Of a stretch of DNA of 49,754 nt, positions 1-49,754 are shown piece after piece. This DNA is from Algicola sp. (GTDB taxonomy: Bacteria; Bacteroidota; Bacteroidia; Flavobacteriales; Flavobacteriaceae). The notes under the pieces were generated by a model. The model saw only the letters and a list, made by a program, of their open reading frames with translations. It did not search any database and was not told the origin of the DNA. The stretch covers positions 1 to 49,754 of the forward strand of contig JAAEZN010000014.1 in assembly GCA_018222835.1 (NCBI GenBank), read 5' to 3'. The position numbers and the translations under genes are program-made. The stretch's first letter is position 1; each line of letters starts with the position of its first letter.

Positions 1-263
1 CCCATAGAGTGTCCCATCACCATTGCCGAGTCCAAATTGTGGTGCTCCATGTATCTGATCACATCATCGCTTAGGATATCGTAGTTAAAGTCCTCGGAGT
101 GAAAACTTTTTCCATGGTTTCTTTGGTCTATCAAATGAACCTCAAATCCGTTTTCGGCATATTTAGAGCCTAAGGTTTTCCAGTTGTCGGACATTCCCAA
201 AAACCCATGAAGGATTATAAAAGCTTTTCCTTCGCCCAATATTTTTGAATGTAATACCTGCAT
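1..263 (-). CDS. alpha/beta hydrolase, N-terminal part (cut by window edge)
   Basis: Partial gene; only the first 87 or so residues lie in the window. The translation starts MQVLHSKILGEGKAF and shows an alpha/beta-hydrolase fold beginning: an oxyanion-side HGFLGMSDNW segment at about residues 19-28, then a DQRNHGKS segment, and near the cut edge GHSMG, the nucleophile elbow with the catalytic serine. This pattern fits the YbfF/esterase-type hydrolases often found beside pdxJ in Bacteroidota, but the substrate cannot be told. Its ATG overlaps the pdxJ stop codon in the string TAATG, so the two are probably translationally coupled in one minus-strand operon. Confidence 0.85.
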   Translation of the reverse strand, partial: MQVLHSKILGEGKAFIILHGFLGMSDNWKTLGSKYAENGFEVHLIDQRNHGKSFHSEDFNYDILSDDVIRYMEHHNLDSAMVMGHSM

Positions 264-979
264 TATTTCAGTCTATCTAAGTACATGTTCACCACATTTT
301 CGAGGCCTAAATAAATGGATTCGCATATTAATGCGTGGCCAATGGATACCTCCAAAAGGTTTGGAATGTGTTCTTTAAAAAATTTGATATTGTCCAAGCT
401 AAGGTCGTGACCTGCATTTAGCCCAAGACCGACTTCTTGTGCCATTTTGGCCGCTGCAACAAATGGAGCTATACTTTCCTCTTTTTTGCCTTTGGCAAAT
501 GTTTCGGCAAAGCTTTCCGTGTACAGTTCTATTCGGTCGGTGCCTGTATCTGCCGCTGCTTTCACCATACCAACATTTGGATCTACAAAAATAGAAGTGC
601 GGATACCGTTCTCCTTAAAGGTTTTGATTATATCCACTAAAAAATCTTTGTGTTTTATAGTATCCCAGCCGGCATTGGATGTTATGGCATCTACCGCATC
701 GGGTACCAAGGTTACCTGTGTAGGCTTTACCTCCAGGACTAAGTCTATAAATTTAGGGACAGGATTTCCTTCGATGTTGAATTCGGTGGTGACCACATTT
801 TTTAAATCCCTTGCATCTTCATATCTAATATGTCTTTCGTCCGGTCGAGGGTGTATGGTGATGCCCTGGGCGCCAAAAGATTCAATATCCTTGGTGGAGG
901 TTGTCAGATTGGGTACGTTGCCGCCTCTCGAATTTCTTAAAGTTGCCAGTTTGTTTATGTTGACACTTAACTTTGTCAT
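263..979 (-). CDS. pdxJ: pyridoxine 5'-phosphate synthase
   Basis: PdxJ condenses 1-deoxyxylulose 5-phosphate with 3-amino-2-oxopropyl phosphate to give pyridoxine 5'-phosphate, the ring-closing step of DXP-dependent vitamin B6 synthesis. The protein (238 aa, usual family length) opens with MTKLSVNINKLATLRNSRGG, the classic PdxJ N terminus, and carries the HPRPDERHIR phosphate-binding segment and the NAGHDLSL segment near the C terminus. An in-frame ATG 24 codons upstream was rejected because the family start matches residue M1 here and a perfect -7 box lies inside the longer reading. An ATG three codons upstream (988) is a possible alternative. It is divergent from the CBS-nadK pair. Confidence 0.95.
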   Translation of the reverse strand: MTKLSVNINKLATLRNSRGGNVPNLTTSTKDIESFGAQGITIHPRPDERHIRYEDARDLKNVVTTEFNIEGNPVPKFIDLVLEVKPTQVTLVPDAVDAITSNAGWDTIKHKDFLVDIIKTFKENGIRTSIFVDPNVGMVKAAADTGTDRIELYTESFAETFAKGKKEESIAPFVAAAKMAQEVGLGLNAGHDLSLDNIKFFKEHIPNLLEVSIGHALICESIYLGLENVVNMYLDRLK

Positions 980-999
980 GGAGTTCATTTTTAGAATGT

Positions 1000-1007
1000 C
1001 AAAAATA
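1000..1007 (-). promoter_or_regulatory. -7 promoter box for pdxJ
   Basis: On the minus strand this reads TATTTTTG, an exact match to the Bacteroidota -7 consensus TAnnTTTG, about 20 bases ahead of the pdxJ ATG. It supports the internal pdxJ start. No clear -33 element was recognised. Confidence 0.55.
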
Positions 1008-1065
1008 AGAATTCGGCATGCCTTTTGCCATTTTAAATTAGTATTTTGCACCTAATAGTAGAGTT

Positions 1066-1722
1066 ATGCAGATTCAAGATAAAATAATCAATACAGTTCC
1101 TGTTTTCAATGTGTCGGAAACTTTGAAAGATGTTATCACATTTTTTGAAGAGACTACGTTTTCGCACGTAGGTATTACGGAGAACGGTGCTTTTTTGGGG
1201 TTGCTGTCGGAAAATGACTTGCCTTGTTTTGAGGCGGACAAGAAAATTGAAGATTTTAGGTTTGAAATGGAGGATTTTTTTGTGACCAAAGAAACCGCTT
1301 GGTTGGATGTTTTGGAAATGTTCTCCCGTAACGAGGCCAATGTGCTGCCAGTTTTGGATGAGGACCGCTTGATTGTTGGTTATTATGATCTTGAAGATGT
1401 GGTGGATATGTTTATTGATACGCCTTTCTTTAAAGAACCGGGGGCCATATTGGTAGTTTCTATAGGGATTAAGGATTATTCCTTTAGTGAGATTGCCCAA
1501 ATTGTGGAAGGTAACAATGCTAGATTGTTGGGTGCCTTTATTACCGATTCGCAAAACGATATTGTGGAAATAACCCTTAAGGTAGGTACGCAGAGCTTAA
1601 ATGAGGTCGCCCAGACTTTTAGGAGATACAACTACACTATTGTGTTCGGAAATAGCGACGATCAGTTCTTAGAAGACTTGAAACAGCGTTCCGATTATCT
1701 AGAAAAATATCTTAACGTTTAG
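1066..1722 (+). CDS. CBS-domain protein
   Basis: A 218-aa soluble protein with a tandem CBS (Bateman) module in roughly the first 125 residues: the FSHVGITENGAFLGLLSENDL and NVLPVLDEDRLIVGYYDLEDV segments are typical CBS beta-alpha-beta units. The last 80 residues (from about IVVSIGIKDYSF) resemble a small regulatory beta-alpha-beta domain of the ACT type, with no catalytic motif seen. CBS pairs usually bind adenosine nucleotides or SAM. The gene lies 1 base before nadK, which suggests co-expression with NAD kinase; a role in sensing adenylates is inference. The same pdxJ, CBS, nadK order is familiar from other Flavobacteriia. Confidence 0.8.
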   Translation: MQIQDKIINTVPVFNVSETLKDVITFFEETTFSHVGITENGAFLGLLSENDLPCFEADKKIEDFRFEMEDFFVTKETAWLDVLEMFSRNEANVLPVLDEDRLIVGYYDLEDVVDMFIDTPFFKEPGAILVVSIGIKDYSFSEIAQIVEGNNARLLGAFITDSQNDIVEITLKVGTQSLNEVAQTFRRYNYTIVFGNSDDQFLEDLKQRSDYLEKYLNV

Positions 1723-1723
1723 T

Positions 1724-2605
1724 ATGAAGGTAGCCATATACGGTCAATCTTTTAAAAAGGAAGATCAGCTCTGTGTAGATGAGCTTTTGGATGAATTGCA
1801 AAAGTTGAATGCTTCCATATATATTGAGGAGTCCTTTAATGCACTTGTAGAAACAATTACAAAGGAGCAAGTAAAAGGTACGTTCACCCAATCCAAAGGA
1901 TTGGATTCCTCTTTTGATATGTTCGTGAGTTTTGGAGGTGATGGCACCATGTTGCGGGCCGTAACCTATGTTAAGGATTATGGGATTCCCATTGTAGGCG
2001 TTAATACAGGTCGATTGGGATTTTTGTCCACTTTTAAAAAAGAAAATGTCCGTAAGCTGGTAACAGAGTTTAAAGCCGGGCATTATACAATAGAGGAGCG
2101 TTCTTTGGTAGAGCTGGAGCTCGATTCCGAATTGGACGAGTTCAAAGAACTCAACTTTGCTTTGAATGAAATTGCCGTAAGCAGAAAGGATACCACCTCC
2201 ATGATTACCGTGGAAACGTGGCTGGATGATGAATATTTGACGTCGTATTGGTCCGATGGCTTGATTGTGTCCACACCAACGGGGTCCACGGGCTATTCCT
2301 TGAGCTGCGGAGGTCCGGTAATGGTGCCCTCGGCAAAGTCCTTGGTGTTGACGCCGATTGCTCCGCATAACCTTAATGCAAGGCCCTTGGTAATCTCGGA
2401 CAATACTCAAATAAGGTTAAAGGTCTCGGGTAGGGAGCGAACCCATTTGGTATCGTTGGATTCGCGTATTGCCGATATTCCCAATGGAAAGGAAATCCGA
2501 ATCAAAAAAGCGGACTTCACTATTAAAATGATCGAGTATAAATCGGAGAGTTTCTTAAAAACATTGCGAAATAAATTGCTTTGGGGGGAAGATAAACGCA
2601 ATTGA
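1724..2605 (+). CDS. nadK: NAD kinase
   Basis: NadK phosphorylates NAD to NADP using ATP (or polyphosphate). The 293-aa protein has the diagnostic GGDGTML motif at residues 71-77, the NTGRLGFLST segment soon after, and the SPTGSTGYSLSCGGP nucleotide-binding segment, so the active site looks intact. Its length is normal. The ATG follows the stop of the CBS gene with a single base between, so it is the second gene of that operon; about 100 bases of AT-rich sequence separate it from the next gene. Confidence 0.96.
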   Translation: MKVAIYGQSFKKEDQLCVDELLDELQKLNASIYIEESFNALVETITKEQVKGTFTQSKGLDSSFDMFVSFGGDGTMLRAVTYVKDYGIPIVGVNTGRLGFLSTFKKENVRKLVTEFKAGHYTIEERSLVELELDSELDEFKELNFALNEIAVSRKDTTSMITVETWLDDEYLTSYWSDGLIVSTPTGSTGYSLSCGGPVMVPSAKSLVLTPIAPHNLNARPLVISDNTQIRLKVSGRERTHLVSLDSRIADIPNGKEIRIKKADFTIKMIEYKSESFLKTLRNKLLWGEDKRN

Positions 2606-2717
2606 TACGGATAAAAACAATAAAAGGAACGAAAAACTGTTTAACAAGGGAGAACAATTTTAAACTTATATCTATAGACCTTCCTTTACTCTTAATACTA
2701 GAAACTTTTTGGATCGT

Positions 2718-3401
2718 ATGCGAATAGTTTTGGCAGTTTTTCTATGCTGTGTGATCAAGGTGAGCGCACAAACCTATGAGATAGGTGTGTTTGCTGGCGG
2801 AGCCAACATGATTGGCGATGTGGGAAGGACCAATTACATCCTACCTTCAGGGCCTGCGTTTGGTGGAATATTTAAATGGAACAAAGGAAAACGCTATGCG
2901 TGGCGTGGTAGTGTAATTTATGGAAGCGTTACCGCTGATGATTTCAAATCCAGTATGAAATCCAGGCAACAAAGAGGATATAAAGTGGATAATTCCATTT
3001 TGGAGTTCTCCGCAGGACTGGAAATCAACTTTGTGGAATACAACCTACATAAGCTCGGACCTGCCTTTACACCTTACCTTTACACGGGTTTTACGTACTT
3101 CAGGTACGATTTTAATTATATTGATGCCCTTCAGATGCAGGATATTAACCAAAAAGACGGTAGTTTTGCAATTCCAATGACGGTTGGGGCCAAGTATCGT
3201 TTAAATCAATTTCTGATTCTTGGAGCTGAAATAGGGGCCAGATATACCTTTACGGATAATTTGGATGCAAGTAACCCGGAAGGTTCCAATTTTGAACAAT
3301 TCCGTTTCGGAAATATATTGAGCGATGACTGGTACGTTTTTACAGGTATAACTTTAACCTATACCTTTGGACGTAAACCCTGCCAGGATTGTTTTCAATA
3401 A
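2718..3401 (+). CDS. porG: PorG-like outer-membrane protein (DUF6089)
   Basis: A 227-aa protein with a signal peptide (MRIVLAVFLCC... cleaved near VSA-QTYE) followed by alternating, Tyr/Phe-rich strands (GGIFKWNKGKRYAWRGSVIYG, LGAEIGARYTFTDN, FTGITLTYTFGRKPC) that look like a small 8-stranded outer-membrane barrel. This is the DUF6089 family, and its place just before uppS and bamA matches the gene called porG in type IX secretion work on Flavobacterium. A TTG three codons upstream is possible, but the ATG gives the better signal peptide. The link to type IX secretion is from family knowledge and synteny, not from a motif. Confidence 0.75.
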   Translation: MRIVLAVFLCCVIKVSAQTYEIGVFAGGANMIGDVGRTNYILPSGPAFGGIFKWNKGKRYAWRGSVIYGSVTADDFKSSMKSRQQRGYKVDNSILEFSAGLEINFVEYNLHKLGPAFTPYLYTGFTYFRYDFNYIDALQMQDINQKDGSFAIPMTVGAKYRLNQFLILGAEIGARYTFTDNLDASNPEGSNFEQFRFGNILSDDWYVFTGITLTYTFGRKPCQDCFQ

Positions 3402-3402
3402 A

Positions 3403-4143
3403 ATGCACACACTAGAGGACGTAAACAAAGACAAACTGCCAGAACATGTTGCCATAATAATGGATGGTAACGGCAGATGGGCAAAACAACGGGGCAAACT
3501 TCGCATGTTCGGGCACGAGAATGGAGCGGAGGCTGTGAACCAGACTGTTGAGAGTTGTGCTAAACTTCAGATTCCCTATTTAACCTTATATGCTTTTTCC
3601 ACCGAGAATTGGAACCGGCCAAAAACCGAGGTAGATACTTTAATGCGACTTTTGGTGAACGCCTTAAAAAAGGAGTTAAAGACCTTGACCAAACATAACA
3701 TACGGCTCAAGGCAATCGGAAAAATCGATACACTGCCCCAAAAAGTCTATAAAGAGTTAACGGAGGTTATGTCCAAAACCGAAAATAATACGGGGATGAC
3801 CTTGACGTTGGCATTGAGCTATGGCTCTCGGGAAGAGATAAAAACTGCTGTACAAGAAATAGCGTTCAAAGTTAAAAATAACATAATTTCACCCGAAAAT
3901 ATTGATGAAACAGTTATAAATACACATCTTTATGCGCACTTTTTGCCAGATGTGGACCTACTTATACGCACAAGTGGCGAATGTAGGATAAGTAATTTTT
4001 TACTTTGGCAAATAGCATACGCCGAATTATATTTTATTGATGTATTTTGGCCCGACTTTAGAGAGAACCATTTGGTAGAGGCCATAATAAGTTATCAAAA
4101 TAGAGAACGACGATTTGGAAAAACGAGCGAACAACTTAACTAA
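3403..4143 (+). CDS. uppS: isoprenyl transferase (undecaprenyl diphosphate synthase)
   Basis: UppS makes the C55 lipid carrier for peptidoglycan and glycan assembly by cis-condensation of isopentenyl diphosphate. The 246-aa protein has HVAIIMDGNGRWAKQRG with catalytic Asp at about residue 21, the LYAFSTENWNRP segment, and the C-terminal RTSGECRISNFLLWQ signature that binds diphosphate. The ATG at 3403 lies one base after the porG stop; an in-frame ATG at 3367 lies inside porG and lacks family support. The 3' end overlaps the bamA reading frame by 29 bases, so the three genes form a tight envelope-biogenesis operon. Confidence 0.95.
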   Translation: MHTLEDVNKDKLPEHVAIIMDGNGRWAKQRGKLRMFGHENGAEAVNQTVESCAKLQIPYLTLYAFSTENWNRPKTEVDTLMRLLVNALKKELKTLTKHNIRLKAIGKIDTLPQKVYKELTEVMSKTENNTGMTLTLALSYGSREEIKTAVQEIAFKVKNNIISPENIDETVINTHLYAHFLPDVDLLIRTSGECRISNFLLWQIAYAELYFIDVFWPDFRENHLVEAIISYQNRERRFGKTSEQLN

Positions 4144-6778
4144 GGGTATCACAAACGCTATACTTTCTGCCCTTTTTATCCCCTTATTACTATTATCAAC
4201 CCAGGCTGTTGCCCAGGAAACCACTTTCGAGGAAGGCAAACAATATATATTGGGTGGGTTATCGGTAACCGGGCTACAGAGTTACAACGAGCAAACTGTT
4301 AAGAGTTACACAGGATTGCGCGTTGGGCAACCTATTAAAGTACCTGGAGATGAAATTAGTGCAGTGATCAAAAAGTTGTGGAACTTGGATCTGTTCAGCA
4401 ATGTGGAGATGTTCTACACCAAAATAGAAGGTGATAAAATATTTTTGGAGCTCAATATAATGGAGCGTCCTACTTTGAACAATGTTACCGTTTATGGGGT
4501 CAAAAAAAGAAAGGTGGATGATATAATCGATGACACCGACCTTAAAAAAGGTAAAAAAATCACAGAGAGCTTAATAGCAAACACAAAAAATTACCTTCAG
4601 AACAAGTATAAAAAGCAAGGTTTTCTCAATGCAAAGGTAAGTATCGCTACCGCTGCGGATACAACTGGGGCCAATACGCAGAACATGGTCATCAATGTAA
4701 ACAAAGGGGATAAGGTTAAAATACGCAAGATTAGCTTTGTGGGCAACGAAAAGCTTTCGAACAAGAGACTTAGGAAATCCCTAAAAAACACCAAAAAGAA
4801 GAAGTTTTACCGCTTCTGGAAAAAATCCAAGTACATCGAAGCCGATTTTGAGGAGGATCTTTCCAATTTGGTAGATACCTATGCGGAAAGAGGATATAGG
4901 GATGCAAGGGTGCTGTCCGATAGCTTTGTAAAAGTGGACGAAAAAAATATTGATCTTGTTGTTTCGGTAGAAGAAGGGGACAAGTATTACTTTGGAAATG
5001 TCAACTTTGTTGGAAACACGGTTTATACGGACAGAATGTTGACACAATATTTGGGTATCAAAAAAGGGGATACATATAACGGTGTATTGTTGAAAGAGCG
5101 TATTGCCGATGATTCCAATCCAGATGCAGAAGATTTGACCAACTTGTATCAGAATAACGGTTACTTGTTCTCGAGTATTAACCCTGTTGAGGTTTCGGCG
5201 GTCAACGATACTATCGATTTTGAGATTCGTATTATAGAAGGTAAGGAAACCTTCTTGGACCATGTAACGGTTTCTGGTAACGACAAGACCAACGATCACG
5301 TGATCTTTAGGGAAATCCGAACAAGGCCAGGTCAAAAGTACAGTAAGTCGAATATTGTTAGGACCATACGCGAATTGGGGCAGCTTGGCTTTTTTGATGC
5401 AGAGCAAATCGTTCCGGATATTATTAACCCGAACCCCAACGAAGGAACAGTGGATGTAAACTACAGCTTGGTAGAGTCTGGTTCCAGCCAGATTGAACTA
5501 CAAGGAGGTTTTGGGGGCGGAGGCTTTATCGGTACTTTGGGACTTTCTTTTAGTAATTTCTCTCTAAAAAACATATTTAATAAAGAGGCTTACAAGCCGG
5601 TACCCATGGGAGATGGTCAAACATTCGCTTTGCGTTTACAGGCCAGTAGGACTTTCCGCGTGTACAGTTTAAATTTCTCCGAGCCATGGTTGGGAGGTAA
5701 AAAACCGGTGCGTTTTAACTTATCACTTTCCAGAACCCAGCAGTTCGCTACGGGTTATAATCAAAATGGTAGGTTGGATGTAGATAAATCCCGTGGTTTT
5801 GCAATCACAGGTGTATCTGCTGGTTTAGCAAAAAGGGTGCAATGGCCAGATGACTTTTTTACCATTTCACATTCTTTGAGCTATCAATTGTACGACTTTA
5901 ACGATTACAACAGTGGATTGTTCAATTTTGGTAATGGTAACTCTAACTCACTGAGTTATACTTTTGGAATTTCAAGGAGTTCACAGGGACCGAGTAGAAT
6001 TTTCCCGTTGTCAGGTTCTAACTTCGAGTTGACTGCTAAATTTACCCCACCATACTCTTTGCTCAGTAGCAAAGATTATGGGCAATTGAAGAATGATATA
6101 GATGGCACCCTTGAGCGATTGGACGAACTTCAAAATGCCACAGATCCGGAAGAGCAATTGGAGCGAGAACAATTGGCCCAAGATTTGGAGCGATTGGAAG
6201 AAGAGCGCTTTAAGCTATTGGAATACTACAAAATCAAGTTTAAAGGAGATTGGTACACCACGCTTGTAGATAAATTGGTTTTGCGTACCAATGCCGAGTT
6301 TGGTTTTTTAGGAGCTTACAATCACGATATTGGCGATGTGCCATTTGAGCGTTTCTACGTAGGTGGTGATGGTCTAGGAAACTTTACTTTGGACGGTAGG
6401 GACGTGGTGCAGTTGCGAGGTTATGAAAACCAATCGCTCACGCCATATATTCCAAATGCCATTACAGGTAGGCTGGAGCAGGACGGTGGAACCATATACA
6501 ATAAATTCTCCTTGGAATTAAGGTATCCACTTACCTTAAAGCCTTCTGCCTCTATATATGCATTATCATTTTTAGAAGCAGGTAACGCTTTCAACAATTT
6601 TAATGAGTATAATCCGTTTGAGTTAAAAAGATCTGCCGGAGTGGGGCTACGTATTTTTATGCCGGCATTCGGACTCTTGGGGATTGATTTTGGTTATGGC
6701 TTCGATAGCGATGCTCGACCAGGATCTGTAGGACCAAGTGGCTGGCAAACACACTTCATCATCGGGCAGCAGTTTTAA
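4115..6778 (+). CDS. bamA: outer-membrane protein assembly factor BamA
   Basis: BamA is the barrel that inserts beta-barrel proteins into the outer membrane. The 887-aa protein has a signal peptide (hydrophobic run to TQAVAQ, about residue 34), about five POTRA repeats to roughly residue 450, then a Bam barrel with the conserved VQLRGYENQSL (VRGY-type) motif and a C-terminal phenylalanine. No ATG exists near the N terminus; TTG at 4115, inside uppS, is the only start that includes the whole signal peptide. An unusual highly charged segment at about residues 655-705 (repeated LERLDEL, LAQDLERLEEE) interrupts the barrel as a likely extracellular helical loop. Confidence 0.94.
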   Translation: MEKRANNLTKGITNAILSALFIPLLLLSTQAVAQETTFEEGKQYILGGLSVTGLQSYNEQTVKSYTGLRVGQPIKVPGDEISAVIKKLWNLDLFSNVEMFYTKIEGDKIFLELNIMERPTLNNVTVYGVKKRKVDDIIDDTDLKKGKKITESLIANTKNYLQNKYKKQGFLNAKVSIATAADTTGANTQNMVINVNKGDKVKIRKISFVGNEKLSNKRLRKSLKNTKKKKFYRFWKKSKYIEADFEEDLSNLVDTYAERGYRDARVLSDSFVKVDEKNIDLVVSVEEGDKYYFGNVNFVGNTVYTDRMLTQYLGIKKGDTYNGVLLKERIADDSNPDAEDLTNLYQNNGYLFSSINPVEVSAVNDTIDFEIRIIEGKETFLDHVTVSGNDKTNDHVIFREIRTRPGQKYSKSNIVRTIRELGQLGFFDAEQIVPDIINPNPNEGTVDVNYSLVESGSSQIELQGGFGGGGFIGTLGLSFSNFSLKNIFNKEAYKPVPMGDGQTFALRLQASRTFRVYSLNFSEPWLGGKKPVRFNLSLSRTQQFATGYNQNGRLDVDKSRGFAITGVSAGLAKRVQWPDDFFTISHSLSYQLYDFNDYNSGLFNFGNGNSNSLSYTFGISRSSQGPSRIFPLSGSNFELTAKFTPPYSLLSSKDYGQLKNDIDGTLERLDELQNATDPEEQLEREQLAQDLERLEEERFKLLEYYKIKFKGDWYTTLVDKLVLRTNAEFGFLGAYNHDIGDVPFERFYVGGDGLGNFTLDGRDVVQLRGYENQSLTPYIPNAITGRLEQDGGTIYNKFSLELRYPLTLKPSASIYALSFLEAGNAFNNFNEYNPFELKRSAGVGLRIFMPAFGLLGIDFGYGFDSDARPGSVGPSGWQTHFIIGQQF

Positions 6779-6833
6779 TCAATGGAAAATCGTGGATTGC
6801 TAATTTGTAAGAGGTTCATTTTAAATTAATTAG

Positions 6834-6841
6834 TAATTTTG
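6834..6841 (+). promoter_or_regulatory. -7 promoter box for the ompH pair
   Basis: TAATTTTG matches TAnnTTTG exactly and lies 35 bases before the ATG of the first OmpH gene, in the only gap after bamA. A TTTG 26 bases upstream could act as a -33 element but the spacing is a little long. Confidence 0.45.
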
Positions 6842-6876
6842 GCACGATATTTTCTATGTAAAATGCGGAATCAAAG

Positions 6877-7698
6877 ATGAATACCAAAGTTCTTTTATCA
6901 TTAGTTGTTTTAATGTTCTCCTTCTATGGGTTTTCTCAAAGAGGCGTTCGCATTGGGTATGTGGACATGGAATATATCCTCGAAAATGTGGAAGAGTATA
7001 GGGACGCTACGCAACAATTGAATGCCAAGGCCCAAAAGTGGAAGCAAGAAATCGAATTAAAGCAAAGCGTTGTTGAGCAGATGAAGAAAGATCTGATGGC
7101 CGAAAAAGTGCTTCTTACAGATGAACTAATTCTTGAAAGAGAAGAAGAAATCCAAATTCTGGAAAAAGAAATGCTGGATTATCAACAAGACAGATTTGGG
7201 CCAGAGGGGGATTTAGTGCTACAGAAACAACTATTGATTCAACCGATACAAGACCAAGTTTTCAACGAGGTACAAAAAATCGGAACCAATAAAAGATACG
7301 ATTTTATTTTTGATAAATCCGCAGATGTTGTAATGTTGTATTCCGAAAAACGGCACGATATCAGCGATTTGGTTCTAAGGGAAATAGGACGTACCAGAAA
7401 GATAAGTACTTCCAATAAAAAACAACAGGAGCAAACTCGTTTGGAGCAGTTTAAGGAAGAAGAGGATAAAATTAGCGACGCCTTAAAAGAAAGACAGGAT
7501 AAAGCTGCGGAAGCTTTGCAAGAAAGGGAAAAAGCAGCGGAAGAACGAAGAGAGGAAAAATTACAGGAACGCGAAGAACGAAAGAAGGCATACGAAGAAC
7601 GAAGAAAAAAATTATTGGAAGAGCGCGAAGCCAAACGTAAAGCCAAATTGGAAGAACGAAAAAAAGCGCAAGAACAACAAAAGGATTCAATAGGATAA
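6877..7698 (+). CDS. OmpH/Skp-family periplasmic chaperone with a long charged tail
   Basis: A 273-aa exported protein: signal peptide MNTKVLLSLVVLMFSFYGFSQ, then an OmpH/Skp core (VRIGYVDMEYILENVEEY..., a long coiled coil, then the second half-strand KRYDFIFDKSADVVMLYSEK). Skp proteins are trimeric holdases that escort unfolded barrel proteins across the periplasm to BamA, which fits the position directly after bamA. Unlike its neighbour, it continues for about 80 residues of almost only Glu, Arg, Lys and Ala (repeats of EERKKAYEERRKK type), probably one rigid helix. Tandem OmpH genes after bamA are usual in the phylum. Confidence 0.88.
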   Translation: MNTKVLLSLVVLMFSFYGFSQRGVRIGYVDMEYILENVEEYRDATQQLNAKAQKWKQEIELKQSVVEQMKKDLMAEKVLLTDELILEREEEIQILEKEMLDYQQDRFGPEGDLVLQKQLLIQPIQDQVFNEVQKIGTNKRYDFIFDKSADVVMLYSEKRHDISDLVLREIGRTRKISTSNKKQQEQTRLEQFKEEEDKISDALKERQDKAAEALQEREKAAEERREEKLQEREERKKAYEERRKKLLEEREAKRKAKLEERKKAQEQQKDSIG

Positions 7699-7748
7699 TT
7701 ATATATTGAAACACTAAATTTTAAGTCAAAATAGTAACGTAGAGAATC

Positions 7749-8258
7749 ATGAAAAATGTAAAAAAGATTGCAGTAGCCCTAGTATTGTTTGTTGCGGCTA
7801 CGGGTTTTGTAAACGCACAGAGCAAGGTTGCCCATATTAATGTACAGCAACTATTGTCTGACATGCCGGAGATGAAAGCTGCACAAGCTGAATTGAAGAA
7901 ATTACGAGAAACCTATACAGCAGATATTCAAAGCTCCATGACCGAGCTTCAAAACAAGTACACACAATACCAAAACGAAGCTACTTCCAAAACAAGAGAA
8001 GAGAACGAGCAAAGAGCAGTAGAGCTTCAAGGTTTTGAAAAAAATATCCAAGAAGCCGAGCAAGCAGCTATGCAAGAAATGCAAAAAAAGCAACAAGAGT
8101 TGTTCTCTCCAATCTCTGAAAAGGCAAAGGCAGCTATCGAAAAAGTGGCCGCAGCGCAGGGTTACGAATATGTAATCGATGCAAGCCCAGGATTGAGCCT
8201 TATTGTAGCTAAAGGAAAAGACCTTTTGCCAGAGGTGAAAAAGGAGTTGGGCTTCTAA
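7749..8258 (+). CDS. OmpH/Skp-family periplasmic chaperone
   Basis: A 169-aa paralogue of the gene before it, with the usual Skp length. It has a signal peptide (MKNVKKIAVALVLFVAATGFVNA-QSK), the strand KVAHINVQQLLSDMP, two long charged helices that would form the tentacle coiled coil, and the closing EYVIDASPGLSLIVAKGKDL strand. It lacks the long charged tail of its neighbour. It lies 50 bases downstream and is followed by a strong terminator, so it ends the envelope operon. Subunit exchange between the two paralogues is possible but not shown. Confidence 0.9.
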   Translation: MKNVKKIAVALVLFVAATGFVNAQSKVAHINVQQLLSDMPEMKAAQAELKKLRETYTADIQSSMTELQNKYTQYQNEATSKTREENEQRAVELQGFEKNIQEAEQAAMQEMQKKQQELFSPISEKAKAAIEKVAAAQGYEYVIDASPGLSLIVAKGKDLLPEVKKELGF

Positions 8259-8280
8259 ACACAATATTGAAGATTACTAA

Positions 8281-8310
8281 AAAAACCGCTTTTATAAAAG
8301 CGGTTTTTTT
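8281..8310 (+). terminator. intrinsic terminator after ompH
   Basis: AAAAACCGCTTTTATAAAAG begins a stem (AAAACCGCTTTT paired with AAAAGCGGTTTT) followed by a run of T. It lies 23 bases after the second OmpH stop. Confidence 0.85.
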
Positions 8311-8343
8311 ATGCCATAAATATTTTAGGTACTATTTTTAATC

Positions 8344-9123
8344 ATGCCAAGACCAATAGGAATATTCGATTCAGGAGTAGGAGGCACTTCCATTTGGAAG
8401 GAAGTGGCAAAAATGCTTCCGCACGAGGGTACCATCTATTTGGCCGATAGTGCCAATGCCCCGTACGGAGAAAAGTCAAAAGAAGAGATTTTACGGCTCA
8501 GTATTAAAAATACCGAGTATTTGATGCAGCAAAACTGTAAGATTATAATAGTGGCCTGTAACACTGCTACAACAAATGCCATAGACTATCTCCGTTCGCA
8601 TTACAATGTTCCCATTATTGGAATAGAGCCTGCTATAAAACCTGCGGCACTTCAGACCAAAACAAAAAAAGTAGGTGTGTTGGCCACAAAAGGAACGCTC
8701 TCCAGTAGCTTGTTCCACAATACTTCCAAACTCTTCGCCGAAGGCATAAAGGTTTTCGAGCAAGAGGGAAAAGGGCTGGTAGAGCTAATAGAGGCCGGTA
8801 AAATTGATACGGAAGAAATGAAGAGCCTTTTGTCAACGTTTCTTAAACCTATGCTAGAGGAGAATATAGATTGTTTGGTGCTGGGGTGTACGCACTATCC
8901 CTATCTTATTCCGGTTTTGAAGGAAATATTGCCAAACAATGTCAATATCATAGATTCCGGCGAAGCCGTGGCCCGTCAAACCAAAACAATTTTGGAACAG
9001 AACAACCTGCTAACTAAAGTTAATGATAATCCCGAACATCTTTTTCACACCAATGCCGATGTAACGGTTCTGAAAGATTTAATCGACCGGCCCAACGCTA
9101 AAGTCTCCTATCTGGATTTTTAA
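8344..9123 (+). CDS. murI: glutamate racemase
   Basis: MurI makes D-glutamate for peptidoglycan. The 259-aa protein has the FDSGVGG start motif with catalytic Asp9/Ser10, the first catalytic cysteine in VACNTATTNA (Cys72) and the second in LGCTHYPYL (Cys182, with His184), so the two-base active site is complete. Length is typical. It is transcribed after a terminator and so likely has its own promoter (TATTTTTA just upstream is one base from consensus). Its stop is 3 bases from that of the convergent folA, with no obvious terminator between them. Confidence 0.96.
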   Translation: MPRPIGIFDSGVGGTSIWKEVAKMLPHEGTIYLADSANAPYGEKSKEEILRLSIKNTEYLMQQNCKIIIVACNTATTNAIDYLRSHYNVPIIGIEPAIKPAALQTKTKKVGVLATKGTLSSSLFHNTSKLFAEGIKVFEQEGKGLVELIEAGKIDTEEMKSLLSTFLKPMLEENIDCLVLGCTHYPYLIPVLKEILPNNVNIIDSGEAVARQTKTILEQNNLLTKVNDNPEHLFHTNADVTVLKDLIDRPNAKVSYLDF

Positions 9124-9126
9124 ACC

Positions 9127-9618
9127 CTATTTTCTTCGGTACGTCAAATAAGTGAAATCGTATTTGTGCCTGTCATCCTTTGGGTGGTATTCCTCTTTTG
9201 TAAGCTCCCATTGATCCTCATTGATTTCCGGAAAAAAAGCATCTGCTTCAAACTTGCCATGAACCCGTGTCAATTCAATATCAGTAGCAATGGACATGGA
9301 TTGCTTGTAAATATTCCCGCCACCAATAATAAATGCAGTCTCGTTGTCGTCCACCAGACCTATGGCCTCTCCAATGGAATGAACAATGGTGCAAGGAAAT
9401 TTTGGCACGTAGTCCTCGTCTCGAGTAACGGCAATATGTGTTCTATTGGGCAAAGCTTTTGGAAAACTTTCCAAGGTTTTTCTGCCCATAATAATCTTGT
9501 GTCCCGAGGTCAAGGTCTTAAATCGCTTAAAATCATCGGGTAAATGCCAGACCAGGTCGTTGTCCTTGCCCAAAGCGTTGTTTTCGGCCGCTGCGGCGAT
9601 AATGATCAATTTTTTCAC
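9127..9618 (-). CDS. folA: dihydrofolate reductase
   Basis: DHFR reduces dihydrofolate to tetrahydrofolate with NADPH and restores the folate oxidised by the thymidylate synthase encoded 4 kb away. The 163-aa protein starts MKKLIIIAAAAENNALGKDN and has the DLVWHLPDDFKRFK substrate-side segment with the acidic Asp, the GHKIIMGRKTLESFP cofactor segment, and FIIGGGNIYKQ. The start codon is GTG and overlaps the TGA stop of the upstream 2TM gene in the string GTGA, so translation is probably coupled. Confidence 0.95.
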   Translation of the reverse strand: MKKLIIIAAAAENNALGKDNDLVWHLPDDFKRFKTLTSGHKIIMGRKTLESFPKALPNRTHIAVTRDEDYVPKFPCTIVHSIGEAIGLVDDNETAFIIGGGNIYKQSMSIATDIELTRVHGKFEADAFFPEINEDQWELTKEEYHPKDDRHKYDFTYLTYRRK

Positions 9619-10007
9619 TGATCTTTTTTTTTGTTGATTTTGGAAAGAGGAAAATCGGTATCTATTTCCTTTTGAATTTCATTGATGCGTTTTTTCTGAA
9701 GCTCCACCAATCGTTCACGTTGCAAACGTTCCCAGTTTTGGCCCATAAATTTATGCGTGACAAATACATTAAAAGTATGCAGGGCGATCAAAAAAGCCCA
9801 AGCGCAGACCAACCAAATGGACCAATCGTAGGCTTCCCCGTACTTGAGCACCTTATTGGCAATGATAAGAAAAATACTGCCGATTAAAAAAATGACCAAA
9901 TGGGAGTACAGCCTCTTCTTTTGTTTAATGCGTTTTTGAGCATTTTCCAGAAGTTCGTGCTGTTCCAAATCTATTTCCGGCTTCCTTTTTTTACCAAATG
10001 ACAACAT
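9615..10007 (-). CDS. 2TM-domain membrane protein
   Basis: A 130-aa protein with a charged N terminus, two membrane segments (about YSHLVIFLIGSIFLIIANKV and WSIWLVCAWAFLIALHTFNVF) and a basic C-terminal helix (WERLQRERLVELQKKRINEIQKE). This is the 2TM family (PF13239 type) found as stand-alone proteins or at histidine-kinase termini in Bacteroidota; its function is unknown. The ATG at 10007 was chosen over one 20 codons upstream because the upstream part contains the promoter box. It is co-transcribed with folA and overlaps its start. Confidence 0.8.
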   Translation of the reverse strand: MLSFGKKRKPEIDLEQHELLENAQKRIKQKKRLYSHLVIFLIGSIFLIIANKVLKYGEAYDWSIWLVCAWAFLIALHTFNVFVTHKFMGQNWERLQRERLVELQKKRINEIQKEIDTDFPLSKINKKKDQ

Positions 10008-10015
10008 GGAATGGC

Positions 10016-10035
10016 TATCTTTATAAACAAAGATA
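10016..10035. promoter_or_regulatory. divergent promoter with a symmetric -7 pair
   Basis: The segment is TATCTTT-N6-AAAGATA, a 7-bp inverted repeat. On the minus strand it reads TATCTTTG, a perfect TAnnTTTG box 20 bases before the 2TM ATG. On the plus strand it reads TATCTTTA, one base off consensus, about 40 bases before the aminotransferase ATG. One symmetric site may therefore serve both directions. Confidence 0.5.
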
Positions 10036-10061
10036 ATTGAATTGTTTCCAAAAAACCCGAT

Positions 10062-11156
10062 ATGCAAAACCTAAGAAAAAAATTCCCCGTTCTTAATCAA
10101 TGTGTTTATACCAATACGGCTTCTGCGGGGCTGTTGAACGAAGATTTAATGGAGTGGCGCCAAGGACACGACCTGGACTTTCTTATCGGTGGCAGTGAAA
10201 TGAAGAACAAAGGGTTTGCCCATATGCCCGAAATCAAGAAAACAGTAGGCAAGTTCTTTAACTGTAAACCTGGCAACGTAGCATTGGTGCCCAATTTTAG
10301 CTTAGGATTCAATCTTTTGTTGGAAGGTTTGCCCAAGGACAAAAAAGTATTGCTCCTAAATAAGGATTACCCCAGTCTTAATTGGCCTTTCGAAACACGG
10401 AACTTTAAGAGGGACTATGTGGATGCCGATGAACATTTGGAAGAAAATATCCGTGAAAAGGTAAAAAAGGGAGATATTGATGTATTGGCGCTAAGTTTGG
10501 TGCAATGGATGAATGGCCTCCGGGTTGATCTTGATTTTTTGAGAGATTTAAAAAAAGAGTTCCCCAACCTGATGATATTGGCCGATGGAACACAATACTG
10601 TGGGACGGAACCGTTCGATTTTGAAGCATCGGGCATCGACATTCTAGGGGCCAGTGCCTACAAATGGATGCTGGCAGGGTACGGGAACGGCTTTTTTCTG
10701 GTAAAGGACGCTGTAATGGATCAATTTGAGCTTAGGGGTATCGGTAACGGTTCCGTGAACAACGATGCTTCCAAACGCAACAGTATCACGTTTTGCAAGT
10801 TTTTGGAACCAGGTCATTTGGACTCCCTCAACTTCGGAAGTTTGGAGTTTGCTGTTGAATTTTTGGACGAAATAGGCCCTGAAAACGTACAGGCACAATT
10901 GCAAAAACTATCAAAAAAGGCAATGGCCGCTTTTATAGAACTGGACTTGTTGTCCACCGCTGTCACTAAAAGAAGACAGCACAGTACCATTTTTAATATA
11001 AAAGGCGACGAGAAGCTTTTCAACAAGCTTGCCGAAGAAAACGTGGTGGCCTCGCCACGTGGCGGAGGTATCCGATTGAGCTTTCACTTTTATAATACCG
11101 AGGAGGAAATAGATGTTATTGCAGCACTTTTAAAGCGTTGGGCATCAAACTCATAA
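10062..11156 (+). CDS. PLP-dependent aminotransferase class V
   Basis: A 364-aa fold-type I PLP enzyme of the class V (NifS/kynureninase-like) superfamily. The N-terminal FPVLNQCVYTNTASAGLL segment, the acidic DGTQYCGTEPFDFEASGIDIL segment that sits under the cofactor ring, and SAYKWMLAGYG with the Schiff-base lysine (Lys201) are all clear. There is no cysteine in the position used by cysteine desulfurases, so desulfurase activity is unlikely. Many Flavobacteriia carry this stand-alone protein; the substrate is not known. It is divergent from the 2TM-folA operon, and a weak 6-bp hairpin (ATTGGT/ACCAAT) begins at its stop codon. Confidence 0.85.
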   Translation: MQNLRKKFPVLNQCVYTNTASAGLLNEDLMEWRQGHDLDFLIGGSEMKNKGFAHMPEIKKTVGKFFNCKPGNVALVPNFSLGFNLLLEGLPKDKKVLLLNKDYPSLNWPFETRNFKRDYVDADEHLEENIREKVKKGDIDVLALSLVQWMNGLRVDLDFLRDLKKEFPNLMILADGTQYCGTEPFDFEASGIDILGASAYKWMLAGYGNGFFLVKDAVMDQFELRGIGNGSVNNDASKRNSITFCKFLEPGHLDSLNFGSLEFAVEFLDEIGPENVQAQLQKLSKKAMAAFIELDLLSTAVTKRRQHSTIFNIKGDEKLFNKLAEENVVASPRGGGIRLSFHFYNTEEEIDVIAALLKRWASNS

Positions 11157-11210
11157 TTGGTAAAAAACACCAATCTTATTTGCTAAAAGTGATCCTTCGG
11201 TTAGGTGGAT

Positions 11211-11227
11211 TTTATCAAATTGATAAA
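11211..11227. promoter_or_regulatory. 17-bp palindrome, possible operator
   Basis: TTTATCAA-A-TTGATAAA is a perfect palindrome with one central base, about 70 bases before the CBM48-like gene. It may be an operator for that gene. No regulator is known here. Confidence 0.3.
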
Positions 11228-11296
11228 TCGATTCTAACTAATTGTAAATAAAGGGTTTTATATATTGTTTTGTACTGAAATTAAAATTTCGGTACC

Positions 11297-11593
11297 ATGG
11301 CAATTAAAAAACAATACCTGAAGAGCAAGCCTGTTTGCAAAGTAACTTTTACAGTTCCTGCAGATGAGGCGGAGACGGTTGCAGTAGTTGGCGATTTCAA
11401 TAAATGGAACCCAAAAAAAAGCAGCTTAAAGAAATTAAAGAACGGAACCTTTAAGGGAACGTTCGAACTACCTGTAGAGAATACTTACGAGTTTAGATAT
11501 TTGATAGACGGCAACTATACCAACGATGGTGAGGCCGATCGTTACCAATGGAACGATTATGCCGGAACCGAAAACGCCGTGTTGGAGGTCTAA
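11297..11593 (+). CDS. small CBM48-like (isoamylase early set) protein
   Basis: A 98-aa single-domain protein. VTFTVPADEAETVAVVGDFN-KW, FKGTFELPVENTYEFRYLIDG and the closing YAGTENAVLEV match the glycogen-binding early-set domain (CBM48 or AMPK-beta type), including the paired aromatic residues (Trp in NKW, Tyr in YEFRYLIDG) that contact sugars. There is no catalytic domain and no signal peptide, so it is probably a cytoplasmic stand-alone glycan-binding module. The gene is short but flanked by a clear terminator and belongs to a recognised flavobacterial family; what it recruits is unknown. Confidence 0.85.
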   Translation: MAIKKQYLKSKPVCKVTFTVPADEAETVAVVGDFNKWNPKKSSLKKLKNGTFKGTFELPVENTYEFRYLIDGNYTNDGEADRYQWNDYAGTENAVLEV

Positions 11594-11602
11594 AAACAGT
11601 AT

Positions 11603-11641
11603 CCGCCATCAGTTTGCCCCAAAGCAGATGGCGGTTTTTTT
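11603..11641. terminator. bidirectional terminator
   Basis: CCGCCATC pairs with GATGGCGG, followed by eight T on the plus strand. It lies between the convergent CBM48-like gene and the Dabb lipoprotein gene; an A-run before the stem is short, so it mainly serves the plus strand. Confidence 0.8.
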
Positions 11642-11691
11642 ATCTATTGAGGTTGTCCGTATCCTTTAAATCGATGGGAACCTGACCGATA

Positions 11692-12120
11692 TTATTTGGT
11701 CCAATAATCCACAACCGTAACATCGGCAATATGCGGCCCGGCGATGTCGCCAAAAGCCACGTGGTCTGGGTGGGTAAGATAGGTATCGCGATCAGCTTCA
11801 TTATCAAAAGTTAAAAAGAAACAGTGCGTAAGTTCTTTGTTCAAATTCTCAGGACTGTTGTTCGTGCCCCATTCGTACTCTCTGATCAGATCTATTTTAG
11901 AGGGCAAGGCATTAAAGGCTTCCTCCACCTGTTTCACCTCTTCTGCGCTCGAGGTTTCTTTAAATTTGAACAATACTACGTGTCGCAATTTGGGAGCTGA
12001 AGATGCTTCGGTTTCTTTTGTGGTCTTTTCTTCTTCTTTTTCTGTGGTTTCTTTTTTTGCTTGTTCGCCACAACTGGCAAATAATAGTGCAGCAAATAAG
12101 GTGATGGCACTTGTTTTCAT
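11692..12120 (-). CDS. Dabb-domain lipoprotein
   Basis: A 142-aa protein with a lipoprotein signal (MKTSAITLFAALLFASC, lipobox cysteine at residue 17), a Glu/Lys/Thr-rich linker (KKETTEKEEEKTTKETEASS), and a stress-responsive A/B barrel (Dabb) domain: LRHVVLFKFKETSSAEEVKQVEEAF, then the HCFFLTFDNEADRDTYLTHPDH and FGDIAGPHIADVTVVDYW segments. Dabb proteins are dimeric ferredoxin-like folds of largely unknown function. The longer reading with 68 extra residues was rejected because it hides the signal peptide and runs through a dispersed repeat. Confidence 0.85.
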   Translation of the reverse strand: MKTSAITLFAALLFASCGEQAKKETTEKEEEKTTKETEASSAPKLRHVVLFKFKETSSAEEVKQVEEAFNALPSKIDLIREYEWGTNNSPENLNKELTHCFFLTFDNEADRDTYLTHPDHVAFGDIAGPHIADVTVVDYWTK

Positions 12121-12206
12121 GGGGTTGTCGTTTTTTAAGATGAATTGAATCAAATGTACGATTTTGCTCAGATAAATATTGTTTTTAGCCTTACTGTTAT
12201 ACCGCT

Positions 12207-12278
12207 GTCTTGAACTTGTTTTGGGGTTCCACAAGGTTTGCACAATTTGATGAGATACTGAAACGAGTTCAGCATTAC
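12207..12278. repeat. 72-bp bipartite palindromic element (TGAAC type)
   Basis: A left half beginning GTCTTGAACTTGTTTTGG and a right half GAGATACTGAAACGAGTTC followed by AGCATTAC are inverted copies of one hairpin whose core is TGAAC-TNGTTT(CA). The right half matches the left hairpin of the unit at 28888-28966 when reverse-complemented. The left half has lost part of its own stem. It lies in the gap between the Dabb lipoprotein gene and the frameshifted ORF. Confidence 0.6.
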
Positions 12279-12370
12279 CATTTTCCTTTTTGTGTATGCA
12301 TTGATTTTGTTCAACTAAGGTCATAATTTGTTATGACGCTTTATCGGTTCATGTTAATTAGATTTGAAGC

Positions 12371-12627
12371 ATGACCGATATCGAGAAAAAATTTTTTGAC
12401 TTGTTTGAAGATGCCTATGTTTCTCCTACGGAACTGGCCGAAGTTTTGGACTTGGGCGTTGAAATGTTTTTTATCTAGAGAATGGCAGCTTTTCCCGACA
12501 GGAAATTCAAGATGTGGCAGCGGCGTTGCGGGGGATTGGTAAGAGATTGAGAAGTTGTACTGGTCATGAGCGAAGAGGCTTGCTAGCTGAGGGGTTAGTT
12601 AATTGTCTCTGTTGCTATTTTTTTTAA
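12371..12627 (+). pseudogene. frameshifted small ORF
   Basis: An ATG opens MTDIEKKFFDLFEDAYVSPTELAEVLDLGVEMFF, which stops at a TAG at 12476. The reading continues one frame over as LENGSFSRQEIQDVAAALRGIGKRL and on to a TAA at 12627. The shift falls at a run of six T at 12466-12471; one more T would join the two parts into an ordinary helical protein. It could be a real one-base deletion (pseudogene) or a homopolymer error. The family is not recognised. It is a plus-strand gene alone between two minus-strand genes. Confidence 0.5.
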
Positions 12628-12645
12628 GTAAAAATGGAATTCAAA

Positions 12646-13212
12646 TTAATTTAGGTCATTATTGGTAATCTTTTTTACTATGGTATCGTAATTTTCTACT
12701 TTAATTTCTCCATTTGTTGGAATCATGTTTTGCCATACCCAATTGTAATGTTCGATTACCTTTTCGGCAACTAAGTGAGGTCTTTCACCTGTGGTGTGGC
12801 CATCAGAAACAACAGTTACTATATAGTCTTTGGTCAAGGCTGATTGCACTGTGGATTCGACACAAAAATCAGTTGCGCATCCAGTTATTATGAGCTCATT
12901 TGTTCCTAAGTCCGAGAGTTTTTTCTGAAGATTGGATTTGTAGAAAACATCATTTGCATATTTGTCCCATAAGATGTCTCCTGGTGTAATCAGGAGTTCA
13001 TCCAATAACTCCCACTCTAATGTGTTTTTTTCAAATTTTCCTGTGCCATTGCCATCATGTTGGATAAAAATAACCGGAAACCCCATTTTGCGAAATAAGG
13101 CCGTAAGACCATTTATTCTGTTTATTACACCAATGGTATCGAATCTAGGGGTCTCAGGAATAAAAGAGCCCTTTTGCATATCAATCACTAAAAGAGCTTT
13201 ATTGCTTTTCAT
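12646..13212 (-). CDS. isochorismatase-family cysteine hydrolase
   Basis: A 188-aa member of the isochorismatase-like superfamily (nicotinamidases, ureidoacrylate and other amide hydrolases). The catalytic triad is visible: Asp11 in ALLVIDMQ, Lys84 in WDKYAND and Cys117 in TGCATDFCVEST, preceded by the usual cis-peptide region. A second cysteine (Cys112) sits just before. The substrate cannot be told; it lacks clear metal-binding DxHxxxH of nicotinamidases, so a general amidohydrolase is more likely. It lies 54 bases after thyA on the same strand, so it may be read through from it. Confidence 0.88.
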   Translation of the reverse strand: MKSNKALLVIDMQKGSFIPETPRFDTIGVINRINGLTALFRKMGFPVIFIQHDGNGTGKFEKNTLEWELLDELLITPGDILWDKYANDVFYKSNLQKKLSDLGTNELIITGCATDFCVESTVQSALTKDYIVTVVSDGHTTGERPHLVAEKVIEHYNWVWQNMIPTNGEIKVENYDTIVKKITNNDLN

Positions 13213-13266
13213 TATGTAAATACTTGGCGACCTTGTGGGATTAAGCTGAAATAAAAGAAATTCATT

Positions 13267-14091
13267 TTAAACCGCCACAACCCCCTTAATATGCGGGTGC
13301 GGGTCGTAGTTCAATAGCTCAAAATCATCAAAGGTAAAGTCAAAAATGTTCTTTACTTCGGGGTTCAATTTCATGGTGGGCAAGGGGCGTGGGTCTCGGC
13401 TCAATTGCAGTTCCACCTGCTCCATGTGGTTGTTGTAAATATGGGCATCACCAAAGGTGTGGATAAAGTCTCCCGGTTGGTAACCACAGACTTGGGCCAT
13501 CATCATGGTAAAAAGAGCGTAAGACGCAATGTTGAACGGTACACCTAAAAATATATCTGCACTGCGCTGGTACAATTGGCAGGAAAGTTTGCCATCGGCC
13601 ACATAAAACTGGAAAAAAGCGTGGCAGGGTGGGAGTGCGGCCTTTCCGTTGGCCACATTCTCCGAAAAAGATACCGAAGTGTCCGGCATAACGCTGGGAT
13701 TCCATGCCGAAACCAGCATTCTACGACTATTTGGGCTGTTCTTCAACGTTTCGATAACTTCTTTGATCTGGTCGATTTCCTCGCTGTTCCAGTTACGCCA
13801 TTGGTGCCCATAAACAGGGCCAAGGTCGCCGTTTTCGTCCGCCCATTCGTTCCAAATACGCACGCCGTTCTCTTGCAAATATTGAATATTGGTATCGCCT
13901 TTCAAAAACCATAACAGTTCGTGTACTATGGATTTGAGGTGCAATTTTTTGGTTGTTACCATAGGGAAGCCCTCAGAGAGATCAAACCGCATCTGGTAAC
14001 CAAAAACACTCAAGGTTCCTGTTCCTGTACGGTCCCCTTTTTGGTTTCCTTGTTCCAATACGTGCTTTAAAAGGTCGTGATACTGTTTCAT
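13267..14091 (-). CDS. thyA: thymidylate synthase
   Basis: ThyA methylates dUMP to dTMP using methylenetetrahydrofolate. The 274-aa protein shows the [19 protein letters not shown] terminus, [11 protein letters not shown] (phosphate-binding arginines), the catalytic cysteine in [12 protein letters not shown] (Cys156), [18 protein letters not shown] and the C-terminal [10 protein letters not shown]. About ten extra residues ([14 protein letters not shown] region) sit before the catalytic loop compared with the E. coli enzyme. It works with the folA product encoded at 9.1-9.6 kb, though in a separate transcript. Confidence 0.96.
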
Positions 14092-14195
14092 AGTGGGGTT
14101 AAAGGTAAATGGTTACGGGTAAACGGACAATAGGTCAACGGTTTGACTTATGAAGAGTTTATTAACTGGTTTGGGGTGAAGTTTAAAAGTTTCAA

Positions 14196-14661
14196 GGGTA
14201 AAGGGTTCTAGATTAAAGATTAATGATTTGACCGATTATATTTTATCAGGGATGCTATCCCTTTTTGGAGTCTTTGAATTTTTTTGATGATGAGCGCTGA
14301 GGTATCAGAAGAAATAAAATTTAAATCCTCACAGAGAATGATGTGCGATTCCAATTCATATGCGGAGCCTAAACCAATTTGAAGGAATCGAACAAAATCT
14401 TTTTGGGAATATTTACTGCATCCTTCTGCAATGTTGGCTGGAATGGAAATAACGCTTCTTTGTATTTGGGAAATAAGACCAAATTTTTCTGAATCTGGTA
14501 AAAGTTTGGTGAGACTGTAGATATCTTTGACCAAAATACGTCCATCTTTCCAGACGTTCAACTCTCTAAAGTTTCTCATGACTATGTACATTTATAAACT
14601 TTGAGGTTGAATTCTATATTTTATTCTTCAGACTGCTAAAAAAATCTTTCACCCTTTACCC
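14196..14661. repeat. inverted repeats flanking the S23 gene
   Basis: GGGTAAAGGG at 14196-14205 and CCCTTTACCC at 14652-14661 are perfect 10-bp inverted copies that bracket the four-helix-bundle gene. The flanks also hold degenerate versions (GGTAAATGGTTACGGGTAAA at 14104-14123, CCTTTTACTTTTTTACC at 14666-14682). The unit interrupts the otherwise compact nupC-thyA spacing and looks like an inserted cassette. Confidence 0.5.
14220..14579 (-). CDS. four-helix-bundle protein, S23/IVP family
   Basis: A 119-aa protein of the family first seen in ORFs inside 23S rRNA intervening sequences (PF05635/TIGR02436). Signature parts are RNFRELNVWKDGRILVKDIY at the N terminus, IQRSVISIPANIAEGCSKYS in the middle, and FLQIGLGSAYELESHIILC; four helices with a basic face. 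The related Avd protein of diversity-generating retroelements binds nucleic acid, but no reverse transcriptase or template repeat is seen here. The ATG at 14579 matches family starts better than one four codons upstream. Flanking inverted repeats suggest it is a mobile or recently gained gene. Confidence 0.85.
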   Translation of the reverse strand: MRNFRELNVWKDGRILVKDIYSLTKLLPDSEKFGLISQIQRSVISIPANIAEGCSKYSQKDFVRFLQIGLGSAYELESHIILCEDLNFISSDTSALIIKKIQRLQKGIASLIKYNRSNH

Positions 14662-14699
14662 AAAACCTTTTACTTTTTTACCATTAGCCTTTCACCTGC

Positions 14700-16160
14700 C
14701 TATCCTAAAATCATCCCAGCAATGGTGGCCGACAGTAATGAGGCTAAAGACCCGCCCAAAACCGCCTTCATCCCGAAAGAGGAAAGTACTTTTCGTTGAC
14801 CTGGTGCCAAAGAACCGATTCCACCAATTTGAATGCCGATAGAGGCAAAGTTGGCAAAACCACAGAGCATATAAGTGGCCATAATTACCGACTTATTGTA
14901 TGTAAAGTGAACGCCACTGGCCACATTTTTAAGGTCGGCCAATTGAATATAGCCCACAAATTCGCTTGCGGCCAATTTTATTCCAAGCAATTGCCCCATT
15001 AGCATAATGTCTTCATTGGCAACTCCGATAAGCCACATAAGTGGGGCAAAAACGGTTCCGAGAATGGCTTCCAGAGAGAAATTTTCATAAGGGGAATTGG
15101 CAGATATCCAGCTATTGAGTGATGTTAGGTCGCCGACCCAGCCCAGAATACCATTGATCATGGCTATAAAGGCAACAAACACCAATAGCATTGCACCAAC
15201 GTTCAGGGCAAGTTTTAATCCTTCTGTGGTTCCGTTGGCAATGGCATCCAGGAAGTTGGCCCCTATTTTTTTTGCCGATACCTTAACATCTGTATTAACT
15301 TCCTCTGTTTGTGGATATAATATTTTTGAAATAACAATTGCTCCCGGTGCTGCCATTACTGATGCGGCCAAAAGGTGTTTGGCAAATACTAATCGTAGCT
15401 CGGGGTCGTCACCGCCCAAAAATCCAATATATGCCGCCAACACTGCTCCTGCCACTGTGGCCATGCCACCGATCATCACCAAAAGGATTTCGGATTTGTT
15501 CATTTTTTCCAAATAGGCTTTGATCAACAAAGGAGCTTCGGTCTGGCCCAAAAAAATGTTACCGGCTACAGATAGGCTTTCTGCTCCGGATATACCAAGT
15601 GATTTGGAGAGTAGCCAAGCCATCCATTTTACTACCACTTGAATAACTCCCAAATAGTAGAGTACGGAGGTCAATGCGGAAAAGAATATAATGGTGGGCA
15701 ATACTTGGAAGGCAAAGATATACCCGAAGGTATCCATGTCCACAACAAGGCCTTCGAAAAGGAACTGACTGCCTGCTCGGGTAAAATCCAAAATGCTTAC
15801 AAAAACACTTCCTACTTTTTCAAAAATATATTGAACAAAAGGCACTTTTAATACGCCGATGGCTATCAGTACTTGCAGTGAAAGTCCTATCCCGACCGTT
15901 TTCCAATTGATCGCTTTTCTGTTGGAGCTGAACAAGAACGATATTAGGATGAGTACAACCATTCCCAGTGCGCCCCGTAGCAGGGTGGAAAGTGAAAACC
16001 CTTGGTTAGGGATTATTTCAGAGGCCTGCCCTTGTGAGATATTCTCCGTAATAGTGGGCCCTGTTAGAATATTTAGCGAATCCGCGGGTATGGAACTTTG
16101 GCCGAAAGCGACCGAACAAACGAGTAAAAGTATGAGTAAACTTTGGGTCCTTTTCGCCAT
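14700..16160 (-). CDS. nupC: concentrative nucleoside transporter
   Basis: A 486-aa inner-membrane transporter of the NupC/CNT family that imports nucleosides with a proton or sodium gradient. There are about ten hydrophobic segments; family landmarks include GLVVDMDTFGYIFAFQVLPTIIFFSAL, GQTEAPLLIKAYL (substrate-binding QTEAP loop), TVAGAVLAAYIGFLG, GVANEDIMLMGQLLG and CGFANFASIGIQIGGIG. As in other Bacteroidota, the N terminus begins with a cleavable-looking signal (MAKRTQSLLILLLVCSVAFG) and a short periplasmic stretch. It starts 8 bases after the bifunctional nuclease gene, so they share a transcript. Confidence 0.93.
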   Translation of the reverse strand: MAKRTQSLLILLLVCSVAFGQSSIPADSLNILTGPTITENISQGQASEIIPNQGFSLSTLLRGALGMVVLILISFLFSSNRKAINWKTVGIGLSLQVLIAIGVLKVPFVQYIFEKVGSVFVSILDFTRAGSQFLFEGLVVDMDTFGYIFAFQVLPTIIFFSALTSVLYYLGVIQVVVKWMAWLLSKSLGISGAESLSVAGNIFLGQTEAPLLIKAYLEKMNKSEILLVMIGGMATVAGAVLAAYIGFLGGDDPELRLVFAKHLLAASVMAAPGAIVISKILYPQTEEVNTDVKVSAKKIGANFLDAIANGTTEGLKLALNVGAMLLVFVAFIAMINGILGWVGDLTSLNSWISANSPYENFSLEAILGTVFAPLMWLIGVANEDIMLMGQLLGIKLAASEFVGYIQLADLKNVASGVHFTYNKSVIMATYMLCGFANFASIGIQIGGIGSLAPGQRKVLSSFGMKAVLGGSLASLLSATIAGMILG

Positions 16161-16168
16161 GTATGTTT

Positions 16169-16798
16169 TTATTTGCGCTTGGAAATCTCATCCCTTAATT
16201 TGGCCGCTTTTTCGTAGTCTTCGCTGGCCACTGCTTTTTCCAATTCTTGATGCAGTTCTTGGAGGGACATTTCTCGATATCCGTGAGTGTCGGAACCGGA
16301 TTCTATTTCAACAGCTTCACTTTCTTGAAGTATCTCATCCACCATAATGCTGTCATCGTCATCTTCATCTTTTTCCTTGGAAGAGAATTTTAGGAAGATT
16401 CCAGCTTTGTCCAAAATGGTTTTGTATGTAAATATGGGTGCATTGAACCTAAGTGCCAAGGCAATGGCATCACTGGTCCTTGCGTCGATAATTTCCTCTT
16501 CTCCTTCACGCTCACAAATAAGGCTGGAATAAAAAACCCCGTCCACCAATTTATGGATGATTACCTGTTTGACCACGATCTTAAACCTGTCCGCGAAATT
16601 TTTGAACAAATCGTGTGTCAACGGTCTGGGAGGCTTTATCTCTTTTTCCAGAGCAATGGCAATGGATTGTGCTTCGAAAGCACCTATGACAATGGGAAGC
16701 TTTCTATCGCCCTCCTCTTCATTCAAAATAAGGGCGTATGCGCCATTCTGTGTTTGGCTATAGGATATTCCCTTTATTTTTAACCGTACTAAACTCAT
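16169..16798 (-). CDS. bifunctional nuclease with UVR domain
   Basis: A 209-aa protein with an N-terminal bifunctional DNase/RNase domain (DUF151/BFN, about residues 1-130: VRLKIKGISYSQTQNGAYALIL, LPIVIGAFEAQSIAIALE, IIDARTSDAIALALRFNAPIF), an acidic linker (KEKDEDDDDS) and a C-terminal UVR motif (LHQELEKAVASEDYEKAAKLRDEI) as used by UvrB/UvrC to contact each other. A role in DNA repair or protein quality control is possible but not known. The ATG at 16798 was chosen because it matches the family start and follows a strong AGGAGG. It sits directly behind a terminator-like hairpin that ends the etfBA transcript. Confidence 0.9.
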   Translation of the reverse strand: MSLVRLKIKGISYSQTQNGAYALILNEEEGDRKLPIVIGAFEAQSIAIALEKEIKPPRPLTHDLFKNFADRFKIVVKQVIIHKLVDGVFYSSLICEREGEEEIIDARTSDAIALALRFNAPIFTYKTILDKAGIFLKFSSKEKDEDDDDSIMVDEILQESEAVEIESGSDTHGYREMSLQELHQELEKAVASEDYEKAAKLRDEISKRK

Positions 16799-16804
16799 AT
16801 ATCT

Positions 16805-16810
16805 CCTCCT
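16805..16810 (-). promoter_or_regulatory. strong Shine-Dalgarno AGGAGG before the nuclease gene
   Basis: On the minus strand AGGAGG-AGATAT leads into ATG. A full Shine-Dalgarno is rare in Bacteroidota and none of the neighbouring genes has one. It fixes the start at 16798. Confidence 0.6.
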
Positions 16811-16815
16811 AAGGC

Positions 16816-16862
16816 AAAAGGGCCGTTCAAATAAGTGGCATCGCCAGTTATCTGAACAGCCC
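16816..16862 (-). terminator. long stem-loop after etfA, just ahead of the nuclease gene
   Basis: Read on the minus strand, GGGCTGTTCA pairs with TGAACGGCCC, the inner bases ATAAcTGGC pair with GCCAcTTAT around a GAT loop, and TTTT follows. That makes a near-continuous stem of about 20 bp with two wobble pairs and one mismatch. It ends 18 bases before the nuclease ATG, so it may act as terminator for etfBA or as a control element for the downstream genes. Confidence 0.75.
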
Positions 16863-16887
16863 CTTGCAATGGGCAAATTAACAAAAT

Positions 16888-17856
16888 TTAAGCGTTTTGG
16901 GCTTTAAATTCTTTTAATTTTTCTATAAGTTGGGGCACTACCTCGAAGGCATCGCCCACGACTCCGTAATCCGCAGCTTTAAAGAAAGGTGCTTCGGGGT
17001 CGTTATTGATTACTACTTTTACTTTGGAAGCATTGATTCCTGCCAAATGCTGTATGGCTCCCGAAATACCGATTGCTATATAAAGGTTGCTCGCTACCGG
17101 CTTTCCTGTTTGGCCTACGTGCTCGCTGTGCGGGCGCCATCCCATATCGGATACAGGTTTGGAGCATGCGGTTGCAGCTCCCAGAACATCTGCTAGTTCC
17201 TCTACCATCCCCCAGTTTTCCGGTCCTTTTAGTCCACGACCACCGGATACCACGATGTCTGCATCGGCGATGGTTGCTTTTCCGACCACTCTATCCACTT
17301 CTACGGATTTTACATTGAAGGCTCCATCTACCAAGTTGGCGGACAAATCTTCAACAGATGCGGAAACATTGTTTTCCACAATTCCGAAGGCATTGCTGGA
17401 TACGCCGATAATTTTTATATCGGAAGAGATTTCGGTAATGGCAAACCCTTTATTGCTGAATGCGGTTCGTTTTACTACAAAAGGAGATGTGCTTTCAGGT
17501 GCGGCAACTACATTGGGAACATAGCCTGCACTCAATTTGGCGGTAAGGATCGGGGCCAAAAATTTGGTGTCCGAACTGGAACTTAAAACGATAACCTTGG
17601 CATCTTCCTTATTGGCCGCTTGGGCCAAAACATCTGCATAGGCTTTGGCGTTAAAAGTGGATAGGGCATCATCGGAAACTTTTAAGACTTTGGAAACTCC
17701 ATAGTTGCCCAAAGATGCCTCATCTTCTGCATTAAAGGCAACAGCAGTAACCGTTGTGCCTAATTCTTGTGCCACTTTATATGCGTAAGAGGCCACTTCG
17801 AAAGCATTCTTTTTAAATTTTCCCTTGAGGGATTCTGTATATACTAGTACTGACAT
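16888..17856 (-). CDS. etfA: electron transfer flavoprotein, alpha subunit
   Basis: EtfA carries the FAD of the soluble ETF dimer that takes electrons from acyl-CoA dehydrogenases to the quinone pool. The 322-aa protein begins MSVLVYTESLKGKFKKNAFE and has the FAD-binding C-terminal domain with VSGGRGLKGPENW, GWRPHSEHVGQTGKPVASNLYIAIG and GISGAIQHLAGINASKVKVVINND, so the cofactor site is complete. It follows etfB after 16 bases and forms a two-gene operon with it. The operon is probably controlled from the palindrome upstream of etfB. Confidence 0.95.
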   Translation of the reverse strand: MSVLVYTESLKGKFKKNAFEVASYAYKVAQELGTTVTAVAFNAEDEASLGNYGVSKVLKVSDDALSTFNAKAYADVLAQAANKEDAKVIVLSSSSDTKFLAPILTAKLSAGYVPNVVAAPESTSPFVVKRTAFSNKGFAITEISSDIKIIGVSSNAFGIVENNVSASVEDLSANLVDGAFNVKSVEVDRVVGKATIADADIVVSGGRGLKGPENWGMVEELADVLGAATACSKPVSDMGWRPHSEHVGQTGKPVASNLYIAIGISGAIQHLAGINASKVKVVINNDPEAPFFKAADYGVVGDAFEVVPQLIEKLKEFKAQNA

Positions 17857-17872
17857 AATTTCTTAATCTTGT

Positions 17873-18619
17873 TTAGATAACTTTTGCTTCGTTGTGCAGT
17901 AGTTCGACCAATTCGCCAATATTTCCAGCATCGACCAATTTTACAGGACCCTTGGCTGCTGGTTTTTCAAACTTTTGATCTTGTGTGTGCTGTGCGGCAT
18001 CAATAGGCTCTACTACGTTCAAAGTTTTTTTACGGGCCATCATAATACCTCTCATATTGGGAATTCGGAGGTCGCTTTCCTCAACCAATCCTTTTTGTCC
18101 ACCGATAACCAATGGAAGAGTTGTGCTGATTTTTTCCTTACCGCCATCGATTTCGCGAACTGCTGTGGCATTGTTTCCGTCAATTTCGAGACCAATACAC
18201 GTGTTAACGAAGTTCATGTCCAATAGTGTGGCGAGGATACCAGGTACCATACCACCGTTGTAGTCGATAGATTCTCTACCAGCAATAACAAGGTCGTACG
18301 AACCATTTTTAACCACTTCGGCCAACTGTTGGGCCACAAAAAAGCCGTCTGTTGGTTCTGCATTTATCCTAATGGCCTCATCGGCGCCAATGGCCAAGGC
18401 CTTACGAATGGTAGGCTCGGTTTGAGCTCCACCTACATTCACCACATGTACGGTGGCACCTTGTTTTTCCTTGAACCACATGGCTCGGGTCAATCCAAAT
18501 TCATCGTTGGGATTGATTACAAATTGAACCCCATTCGTGTCAAACTTGGTGTCGCCTTCCGTAAAATTGATTTTGGAAGTGGTATCCGGCACGTTGCTTA
18601 TGCAAACTAAAATCTTCAT
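17873..18619 (-). CDS. etfB: electron transfer flavoprotein, beta subunit
   Basis: EtfB pairs with EtfA and binds AMP. The 248-aa protein shows MKILVCISNVPDTTSKINF, FVINPNDEFGLTRAMWFKEK, VVNVGGAQTEPTIRKALAIGADEAIRI and the signature VIAGRESIDYNGGMVPGILATLLD. Length is typical. It is the first gene of the minus-strand etfBA operon and is divergent from pdhB, with a 28-bp palindrome between them. Confidence 0.95.
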   Translation of the reverse strand: MKILVCISNVPDTTSKINFTEGDTKFDTNGVQFVINPNDEFGLTRAMWFKEKQGATVHVVNVGGAQTEPTIRKALAIGADEAIRINAEPTDGFFVAQQLAEVVKNGSYDLVIAGRESIDYNGGMVPGILATLLDMNFVNTCIGLEIDGNNATAVREIDGGKEKISTTLPLVIGGQKGLVEESDLRIPNMRGIMMARKKTLNVVEPIDAAQHTQDQKFEKPAAKGPVKLVDAGNIGELVELLHNEAKVI

Positions 18620-18641
18620 ATGTACTTAAGGTTTGTGTGTT

Positions 18642-18649
18642 CAAATATA
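18642..18649 (-). promoter_or_regulatory. -7 promoter box for etfBA
   Basis: The minus strand reads TATATTTG, an exact TAnnTTTG match, 22 bases before the etfB ATG. The palindrome at 18663-18690 lies where the -33 element should be. Confidence 0.6.
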
Positions 18650-18662
18650 ATTATAAAATTAT

Positions 18663-18690
18663 AAATTTATTATGCATGCATAATAAATTT
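18663..18690. promoter_or_regulatory. perfect 28-bp palindrome, likely operator
   Basis: AAATTTATTATGCA is followed directly by its exact reverse complement; the centre is TATGCATGCATA. It sits between divergent etfB and pdhB and covers the -33 region of the etfB promoter, where a dimeric repressor (MarR- or TetR-like is a guess) would block transcription. No regulator gene lies next to it. Confidence 0.6.
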
Positions 18691-18737
18691 TGTTCTTTTT
18701 TTGGATTTTGGTCAAGCAAATTTCGGGTAGATTTTCC

Positions 18738-18745
18738 TATTTTTG
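18738..18745 (+). promoter_or_regulatory. -7 promoter box for pdhB
   Basis: TATTTTTG is an exact TAnnTTTG match 41 bases before the pdhB ATG. No convincing -33 element was found at the right distance. Confidence 0.5.
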
Positions 18746-18786
18746 CTTGCGTTTTTAAGCAGACTATAAATATTTAGTACGATTTA

Positions 18787-19764
18787 ATGAAAACATTACA
18801 GTTTAGGGAGGCAGTAGCCGAGGCTATGTCCGAAGAAATGCGAAGAGATGATACCATTTATCTGATGGGCGAGGAGGTAGCCGAATACAATGGAGCTTAC
18901 AAGGCTTCCAAAGGTATGTTGGATGAGTTCGGGCCAGAACGTGTGATCGACACCCCGATTTCCGAGTTGGGATTTGCCGGTATCGGTGTGGGCTCCGCAA
19001 TGAATGGGAATAGACCTATTATAGAATTTATGACATTCAATTTCTCTTTGGTAGGAATTGATCAAATTATAAACAACGCCGCCAAGATTCGTCAGATGTC
19101 CGGTGGTCAGTTTAATTGTCCGATCGTATTTAGGGGGCCTACCGCTTCTGCAGGTCAGTTGGCAGCAACACACTCCCAAGCTTTTGAAAGTTGGTACGCC
19201 AACACTCCTGGTCTTAAGGTTGTGGTTCCTTCAAACCCTGCGGATGCCAAGGGGTTGTTGAAATCTGCCATTAGAGATGATGACCCTGTTATCTTTATGG
19301 AGTCGGAACAGATGTATGGTGATAAAGGAGAGGTGCCCGAAGGTGAGTACACCATTCCATTGGGTGTTGCCGATATTAAAAGAGAAGGTACCGATGTAAC
19401 GATTGTTTCCTTTGGAAAAATCATTAAAGAAGCATACACGGCTGCCGATGAGTTGGAAAAAGAAGGTATTTCTTGTGAAATCATAGATTTAAGAACTGTT
19501 CGCCCTATGGATCACGATACCATCTTGACCTCTGTTAAGAAAACCAACAGAATGGTAATCTTGGAAGAAGCTTGGCCATTTGGAAACGTAGCAACAGAGA
19601 TTATCTATCACGTTCAAGATAAAGCGTTCGATTATTTGGATGCACCAATAGTAAAATTGAACACTGCAGATACCCCTGCGCCGTATTCACCAGTACTTTT
19701 GGCGGAATGGTTGCCAAATCATGAAGACGTCATCAAAGCTGTTAAGAAAGTGTTATATAAGTAA
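18787..19764 (+). CDS. pdhB: pyruvate dehydrogenase E1 component, beta subunit
   Basis: The 325-aa beta subunit of the alpha2beta2 E1 enzyme that decarboxylates pyruvate with thiamine diphosphate. It shows MKTLQFREAVAEAMSEEMRRD, FLMGEEVAEYNGAYKASKG-type N terminus, DTPISELGFAGIGVGSAMNG with the glutamate that activates thiamine diphosphate, PASAGQLAATHSQAFE-like segment, and the C-terminal transketolase domain (IDLRTVRPMDHDTI, EEAWPFGNVATEI). The alpha subunit and E2 are not in this window, so pdhB stands apart, as in several Flavobacteriia. A branched-chain E1 beta is less likely. It has its own terminator. Confidence 0.92.
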   Translation: MKTLQFREAVAEAMSEEMRRDDTIYLMGEEVAEYNGAYKASKGMLDEFGPERVIDTPISELGFAGIGVGSAMNGNRPIIEFMTFNFSLVGIDQIINNAAKIRQMSGGQFNCPIVFRGPTASAGQLAATHSQAFESWYANTPGLKVVVPSNPADAKGLLKSAIRDDDPVIFMESEQMYGDKGEVPEGEYTIPLGVADIKREGTDVTIVSFGKIIKEAYTAADELEKEGISCEIIDLRTVRPMDHDTILTSVKKTNRMVILEEAWPFGNVATEIIYHVQDKAFDYLDAPIVKLNTADTPAPYSPVLLAEWLPNHEDVIKAVKKVLYK

Positions 19765-19787
19765 TAGAAACATATTTTAAGGTATAT

Positions 19788-19822
19788 TAGCCCCGTCAAC
19801 TTTGTTGATGGGGCTATTTTTT
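19788..19822 (+). terminator. intrinsic terminator after pdhB
   Basis: TAGCCCCGTCAAC pairs with GTTGATGGGGCTA (loop TTT plus one G-T pair) and is followed by a T-run. Confidence 0.85.
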
Positions 19823-19922
19823 AGGGAACATTTTTTGATTAGAAATTACTTTGAACCAAATTTGACCTGAATTTTATGGGAATCATTCATGATTATTTCC
19901 CTTGAGTCCCTTACATCTGTCT

Positions 19923-22418
19923 ATGAAAAGATACTTTTCCTATTTTTTACTACTTTTTTGTATTAGCGTTTCAGCACAGACAAAAATAGAGGGTGTTGTT
20001 ACCGATGAAAGCGGTATGCCCATTGCTTTTGCCAATATAATTTTCGTAAACTCTTCCGAAGGTACCATAACCAACGACAATGGACGCTTTTATTTGGAAT
20101 CCGACGAAACTTATGGAGCGGTAAAAGTATCTTTTATAGGGTACGAGACCAAAGAGATAGTATTGGGGCAAAAAGTAAACTATGGAATGGAAATCGTGTT
20201 GGTCGAATCGGCCGAACAGCTTCAAGAAGTAATCGTTTATACAGGTAAGCAGTCCAAAAAGAACAATCCCGCTATTGATATTTTACGGAAAATCTGGTCC
20301 AAAAAACGTGAAAATGGTGTTCGCAAGTTCAAACAATATCAATACGATAAGTACGAAAAAATAGAGTTCGACCTTAATACTATCGACAGCACATTGATCA
20401 AAAGCAAATTGTTTCGTGGGCTCGAGTTTATGTTCGAGAATTTAGATACTTCGCGAATTACGGGAAAAACCTATCTGCCCATGTTCCTGAACGAAAGTTT
20501 TTCCAAAGTTTACGGGGACAATATAATAGATGCGGAAAAAGAGGATGTACTGGGTAATAAAAACTCCGGATTTAGTGGTAACCAAGCTATCACGGCTTTT
20601 GTGGAAGACCTTTACTCCGACTACGATATCTACGACAATTACCTTAAGTTTTTTGATAAAAGCTTTACGAGCCCACTATCTAAAACAGGAATAGATGTGT
20701 ATAATTATGTACTGTCTGATAGTACTTTTATAGACAATAAATGGTGCTACAATATTATTTATTACCCCAGAAGAAAAAACGAGCTCACCTTTAAAGGCGA
20801 TTTTTGGGTGAACGATACCACCTTTGCCATTAAGAAAATCAATATGCAGGTCACCAAGAGTGCCAATATTAATTGGGTGAAGGAAATTTATATAGAGCAG
20901 GAGTTCGATGTGGTCAACGATTCTGTCTTTTTGTTGAAGCGTGACTATATGCTAAGTGACTTTAGTTTTTCCAAAAAAGAAGAATCTCGAGGGGTGTACG
21001 GCAAGCGAACCACTGTTTTTGATAATTATATTTTTAATAATGCCCGTCCTGAAGAATTTTACAAAGCAGTGGCAGATCCATACGACCCAAGGGTATTCTC
21101 CCAGGACAGTATTTTTTGGAAAAATGCCCGTTTGGAAAGTTTGAACGAGGATGAATCCGGGATTTTTAAGTTGCTGGATACCCTAAAAACAGTGCCCAAG
21201 TTCCGAACCTATTATGATATTGTCAGCATTCTAGGGTCGGGTTACGTCGAAATAGATAAATGGAATCTGGACATCGGTGATATATATAGCACTTTTGGTT
21301 ACAATGATGCAGAAGGTATTCGCTTGCGTGCTGGAGCAAGAACCTATTTTGGTCAGAATGATCTATGGCGTTTGGAAGGGTATATGGCCTATGGTTTTAA
21401 TGATAAAAAGTTCAAGCACGGCTTTTCTGGGAAGTTTTTGCTGGACCGAAAAAACCGTTTGATTGTTTCGGGCGGTAACCGGAGGGATATTGAACAATTG
21501 GGGCTTAGTCTCACCAGTACCAACGATGTCATGGGCAGGAGCATTGCTTCATCATCTTTGGTCACCGTGGGGTCTAATGACCGCTTGACCAACATTAATC
21601 TTTCTACCTTAAACGTAGAAATGGAGCCGGTCAAAAATTTTAGAATAAATGTAGGTGGGTCTTTCCGAACCCTGAGTTCTGCACTGCCCGATGCTTTTAG
21701 TCTGGATTACGTGGATCCTGGTTCACCTTCGGGTATTTCATCAGAAATAAAACAGTTCGATCTAAACACCACATTGATCTATACCCCGGGCAAGCGTACC
21801 ATTGGCTACGGAGTTGAACGCTCTAATATAAATGATGATTATAGCACGTTGATATTGCAATACACCAAAGGGGTAGATGGCTTTTTGGAGAGTGATTTTG
21901 ATTATGAAAAAATCCAATTTTCTTATCGTCAACCTTGGCAATTGGGAGGATTCGGAAGGCTAACGAGTAGCGTGGAGCTTGGTAAAACTTTCGGAACCGT
22001 ACCGTTGGGCTTATTGAGCGTAGTGCCGGGGAACCAGACATTGTTCTCGCTTTACAATGCCTTTCCTAATTTGGACTTTTATGAGTTTGTTACCGATACC
22101 TATGCCACCGTGCATTTGGAGCACAATTTTAATGGTCGAATTTTCTCTCGGATTCCATTATTGCGAAAACTCAATCTAAGGGAAATTGTTGGTATAAGAG
22201 GAGCGTGGGGTCAGTTGTCCGAGGAAAATATTGCCTTGAGTGCCCCTACAAACATTCCATTAATGGCGCCAGAAGACCAAGTGTATTGGGAGTATTCGCT
22301 AGGTGTGGGCAACATCTTTAAAATATTACGAATCGACTTTAATTTTCGTGGAAATTATCTCGAAAACCCAGATGCAAGAGCGTTCGGGATAACCGGAACC
22401 TTCGGATTTAATTTTTAA
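19923..22418 (+). CDS. DUF5686 outer-membrane protein with carboxypeptidase-like N-terminal domain
   Basis: An 831-aa exported protein. After the signal peptide (MKRYFSYFLLLFCISVSAQ) comes a carboxypeptidase-regulatory-like beta domain (TKIEGVVTDESGMPIAFANIIFV... to about residue 95), then the DUF5686 region (NPAIDILRKIWSKKRENG onward). The C-terminal half is rich in alternating strands and ends FGFNF with a terminal phenylalanine, as barrels do. It resembles TonB-dependent receptor architecture without a plug. The substrate is unknown. An ATG seven codons earlier was rejected in favour of the one that begins the signal peptide. Confidence 0.85.
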   Translation: MKRYFSYFLLLFCISVSAQTKIEGVVTDESGMPIAFANIIFVNSSEGTITNDNGRFYLESDETYGAVKVSFIGYETKEIVLGQKVNYGMEIVLVESAEQLQEVIVYTGKQSKKNNPAIDILRKIWSKKRENGVRKFKQYQYDKYEKIEFDLNTIDSTLIKSKLFRGLEFMFENLDTSRITGKTYLPMFLNESFSKVYGDNIIDAEKEDVLGNKNSGFSGNQAITAFVEDLYSDYDIYDNYLKFFDKSFTSPLSKTGIDVYNYVLSDSTFIDNKWCYNIIYYPRRKNELTFKGDFWVNDTTFAIKKINMQVTKSANINWVKEIYIEQEFDVVNDSVFLLKRDYMLSDFSFSKKEESRGVYGKRTTVFDNYIFNNARPEEFYKAVADPYDPRVFSQDSIFWKNARLESLNEDESGIFKLLDTLKTVPKFRTYYDIVSILGSGYVEIDKWNLDIGDIYSTFGYNDAEGIRLRAGARTYFGQNDLWRLEGYMAYGFNDKKFKHGFSGKFLLDRKNRLIVSGGNRRDIEQLGLSLTSTNDVMGRSIASSSLVTVGSNDRLTNINLSTLNVEMEPVKNFRINVGGSFRTLSSALPDAFSLDYVDPGSPSGISSEIKQFDLNTTLIYTPGKRTIGYGVERSNINDDYSTLILQYTKGVDGFLESDFDYEKIQFSYRQPWQLGGFGRLTSSVELGKTFGTVPLGLLSVVPGNQTLFSLYNAFPNLDFYEFVTDTYATVHLEHNFNGRIFSRIPLLRKLNLREIVGIRGAWGQLSEENIALSAPTNIPLMAPEDQVYWEYSLGVGNIFKILRIDFNFRGNYLENPDARAFGITGTFGFNF

Positions 22419-22465
22419 TTGATACGAAACAGCCAATTTATACCCCCTATTCCAGTTATACTGGT

Positions 22466-22473
22466 TATTTTTG
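22466..22473 (+). promoter_or_regulatory. -7 promoter box for ppa
   Basis: TATTTTTG matches TAnnTTTG, 22 bases before the ppa ATG. A small palindrome, CCAGT-TAT-ACTGG at 22452-22464, lies between the -7 box and the expected -33 position and could be an operator. Confidence 0.55.
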
Positions 22474-22495
22474 CACAATAAAATATATTGCTGAC

Positions 22496-23023
22496 ATGTC
22501 TAAAAAACCACGTATTACCTTTGATGTACTGGTAGAAATACCCAAAGGTAGCAGAAACAAGTACGAATATGACTTCACCTTGAATAAAATTCGATTTGAC
22601 CGAACTTTATTTTCCTCAATGATGTATCCAGGTGATTATGGATTTATTCCGGAAACCTTGGCATTGGATGGTGACCCTTTGGATGTTTTGGTACTTTGTA
22701 CCGAGCCGACCTATCCAATGGTAGTAGTCGAAGTTAAGCCGGTCGGTGTATTCCACATGACCGATGAAAAAGGTCCTGATGAAAAAATAATCTGTGTTCC
22801 CGTATCTGACCCCATTTGGAGCAAAAGAGATGATATCAGTGAGCTGAACCCACATAGGTTAAAAGAAATCGAACATTTTTTCCAAGTATATAAGGATTTG
22901 GAAGAAAAGAAAGTAGATACAGGAGGTTGGGGAGATGTCAATGAGGCGGTCAATATCTATCACGAGTGTGTAAAGCGCTATGAAGATAGTGACCACAAAA
23001 AGAGAAGGGCCTATACTATATAG
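22496..23023 (+). CDS. ppa: soluble inorganic pyrophosphatase (family I)
   Basis: The 175-aa enzyme hydrolyses pyrophosphate to phosphate and so pulls biosynthetic reactions forward. It has VEIPKGSRNKYEYD, the family I metal-binding signature DGDPLDVLVL with its three aspartates, and VPVSDPIWS further on. Length is normal for bacterial family I enzymes. It has its own promoter and terminator and lies directly before the membrane pyrophosphatase gene, so two pyrophosphate-splitting systems are encoded side by side. Confidence 0.95.
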   Translation: MSKKPRITFDVLVEIPKGSRNKYEYDFTLNKIRFDRTLFSSMMYPGDYGFIPETLALDGDPLDVLVLCTEPTYPMVVVEVKPVGVFHMTDEKGPDEKIICVPVSDPIWSKRDDISELNPHRLKEIEHFFQVYKDLEEKKVDTGGWGDVNEAVNIYHECVKRYEDSDHKKRRAYTI

Positions 23024-23043
23024 AATGCTTAACAAAAACTTTT

Positions 23044-23082
23044 AAAAAATGCGCTTTTAATAAATAAAGGCGCATTTTTTTT
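23044..23082 (+). terminator. intrinsic terminator after ppa
   Basis: AAAAAATGCGC pairs with GCGCATTTTTT and is followed by more T, between ppa and hppA. Confidence 0.8.
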
Positions 23083-23139
23083 ATTACTTCGTATTTCATT
23101 ACATTAGCTTCCATTAAAAATCACTAAATAACTCAATCT

Positions 23140-25542
23140 ATGGATTTAATCGTGAAATTTTTGCCCGCGTTCGGTATTCTGGGCCTTTTGTACGTCTTTA
23201 TTAAAAACGTATGGATCTCCAAACAAGAGGTGGGGGATGCTAAAATGGCAAGAATCGCCAAAAATATTGCAGATGGGGCAATGTCCTTCTTAAAGGCGGA
23301 ATATAAAATATTGAGCATCTTCGTTGTGGCCGTAGCGGTGTTGTTATTCTTCAAAGGAAGTAACGAGACTGGTTCCAATGGAATGGTGACCGTGTCATTT
23401 ATTGTGGGTGCTATTTGTTCCGCCCTTGCCGGATTTATCGGTATGAAGGTTGCAACAAAAGCCAACGTAAGAACTACCAATGCAGCAAGGACCTCGTTGG
23501 GCAAGGCCCTAGAGGTGGCATTTGCAGGTGGTGCCGTAATGGGGCTTGGTGTTGTGGGGCTTGGTGTTCTAGGGTTGAGTGGATTATTTATGATATACAG
23601 CGGCCAAGGTTGGGAAATTGGCGAAGTACTTAATGTACTTTCCGGTTTTTCCTTGGGAGCATCTTCAATTGCACTTTTTGCCCGTGTAGGTGGAGGTATT
23701 TATACCAAAGCTGCGGATGTTGGGGCTGATTTGGTAGGTAAGGTAGAAGCAGGAATTCCTGAAGATCATCCATTAAATCCAGCCACAATCGCCGATAATG
23801 TTGGTGATAACGTAGGCGATGTTGCCGGTATGGGGGCCGACCTGTTCGAGTCTTATGTAGGTTCCATAATCGGTACCATGGTACTAGGAGCTGTTTTTGC
23901 CGGTATTCCGGAGTTTCAAACTGCTTTTGATGGACTTGGAGCAGTGTATTTACCATTGGCTTTAGCGGCCGTAGGTATTATTATGTCTATAATTGGAACC
24001 TTCTTTGTAAGAGTTAAAGATGGTGGAAACCCACAAACAGCATTAAACGTTGGTGAGTTTGGTTCAGCAGGTTTGATGCTTATCGCTTCCTACTTCATTA
24101 TTAATGCCATGCTGCCGGAATCTTGGGTAGAAGGAGGAAAAGAATATTCTGCGATGGGTGTTTTTTGGGCTACCATTGCAGGACTTGTAGCAGGATTGTT
24201 GGTTGGAAAAGTAACCGAGTATTATACAGGTACAGGTACAAAACCTGTAAACTCTATTGTACGTCAGTCCGATACAGGTTCGGCCACAAATATTATAGCA
24301 GGACTTGGTGTGGGAATGATGTCCACCGCAATTCCGATTATTTTGATTGCAGCAGCGATTTTGGTTTCCCATTATTTTGCAGGACTGTACGGAATCGCCA
24401 TAGCAGCGGTTGGAATGTTGGCCAATACAGGTATTCAGTTAGCTGTTGATGCTTACGGGCCAATTTCCGACAATGCTGGAGGTATTGCAGAAATGGCAGA
24501 GCTACCAAGTGAGGTGCGTGAAAGAACAGATAAATTAGATGCCGTTGGAAACACTACGGCGGCCATTGGTAAAGGTTTTGCTATTGCTTCGGCGGCTTTG
24601 ACCGCTTTGGCGCTATTTGCAGCTTTTATGAAAACGGCAGGGGTGCAATCCATCGACGTGTCTCGACCGGATATAATGGCAGGTCTATTGATCGGAGGTA
24701 TGCTTCCGTTCGTATTCTCCGCACTTTCCATGAACGCGGTAGGTAGAGCGGCAATGTCTATGATAGAAGAAGTACGTCGTCAGTTTAAGGATATCCCAGA
24801 GTTAAAAGCTGCGCTGGAAATCATGCGAAAGCACGATGCTGATTTGTCCAAGGCCAGTAAAGAAGATTTAGCAATTTTTGAAGCCGCAGATGGTAAAGCC
24901 GAATATGAAAAATGTGTCGCTATATCTACACAGGCCTCTATTAAGGAAATGGTATTCCCTGGATTGTTGGCGATTGCTGTTCCCGTTGCAATCGGATTTA
25001 TTGGTGGTGCGGAAATGTTGGGAGGTCTGTTGGCAGGTGTAACCACTGCCGGTGTGCTTATGGCTATTTTTCAATCCAACGCAGGAGGTGCATGGGATAA
25101 CGCCAAGAAAACCATCGAAAGCGAAGGCCGTAAAGGTAGCGATGCCCATAAGGCCGCAGTTGTTGGTGATACGGTAGGTGACCCGTTCAAGGATACCTCA
25201 GGTCCTTCATTGAACATTTTACTAAAGCTAATGTCCGTAGTAGCATTGGTAATTGCACCAAGTTTGGTAAGCCTTGCTCCTGCAGATGAGGTAAGTATGT
25301 TAAAAGAAGATGGTACAATGATTACCATTACCGAAGAGGGAATAAAAGAAACCAAAAAGATTGAAAAACAAATTCGAGTAGAGGTCAGCAACATGCAAGA
25401 TGGCACTTTTAAGGCTATTGTTACTTCCAGTACAAGTGTAAACGGAGAAGAGGTTGCGGAAACCAAAGAATTTATGGCAGAGACCAAAGAAGAACTTGAA
25501 AAGAAGATACAGGAATATAAAAGCGCCGAGGCAAACAATTAA
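23140..25542 (+). CDS. hppA: membrane-bound ion-pumping pyrophosphatase
   Basis: An 800-aa integral membrane enzyme that couples pyrophosphate hydrolysis to proton and/or sodium export. The core has about 16 hydrophobic helices and the active-site strings [41 protein letters not shown] and [29 protein letters not shown] has Ala where potassium-independent enzymes have Lys, so it is probably K+-dependent; proton versus sodium is not resolved. The protein does not stop after the last helix but continues for about 90 hydrophilic residues (from about [11 protein letters not shown], with [22 protein letters not shown]). Confidence 0.93.
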
Positions 25543-25566
25543 TTTTCTGATCTTTATACAAATCGA

Positions 25567-25594
25567 AAAACCACGCCAACGGCGTGGTTTTTTT
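25567..25594 (+). terminator. intrinsic terminator after hppA
   Basis: AAAACCACGCC pairs with GGCGTGGTTTT around an AAC-type loop and runs into T. It lies 25 bases past the hppA stop. Confidence 0.85.
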
Positions 25595-25702
25595 ATTCTG
25601 TGCATTTTTATTGAAAGTGAGATTTCTCAATCGTTTTTGCAGTCCACATTTAGGAATGATATGAAATCGACTTCCTATATGGGACACGATCGAGATATCT
25701 AT

Positions 25703-26419
25703 TTAGTTTAATTTAAAAGTGATCGGAATGGAGTAGGGGACTTTTACTGGAGTCCCTCTTTGTTTTCCGGGAGTCAAGGTCGGCAATTTAGAAATGATTC
25801 TTGCGGCTTCCTTTTCAAGGCTCTCATGTGGTCCTCGGAGCCTAATATCGCCGATACTGCCATCTTTTTGGACGGTAAACACCACGCTTACTCTTCCTTC
25901 GAGGCCCATTTCTTGCGCAATCTCGGGATACCTGAAGTTTTTACGGATATGCTTTAGCATTTGTTCCTGAAAACACATCCTTTTTTCCTTTTCATCTTTT
26001 TCATTTTCACAACCGGGGAATATTGGGGCATTTTCAATAAGGATGAAAGGAATTTCGTCCGGGATGTCGTCTTCGGCAACTTCAATGCTTTCTACATCTG
26101 CTATTTTGGTATCTTGATCCATATCGTTGGACTCGATAAAAGTTTCCTCCACTTTTTCATCATCTTCGGCAACCACAATTTTTGGTGGTGTCTGTATTTT
26201 TGGTTGCGGAGGGTCTGGTAACTTTATTTTAAGGATAGTTGCATCCTCGTCCAAGCTTTCTTGAATGGTGAGCTGGCCAATATCCCAAGAATCATCTTTG
26301 TAGTACGTTTTCCATTCCAAGGCCAAATAGGCCATGAAAAGTACTAATGTCATCCCTACAAAAAAGTAGAGTAAGCTGTTGCGTTTTACCTCCATTCGCG
26401 GGTTCTTTTTCGGTTCCAT
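25703..26419 (-). CDS. energy transducer TonB
   Basis: A 238-aa TonB-family protein: one N-terminal membrane anchor (about residues 14-34, LLYFFVGMTLVLFMAYLAL), a periplasmic Pro/Glu/Asp-rich linker (LPDPPQPKIQTPPKIVVAEDDEK) and a C-terminal TonB domain (FRYPEIAQEMGLEGRVSVVFTVQKDGSI to the C-terminal strand PVKVPYSIPITFKLN). Two cysteines before the domain (FPGCENEK and MCFQEQ) are common in this family in Bacteroidota. It would carry proton-motive energy from ExbBD to outer-membrane receptors; exbBD are not in the window, and this is one of the many TonB paralogues usual in the phylum. Confidence 0.9.
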   Translation of the reverse strand: MEPKKNPRMEVKRNSLLYFFVGMTLVLFMAYLALEWKTYYKDDSWDIGQLTIQESLDEDATILKIKLPDPPQPKIQTPPKIVVAEDDEKVEETFIESNDMDQDTKIADVESIEVAEDDIPDEIPFILIENAPIFPGCENEKDEKEKRMCFQEQMLKHIRKNFRYPEIAQEMGLEGRVSVVFTVQKDGSIGDIRLRGPHESLEKEAARIISKLPTLTPGKQRGTPVKVPYSIPITFKLN

Positions 26420-26656
26420 AATCTTTAAGTTTTTAAACCTTTTTTAAAAAGGCGTAGTTAATAGCTATGGGATAATCCCAAACCTAAACTACATTGAAAA
26501 TGGACGGAAATAAACCAACAATGAGCCAATGGGCCATTTGGATGAGGGAAATGACTTTACAATGCTTGAAGGATATGTTCTAATAAGTAAAATGGAGGCA
26601 AGTTGAATCTAAAGCCTAATGCCATTAAAAAAACTTGAGTAAGATGGTAATGGAGA

Positions 26657-27274
26657 TTATTCGAACAAACCGTGGATTTCACCATCAATACGATTGATAA
26701 CTTCACCTAAATCTTCGGGTTTATCCACAAAATCCAAGTTATCCACATCAAAAATGAGCAATTTCCCTTTTTTATAGGTATTTACCCAGGCTTCATAACG
26801 CTCGTTCAATCGGCTTAGGTAATCAATGGAAATTGAATTTTCGTAATCACGGCCACGTTTATGTATTTGGTTTACCAAATTGGGAATGGAACTCCGTAAA
26901 TAAATCATCAAATCTGGCGGCTGGACCAATGTTTCCATTAACTCAAAAAGACCTTTGTAGTTTTCAAAATCACGATTGGTCATAAGGCCCATGGCGTGCA
27001 GGTTGGGAGCAAAAATATGGGCATCCTCATAAATGGTCCTGTCTTGGATTACATTTTTACCACTCTCCCTTATTTTAAGGATTTGACGATAACGACTGTT
27101 CAAAAAATAAATCTGCAAATTAAAGCTCCAGCGCTCCATCTGATTATAAAAATCATCGAGGTAGGGATTGTCCACTACATCTTCAAAATGGGCGTCCCAT
27201 TTATAATGTTTGGATAAGAGATTGGTCAGGGTAGTTTTTCCTGCGCCTATATTTCCAGCTACAGCGATATGCAT
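26657..27274 (-). CDS. deoxynucleoside kinase
   Basis: A 205-aa kinase of the deoxynucleoside kinase family (dAdo/dGuo/dCyd kinase type) that salvages deoxynucleosides to monophosphates. It has the P-loop GNIGAGKTT at residues 7-15, the DRTIYEDAHIF catalytic segment with Asp-Arg, and the lid region (YLRSSIPNLVNQIHKRGRDYE). Substrate preference cannot be told from sequence. The gene sits alone, divergent from metK; 305 bases separate them and hold the metK promoter and a SAM-II-like RNA. Confidence 0.92.
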   Translation of the reverse strand: MHIAVAGNIGAGKTTLTNLLSKHYKWDAHFEDVVDNPYLDDFYNQMERWSFNLQIYFLNSRYRQILKIRESGKNVIQDRTIYEDAHIFAPNLHAMGLMTNRDFENYKGLFELMETLVQPPDLMIYLRSSIPNLVNQIHKRGRDYENSISIDYLSRLNERYEAWVNTYKKGKLLIFDVDNLDFVDKPEDLGEVINRIDGEIHGLFE

Positions 27275-27408
27275 ATGTCAGTGTTTTTTGAGTCGGGAAA
27301 ATGATGGCCGCAATATACAAAGTATATCTGCTTATCGAAAAAAAACTGGTTCAAATGGACGCTGAGATATTAGAGGCGAACAAAGTTTTAAAATATATTC
27401 TAAATCCG

Positions 27409-27416
27409 TACTTTTG
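27409..27416 (+). promoter_or_regulatory. -7 promoter box for metK
   Basis: TACTTTTG is an exact TAnnTTTG match. It would start a leader of about 157 bases before metK, which contains the SAM-II-like fold. Confidence 0.55.
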
Positions 27417-27426
27417 CCCCTCAAAA

Positions 27427-27496
27427 CGAGGAAAGATTTGACTGATTGCAACCTCTTGTCCTGAAATTTACTAGGGTCAAAAAATGCTAAAGCAGT
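27427..27496 (+). promoter_or_regulatory. SAM-II-like riboswitch in the metK leader
   Basis: The leader shows the SAM-II hallmarks in order: a short P1 stem (GAGG at 27428-27431 with CCTC at 27452-27455), a large loop GATTTGACTGATTGCAA, a linker with its own small hairpin (CCTGAAATTTACTAGG), then AAAAATGCTAAAGCAGT. ACTG in the loop (27441-27444) pairs with CAGT (27493-27496) to give the pseudoknot, and GATTT...ATTGCAA plus GCTAAAG match the class consensus as I recall it. SAM-II is known mainly from Alphaproteobacteria with some Bacteroidota. The first gene downstream is the SAM synthetase, the expected target. The 83 bases from here to the ATG hold nothing else I can name. Confidence 0.6.
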
Positions 27497-27579
27497 TTAC
27501 TGGGCGCGTGTTCAGTGGTCTCTGTCGAGAAATAAACTCCTTTGGTTTTTCAATTGAATCTCTCCGTTAAAGGAAAACA

Positions 27580-28833
27580 ATGTCATATTTATTTACGTCC
27601 GAATCTGTAAGCGAAGGACACCCGGATAAGATTGCCGATCAAATAAGTGATGCTCTATTGGACAATTTTTTGGCCTTTGATCCCGAGAGTAAGGTGGCCT
27701 GTGAAACAATGGTGACCACTGGGCAAGTTGTATTGGCCGGCGAGGTGAAGAGCCATACCTACGTGGATCTTCAAAGTATAGCCAGGGAGGTAATCAATAA
27801 TATTGGTTATACCAAAGGTGAGTATAAATTTAGTGGGGATTCTTGTGGGGTAATCTCTTTGATTCATGAACAGTCCCAGGATATTAACCAAGGGGTGGAT
27901 CGTGGTACAAAAGAAGAGCAAGGAGCCGGTGATCAAGGAATGATGTTTGGGTACGCCACTACCGAGACCGATAACTATATGCCTTTGGCATTGGATATTT
28001 CCCATAAGATTTTAGAAGTACTGGCCGATTTAAGAAGAAAGGGAACACAAATTCCTTACTTGCGACCAGACGCTAAAGCCCAAGTAACGATAGAATATTC
28101 CGACGATAATGTTCCACAGCGTATAGATACCATTGTAGTTTCTACACAGCACGATGAATTTGATTCGGACGAAGCTATGTTGGCCCAAATCAAAAAAGAT
28201 GTTATCAATATATTGATTCCGGCAGTGAAAAAGTTGTTGCCAGAAAACATACAAGAGCTTTTTACGGATAACATCAAATACCACATAAACCCAACGGGCA
28301 AGTTTGTAATCGGCGGTCCTCACGGAGATGCAGGACTTACCGGGCGAAAAATTATTGTGGATACCTATGGGGGCAAGGGAGCACATGGTGGCGGTGCCTT
28401 TAGCGGTAAAGACCCGAGCAAGGTGGATCGTAGTGCAGCCTACGCTGCGCGGCACATGGCAAAAAACTTGGTGGCAGCTGGGGTAGCCGATGAAATTTTG
28501 GTGCAAGTAAGCTACGCTATTGGAGTAGTGGAACCTACTTCCATTTTTGTGGAAACCTATGGAACTTCAAAACTTGGATTAAGCGATGGCGAGATTGCCC
28601 AAAAAGCATCCCAACTTTTTGATATGCGCCCCTTTGCCATAGAGGAGCGTCTAAAGCTCCGCAATCCTATTTATTTGGAAACGGCAGCTTATGGTCACAT
28701 GGGTAAAGAACCCAAGACCATGACCAAGGTTTTTGAGTCTCCATACAATGGAAGAATAGAAAAAGAGGTAGAACTCTTTACTTGGGAAAAACTTGATATG
28801 GTGGATAAGGTGAAAGAAACCTTTGGTTTATAA
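27580..28833 (+). CDS. metK: S-adenosylmethionine synthetase
   Basis: MetK joins ATP and methionine into SAM. The 417-aa protein has [22 protein letters not shown] (ATP-side His/Asp), the [12 protein letters not shown] hexapeptide region, [21 protein letters not shown] and the [23 protein letters not shown] signature. Some 30 residues longer than the E. coli enzyme, as usual for the phylum. It has a long structured leader that looks like a SAM-sensing RNA, so its product probably represses it. Confidence 0.96.
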
Positions 28834-28887
28834 GACAACCACTGTATAAAATTAAGGACGGAGACTATCCAAGAAGTATTGAAACGA

Positions 28888-28966
28888 GTCATTCTGAATT
28901 CATTTCAGAATCTAACTATAATCCTAAATAAATTGTAGTGAGAACCTGAATCAAGTTCAGGTTGAC
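28888..28966. repeat. 79-bp bipartite palindromic element (TGAA/TTCA type)
   Basis: Two hairpins face each other. The left is ATTCTGAA-N5-TTCAGAAT and the right AACCTGAA-N5-TTCAGGTT, both perfect 8-bp stems, separated by about 30 AT-rich bases; the ends are GTCA and TGAC. The stems differ but each is internally paired. It lies between metK and the CocE-like gene, whose longer reading frame would start within it. Confidence 0.7.
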
Positions 28967-29048
28967 GATAATCTACTTCTTAGATAGTCTTTTTTATTGG
29001 CATACTCTTGTGAACTTTAGTAGATTTAGCATATCAAAATTAGAATGT

Positions 29049-30983
29049 ATGAGAAGTTCGGTCAGAATACTGTATCTGAGTGTTTTAGTATTGCTTGTAG
29101 TCGTTAGTTGTAAAAAAACGACCAAGACAGAAGTTGAGGTGGTAGATACCTACGTCGTCGATAACTACACCAAAAAAGAAGTAGATATAGAAATGCGGGA
29201 TGGGGTAAAACTGCATACTACAATATATGCTCCCAAGGATACTTCTAAGGAGTACCCGATTATTATGCAACGGACTCCTTACAGCTCAAGACCTTATGGA
29301 GAAGATAACTTTAAGACTAAAATCGGTCCCAATGAACATTTAATGCGGGAAGGAAACATCATTGTTTATCAAGATGTGCGCGGAAGATGGCTCAGTGAAG
29401 GCCATTACGAAAATATGAGGGCCTACATTCCCAACAAAACATCCAATGATCAAGTTGACGAAAGTTCTGATACTTATGATACCATTGAATGGTTGGTGAA
29501 CAATGTGGAAAACAATAATGGGAATGTTGGTATTTGGGGTATTTCCTATCCGGGATTTTATGCCACTTACGCAACAGTTGATGCTCACCCAGCATTAAAG
29601 GCAGCATCGCCACAAGCATCTATCGGGGATTTCTTTTTTGATGATTTCCACCACAACGGAGCGTATTTGTTGAGCTATTTTAGGGCAACCTCGCTTTTTG
29701 GCACGCCAAGACCCAATGGTGATGCGCCTATCGATACCGCTTGGTACACACTTCCTAATTTGCCAACAGAAGATCAGTACCAATTCTTTTTGGATGTAGG
29801 CCCACTTAAAAACTTGGATTACTTTTTTGAATACGAAACAGCCGATACCCCGACCATGCGTCCCGAAGGTGTTACAGATGATTTCTTTTGGAACGAGTTG
29901 AAAGAGCATCCCAATTATGATGAAATGTGGCAGAGTAGAGGGCTTATCCAACACCTAAAGAACGTAAAGAGCAGTGTGGCCACGATGGTCGTTGGAGGTT
30001 GGTTTGATGCCGAAGATCTGTACGGCCCGTTGGAAACCTATAAGAACATCGAAAAGTATAACAAGGACAATTACAATACTATGGTGTTCGGGCCATGGGA
30101 CCATGGTGCTTGGGCAAGGACCAAAGAGCGGAATACCGTGGGCAATTACTACTTTGGAGATTCTATTTCTTTGTTTTTCCAGAAAAATATCGAAACCAAA
30201 TTCTTTAATCATTTTCTAAAAGGTGAAGGAGATAAAAACTCCGGTTTGCCAGAAGCTTATGTATTTGATACCGGCAGAAAAGAATGGAAAACGTACGATA
30301 CTTGGCCACCACAAAATGTGGAAAAAGAGACCATGTACCTATCCGAAGACCAAGAGCTCACATCCGAAGCTAAAAATGTAACCGGCATAGACTTCGTGAG
30401 CAATGTAAAGAAACCTGTGCCATATTCCGAGGACGTAAAAACAGTGTTCACGCCAAGAAAATATATGACGGATGATCAACGTTTTGCTGCACGTCGTTCC
30501 GATGTTTTGGTGTTCGAGACCGATGTAATGGCAGAGGACCTTACCTTGGCTGGTGATATTTTGGCAAAATTAAAGGTGGCCACCACCGGTACCGCCGCGG
30601 ATTGGATCGTAAAAGTTATCGATGTGCACCCAGCGGACACCGAAACAAATGAAGAAATGCAGGACCACCTTAAAATGAGCAATTACCATTTAATGGTAAG
30701 GAGCGAGGTACTTCGTGGTCGCTTCAGGAACAGTTTCTCCAATCCAGAGCCCTTTACTCCAAATCAAAAAACAGATGTGAACATCAAGCTTCAAGATGTG
30801 TTCCATACGATCAAAAAAGGACACAAATTGCAAATTCAGGTACAAAGTACGTGGTTCCCGCTTATCGATTTGAACCCGCAGACCTATGTGGACAATATTT
30901 TTAAGGCGGATGAATCCGATTTTAAAACACAGACCCATACCGTATTTACCGACTCCAATATTGAGTTTACGGTGCTGAAATAA
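29049..30983 (+). CDS. CocE/NonD-family lipoprotein hydrolase
   Basis: A 644-aa lipoprotein (signal MRSSVRILYLSVLVLLVVVSC with lipobox cysteine) with an S15/CocE alpha/beta-hydrolase domain and a C-terminal jelly-roll X-Pro dipeptidyl-peptidase domain (from about YPLSG-type segment to FTDSNIEFTVLK). The nucleophile is Ser166 in WGISYPGFYA; preceding VYQDVRGRWLSEG is a family landmark. CocE enzymes hydrolyse acyl peptides or esters such as glutaryl-cephalosporin-like amides; the true substrate is unknown. The ATG at 29049 was chosen for its signal peptide over an upstream TTG inside the palindromic element. Confidence 0.88.
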   Translation: MRSSVRILYLSVLVLLVVVSCKKTTKTEVEVVDTYVVDNYTKKEVDIEMRDGVKLHTTIYAPKDTSKEYPIIMQRTPYSSRPYGEDNFKTKIGPNEHLMREGNIIVYQDVRGRWLSEGHYENMRAYIPNKTSNDQVDESSDTYDTIEWLVNNVENNNGNVGIWGISYPGFYATYATVDAHPALKAASPQASIGDFFFDDFHHNGAYLLSYFRATSLFGTPRPNGDAPIDTAWYTLPNLPTEDQYQFFLDVGPLKNLDYFFEYETADTPTMRPEGVTDDFFWNELKEHPNYDEMWQSRGLIQHLKNVKSSVATMVVGGWFDAEDLYGPLETYKNIEKYNKDNYNTMVFGPWDHGAWARTKERNTVGNYYFGDSISLFFQKNIETKFFNHFLKGEGDKNSGLPEAYVFDTGRKEWKTYDTWPPQNVEKETMYLSEDQELTSEAKNVTGIDFVSNVKKPVPYSEDVKTVFTPRKYMTDDQRFAARRSDVLVFETDVMAEDLTLAGDILAKLKVATTGTAADWIVKVIDVHPADTETNEEMQDHLKMSNYHLMVRSEVLRGRFRNSFSNPEPFTPNQKTDVNIKLQDVFHTIKKGHKLQIQVQSTWFPLIDLNPQTYVDNIFKADESDFKTQTHTVFTDSNIEFTVLK

Positions 30984-31061
30984 AATGACTTGGAGCTTCG
31001 GACAACAAATGCGAAGGATTAATTTTTTTCAAAAGATTAGGAAAATCAAATTTTCCATCAG

Positions 31062-31069
31062 TATATTTG
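31062..31069 (+). promoter_or_regulatory. -7 promoter box of the metY operon
   Basis: TATATTTG matches TAnnTTTG exactly, 30 bases before the riboswitch begins. The same spacing is seen before the second SAM-I riboswitch. Confidence 0.6.
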
Positions 31070-31098
31070 TCGTTCGAAGTTCAAACAAGTATTGATTA

Positions 31099-31202
31099 GT
31101 TATCAAGAAAGGTGGAGGGAATAGACCCTTTGAAGCCTTAGCAACCCTTGGCCCCTAGTGTCGAGAAGGTGCTACATTCTATCCCGGTTGGGTATAGATA
31201 AC
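31099..31202 (+). promoter_or_regulatory. SAM-I (S-box) riboswitch upstream of metY
   Basis: GTTATC at the 5' end pairs with GATAAC at the 3' end (P1). Inside are the conserved AAGAAAGGTGGAGGGA, GAAGCCTTAGCAACCC and GAGAAGGTGCTACATTC blocks of the S-box, and a short P4 (CTATCCC-GGTT-GGGTATAG). About 115 AT-rich bases follow before metY, with only a weak GCCC/GGGC hairpin, so a clear terminator is not seen and control may act on translation. SAM binding would switch off the transsulfuration-free methionine route below. Confidence 0.9.
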
Positions 31203-31318
31203 GACAATCGACCATTTTCGATTTCATTTTCTTATAACTTTTTGATTTTCTTATGCCCAAGGGCTAAGCGTTTGACTTTTTAATTTTTCGTTTAAAAAAT
31301 TTAAAAAAAACAAAAGTC

Positions 31319-32596
31319 ATGAGCAATCAAAAATTTGCAACAAACGTATTACACGCAGGTCACGATACCACGCAGACCAGCGGAACAAGGGCAGTGCCTA
31401 TTTATCAGTCAACGTCCTATGTCTTTAACGACACGGACCATGCGGCCAACCTATTTTCATTGGCAGAATTGGGTTTTATTTATACAAGATTGAATAACCC
31501 TACCAATCAAGTATTGCAGGATAGATTGGCCGCTGCGGAGGGAGGGGTAGGTGCTGTTGTCTTTGCATCCGGTACTGCAGCGATTTCTACGGGGCTGTTG
31601 ACCCTGTTAAAAGCGGGCGACCATATTGTGGCATCCAGCAGTTTGTATGGAGGTACATATAATTTATTAAACGTTACCCTACCAAGATTGGGTATCACTA
31701 CCACTTTTGTAGATGCCTCTAATCCCTCAAATTTTGCGGATGCGGTCCAAGAAAATACACGGGCATTCTTTGTGGAATCTTTGGGCAATCCTAAGTTGGA
31801 TGTGTTGGATTTAAAAGGAATTTCTAAAGAAGCCAAAGCGGTAGGAGTACCCTTTATTGTGGACAACACGGTAGCTACGCCAGGGCTTTTAAATCCTATT
31901 GAGCACGGTGCTAACTTGGTGATACATTCCTTGACAAAATATATTGGAGGTCAGGGAACTTCACTTGGAGGAGCTATCATTGATGCAGGCACTTTTGATT
32001 GGAGCAATGGTAAATTTCCGGAATTTACAGAGCCATCTGCAGGTTATCACGGCTTGGTGTATCACGAAACTTTGGGCGCGGCGGCTTTCACTTTTAAATT
32101 AATTTTAGAAGGATTACGAGATTTTGGCGGAGCTTTGAGTCCGTTCAATGCTTTTCAGATTTTACAAGGTTTAGAAACTTTGCCAGTTCGTATAAAGCAA
32201 CACAGTGCAAATGCATTGGAGTTGGCGGAGTGGCTACAAAGCAGGGAAGAAGTAGCATGGGTAAACTATCCAGGGCTTAAGGGAAACAAGTACTACGATT
32301 TGGCACAGGAATATTTGCCAAAAGGACAAAGCGGAATTGTAACATTTGGAGTGAAAGGTGGTTTCGAAGCAGCAAAAAAACTGACGGATGCTACCAAAGT
32401 ATTCTCTTTACTTGCTAATATTGGTGATACAAAATCGCTTATAATTCACCCTGCAAGTACAACGCACCAACAATTGGATGAAGAACAACAAGCAAGCGCT
32501 GGCGTTACTCAAGATTTGATCAGACTCTCTGTGGGTCTGGAAGATATTGAGGATTTAAAAAACGATTTGGAAGCTGGTTTTTCGGCTATTGGTTAA
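31319..32596 (+). CDS. metY: O-acetylhomoserine sulfhydrylase
   Basis: MetY makes homocysteine directly from O-acetylhomoserine and sulfide with PLP. The 425-aa protein (family length) starts KFATNVLHAGHDTTQTSGTRAVPIYQ, has SLYGGTYNLL, VDNTVATPGLLNPIEHGAN, the Schiff-base lysine in HSLTKYIGGQGTS (Lys207) and HPASTTHQQLDEEQQ. It is the first gene after a SAM-I riboswitch and lies 23 bases before the acyltransferase-AK-HSDH fusion that supplies its substrate, while the cys genes downstream supply the sulfide. Confidence 0.93.
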   Translation: MSNQKFATNVLHAGHDTTQTSGTRAVPIYQSTSYVFNDTDHAANLFSLAELGFIYTRLNNPTNQVLQDRLAAAEGGVGAVVFASGTAAISTGLLTLLKAGDHIVASSSLYGGTYNLLNVTLPRLGITTTFVDASNPSNFADAVQENTRAFFVESLGNPKLDVLDLKGISKEAKAVGVPFIVDNTVATPGLLNPIEHGANLVIHSLTKYIGGQGTSLGGAIIDAGTFDWSNGKFPEFTEPSAGYHGLVYHETLGAAAFTFKLILEGLRDFGGALSPFNAFQILQGLETLPVRIKQHSANALELAEWLQSREEVAWVNYPGLKGNKYYDLAQEYLPKGQSGIVTFGVKGGFEAAKKLTDATKVFSLLANIGDTKSLIIHPASTTHQQLDEEQQASAGVTQDLIRLSVGLEDIEDLKNDLEAGFSAIG

Positions 32597-32619
32597 ACAT
32601 TTTGAAATTAGTAAACCGC

Positions 32620-35600
32620 ATGTTGCACAAAATAGATATAAAGGAATACACAACCTTATCTGGTCATACGCAAGAAATTAAACTGTCGTATCAGTTGTTC
32701 GGAAAGCCATTGCATTCGGCGCCGATCATTCTTGTAAACCATGCCTTGACAGGTAATTCGAACGTTGCCGGAGAAGGTGGTTGGTGGTCCGATTTGATCG
32801 GGGATGGAAAGTGTATCGATACAAAAAAGTACACCATTTTATCATTTAACATTCCAGGTAATGGTTATGACGGTTTCATTATTGAAAACTATAAGGGCTT
32901 TGTTGCCGGGGATATCGCTAGAATATTTCTATGGGGACTTAGGGCCTTGGAAATCGAAAAATTGTTTGCCATAATCGGAGGTTCGTTGGGAGGTGGAATT
33001 GCATGGGAAATGACTGCCATTGACCCAAAGATAACCGAGCATTTGATTCCTGTAGCTTCCGATTGGAAATCTACGGATTGGTTGATTGCCAATTGTCAGA
33101 TTCAGGAGCAGTTTTTGGTCAACTCCAAACAACCGGTGCACGATGCACGTATGCATGCGATGTTATGCTACCGTACCCCGGAATCATTTAAAGAAAGGTT
33201 TAAAAGAAGTACCAACGAAGAACTTCAGGTATTTAATGTAGAATCTTGGTTGATGCATCACGGTAAAAAGTTACAAGAGCGTTTTCAACTTTCTGCCTAT
33301 AAATTAATGAACCAATTGCTCAAATCCATCGATATAACCAGAGATGGAGAAGAAGCATTTAACGCCTTGCAGGAAGGCGATACCAAAATCCACATAATCG
33401 GGGTAAACTCCGATTTGTTCTTTACTGCCGAAGAAAATAAGGAGACCTTTAAAAGATTGGCTCAGGCCAATACCAATGTTACTTATGGCGAAGTACAATC
33501 CGTACATGGCCACGATGCCTTTTTGATGGAGTTTGAACAATTGGAGAAATTGTTGTCCACTGTATTTCAGAAGAATACGGAGCGCATCAAAATTTTAAAA
33601 TTTGGTGGAAAATCTTTGGCAAACGGCGAAGGAATTGAACGTGTTTTGAATATTATTGGTAAAAGACATGATGAGCAAGAACATTTTGCAGTAGTAGTTT
33701 CTGCGCGCGGTAAGGCAACGGACCAATTGGAGAACCTATTGGAAAAAGCGGTCAACGGGGAAGACTTCCAAAAAGATTTGAAGAAGTTTGCCGAATACCA
33801 AAAAAATAATTTTGATGGTGTGGACATAGCCGAAGAACTGTCCGTGATCGAAAAAATATTGAGCGGGGTAACATTAACAGGCGATTACAGTCTAAAAACC
33901 AAGGATGAGGTACTGTCCTTCGGTGAATTGATATCTGGAAAATATGTTACTGCTGCCTTGCAGGCAAAAGGGGTTAAGGCTACTTTGCTCGACTCTCGAC
34001 AACTCATAAAAACCGACGATAGTTTTAGCAATGCCGAGGTAGATGAAGGGCTGTCCAAAGAAAATGTGCTACGATATTTCCATGAGCTGGATTCGGACAC
34101 CGTACCTGTGGTAACCGGGTTTATAGCCTCCAATAAGAATGGGGCAACCACTACTTTGGGAAGAAATGGAACAAATTATTCAGCAGCTCTGTTGGCCAAT
34201 TTTTTGGATGCAAGCGAGTTGATCAATTACACCCATGTTGATGGTATTTTTACCGCCAATCCCGATTTGGTGAAAGATGCTAGGTTAATCGATATGATTT
34301 CTTACAGTGAGGCGAATGAACTCGCTAATTTTGGTGCCACCATTTTACACGCAAAGACAATTATCCCCTTGATCGAAAAAAACATTCCATTGCGTATTTG
34401 CAATACCTTCAACGATGATAATGAGGGTACCTTAATTGGTCCAAATACGGGCGATGGTGGCATAAAATCCCTTTCCGTGTTGGATAATATGGCCCTTATC
34501 AATCTTGAGGGTAGGGGGTTGCTCGGTAAAGTTGGTGTGGATATGCGTATTTTCAGGGCCCTTGGCCAAAACGATATCTCCGTTGGAATTGTTTCCCAAG
34601 GATCATCAGAGAGAGGTATTGGTTTGGTAGTGGATGTCTCCAAGGCGGATAAGGCAAAGAAAGTACTCGATCAGGAATTTGAGACGGACTATTCATCGCA
34701 GGATATCAATAAAATATCCGTGGTGAAGGATGTTTCCGTCATTTCCATTGTGGGTATGGACTTGAGCAGTTTTCATAAACCCTTCAATGCCTTGGTCAAA
34801 AACCAAATCACACCCTTGCTGTTCAACAACACGGTGACAGGAAAAAATGTGAGCATGGTGATGAAGAAAACCGATCTGCACAAAGCCATAAACGTGATTC
34901 ATGGGCAAATTTTTGGTATCGCAAAGAAGATTAACTTGGCTTTGTTCGGTCATGGTAATGTGGGGGGAACACTGATCCATCAGATTTTGGATTCAAAAAA
35001 TACGATCGAGGACAGAAAAAGTATCGATTTAAAAATATTTGCAGTGTCCAATTCAACAAAAGTACTATTGGATGCTTCGGGTATTGGTGCCGATTGGAAA
35101 GAACGTTTAGAGAAAGAGGGGCAGCAATACTCCAATGAGGATATTATTTCTTTTGCCAAAAAGCATCATTTGGAAAACTTGATCGCTGTGGATAATACCG
35201 CAAGTAAAACATTTGTGGAGCAATATGAAACCTTGATCGAGCATGGTTTTGATCTGGTGTCATCCAACAAGATTGCAAATACCTTGAGCTTTGATCAATA
35301 TAAATCCATACGAAAGTGTTTAGATCAAAATCAAAAACAATACCTGTACGAAACCAATGTGGGTGCAGGTCTTCCACTTATCGATACAATTAAACTACTG
35401 CATCTTTCCGGTGAGAATATCACTCGGATTAAGGGGGTGTTTTCAGGGTCGTTGAGTTATATTTTTAATACATTTTCCGAGAAAGATGTCTCTTTTTCCG
35501 AAATTGTAAAGGAAGCTATGGAAAATGGGTTTACAGAACCTGATCCTAGGGAAGACCTGTCCGGAAACGATGTAGGAAGAAAACTTTTGATTTTGGCCAG

Positions 35601-36000
35601 GGAGTTGGACCTTCAGAACGAGTTCGCGGATATTGAAGTGCAAAATTTAATTCCAGAAGAGCTTGTAACCTTGGATTTTAAGAACTTTATGGAACAAATT
35701 GAAAAGATGGACACTGTTTTTGAAAAGATAAAGAAGGACCAGAAACAAGGCCATGTATTACGATATGTTGGGGATTTGCATGGAGATTTGCAACAGGACA
35801 AAGGAGTTTTGGATGTAAAACTCGTCTCTGTGCCCAAAGAGAGTGCATTGGGCCAGGTAAAGGGCTCCGATTCGATCATTGAAATTTATACGGAGTCCTA
35901 CGGAGAGCACCCACTTGTGATTCAAGGTGCGGGAGCAGGAGCTGCTGTTACGGCAAGAGGTGTATTTGGCGATATTTTAAGAATAGCAGAAAAGATATAA
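32620..36000 (+). CDS. triple fusion: homoserine O-acyltransferase, aspartokinase, homoserine dehydrogenase
   Basis: An 1126-aa protein with three enzymes in one chain. Residues 1 to about 320 are a MetX-type alpha/beta hydrolase: nucleophile Ser122 in GGSLGGG, Asp265 in NSDLFF, His298 in HGHDAFL. Residues about 322-765 are aspartokinase (ILKFGGKSLANGEG, then two ACT-like units such as LINLEGRGLLGKVGV and ISIVGMDLSS). Residues about 768-1126 are homoserine dehydrogenase (LALFGHGNVGG NAD site at about 776, VSSNKIANTLS, GVFSGSLSYIFNTF, FTEPDPREDLSGNDVGRKLLIL). The chain makes aspartyl phosphate, later homoserine, then acyl-homoserine. ATG at 32620 was chosen over a TTG six codons upstream. Confidence 0.93.
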   Translation: MLHKIDIKEYTTLSGHTQEIKLSYQLFGKPLHSAPIILVNHALTGNSNVAGEGGWWSDLIGDGKCIDTKKYTILSFNIPGNGYDGFIIENYKGFVAGDIARIFLWGLRALEIEKLFAIIGGSLGGGIAWEMTAIDPKITEHLIPVASDWKSTDWLIANCQIQEQFLVNSKQPVHDARMHAMLCYRTPESFKERFKRSTNEELQVFNVESWLMHHGKKLQERFQLSAYKLMNQLLKSIDITRDGEEAFNALQEGDTKIHIIGVNSDLFFTAEENKETFKRLAQANTNVTYGEVQSVHGHDAFLMEFEQLEKLLSTVFQKNTERIKILKFGGKSLANGEGIERVLNIIGKRHDEQEHFAVVVSARGKATDQLENLLEKAVNGEDFQKDLKKFAEYQKNNFDGVDIAEELSVIEKILSGVTLTGDYSLKTKDEVLSFGELISGKYVTAALQAKGVKATLLDSRQLIKTDDSFSNAEVDEGLSKENVLRYFHELDSDTVPVVTGFIASNKNGATTTLGRNGTNYSAALLANFLDASELINYTHVDGIFTANPDLVKDARLIDMISYSEANELANFGATILHAKTIIPLIEKNIPLRICNTFNDDNEGTLIGPNTGDGGIKSLSVLDNMALINLEGRGLLGKVGVDMRIFRALGQNDISVGIVSQGSSERGIGLVVDVSKADKAKKVLDQEFETDYSSQDINKISVVKDVSVISIVGMDLSSFHKPFNALVKNQITPLLFNNTVTGKNVSMVMKKTDLHKAINVIHGQIFGIAKKINLALFGHGNVGGTLIHQILDSKNTIEDRKSIDLKIFAVSNSTKVLLDASGIGADWKERLEKEGQQYSNEDIISFAKKHHLENLIAVDNTASKTFVEQYETLIEHGFDLVSSNKIANTLSFDQYKSIRKCLDQNQKQYLYETNVGAGLPLIDTIKLLHLSGENITRIKGVFSGSLSYIFNTFSEKDVSFSEIVKEAMENGFTEPDPREDLSGNDVGRKLLILARELDLQNEFADIEVQNLIPEELVTLDFKNFMEQIEKMDTVFEKIKKDQKQGHVLRYVGDLHGDLQQDKGVLDVKLVSVPKESALGQVKGSDSIIEIYTESYGEHPLVIQGAGAGAAVTARGVFGDILRIAEKI

Positions 36001-36001
36001 C

Positions 36002-36062
36002 TTCGAATACGCTCAACTACTGTACTTTAAAATCTCTGTTGGCTGAGCGTAGTCGAAGCCAC
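36002..36062. repeat. inverted pair of GAGCGnAGTCGA palindromes
   Basis: TTCGAATACGCTCAACTAC at 36002-36020 and GGCTGAGCGTAGTCGAAGCC at 36041-36060 are inverted copies of one core and start one base after the fusion gene stop. The first copy is worn (its own outer stem is lost). Together they could form a longer hairpin after the operon. Confidence 0.6.
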
Positions 36063-36116
36063 AATAGTTTGTTCGTTTAGGGTTTTGATGGTGTAGTTTC
36101 GACTCTGCTCAACTAC
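36041..36116. mobile_element. 76-bp miniature element, likely deletion derivative of the GIY-YIG cassette
   Basis: The left hairpin (GGCT...AGCC around GAGCGTAGTCGA) is followed by CACAATAGTTTGTTCGT, which also follows the hairpin at 36179 with one mismatch, right up to the nuclease start codon. After about 17 further bases comes an inverted right hairpin, GTAGT-TTCGACTCTGCTCA-ACTAC. So it has both ends of the cassette and no gene. Confidence 0.6.
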
Positions 36117-36178
36117 CAGTTTTTAATTTAATTGGGTAACTGAGTGAGGTGTTTACTTAAAATAGAATGTATAATTAG

Positions 36179-36554
36179 GTGTCTGAGCGTAGTCGAAGAC
36201 ACAATAGTTTGCTCGTGAAAGGTTACGTATATATATTACAATGTTCAGATGGTAGCTATTACACCGGAAGCACTGTTGATTTGGACAAGCGGTTGCGAGA
36301 GCATCAAAATGGAAAAGGAGCCAATCACACCAAGAAAAGATTGCCTGTTATATTATTGTATGTTGAAGAGTATTTGAGTATTGCAGTGGCTTTTGAACGT
36401 GAAAAGCAAATTCAAGGGTGGTCACGACCAAAGAAAGAAGCTCTTATTAATGGCGAGTTTGAGGTTTTGCCTTATTTGTCTGAATGTAAAAACGAAACGA
36501 ACTTTAAATATTATAAAGAAGAAAAATGAAGTAGCTTCGACTCCGCTCAGCTAC
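36179..36554 (+). mobile_element. GIY-YIG gene bracketed by inverted palindromes
   Basis: The left end is the hairpin GTGTC-TGAGCGTAGTCGAA-GACAC (36179-36202). The right end is GTAGC-TTCGACTCCGCTCA-GCTAC (36531-36554), inverted, 2 bases after the nuclease stop. The gene fills the space between. Read as a unit this resembles REP sequences flanking a RAYT transposase, but with a GIY-YIG nuclease in place of the tyrosine transposase. Confidence 0.55.
36215..36529 (+). CDS. single-domain GIY-YIG nuclease
   Basis: A 104-aa protein consisting of one GIY-YIG domain (UPF0213/UvrC-N type): GYVYILQCSDGSYYTGSTVDL holds the two short motifs (Tyr pairs and Gly), DKRLREHQNGKGANHTKKRLP holds the catalytic Arg and a basic helix, and AFEREKQIQGWSR holds the metal-binding Glu. 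The active site is complete. Two starts are possible: GTG at 36215, which matches family N termini (MKGYVYIL), or GTG at 36179, which would translate the left palindrome itself. It has no homologous neighbours and splits the methionine gene cluster, so it is probably an inserted gene. Confidence 0.85.
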   Translation: MKGYVYILQCSDGSYYTGSTVDLDKRLREHQNGKGANHTKKRLPVILLYVEEYLSIAVAFEREKQIQGWSRPKKEALINGEFEVLPYLSECKNETNFKYYKEEK

Positions 36555-36573
36555 CCAAGTTAGAATGATTTTG

Positions 36574-36597
36574 GTGACTGAGCGTAGTCGAAGTCAC
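36574..36597. repeat. palindrome, GAGCGnAGTCGA type
   Basis: GTGACTGAGCGTAGTCGAAG plus TCAC; the outer 5 bp GTGAC and GTCAC pair exactly. It has the same core as 36179 but a different outer stem. It lies 20 bases beyond the cassette right end. Confidence 0.7.
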
Positions 36598-36624
36598 ATT
36601 CGATTGTCATGGAAGGGTTTGAAC

Positions 36625-36641
36625 AAAGTAGTCGAAGCCAC
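36625..36641. repeat. half-palindrome remnant
   Basis: AAAGTAGTCGAAGCCAC repeats the right side of the GAGCGTAGTCGA hairpin with its left side missing, just before the metZ-like gene. Confidence 0.45.
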
Positions 36642-36661
36642 AAAATAAAAAAGGTATAAAG

Positions 36662-37822
36662 ATGAAAAAATTTGAAACAGAGGCGATTCGCACACAAATA
36701 GAGCGTAGTCAAAATTTGGAGCATTCCAGTCCCATTTATATGACCTCCAGCTTTGTTTTTGAAGATGCAGAGGATATGCGGGCCTCTTTTGCCGAAGAAA
36801 AGGAACGGAATATTTACTCCAGATATTCCAATCCCAATTCATCGGAATTGATTGAAAAAGTTTGCCAAATGGAAGGAGCAGAAAGCGGATTTGCCTATGC
36901 TTCGGGTATGGCGGCTGTTTTTTCCACCTTGGCAGCCTTGTTAAATGCCGGGGATCATATTATATCTTCCAAGAGTATTTTTGGATCTACGCATAGTTTG
37001 TTTACCCAGTTTTTCCCAAAATGGAATATTGAAACCAGTTATTTTGATGCCAGCGATTTATCTCAAATCGAAGGGTTGATCAAACCAAATACAAAAATCC
37101 TATATGCGGAAACCCCGACCAATCCTGGGGTGGATGTTTTAGATCTGGCCGTTTTGGGACAGATTGCCAAAGCACGTGGACTTATATTTATTGTGGACAA
37201 TTGCTTTGCGACCCCATATTTACAGCAACCTATAAAGTTCGGGGCCGACTTGGTCATCCACTCAGGGACCAAGTTAATGGACGGGCAAGGCAGGGTACTG
37301 GCCGGAATCACCGTAGGTAATGGTGACCTAATGGATAAAGTATATCGATTTTCAAGGATTACAGGGCCTGCATTGTCTCCCTTTAATGCTTGGGTATTGT
37401 CGCGAAGTTTGGAAACCTTGGCTGTTCGGGTTGATAGACATTGTGAGAATGCTCTGAAATTGGCTGTCTATCTCGAAGGTCATAAAAAGATTGAATGGGT
37501 CAAGTACCCCTTTTTAAAATCACACCCAAACCACGAGATTGCCAAAAAACAGATGAAAGCCGGCGGATGTGTTGTTGCTTTCGAGGTCAAGGGCGGTCTG
37601 GAAGCAGGCAGGGAATTCTTTAATGGAGTTCAATTGTTGTCCCTATCGGCCAACTTGGGCGATTCGCGAAGTATAGTAACCCACCCAGCTTCTACAACAC
37701 ACAGCAAGCTTACCACCGAAGAACGCAATGCCGTTGGTATATCGGATGGTATGGTGCGGGTATCCGTAGGCCTTGAGCATATTGATGATATTATTTCGGA
37801 TATTGAACAGGCCTTGGGATAA
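36662..37822 (+). CDS. metZ: O-succinylhomoserine sulfhydrylase-like PLP enzyme
   Basis: A 386-aa enzyme of the Cys/Met metabolism PLP family. Landmarks are EAIRTQIERSQNLEHSSPIYMTSSF, SRYSNPNSSELIEKVCQMEGAESGFAYASGMAA, DNCFATPYLQQP, the Schiff-base lysine in HSGTKLMDGQGR (Lys204) and HPASTTHSKLTTEERNAVGI. The sequence is closest in feel to MetZ, which adds sulfide to acyl-homoserine, but cystathionine gamma-synthase or a lyase cannot be excluded. With metY upstream, two acyl-homoserine sulfhydrylases would be present. It is cut off from the fusion gene by the GIY-YIG insertion. Confidence 0.82.
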   Translation: MKKFETEAIRTQIERSQNLEHSSPIYMTSSFVFEDAEDMRASFAEEKERNIYSRYSNPNSSELIEKVCQMEGAESGFAYASGMAAVFSTLAALLNAGDHIISSKSIFGSTHSLFTQFFPKWNIETSYFDASDLSQIEGLIKPNTKILYAETPTNPGVDVLDLAVLGQIAKARGLIFIVDNCFATPYLQQPIKFGADLVIHSGTKLMDGQGRVLAGITVGNGDLMDKVYRFSRITGPALSPFNAWVLSRSLETLAVRVDRHCENALKLAVYLEGHKKIEWVKYPFLKSHPNHEIAKKQMKAGGCVVAFEVKGGLEAGREFFNGVQLLSLSANLGDSRSIVTHPASTTHSKLTTEERNAVGISDGMVRVSVGLEHIDDIISDIEQALG

Positions 37823-37881
37823 GGTTTTTTTGATAGTATTCTTCTAGGGAACGGATTGTTTAATTTCGTTATATTCGTACG

Positions 37882-38289
37882 ATGCTCTCCAAGAAGACAA
37901 AATACGGACTAAAGGCACTCACCTATCTTGCAAAGGTAGATGATAGACAGCCGGTACAGATTGCTGAAATTGCCAAGCATGAAAATATTTCCCAAAAATT
38001 TCTGGAAAGTATTTTGTTGACTCTTCGAAGGAACGGATTTTTAGGTTCCAAAAAAGGAAAGGGAGGGGGATACTACCTTATAAAAGAACCCAAGGATATT
38101 CCAATGACTACTGTAATGAGGGTGCTGGAAGGTCCTATAGCCATGGTTCCATGCGTTAGCCTCAATTTCTACGAAAAGTGTGACGACTGTCCTAATGAAG
38201 ACGAATGTTCCGTACACAAGTTAATGCTTCAGGTAAGGGATAGTGCCTTAGACGTTTACCGAAACAACACCTTGGCAGATTTACTTTAA
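37882..38289 (+). CDS. Rrf2-family transcriptional regulator
   Basis: A 135-aa regulator with an N-terminal winged helix (SKKTKYGLKALTYLAKVDD, ISQKFLESILLTLRRNGFLGSKKGKGGGYYL) and a C-terminal cysteine cluster: Cys91, Cys100, Cys103 and Cys109 (PCVSLNFYEKCDDCPNEDEC). Four cysteines may hold an iron-sulfur cluster as in IscR, or sense cysteine or sulfide status as CymR does. Its place between metZ and the cys genes, and three repeated 22-bp sites upstream of those genes, suggest that it controls sulfate assimilation. Confidence 0.85.
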   Translation: MLSKKTKYGLKALTYLAKVDDRQPVQIAEIAKHENISQKFLESILLTLRRNGFLGSKKGKGGGYYLIKEPKDIPMTTVMRVLEGPIAMVPCVSLNFYEKCDDCPNEDECSVHKLMLQVRDSALDVYRNNTLADLL

Positions 38290-38352
38290 AATTCAAAAAA
38301 TATTGTTGAATAAGTTCAATTCTGTTCAATTTTAGCATCACATCTTCGATAA

Positions 38353-38374
38353 TCTACTAAAACTATAGGATAAA
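38353..38374 (+). promoter_or_regulatory. putative Rrf2 operator 1
   Basis: TCTACTAAAACTATAGG-ATAAA matches two other sites at 38433 and 41673: a CTAY half, an A-rich middle and ATAGGnTAAA. It lies about 46 bases upstream of the -7 box, so it could be an activating or auxiliary site. Confidence 0.5.
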
Positions 38375-38419
38375 AATAAATTTAGTATAAATTTTGCGTT
38401 TCATTACGAAAAATAATTT

Positions 38420-38427
38420 TATTTTTG
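38420..38427 (+). promoter_or_regulatory. -7 promoter box of the DUF2061-cysH-cysDN operon
   Basis: TATTTTTG matches TAnnTTTG; TTTG at 38393-38396 is a possible -33 element at 23-base spacing. ATG of the first gene lies 39 bases downstream. Confidence 0.6.
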
Positions 38428-38430
38428 AAA

Positions 38431-38454
38431 ACCCTATTAAATCGATAGGGTAAA
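38431..38454 (+). promoter_or_regulatory. putative Rrf2 operator 2, over the transcription start
   Basis: ACCCTAT-N7-ATAGGGT is a perfect 7-bp inverted repeat that starts 4 bases after the -7 box, so it covers the expected +1. A repressor bound there would block initiation. It is the most symmetric of the three related sites. Confidence 0.6.
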
Positions 38455-38465
38455 AAATAATTAGC

Positions 38466-38729
38466 ATGATTACTGATCAATTGATAGTTAAAAGCGGTAA
38501 GGAACAAAATACCTACTCAAAGGATATAACTTCAGAGAGTCCAAAAAGAAGTATTGCAAAATCCATTAGCTGGAGAGTTGTTGGAACTTTGGACACCATT
38601 ATTATATCATGGCTGGTTACCGGTACCTTGAGTTTGGCCTTTTCAATTGGTTTGGTGGAGCTCGTTACCAAAATGATACTTTACTTTTTTCACGAAAGAA
38701 TTTGGAACTCCATCAAATGGGGTAAATAA
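38466..38729 (+). CDS. DUF2061 membrane protein
   Basis: An 87-aa protein of the DUF2061 family with a basic N-terminal stretch (SPKRSIAKSISWRVVGTLDTIIISWLVTG) and two hydrophobic segments, ending FFHERIWNSIKWGK, the family hallmark. DUF2061 proteins are often encoded in cysteine-biosynthesis operons of Bacteroidota and Proteobacteria, but what they do is not known; help with sulfate entry is a guess. It is the first gene of the operon, 9 bases before cysH. Confidence 0.85.
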   Translation: MITDQLIVKSGKEQNTYSKDITSESPKRSIAKSISWRVVGTLDTIIISWLVTGTLSLAFSIGLVELVTKMILYFFHERIWNSIKWGK

Positions 38730-38738
38730 AAAAAAGTT

Positions 38739-39362
38739 ATGGCATTGACCCAACAAGAAATCCAGAATTTAAATAAACAGTTTAAGGGTATTTCTCCAGA
38801 AGAAATCATTTCCTGGGCAATACACCATGGTAAAACACCTGTTGTTACTACGAACTTTAGGCCTTACGAAGTTGCCATCCTACATGCAATAACACAAGTA
38901 GATGGCACCACACCCGTTATATGGTGCGATACGGGCTACAACACCCCTCAAACCTATAAACATGCAGAAGAGTTAATTTCAAGATTGGAATTGAACATTA
39001 AGTTATATGTTCCAAAACAAACATCATCCCATCGAGATGCTGTAATGGGGATTCCACAAATAGACGATCCAAAGCATGCCATATTTACGGAGCAGGTAAA
39101 GTTGGAGCCGTTCAGAAGAGCTATGGAAGAACACAGACCCGATGTTTGGTTCACCAATCTTCGTAAAGGTCAAACTGCACATAGGGATTCTTTGGATGTG
39201 TTGAGTTTGAGCAAAGATGGAGTTTTAAAAGTGAGTCCTTTTTATCATTGGAGCGATACCCAGTTAGATGCTTATTTACAAGAACATGGACTGCCCAACG
39301 AGCATAAATATTTTGACCCGACAAAAGTATTGGAAAACCGAGAATGTGGTTTGCATACCTAA
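38739..39362 (+). CDS. cysH: phosphoadenylyl-sulfate (or adenylyl-sulfate) reductase
   Basis: CysH reduces activated sulfate to sulfite. The 207-aa protein has WAIHHGKTPVVTTNFRPYEVAIL, PVIWCDTGYNTPQTY (P-loop-like Asp-Thr-Gly-Tyr) and the C-terminal ECGLHT with the single catalytic cysteine. It lacks the CC and CxxC pairs that bind the [4Fe-4S] cluster in APS reductases, so PAPS is the likelier substrate by sequence. However, no APS kinase (cysC) is seen in the operon, and CysN here has no kinase domain; PAPS would have to come from elsewhere. It lies between DUF2061 and cysD. Confidence 0.88.
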   Translation: MALTQQEIQNLNKQFKGISPEEIISWAIHHGKTPVVTTNFRPYEVAILHAITQVDGTTPVIWCDTGYNTPQTYKHAEELISRLELNIKLYVPKQTSSHRDAVMGIPQIDDPKHAIFTEQVKLEPFRRAMEEHRPDVWFTNLRKGQTAHRDSLDVLSLSKDGVLKVSPFYHWSDTQLDAYLQEHGLPNEHKYFDPTKVLENRECGLHT

Positions 39363-39420
39363 ATAATATAAACTATTGCCTTACCTATGGTAGAAGGTAA
39401 TTTGATAAAAACACATAGCC

Positions 39421-40368
39421 TTGAGCACACTAACAGAACTAATTAAAAAATCAGACACTTTGATAGGTGACGAAAGACCAAGCGCAAACGCCTTGGAGCA
39501 TGAAGCAATATACATTATTAGGGAGGTAGCGGCACAGTTTGAAAAACCTGTACTACTATTCTCCGGAGGAAAAGACTCGATAACGTTGGTGCGTTTGGCA
39601 CAAAAAGCGTTTTGGCCTGCCAAAATTCCCTTCCCATTAATGCATATAGATACAGGGCACAACTTTCCAGAAACCATTGAGTTCAGGGATAAGTTGGTAG
39701 AAGAACTTGGAGTGGAACTTATTGTGCGCAATGTCCAAGACTCCATAGACGAGGGTAAGGTTGTCGAAGAGACTGGGAAGTACGCCAGTAGGAATATGCT
39801 CCAGACCACAACTTTGTTGGATGCAATCGAGGAGTTTAAGTTCGATGCCTGTATTGGTGGAGCAAGAAGAGATGAAGAAAAGGCACGGGCCAAGGAGCGT
39901 ATTTTTTCGGTTCGAGACGATTTTGGTCAGTGGGACGAAAAGAATCAACGTCCAGAACTGTTCGATATGCTGAACGGAGAAATCGAAATAGGTCAGAATG
40001 TACGGGTATTTCCAATAAGCAACTGGACAGAGTTGGATGTTTGGAGCTACATCCAAAAGGAGAACATTGAGATACCATCGATCTATTTTGCCCATAAGCG
40101 AAATATCTTCTTGCGCGATGGATTGATTTGGTCTGCAGAAGACGAAGTCGTTTTTCGTGCTGAAGACGAACAAGTGGAGGAGCGAATGGTCCGCTTTAGA
40201 ACCGTTGGCGATATGAGCTGTACGGCCGCAGTGGAATCATATGCCGATACCATTGATAAGGTAGTAGCCGAAATCAGGGACTCCAGAATTTCTGAACGGG
40301 GCGCTCGGATTGATGACAAACGTTCCGAAGCAGCCATGGAAAAACGAAAACAACAAGGATACTTTTAA
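39421..40368 (+). CDS. cysD: sulfate adenylyltransferase subunit 2
   Basis: CysD makes adenylyl sulfate from ATP and sulfate, driven by CysN GTPase. The 315-aa protein has LLFSGGKDSITLVRLA (PP-loop), HIDTGHNFPETIEFRD and ACIGGARRDEEKARAKERIFS, and the C-terminal GAR...KRSEAAMEKRKQQGYF typical of the subunit. No ATG serves as start; TTG at 39421 is the only start after an in-frame stop at 39406 that retains the usual N terminus. It lies 58 bases after cysH and 10 bases before cysN. Confidence 0.94.
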   Translation: MSTLTELIKKSDTLIGDERPSANALEHEAIYIIREVAAQFEKPVLLFSGGKDSITLVRLAQKAFWPAKIPFPLMHIDTGHNFPETIEFRDKLVEELGVELIVRNVQDSIDEGKVVEETGKYASRNMLQTTTLLDAIEEFKFDACIGGARRDEEKARAKERIFSVRDDFGQWDEKNQRPELFDMLNGEIEIGQNVRVFPISNWTELDVWSYIQKENIEIPSIYFAHKRNIFLRDGLIWSAEDEVVFRAEDEQVEERMVRFRTVGDMSCTAAVESYADTIDKVVAEIRDSRISERGARIDDKRSEAAMEKRKQQGYF

Positions 40369-40378
40369 GAAGCAACAA

Positions 40379-41626
40379 ATGGAAGTTTTAAAATTAGCAA
40401 CAGCAGGTAGTGTGGACGATGGTAAAAGTACCTTGATCGGAAGATTGTTGTACGACACAAAATCTATGACCGACGATAAATTAGAGGCCATAGAACGTAC
40501 CAGCAAACAAAAAGGATACGATTATCTCGATTTTTCATTGGCAACTGATGGATTGGTAGCCGAGAGGGAGCAGGGAATCACTATCGATGTGGCCCATATT
40601 TACTTTTCAACACCATCCAAGAGTTACATTATTGCCGATACACCTGGACATGTCGAATACACACGTAACATGGTTACAGGAGCATCGACATCCCAAGCAT
40701 CCATTATTTTAATAGATGCACGTAAAGGGGTGATCGAGCAAACACATCGCCACTTTTTTATCAATAACCTATTAAGGATAAAAGACGTAATCGTGGCCAT
40801 AAACAAAATGGACCTGGTAGATTTCTCAGAGGAGACGTACAACAAAATCAAAGCTGACTTTGAGGAGTTGATGAAAAAACGGGAATATCAAGACCAGACC
40901 ATCACCTTTATCCCAGTCAGCGCATTAAAAGGGGATAATGTGGTAAATCGTTCAGAACATATGTCTTGGTACAAAGGCCAAACTCTGTTGGAACACTTGG
41001 AAGAACTGGACCAAAAAGATATTTATAATACCGGTACACCTCGTTTCCCTGTACAGTATGTAATCCGTCCAAAAACCGACGATTTCCACGATTTTCGTGG
41101 ATTTTCTGGGAAAGTGTATGGTGGAGAGCTCAGTGTTGGGGACGAAGTAATAGTGTTGCCATCCATGACTCGTTCTACGATAAAGGATATTTATTTTTAT
41201 GATAAAAAGTACCAAACTGCGCCACGACGCTCTTCAGTAACCATTACCTTGGAAGATGAGGTAAATGTTAGTAGGGGCGATATGTTGGTCAAGGTGGGTG
41301 ACTTGCCTACCGTGGACAAGCAATTAACGGCAACCATATCGTGGATGGATGGTGCCAGTTTTATACCCGGAGGAAAATATGTGCTACAACATGGGGTAAA
41401 TAAAGTGCTGGCCAAAGTGGATGCCATAGAGCATAAAATCAATCCGGACTATTCAGGGATAGAGGAAAATGTTTCTGCTTTGCAAATGAACGACATTGCC
41501 AAAGTACGTTTCAGGCTCAACAAACCCATTTTTTATGATAAGTTCAAAAATCACCGCACAAATGGCTCATTTATTTTAATCGACAGCCGAACAAATAATA
41601 CAGCAGGTGTAGGATTTATTGAATAG
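40379..41626 (+). CDS. cysN: sulfate adenylyltransferase subunit 1 (GTPase)
   Basis: CysN is the EF-Tu-like GTPase that drives APS formation by CysD. The 415-aa protein has GSVDDGKST (G1) at residues 10-18, REQGITIDVAHIYF (G2), DTPGHVEYTRNM (G3) and NKMDLVDF (G4), then two beta-barrel domains. It ends at the GTPase and lacks the C-terminal APS-kinase domain that some CysNC proteins carry. ATG at 40379 was chosen; a longer reading overlaps cysD and has no family support. Confidence 0.94.
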   Translation: MEVLKLATAGSVDDGKSTLIGRLLYDTKSMTDDKLEAIERTSKQKGYDYLDFSLATDGLVAEREQGITIDVAHIYFSTPSKSYIIADTPGHVEYTRNMVTGASTSQASIILIDARKGVIEQTHRHFFINNLLRIKDVIVAINKMDLVDFSEETYNKIKADFEELMKKREYQDQTITFIPVSALKGDNVVNRSEHMSWYKGQTLLEHLEELDQKDIYNTGTPRFPVQYVIRPKTDDFHDFRGFSGKVYGGELSVGDEVIVLPSMTRSTIKDIYFYDKKYQTAPRRSSVTITLEDEVNVSRGDMLVKVGDLPTVDKQLTATISWMDGASFIPGGKYVLQHGVNKVLAKVDAIEHKINPDYSGIEENVSALQMNDIAKVRFRLNKPIFYDKFKNHRTNGSFILIDSRTNNTAGVGFIE

Positions 41627-41672
41627 TATCTTCTTGCCAAAGTAAAGAAGAAGTATAGTTTTTTGATTTAAA

Positions 41673-41694
41673 TCTATAAAAAAGATAGGATAAA
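41673..41694 (+). promoter_or_regulatory. putative Rrf2 operator 3
   Basis: TCTATAAAAAAGATAGGA-TAAA matches the sites at 38353 and 38433 and lies just before the sulfite reductase ATG (7 bases). TCTAT and ATAGGA form an imperfect inverted repeat. The cysN-sulfite reductase gap of 74 bases holds no exact -7 box that I can see. Confidence 0.5.
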
Positions 41695-41700
41695 TAGGAA

Positions 41701-43791
41701 ATGCAAAGCTTTAGGACAGAAATAGAAAACCCGATAGTGGAAAAGGACATCATTGATTTGGAGAAAAAAATCAACCAGTTCAATGGAGGCAATATTGACG
41801 AGGAAAAATTCCGAAGCCTTCGGTTGGCTCGAGGTATTTATGGTCAACGCCAGCCTGGGGTACAAATGATCCGGATTAAGTTGCCTTACGGAAAGGTGAC
41901 CTCAAATCAGTTGTTGCGGATTGCAGATGTTTCCGATGAGTACTCTAGAGGGCGATTGCATATCACTACTCGTCAAGATATCCAGATTCATTATGTGGAC
42001 TTGGAACGCACCCCTGAGCTTTGGGCGCAACTGGAGAAAGATGAAGTAACCATTCGAGAGGCCTGTGGAAATACCGTTCGTAACGTAACCGCTAGTGAAA
42101 CTGCAGGTATAGATGTGGACGAACCATTCGATGTTTCCCCGTATGCCCATGCCGTATTCGAGTATTTCTTAAGAAATCCGATCGGGCAGGAAATGGGAAG
42201 AAAATTCAAAGTTTCTTTCTCAGCCAGTGATGCAGATACACGACTGTCCTATATGCACGATCTTGGTTTTATCGCCAAAGAAAAAGATGGTGAAAGAGGA
42301 TTTAAAGTAATGTTGGCAGGCGGATTAGGTTCGCAACCACGACATGCCGATGAACTCTACAGCTTCTTGCCTACAGATAAAATTATTCCGTTGATGGAAG
42401 GTGTAATCCGTGTGTTCGATAGATACGGAGAGCGAAAAAGTAGAGCAAAAGCTCGTATGAAATTTTTGTTGAAAGACATTGGTCTGGACGGTTTTAAACA
42501 ATTGTTGGAAGAAGAACAAACCGCGGTTCCACGCCAAACCTATCCCATCAATTTTGAAGATTATCCAAAGGTGAATATCGCTGAGGTTGAAACTCCAGAA
42601 GTTGAAATCGAAGACCAAACAGCTTTTAAAGATTGGAAATCCACCAATTTGGTGCCTCAAAAACAAGAAGGCTATGTGGCCATTGGGATCAAAGTGCTTT
42701 TAGGTGATTTTTATACTGACAAAGCACGAGAATTGGCCAAGTTGGTACAAGACTATGCTGCAGGGGAGATTCGTTTGTCCCTAAGACAAAATATATTGAT
42801 TCCATACGTGAAAGAGGAATTGGTGCCATTCTTTTATAAGGAATTGAAAAAACTCGGTTTTGCCGAAGCAGGATATAACAAAGCCTTGGACATCACGGCT
42901 TGTCCTGGAACCGATACTTGTAATTTAGGTATTGCCAGTAGTACCGGAATCGCCGATGAGTTGGAAAGAGTGATCAAAGCTGAATACCCACAATACATCA
43001 AAAATCCAGATGTGGTCATCAAGATCAGTGGTTGTATGAACGCTTGTGGTCAGCATAACATGGCACATATTGGATTCCAAGGGATGTCCGTTAGAACCAA
43101 AGATAAATTGGTGGCACCTGCACTTCAAGTTTTATTGGGCGGAGGAAATTATGGTGATGGAAAAGCAAGGTTTGCCGACAAAGTCGCTAAGATTCCAAGT
43201 AAAAGAGGGCCGCAAGCCTTGCGTCTTATTTTGGATGATTTTGAGGCCAACGGAAACGGAGCATCATTCACTGATTATTACGAGGAAAAAGGACAGTTGT
43301 ATTTCTACGATTTTCTAAAGCCTTTGACTGATGTCGATAATTTGACCCAAGAAGATTTTATCGACTGGGGCAACGAGGAAAGATATAAAAAAGAGATAGG
43401 AATCGGGGAATGTGCGGGAGTCATTGTTGACCTTGTAGCAACCTTGTTCTTAGAAAGTCAAGAGAAAATTGAAAATGCCGAAGAAGCCATCAAAGAAGGA
43501 AAATGGGCGGCAAGTATTTATTATTCCTACCAATCCATTGTGAATTCTGCCAAGGCACTGTTGACTGCGGAAAAAGTAAAAGTGAATACCCATGCAAGCA
43601 TTATCAAGGATTTTGATAGACTGTATGTGGAAACAGAAAAAGTAGCCTTTGAGGGCGGGTTTGAACAAGTAGCCCTTCAATTGAACAAAAACGAGCCATC
43701 CGAAGCCTTTGCCAAAAGCTATTTAGGAGATGCCAAAACGGTGTTGGAAAAATTGGAAGCGTTCAGAAAACTGGAGTTGCAACATGCGTAA
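41701..43791 (+). CDS. sulfite reductase hemoprotein with C-terminal helical domain
   Basis: A 696-aa siroheme and [4Fe-4S] enzyme that reduces sulfite to sulfide (nitrite as alternative substrate). The two homologous halves are clear, with GVQMIRIKLPYGKVT, HITTRQDIQIHYV in the first half and SLRQNILIPYV in the second; cluster cysteines are Cys401 and Cys407 (ACPGTDTCNLG) and Cys445 and Cys449 (SGCMNACGQH). No flavoprotein partner is encoded nearby; the ferredoxin-NADP reductase-like protein downstream may supply electrons. From about residue 565 the chain goes on as a roughly 130-residue all-helical domain (EEAIKEGKWAASIYYSYQSI, VNSAKALLTAE) that looks like HEPN. Confidence 0.9.
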   Translation: MQSFRTEIENPIVEKDIIDLEKKINQFNGGNIDEEKFRSLRLARGIYGQRQPGVQMIRIKLPYGKVTSNQLLRIADVSDEYSRGRLHITTRQDIQIHYVDLERTPELWAQLEKDEVTIREACGNTVRNVTASETAGIDVDEPFDVSPYAHAVFEYFLRNPIGQEMGRKFKVSFSASDADTRLSYMHDLGFIAKEKDGERGFKVMLAGGLGSQPRHADELYSFLPTDKIIPLMEGVIRVFDRYGERKSRAKARMKFLLKDIGLDGFKQLLEEEQTAVPRQTYPINFEDYPKVNIAEVETPEVEIEDQTAFKDWKSTNLVPQKQEGYVAIGIKVLLGDFYTDKARELAKLVQDYAAGEIRLSLRQNILIPYVKEELVPFFYKELKKLGFAEAGYNKALDITACPGTDTCNLGIASSTGIADELERVIKAEYPQYIKNPDVVIKISGCMNACGQHNMAHIGFQGMSVRTKDKLVAPALQVLLGGGNYGDGKARFADKVAKIPSKRGPQALRLILDDFEANGNGASFTDYYEEKGQLYFYDFLKPLTDVDNLTQEDFIDWGNEERYKKEIGIGECAGVIVDLVATLFLESQEKIENAEEAIKEGKWAASIYYSYQSIVNSAKALLTAEKVKVNTHASIIKDFDRLYVETEKVAFEGGFEQVALQLNKNEPSEAFAKSYLGDAKTVLEKLEAFRKLELQHA

Positions 43792-44560
43792 AGGAAAGTT
43801 GACAGTAGTTGGCGCAGGCCCTGGCGATGTGGATTTGATTACCCTTAAAGGAATCAAAGTTTTGCAAAGTGCTGATGTTGTATTGTTTGATGCATTGGTG
43901 TCCACAGAGCTATTGGAATATGCGGCACAAGCCGAGCAAATATTTGTGGGAAAGCGCAAAGGATGTTATGCTTATCAACAAGAGCAAATAAATGATTTGA
44001 TCGTGCAACGAGCAAACCTAGGGCTGCATGTAGTGCGGTTAAAAGGAGGTGACCCGTTTGTGTTTGGTCGTGGGGCAGAAGAAATGGAACATGCTGCTCA
44101 ATTTGGAATTGAAGTAGCCGTTGTGCCAGGAATTTCATCTTCGGTATCCGTGCCAGCATCGCAAAACATTCCAGCGACCAAAAGAGGAGCGGCAGAAAGC
44201 TTTTGGGTGATCACGGGAACCACTAAAGAACACAAATTATCCAACGATGTGGCTTTGGCCGCAAAGTCCATTGCAACCGTCATTATCCTAATGGGCATGT
44301 CCAAATTAGAAGAGATAATGAAGCTATATAAAAAAGAAGGAAAAGAAAATACACCAGTGGCCATTATTCAAAATGGTACCACGGATCACGAGAAGGTTGG
44401 AATCGGTACTGTTACTTCCATTGAGAACAAGGCAAGGGAGCAGCAGTTGTCCAATCCAGCGATCATTGTGATCGGAGAGGTGGTAAACCACCGTCAAAAA
44501 ATATTGGATATTCAAGAAGAATATCAACTTAAGGGAGAAAAATTGCAAGAAAAAGTGTAG
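43784..44560 (+). CDS. cobA: uroporphyrinogen-III C-methyltransferase
   Basis: CobA (SUMT) methylates uroporphyrinogen III twice with SAM to give precorrin-2, which leads to the siroheme of the sulfite reductase encoded just before it. The 258-aa protein has KLTVVGAGPGDVDLITLKG at the N terminus, RLKGGDPFVFGRGAEE, and VVPGISSSVSVPASQNIPATKRG. ATG at 43784 overlaps the stop of the sulfite reductase gene by 8 bases, so expression is coupled. The oxidase/chelatase step (Met8/CysG-A type) is not seen in this window. Confidence 0.93.
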   Translation: MRKGKLTVVGAGPGDVDLITLKGIKVLQSADVVLFDALVSTELLEYAAQAEQIFVGKRKGCYAYQQEQINDLIVQRANLGLHVVRLKGGDPFVFGRGAEEMEHAAQFGIEVAVVPGISSSVSVPASQNIPATKRGAAESFWVITGTTKEHKLSNDVALAAKSIATVIILMGMSKLEEIMKLYKKEGKENTPVAIIQNGTTDHEKVGIGTVTSIENKAREQQLSNPAIIVIGEVVNHRQKILDIQEEYQLKGEKLQEKV

Positions 44561-44576
44561 TAATGTCAGCTCGTTA

Positions 44577-44602
44577 GGTCCCTGAGCGAAGTCGAAGGGT
44601 CC
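44577..44602. repeat. palindrome, GAGCGnAGTCGA type
   Basis: CCCTGAGCGAAGTCGAAGGG with partly matching outer bases (GGT...TCC) in the 68-base gap between cobA and the reductase gene. Core is as at 36179 with A at the variable position. Confidence 0.65.
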
Positions 44603-44628
44603 TTTCAAGACGAATTAAAAGTAAAACT

Positions 44629-45690
44629 ATGATCAAAACAGATATCATTATAATCGGAGCAGGACCAACAGGTTTGTTCACCGTTTTTGAAGCAGGATTG
44701 TTAAAGCTAAAATGTCATCTAATAGATGCATTGGCACAGCCAGGTGGCCAATGTTCCGAGATCTATCCTAAAAAACCGATCTATGATATTCCGGCCTATC
44801 CAGAAATTTTGGCGGGCACCTTGGTAGATAACCTCATGGAGCAAATAAAGCCGTTCGAGCCTGGTTTTACGTTGGGTGAGCGAGCTGAAACTTTGGAGAA
44901 ACAAGATGATGGTTCTTTTATCGTAACTACGAGTAAAGGAACGCAGCATCATGCACCAGTAGTAGTAATTGCAGGTGGATTGGGTTCTTTCGAGCCAAGA
45001 AAACCATTAATTCCAAATATTGGTCTTTTCGAAAGCAAGGGGATTGAATATATGATCAAAGATCCCGAACAATTCCGTGATAAGAAAGTGGTTATTTCTG
45101 GTGGTGGTGATTCCGCTTTGGACTGGGCTATTTTCTTGGCCAACGTAGCGTCCGAAGTGGCGCTTGTACATCGAAGAAACGAATTCCGTGGTGCATTGGA
45201 TTCCGTGGAAAAAGCAAGGGAATTGGCCAAATTGGGCAAGATTCAACTATATACCGAAGCTGAGGTAAAGGAAATTCACGGGAAAGACGAATTACAGGCC
45301 GTTGTTATAAAATATAACGACGAGGCGAGGGAAGATGCCTATGTGGAAACCGATTATTTTATTCCGTTGTTCGGATTGTCGCCAAAATTGGGGCCTATCG
45401 GAGATTGGGGCTTGGAAATCGAGAAAAATGCCATCAAAGTGAACAATGCGAAGGATTACCAGACCAATATCCCTGGAGTTTTTGCCATTGGTGATGTGAA
45501 TACGTACCCAGGGAAACTCAAATTGATTCTTTCTGGGTTCCATGAGGCGGCTGTAATGTGCCAGTTTGCTTATCAAATTATAAATCCGGATAAACGATTT
45601 GTAATGAAATATACCACTGTTGGTGGGGTGCAAGGATTTGATGGTTCCAAAAAAGAAGCCAAAAAAGAAGTGGTGCAAAGCATCAATTAA
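44629..45690 (+). CDS. ferredoxin/flavodoxin-NADP reductase-like flavoprotein
   Basis: A 353-aa pyridine nucleotide-disulfide oxidoreductase-fold protein without the redox CxxC, as in the YumC-type ferredoxin-NADP reductases. It has an FAD motif (IIIGAGPTGLFTVFEAGLL), a GGQCSEIYPKKPIYDIPAYP segment, an NADPH motif (VVISGGGDSALDWAIFLA) and a second FAD motif near NIPGVFAIGDVNTYPGK. By position it most likely feeds electrons through ferredoxin to the sulfite reductase; that is inference. A terminator follows, which ends the cys operon. Confidence 0.88.
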   Translation: MIKTDIIIIGAGPTGLFTVFEAGLLKLKCHLIDALAQPGGQCSEIYPKKPIYDIPAYPEILAGTLVDNLMEQIKPFEPGFTLGERAETLEKQDDGSFIVTTSKGTQHHAPVVVIAGGLGSFEPRKPLIPNIGLFESKGIEYMIKDPEQFRDKKVVISGGGDSALDWAIFLANVASEVALVHRRNEFRGALDSVEKARELAKLGKIQLYTEAEVKEIHGKDELQAVVIKYNDEAREDAYVETDYFIPLFGLSPKLGPIGDWGLEIEKNAIKVNNAKDYQTNIPGVFAIGDVNTYPGKLKLILSGFHEAAVMCQFAYQIINPDKRFVMKYTTVGGVQGFDGSKKEAKKEVVQSIN

Positions 45691-45710
45691 AATCAATATG
45701 CATAATAGAG

Positions 45711-45743
45711 AACCTTCCAAGAGTAATTTTGGAAGGTTTTTTT
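45711..45743 (+). terminator. intrinsic terminator of the cys operon
   Basis: AACCTTCCAA pairs with TTGGAAGGTT and a T-run follows. It separates the reductase gene from the metH leader. Confidence 0.9.
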
Positions 45744-45764
45744 GTTTTTCACTAGGGAGTGCCG

Positions 45765-45772
45765 TTTCTTTG
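45765..45772 (+). promoter_or_regulatory. likely -7 promoter box for the metH operon
   Basis: TTTCTTTG is one base away from TAnnTTTG and lies 29 bases before the riboswitch, the same distance as the exact box before the first SAM-I riboswitch (30). Confidence 0.4.
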
Positions 45773-45800
45773 CAGTTCAGTTCATTTATAAATTGAAAGT

Positions 45801-45938
45801 GTTATCAAGAAAGGTGGAGGGATTAGACCCAGTGAAGCCTTAGCAACCCTCGACCTTCGAGAAGGTGCTACATTCTACCCCTGTCTTGAATTCATTTCAA
45901 GACCTTTTGGAAGATCAACCTGAAGGGGGAAGGATAAC
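45801..45938 (+). promoter_or_regulatory. SAM-I (S-box) riboswitch upstream of metH, with enlarged P4
   Basis: It shares GTTATCAAGAAAGGTGGAGG, GAAGCCTTAGCAACCC and GAGAAGGTGCTACATTCTA with the riboswitch at 31099 and closes with GATAAC. P4 differs: CTACCCC (45875-45881) and GGGGG (45925-45929) are separated by about 43 bases that contain a perfect hairpin and further sequence, where the first riboswitch has a 4-base loop. The SAM-binding core is complete. The following 74 bases before metH show no clear terminator. Confidence 0.9.
45883..45903. repeat. palindrome of the TGAA/TTCA type inside the riboswitch
   Basis: GTCTTGAA-TTCAT-TTCAAGAC is a perfect 8-bp stem. It shares 13 straight bases (TGAATTCATTTCA) with the left hairpin of the element at 28888-28966. 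Confidence 0.7.
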
Positions 45939-46012
45939 GAAAGAAATACAACACCGTATTTTTCCGCACTTTTCTTGATTTCACTACATCCTTTTTTGAA
46001 GGTAATTATACT

Positions 46013-47026
46013 ATGGAAAAAATTAAAGAGATACTGAAGAAGCGGATTTTAGTGTTGGATGGAGCCATGGGCACCATGCTGCAGCGCTATAGATTCAAGG
46101 AAGAGGATTTTAGGGGCGAACGTTTCAAAGATTGGCCAAGTGATCTGCAGGGTAACAACGATCTACTTTCGTTGACTCAGCCAGAGGCGGTCAAAAACAT
46201 ACATCGAATGTTTTTGGAAGCAGGTGCAGATATTTTGGAGACCAATACATTTTCGGGTACAACCATAGCCATGGCCGATTATGGCATGGAGGAATTGGTG
46301 TATGAACTTAATTATGAATCCGCCAAGCTTGCAAGAGAAGTAGCGGACGAGTTCACTAAAAAAGACCCAAACAAACCAAGGTTTGTGGCAGGGAGTATTG
46401 GTCCGACCAATAAAACGGCAAGTATGTCGCCAGATGTGAACGATCCTGGTTTTAGAGCCATTTCTTTTGATGAACTCCGAATTGCCTACAAACAGCAAGT
46501 GGAGGCCCTTTTGGATGGTGGAGCGGACATATTATTGGTAGAGACCATTTTTGACACTTTGAACGCCAAAGCAGCGCTTTTTGCCATTGAAGAGGTTAAG
46601 GAAGAAAGAAATATAGAAGTGCCCATTATGGTAAGTGGTACCATTACCGATGCTTCAGGAAGAACCCTATCGGGTCAGACTGCGGAAGCATTTTTGATTT
46701 CCATTTCGCATATCCCGATTTTATCGGTTGGATTCAATTGTGCGTTGGGAGCCAAACAATTGGTGCCGCACTTGGAGATAATTTCGGCAAAATCAAAATT
46801 TGCCACCTCGGCACATCCCAATGCAGGATTGCCCAATGCCTTTGGCGAATATGATGAAACGCCCGAACAAATGGCCGATCAGATCAAGGAATATGTAGAA
46901 AAAGGATTGGTGAATATTGTAGGAGGGTGTTGCGGTACAACTCCAGAACACATAAAGACCATTGCCGATCTTGTTGAAAAATATACACCCAGAAAATTGG
47001 AAACCACCCATGAAAAAACCATTTAG
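46013..47026 (+). CDS. metH: methionine synthase, N-terminal part (homocysteine S-methyltransferase domain)
   Basis: A 337-aa protein made only of the homocysteine-binding domain of B12-dependent methionine synthase. It has [49 protein letters not shown] and the zinc-site cysteines Cys243 (GFNCALGA) and Cys306/Cys307 ([11 protein letters not shown]), so substrate and zinc sites are intact. The rest of MetH is encoded 467 bases downstream as a separate ORF, with a lipoprotein gene between. Two-piece MetH is common in Bacteroidota. The gene is under the second SAM-I riboswitch. Confidence 0.92.
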
Positions 47027-47483
47027 TATATCCGTATTTATTATTGCCATGGTTACTATTATTTCCTGTGGAGAGAAAGAAAGTACCAAAGAAAATAAAG
47101 TAGCAATTGCAGAGGACGAAAACAAAATAATGGGCAGCTGGCTTTTAGTCTATGGCGAAACAAGAACATCGGATACCGTAGAAGTGAAAGAATTGTCCAA
47201 TACCGAGTTCATAAAAATATTGAACAAGGATCATTTTGCCTTTTTCAACCAAAATAAGAATGCGGACGAAGGATTCTATGGAGGTGGAGGAACATATACC
47301 CTGAAAGGAAATGTGTACACGGAACGGTTGGACTACATAGGTGTAAAGGAACTAAGAGGGCATGAGTTTACCTTTGATATAGAGATCAAGGGTGATACAC
47401 TTATCCAATCCGGAATAGAGGATGTGCCAGAAGCAGGCATTAAACGGCATATTGTAGAGAAGTATATACGAATCAACGAATAA
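47010..47483 (+). CDS. small lipoprotein inside the metH operon
   Basis: A 157-aa lipoprotein: signal [20 protein letters not shown] with lipobox cysteine, then a short charged linker and a mostly beta domain ([56 protein letters not shown]) that looks lipocalin-like. I do not recognise the exact family. The ATG overlaps the end of the metH N-terminal ORF by 17 bases and the gene ends 10 bases before the second metH ORF, so it is co-transcribed under the SAM-I riboswitch. Why a membrane-bound lipoprotein sits between two halves of one cytosolic enzyme is not clear. Confidence 0.75.
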
Positions 47484-47493
47484 CCAAATAGTA

Positions 47494-49754
47494 GTGGAAA
47501 CAAGAGCGCTAAAACTTTCAGGCCTAGAGCCACTAATAGTAACCCCGGAAAGCAATTTTATCAATGTTGGGGAGCGTACCAATGTGGCTGGTTCCAAACG
47601 GTTTTTAAGACTTATTAAGGAAGAAAAGTTTGATGAGGCTTTGGATGTTGCCAGAGATCAAGTGGAAGGCGGTGCCCAGATTATAGACATCAACATGGAC
47701 GATGGCCTGATCGATGGCAAGGAAGCCATGGTAAGATTTCTGAACTTGATTGTTTCCGAGCCAGATATTGCCCGAGTTCCCATCATGATCGATAGTTCCA
47801 AATGGGAGATTATCGAAGCAGGTTTACAGGTAGTACAAGGTAAATGTGTGGTAAATTCCATCAGCCTAAAGGAAGGAGAAGAAGAATTTATCCATCATGC
47901 AAAATTGATCAAGCGATATGGAGCTGCCGTAATTGTAATGGCATTTGATGAAGTTGGTCAAGCAGATAATCTGGAACGCAGAAAAGAAATTGCCAAGCGT
48001 TCATATGATGTGCTGGTAAACAAAGTAAACTTTTCTCCAGAGGATATCATTTTCGACCTAAACATTTTTCCAGTGGCCACAGGGATGGAAGAGCATAGGT
48101 TGAATGCTGTCGATTTTATAGAAGCAACCCGATGGGTCAAGGAAAATCTACCCTATTGCAGTGTTAGTGGAGGGGTGAGCAATGTTTCATTTTCATTTAG
48201 GGGAAATAACCCTGTTCGAGAAGCTATTAATTCGGCCTTTTTGTTCCATGCCATAAAAGCAGGGATGAACATGGGGATTGTAAACCCAACTATGTTGGAG
48301 GTGTACGATGATATTCCAAAGGATCTATTGGAGTATGTTGAAGATGTGCTTTTGGATAGGCGCGACGATGCTACGGAAAGACTCTTGGAATTTGCAGAAA
48401 CCGTAGTCGGCAGTAAAAAAGAGTCCAAAGTGGATTTATCGTGGCGGGAAGAACCACTTCAGGACCGTATTACCAGAGCATTGGTAAAAGGGATAGACCA
48501 GTATATTGTTGAAGATGTTGAAGAGGCCCGTCAACAGGCAGCCAGACCTTTGGAAGTGATCGAAGGTAATTTAATGACCGGGATGAATGTTGTTGGAGAT
48601 TTATTCGGAAGTGGAAAAATGTTCTTGCCCCAAGTGGTAAAATCTGCCCGGGTAATGAAAAAAGCAGTAGCCTATCTGACCCCTTATATTGAAGCTTCAA
48701 AAGATAAAGATGCAAAGGCGGCAGGTAAAATTTTGATGGCAACCGTAAAAGGCGATGTGCACGATATTGGAAAGAACATTGTTAGTGTAGTGCTGGCCTG
48801 CAATAATTACGAGATCGTGGATATGGGGGTGATGGTACCACCGGAAAAAATCATCAATAAGGCCAAAGAGGAGCATGTGGACATTATTGGTTTGAGTGGG
48901 CTGATTACTCCATCTTTGGACGAAATGGTGTTCTTGGCCAAGGAAATGGAACGCCAAAATTTTGAAGTGCCCCTTTTAATCGGTGGAGCCACCACAAGCA
49001 AAGCCCATACCGCTGTTAAAATTGACCCGCAATACAGTCACTCCGTAGTGCATGTGAACGATGCTTCCAGAGCGGTAACCGTTGTTGGTGATTTACTTCA
49101 GGAAGAGACCTCCTTGAAGTATAAAAAATCTATCAAGTTGGATTATGAGAGTTTTCGGGACAAGTTTTTGAATCGTTCCAAACACAAAGAATATTTGATG
49201 TTGGAAGATGCTCGAAAAAATAAATTGCAAATCGAATGGAATCCATCGGACATAAAAAAACCGAACCAATTGGGGATTCAGATTTTGGAAGATTTTGATT
49301 TGACCCAATTGGAAGAATTTATTGATTGGTCTCCATTCTTCCGAAGCTGGGATCTGCATGGAAAATATCCTGATATTTTGAATGATGAGGTAGTAGGGGA
49401 ACAAGCCAGAGAACTTTTCAAAGATGCCAAAACACTTTTGCAGCAAGTTTTAGATGAAAAGCTGTTGAAAGGCAAGGCTATTTTCGGATTATTCCCAGCC
49501 AATCAAATTGATGAAGATGATATAGAAGTGTATGTGTCGTCTCGAGCACAGTCGAGAGGTGATGAGAACAAAGAGTCTTCATCAGATTTCTCGATTGCGC
49601 TCGATATGACAGAAGAACCAAAAAGTTTTATCTTCAGAACCCTTCGTCAACAACTAAAAAAGCGAAAAGGGGTTCCGAACATTGCATTGGCGGATTTTAT
49701 AGCCCCAAAGGATTCTGGAATTCAGGATTACATGGGTCTCTTTTGTGTGAGTAC
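47494..49754 (+). CDS. metH: methionine synthase, C-terminal part (runs off the window)
   Basis: The first 753 residues of the folate, cobalamin and activation part of MetH. It opens [20 protein letters not shown], has the pterin domain ([41 protein letters not shown]), the helical cap and cobalamin domain with His423 in DVHDIGKN as the cobalt ligand, and the start of the SAM-binding activation domain ([23 protein letters not shown]). The start is GTG at 47494 as no ATG is in frame upstream. At residues about 681-706 a palindromic DNA element is translated in frame ([20 protein letters not shown]). The C terminus lies beyond the window. Confidence 0.9.
49536..49610. repeat. 75-bp bipartite palindromic element inside metH
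   Basis: Left arm 49536-49560 (GTCGTCTCGAGCACAGTCGA...) and right arm 49586-49610 (...GATTGCGCTCGATATGAC) are 25-base inverted copies, 19 of 25 identical. Each arm is itself a small hairpin of the GAGCGnAGTCGA type, and the ends are GTC and GAC. It is 25 codons long and leaves the frame open. Confidence 0.75.

Follow-up and report, generated by a model that had tools for sequence, protein, structure and literature searches.

An intact GIY-YIG nuclease gene between inverted members of a dispersed hairpin repeat family in the Flavobacteriaceae

The window analysed here, the whole stretch of 49,754 nucleotides from an Algicola sp., forms one contig, C21, in a genome of 3.52 Mb (G000). A small gene at 36215..36529 on the forward strand is intercalated between two others on the same strand, conserved across the genus as its left- and right-side neighbours: one at 32602..36000, which we take to be a metX-thrA fusion, and one at 36662..37822, presumably encoding a metZ-like PLP enzyme, both names being assigned from sequence. 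The small gene begins with a GTG codon at 36215, a start backed by relatives, many of which have ATG in the equivalent position, and ends with a stop codon at 36527-36529. Its 104 aa product matches the GIY-YIG profile PF01541 with 66.8 bits, against a cut-off of 22.6, and R26 and E63, which we take to be the catalytic arginine and glutamate of GIY-YIG enzymes, are invariant both in 47 aligned relatives and in 136 aligned rows; its initial annotation as a complete, single-domain GIY-YIG nuclease is thereby upheld. The solved folds closest to its AlphaFold model (pLDDT 87.2) are 1zg2 and 1ywl (UPF0213), then Slx1, and the small UPF0213/YhbQ-YazA-like GIY-YIG proteins represented by these two PDB entries are the closest solved proteins in sequence as well as fold. 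Judged by this protein, the closest named relatives among the best 80 of 343 matches belong to Flagellimonas, Muricauda and Allomuricauda, with identities of 81-83%.

Hairpins built on a shared 14-base core with one free position, TGAGCGNAGTCGAA, lie at both ends of the gene. The left one (36179..36202, +; stem GTGTC from 36179, core 36184-36197) begins 36 bases 5' of the GTG, and the right one (36531..36554, -; stem from about 36531, core 36536-36549) is inverted relative to it and lies directly 3' of the stop codon, in agreement with the positions and opposite orientation originally assigned to them. The description of the layout as two inverted flanking hairpins stands as far as it goes, yet understates the arrangement: the gene is situated within an alternating array of six cores, at 36002(-), 36044(+), 36098(-), 36184(+), then, beyond the gene, 36536(-) and 36579(+). 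The last of these (hairpin 36574..36597, +; core 36579-36592) forms a -/+ doublet with the 36536 core; a relic of the gene start downstream of it is not claimed, the score of 10 falling below the 99% level of random stretches, 11. The first (35998..36019, -; core 36002-36015, one mismatch) is decayed and overlaps the stop codon of thrA with its 5' arm. Downstream of the second (36040..36061, +; core 36044-36057) lies a relic of the gene's start and the leader preceding it, identical at 21 of 25 bases to 36200-36224 and scoring 17 against the same 99% level; the random maximum of 31 probably comes from a stretch overlapping the GIY-YIG gene itself. The third (36093..36116, -; core 36098-36111, one mismatch) is likely, on this sequence evidence, to be the right end of an internally deleted unit starting at 36040. 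A lone intergenic core is also found at 44583..44596 (+), giving seven in the window with at most one mismatch, where 0.01 are expected from 100 shuffles. Individually, the hairpins have no exceptional folding stability as DNA (z -0.81 to -1.82), and the case for folding rests on the covariation of their stems.

Across the whole genome there are 32 exact cores, as against none for a reversed-pattern control; they are mostly intergenic, and the stem enclosing them, of about 4 bp, varies and covaries between copies. Thirty of these came with a locus and 29 with full flanks, and in these 29 copies the mean stem pairing is 4.2 bases, compared to 1.5 after redealing the 3' flanks (maximum 2.6 in 2000 shuffles), with 24 distinct five-base stems represented. 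Over the five stem pairs, 84.1% of cells are paired versus 51.6% in shuffles, and the covariation score is 0.899 versus 0.271, neither value being reached in 500 shuffles; stems slid along the sequence as controls give at most 46.2% pairing. Two of the five covariation measures, the number of double-change pairs and the number of pair types, do not rise above shuffles in these copies. The consensus also reveals a tendency for GG to precede the stem immediately. A fixed core within a freely chosen but paired stem is the pattern expected if a folded single strand, rather than duplex sequence, is being read.

Twenty-eight copies lie outside the unit, two of them without a locus; of the 26 counted, six fall inside an ORF of at least 120 aa and 20 outside, though such ORFs cover 83% of the sequence (P 3e-11). 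Most dispersed copies in this genome are single, inverted doublets being found in the window array and, in other genomes, at two loci described below. Some cores occur within longer repeats, namely GTCATTTC..TGAGCG.AGTCGAA..GAGAAATCT at L014, L015, L021, L022 and L034, and GTCATT(C/T)C..GGAATC at L026, L032 and L216. A RAYT is rejected as the agent in this genome, in which the Y1 transposase profile PF01797 has no match, bearing out the contrast drawn at the outset between the PF01541 enzyme here and the tyrosine enzymes of RAYT systems. The Y1 profile is found in 10 of 60 genomes of the genus, among which its presence has no clear association with the number of cores (p 0.09).

The association between gene and hairpin extends well beyond this genome. 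Relatives were taken from a protein-only scan, as the best 80 of 343 matches, of which two were too near a contig end, and the remaining 78 were scored for a core with at most one mismatch within 150 bp of the gene. A core was present upstream in 59, downstream in 67 and on both sides in 55, the orientation of the nearest cores among these 55 being +/- in 40, ++ in six, -+ in five and -- in four. In controls drawn from the same loci, a core was found in 20 of 2178 windows, and cores on both sides in none of 436 frames; hence it is neither the case that most homologues lack the hairpins nor that these are equally common everywhere, the two outcomes named beforehand as telling against a link. 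Two-sided cores also accompany 42 of the 61 relatives in this set with less than 75% identity, 28 of them in the orientation seen in the window. The relatives include Flavobacterium, Chryseobacterium, Arenibacter, Aequorivita and one MAG labelled Sulfurovum, and in some, such as Arenibacter, the gene is part of an alternating array that repeats about every 89 bases. The contig labelled uncultured Sulfurovum (L106) carries a class-A gene, as defined below, with cores on both sides, representing either transfer between phyla or a mis-binned contig.

These frequencies weigh heavily on the suggestion that the hairpins are ordinary RNA features, such as terminators or mRNA stabilisers, that flank a small gene by chance. 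Their intergenic position and ability to fold would suit such a role, but a terminator does not need a strict 14-base core with a free stem, the individual hairpins are weak, and neither their polarity and inverted placement nor the excess of flanking cores over control windows is accounted for, making this explanation highly improbable.

Other GIY-YIG genes of the genus bear other inverted flanking repeats, as revealed by alignment of 70 loci, four of them too short. These comprise a class B (GTCAGGTCGAGCGCAGTCGAGACC), an A-like class (GTCAGGCTGAGCGCAGTCGAAGCC), a class C (CGTCACTTCGAGTG...GTATCGAGAA) and classes D to G, with fewer examples; class G (TTTCCGCGAAGGCGGAAATC) flanks the GIY-YIG clade of L183 (346-371) and L185, and, as a lead only, seems to resemble the NTS/dRS3-type repeats of Neisseria. 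Among 141 loci, a set that leaves out nine repeating others, 64 have class A on both sides, 13 have class B on both sides and 12 have no class. On a tree of 136 nuclease proteins, built from 103 columns and containing some long branches, the seven classes of the 94 two-sided rows, defined after the flanks had been inspected, require seven changes, the minimum being six. Adding one-sided labels raises this to 10 changes, and treating 'none' as a group gives 20, as against 54.5 in shuffles. As judged from these alignments, repeat class is found to follow nuclease clade, and the enzyme seems to evolve jointly with its repeat, as one unit.

The gene in the window is the only one of class A in its genome. 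A second single-domain GIY-YIG gene is present on contig C3, at about 56.8-57.2 kb (L003:1427-1849), with an intact tRNA-Asn(gtt) directly downstream (1780 onward in the locus) and a broken piece of the start of the same tRNA upstream, an arrangement suggesting the insertion of a unit at a tRNA gene. At G017:C1:510178-511108, three similar GIY-YIG matches follow one another at a spacing of about 363 bases, as tandem copies of a gene unit.

Sixteen of the 17 class-A genes in the genus sample lie directly after thrA, the exception being L129, while in other genera the gene neighbourhoods are different. At the thrA/metZ junction of 30 of the 43 gene-less genus genomes, 23 are flush (fewer than 20 bases), five have 26-132 bases of other sequence and two carry only a hairpin doublet (L188 and L199). 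In the unit-bearing genomes inspected, the site, the orientation and the left boundary, at the thrA stop, are identical, and in the sister examples the first hairpin has an arm that contains or adjoins this stop codon. Four sister pairs with and without the unit (L125/L197, L126/L192, L119/L190 and L123/L187) are 84-99% identical in all stretches up to the junction, and such pairs are about 88-97% identical right to the junction itself. On a tree built from 49 thrA rows (19 bearing the gene, 28 lacking it, counting the five short-sequence sites as flush, and two doublets), presence of the unit requires 17 changes, at least 11 of them on starred branches, no fewer than for shuffled labels. The unit is thus a discrete module, present or cleanly absent at one site and patchy even between sister species; this patchy distribution, together with the near identity of sister pairs up to the junction, implies that it comes and goes there. 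The comparison with empty sites proposed in the initial annotation yields a flush absence at 23 of the 30 gene-less junctions.

One reading of this pattern is that of a mobile unit similar to REP/RAYT, in which the GIY-YIG enzyme would itself excise and insert DNA bounded by hairpins, acting in cis on its own gene and in trans on the dispersed copies. The inverted ends framing the gene, the flush and doublet-only sites, the turnover on the thrA tree, the intact sequence of sister pairs right to the junction, the different neighbourhoods in other genera, the apparent internally deleted copy at 36040-36116 and the lack of a Y1 transposase in this genome are all consistent with it. The dispersed copies are less so. 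Six dispersed sites were compared with G052, the nearest genome compared with this one: four with aligned flanks and two chosen for having an exact core in one species only, with the partially aligned L024 left out. An orthologous hairpin, sometimes decayed, is found at all six, and no empty site is seen among them; the ortholog of the core at 44583 has one core base changed besides the free position. Recent movement of the dispersed copies is rejected for these old, orthologous sites. Distances between the genes also track those between thrA sequences over 20 genus loci (Pearson 0.78, median ratio 0.97; thrA-metZ 0.83), which suggests long residence and repeated loss, and no target duplication is seen at the thrA/metZ junctions inspected. 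GIY-YIG enzymes act by hydrolysis and are not known to form a covalent intermediate with DNA, so rejoining would need other enzymes. The original proposal that the nuclease moves the hairpins is so far unsupported, on several counts: orthology of the dispersed copies, divergence of the gene in step with thrA and metZ, absence of target duplication and presence of a single gene of its class in the genome. Self-mobilisation of the unit is possible, and the full mobile-unit reading is rather unlikely. Long-range horizontal transfer into the site is likewise rejected, as in no pair does the gene stand out as being much closer than thrA.

A short sequence, ATATGAGC, is common to nine of the 23 flush junctions, which are interspersed, and would not be regenerated if the present unit were simply deleted. 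This raises an alternative in which two old junction alleles, one flush and one unit-bearing, swap by homologous recombination, in a homing-like or a passive manner, with the nuclease not making the repeats. The constancy of site, orientation and left boundary, the junctions that deletion could not regenerate and the divergence of unit-bearing genes in step with thrA all favour such an exchange, but no divergent imported tract is seen beside the junction in the sister pairs, and such an exchange leaves unexplained the clade-specific inverted repeats that accompany GIY-YIG genes located elsewhere; allele swapping as the whole explanation is somewhat unlikely. Short-tract exchange between flush and unit-bearing alleles does fit both the evidence for long residence and the flush junctions. 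The ATGAGC of these junctions (L186, L187, L191, L192, L194, L195, L196, L200 and L204) shares TGAGC with the start of the core, a likeness that may be due to chance, since ATGAGC codes for Met-Ser.

The relationship between the gene and the abundance of its repeat was studied across the 60 genus genomes. The 17 with a class-A gene have a median of 22 class-A cores, and the 43 without it a median of eight (p 2e-4); a class-B gene is likewise associated with more class-B repeats (16 versus 44 genomes, p 3e-5), while tests crossing the two classes are weaker (p 0.03 and 0.21). The class-A association weakens on removing three or five copies from each gene-bearing genome (p 0.002 and 0.008), as does that of class B on removing two or three (p 0.004 and 0.04). 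When nearest pairs are taken from the thrA tree, the gene-bearing genome has more cores in 13 of 16 (p 0.011), falling to 11 of 16 after subtraction of three copies (p 0.105, Wilcoxon 0.02) and 10 of 15 after subtraction of five (p 0.15, Wilcoxon 0.05). Of the three exceptions among the 16 pairs, two are the doublet genomes, G005 and G044, both of which carry an A-like gene. Only seven strictly independent pairs lie on well-supported branches, and these are uninformative as to gene and copy number; many gene-less genomes retain cores, up to 62. Gene-bearing genomes therefore appear richer in cores, less clearly so once the flanking copies are subtracted.

The reading we favour is that the GIY-YIG nuclease probably recognises and nicks the TGAGCGNAGTCGAA hairpin in single-stranded DNA, gene and repeat forming a co-evolving pair. 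The predicted target would consist of the fixed 14-base core, a freely chosen but paired stem and GG just 5' of that stem; the enzyme would read the core in the hairpin when the DNA is single-stranded, then nick it. The gene would be maintained between inverted copies of its own target, with further targets dispersed intergenically. Cutting might then steer short-tract exchange, for example with transforming DNA entering the cell or with DNA of the lagging strand, and the patchy gain and loss of the unit at a single site would thereby be explained.

Several known systems share parts of this arrangement. The Ssn family, reportedly described by Chenal et al. in Nature Communications in 2025, is said to consist of GIY-YIG site-specific single-stranded-DNA nucleases, with the NTS repeats of Neisseria as a target; Ssn of Neisseria reportedly acts on NTS and affects transformation. 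On that description, the resemblance would lie in a single-domain GIY-YIG protein with intact catalytic residues and a short cognate repeat of which each genome has many copies. The system described here appears to differ from Ssn in its Bacteroidota host, in having a fixed core inside a covarying stem, in placing the gene between inverted copies, often in alternating arrays, and in its presence/absence alleles at one site. The earlier statement that no established description of GIY-YIG proteins in such a role existed was accordingly not quite right, repeat-recognising GIY-YIG nucleases being reportedly already represented by the Ssn family. No account of this particular GIY-YIG/hairpin system was found in the literature searched, and the core, sought there in six spellings, none of them with C at the free position, gave no match. 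Free-standing GIY-YIG homing endonucleases cut the empty allele; as with these, a nuclease gene lies here between two conserved genes and gene-less alleles occur in relatives, but the target forms part of the unit and also occurs dispersed, and the flush junctions have only TGAGC of the core, in nine of 23.

The closest parallel in layout is REP/RAYT (TnpA-REP), in which, according to PMC2817692, an ORF lies between two inverted repeats, imperfect palindromes with compensated stems and a short unpaired 5' head, GT(A/G)G, are dispersed, repeat class follows enzyme clade and the enzyme is single-copy. Inverted flanks, compensated stems, a short 5' head, a match of class to clade and a single-copy enzyme are all shared with the system as set out there; the differences are a GIY-YIG enzyme (PF01541) in place of a Y1/HUH transposase, a head of GG instead of GT(A/G)G and fewer copies, at 32. 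The short-spacer inverted doublets that surround the gene, and that stand by themselves at the two empty sites (L188 and L199), are similar to REPINs as presented in PMC3116915, in contrast to which most dispersed copies in this genome are single. The locus is thus best filed as a repeat-linked GIY-YIG nuclease with a REP/RAYT-like layout, for which a transposition reading is possible but unproven. A broader proposal, of a Bacteroidota-wide GIY-YIG counterpart of REP/RAYT in which each clade has its own hairpin code of fixed core and free stem, mobilising or homing its own gene and maintaining dispersed hairpins without a transposase of known class, is put forward tentatively and as rather doubtful.

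The nuclease is a likely partner enzyme for short hairpin repeats of Bacteroidota. The matched pairs of enzyme and repeat, with classes A to G in one genus, may reveal how GIY-YIG domains read their target, and sister species that differ in whether one site carries the unit would make the spread of such repeats directly testable.
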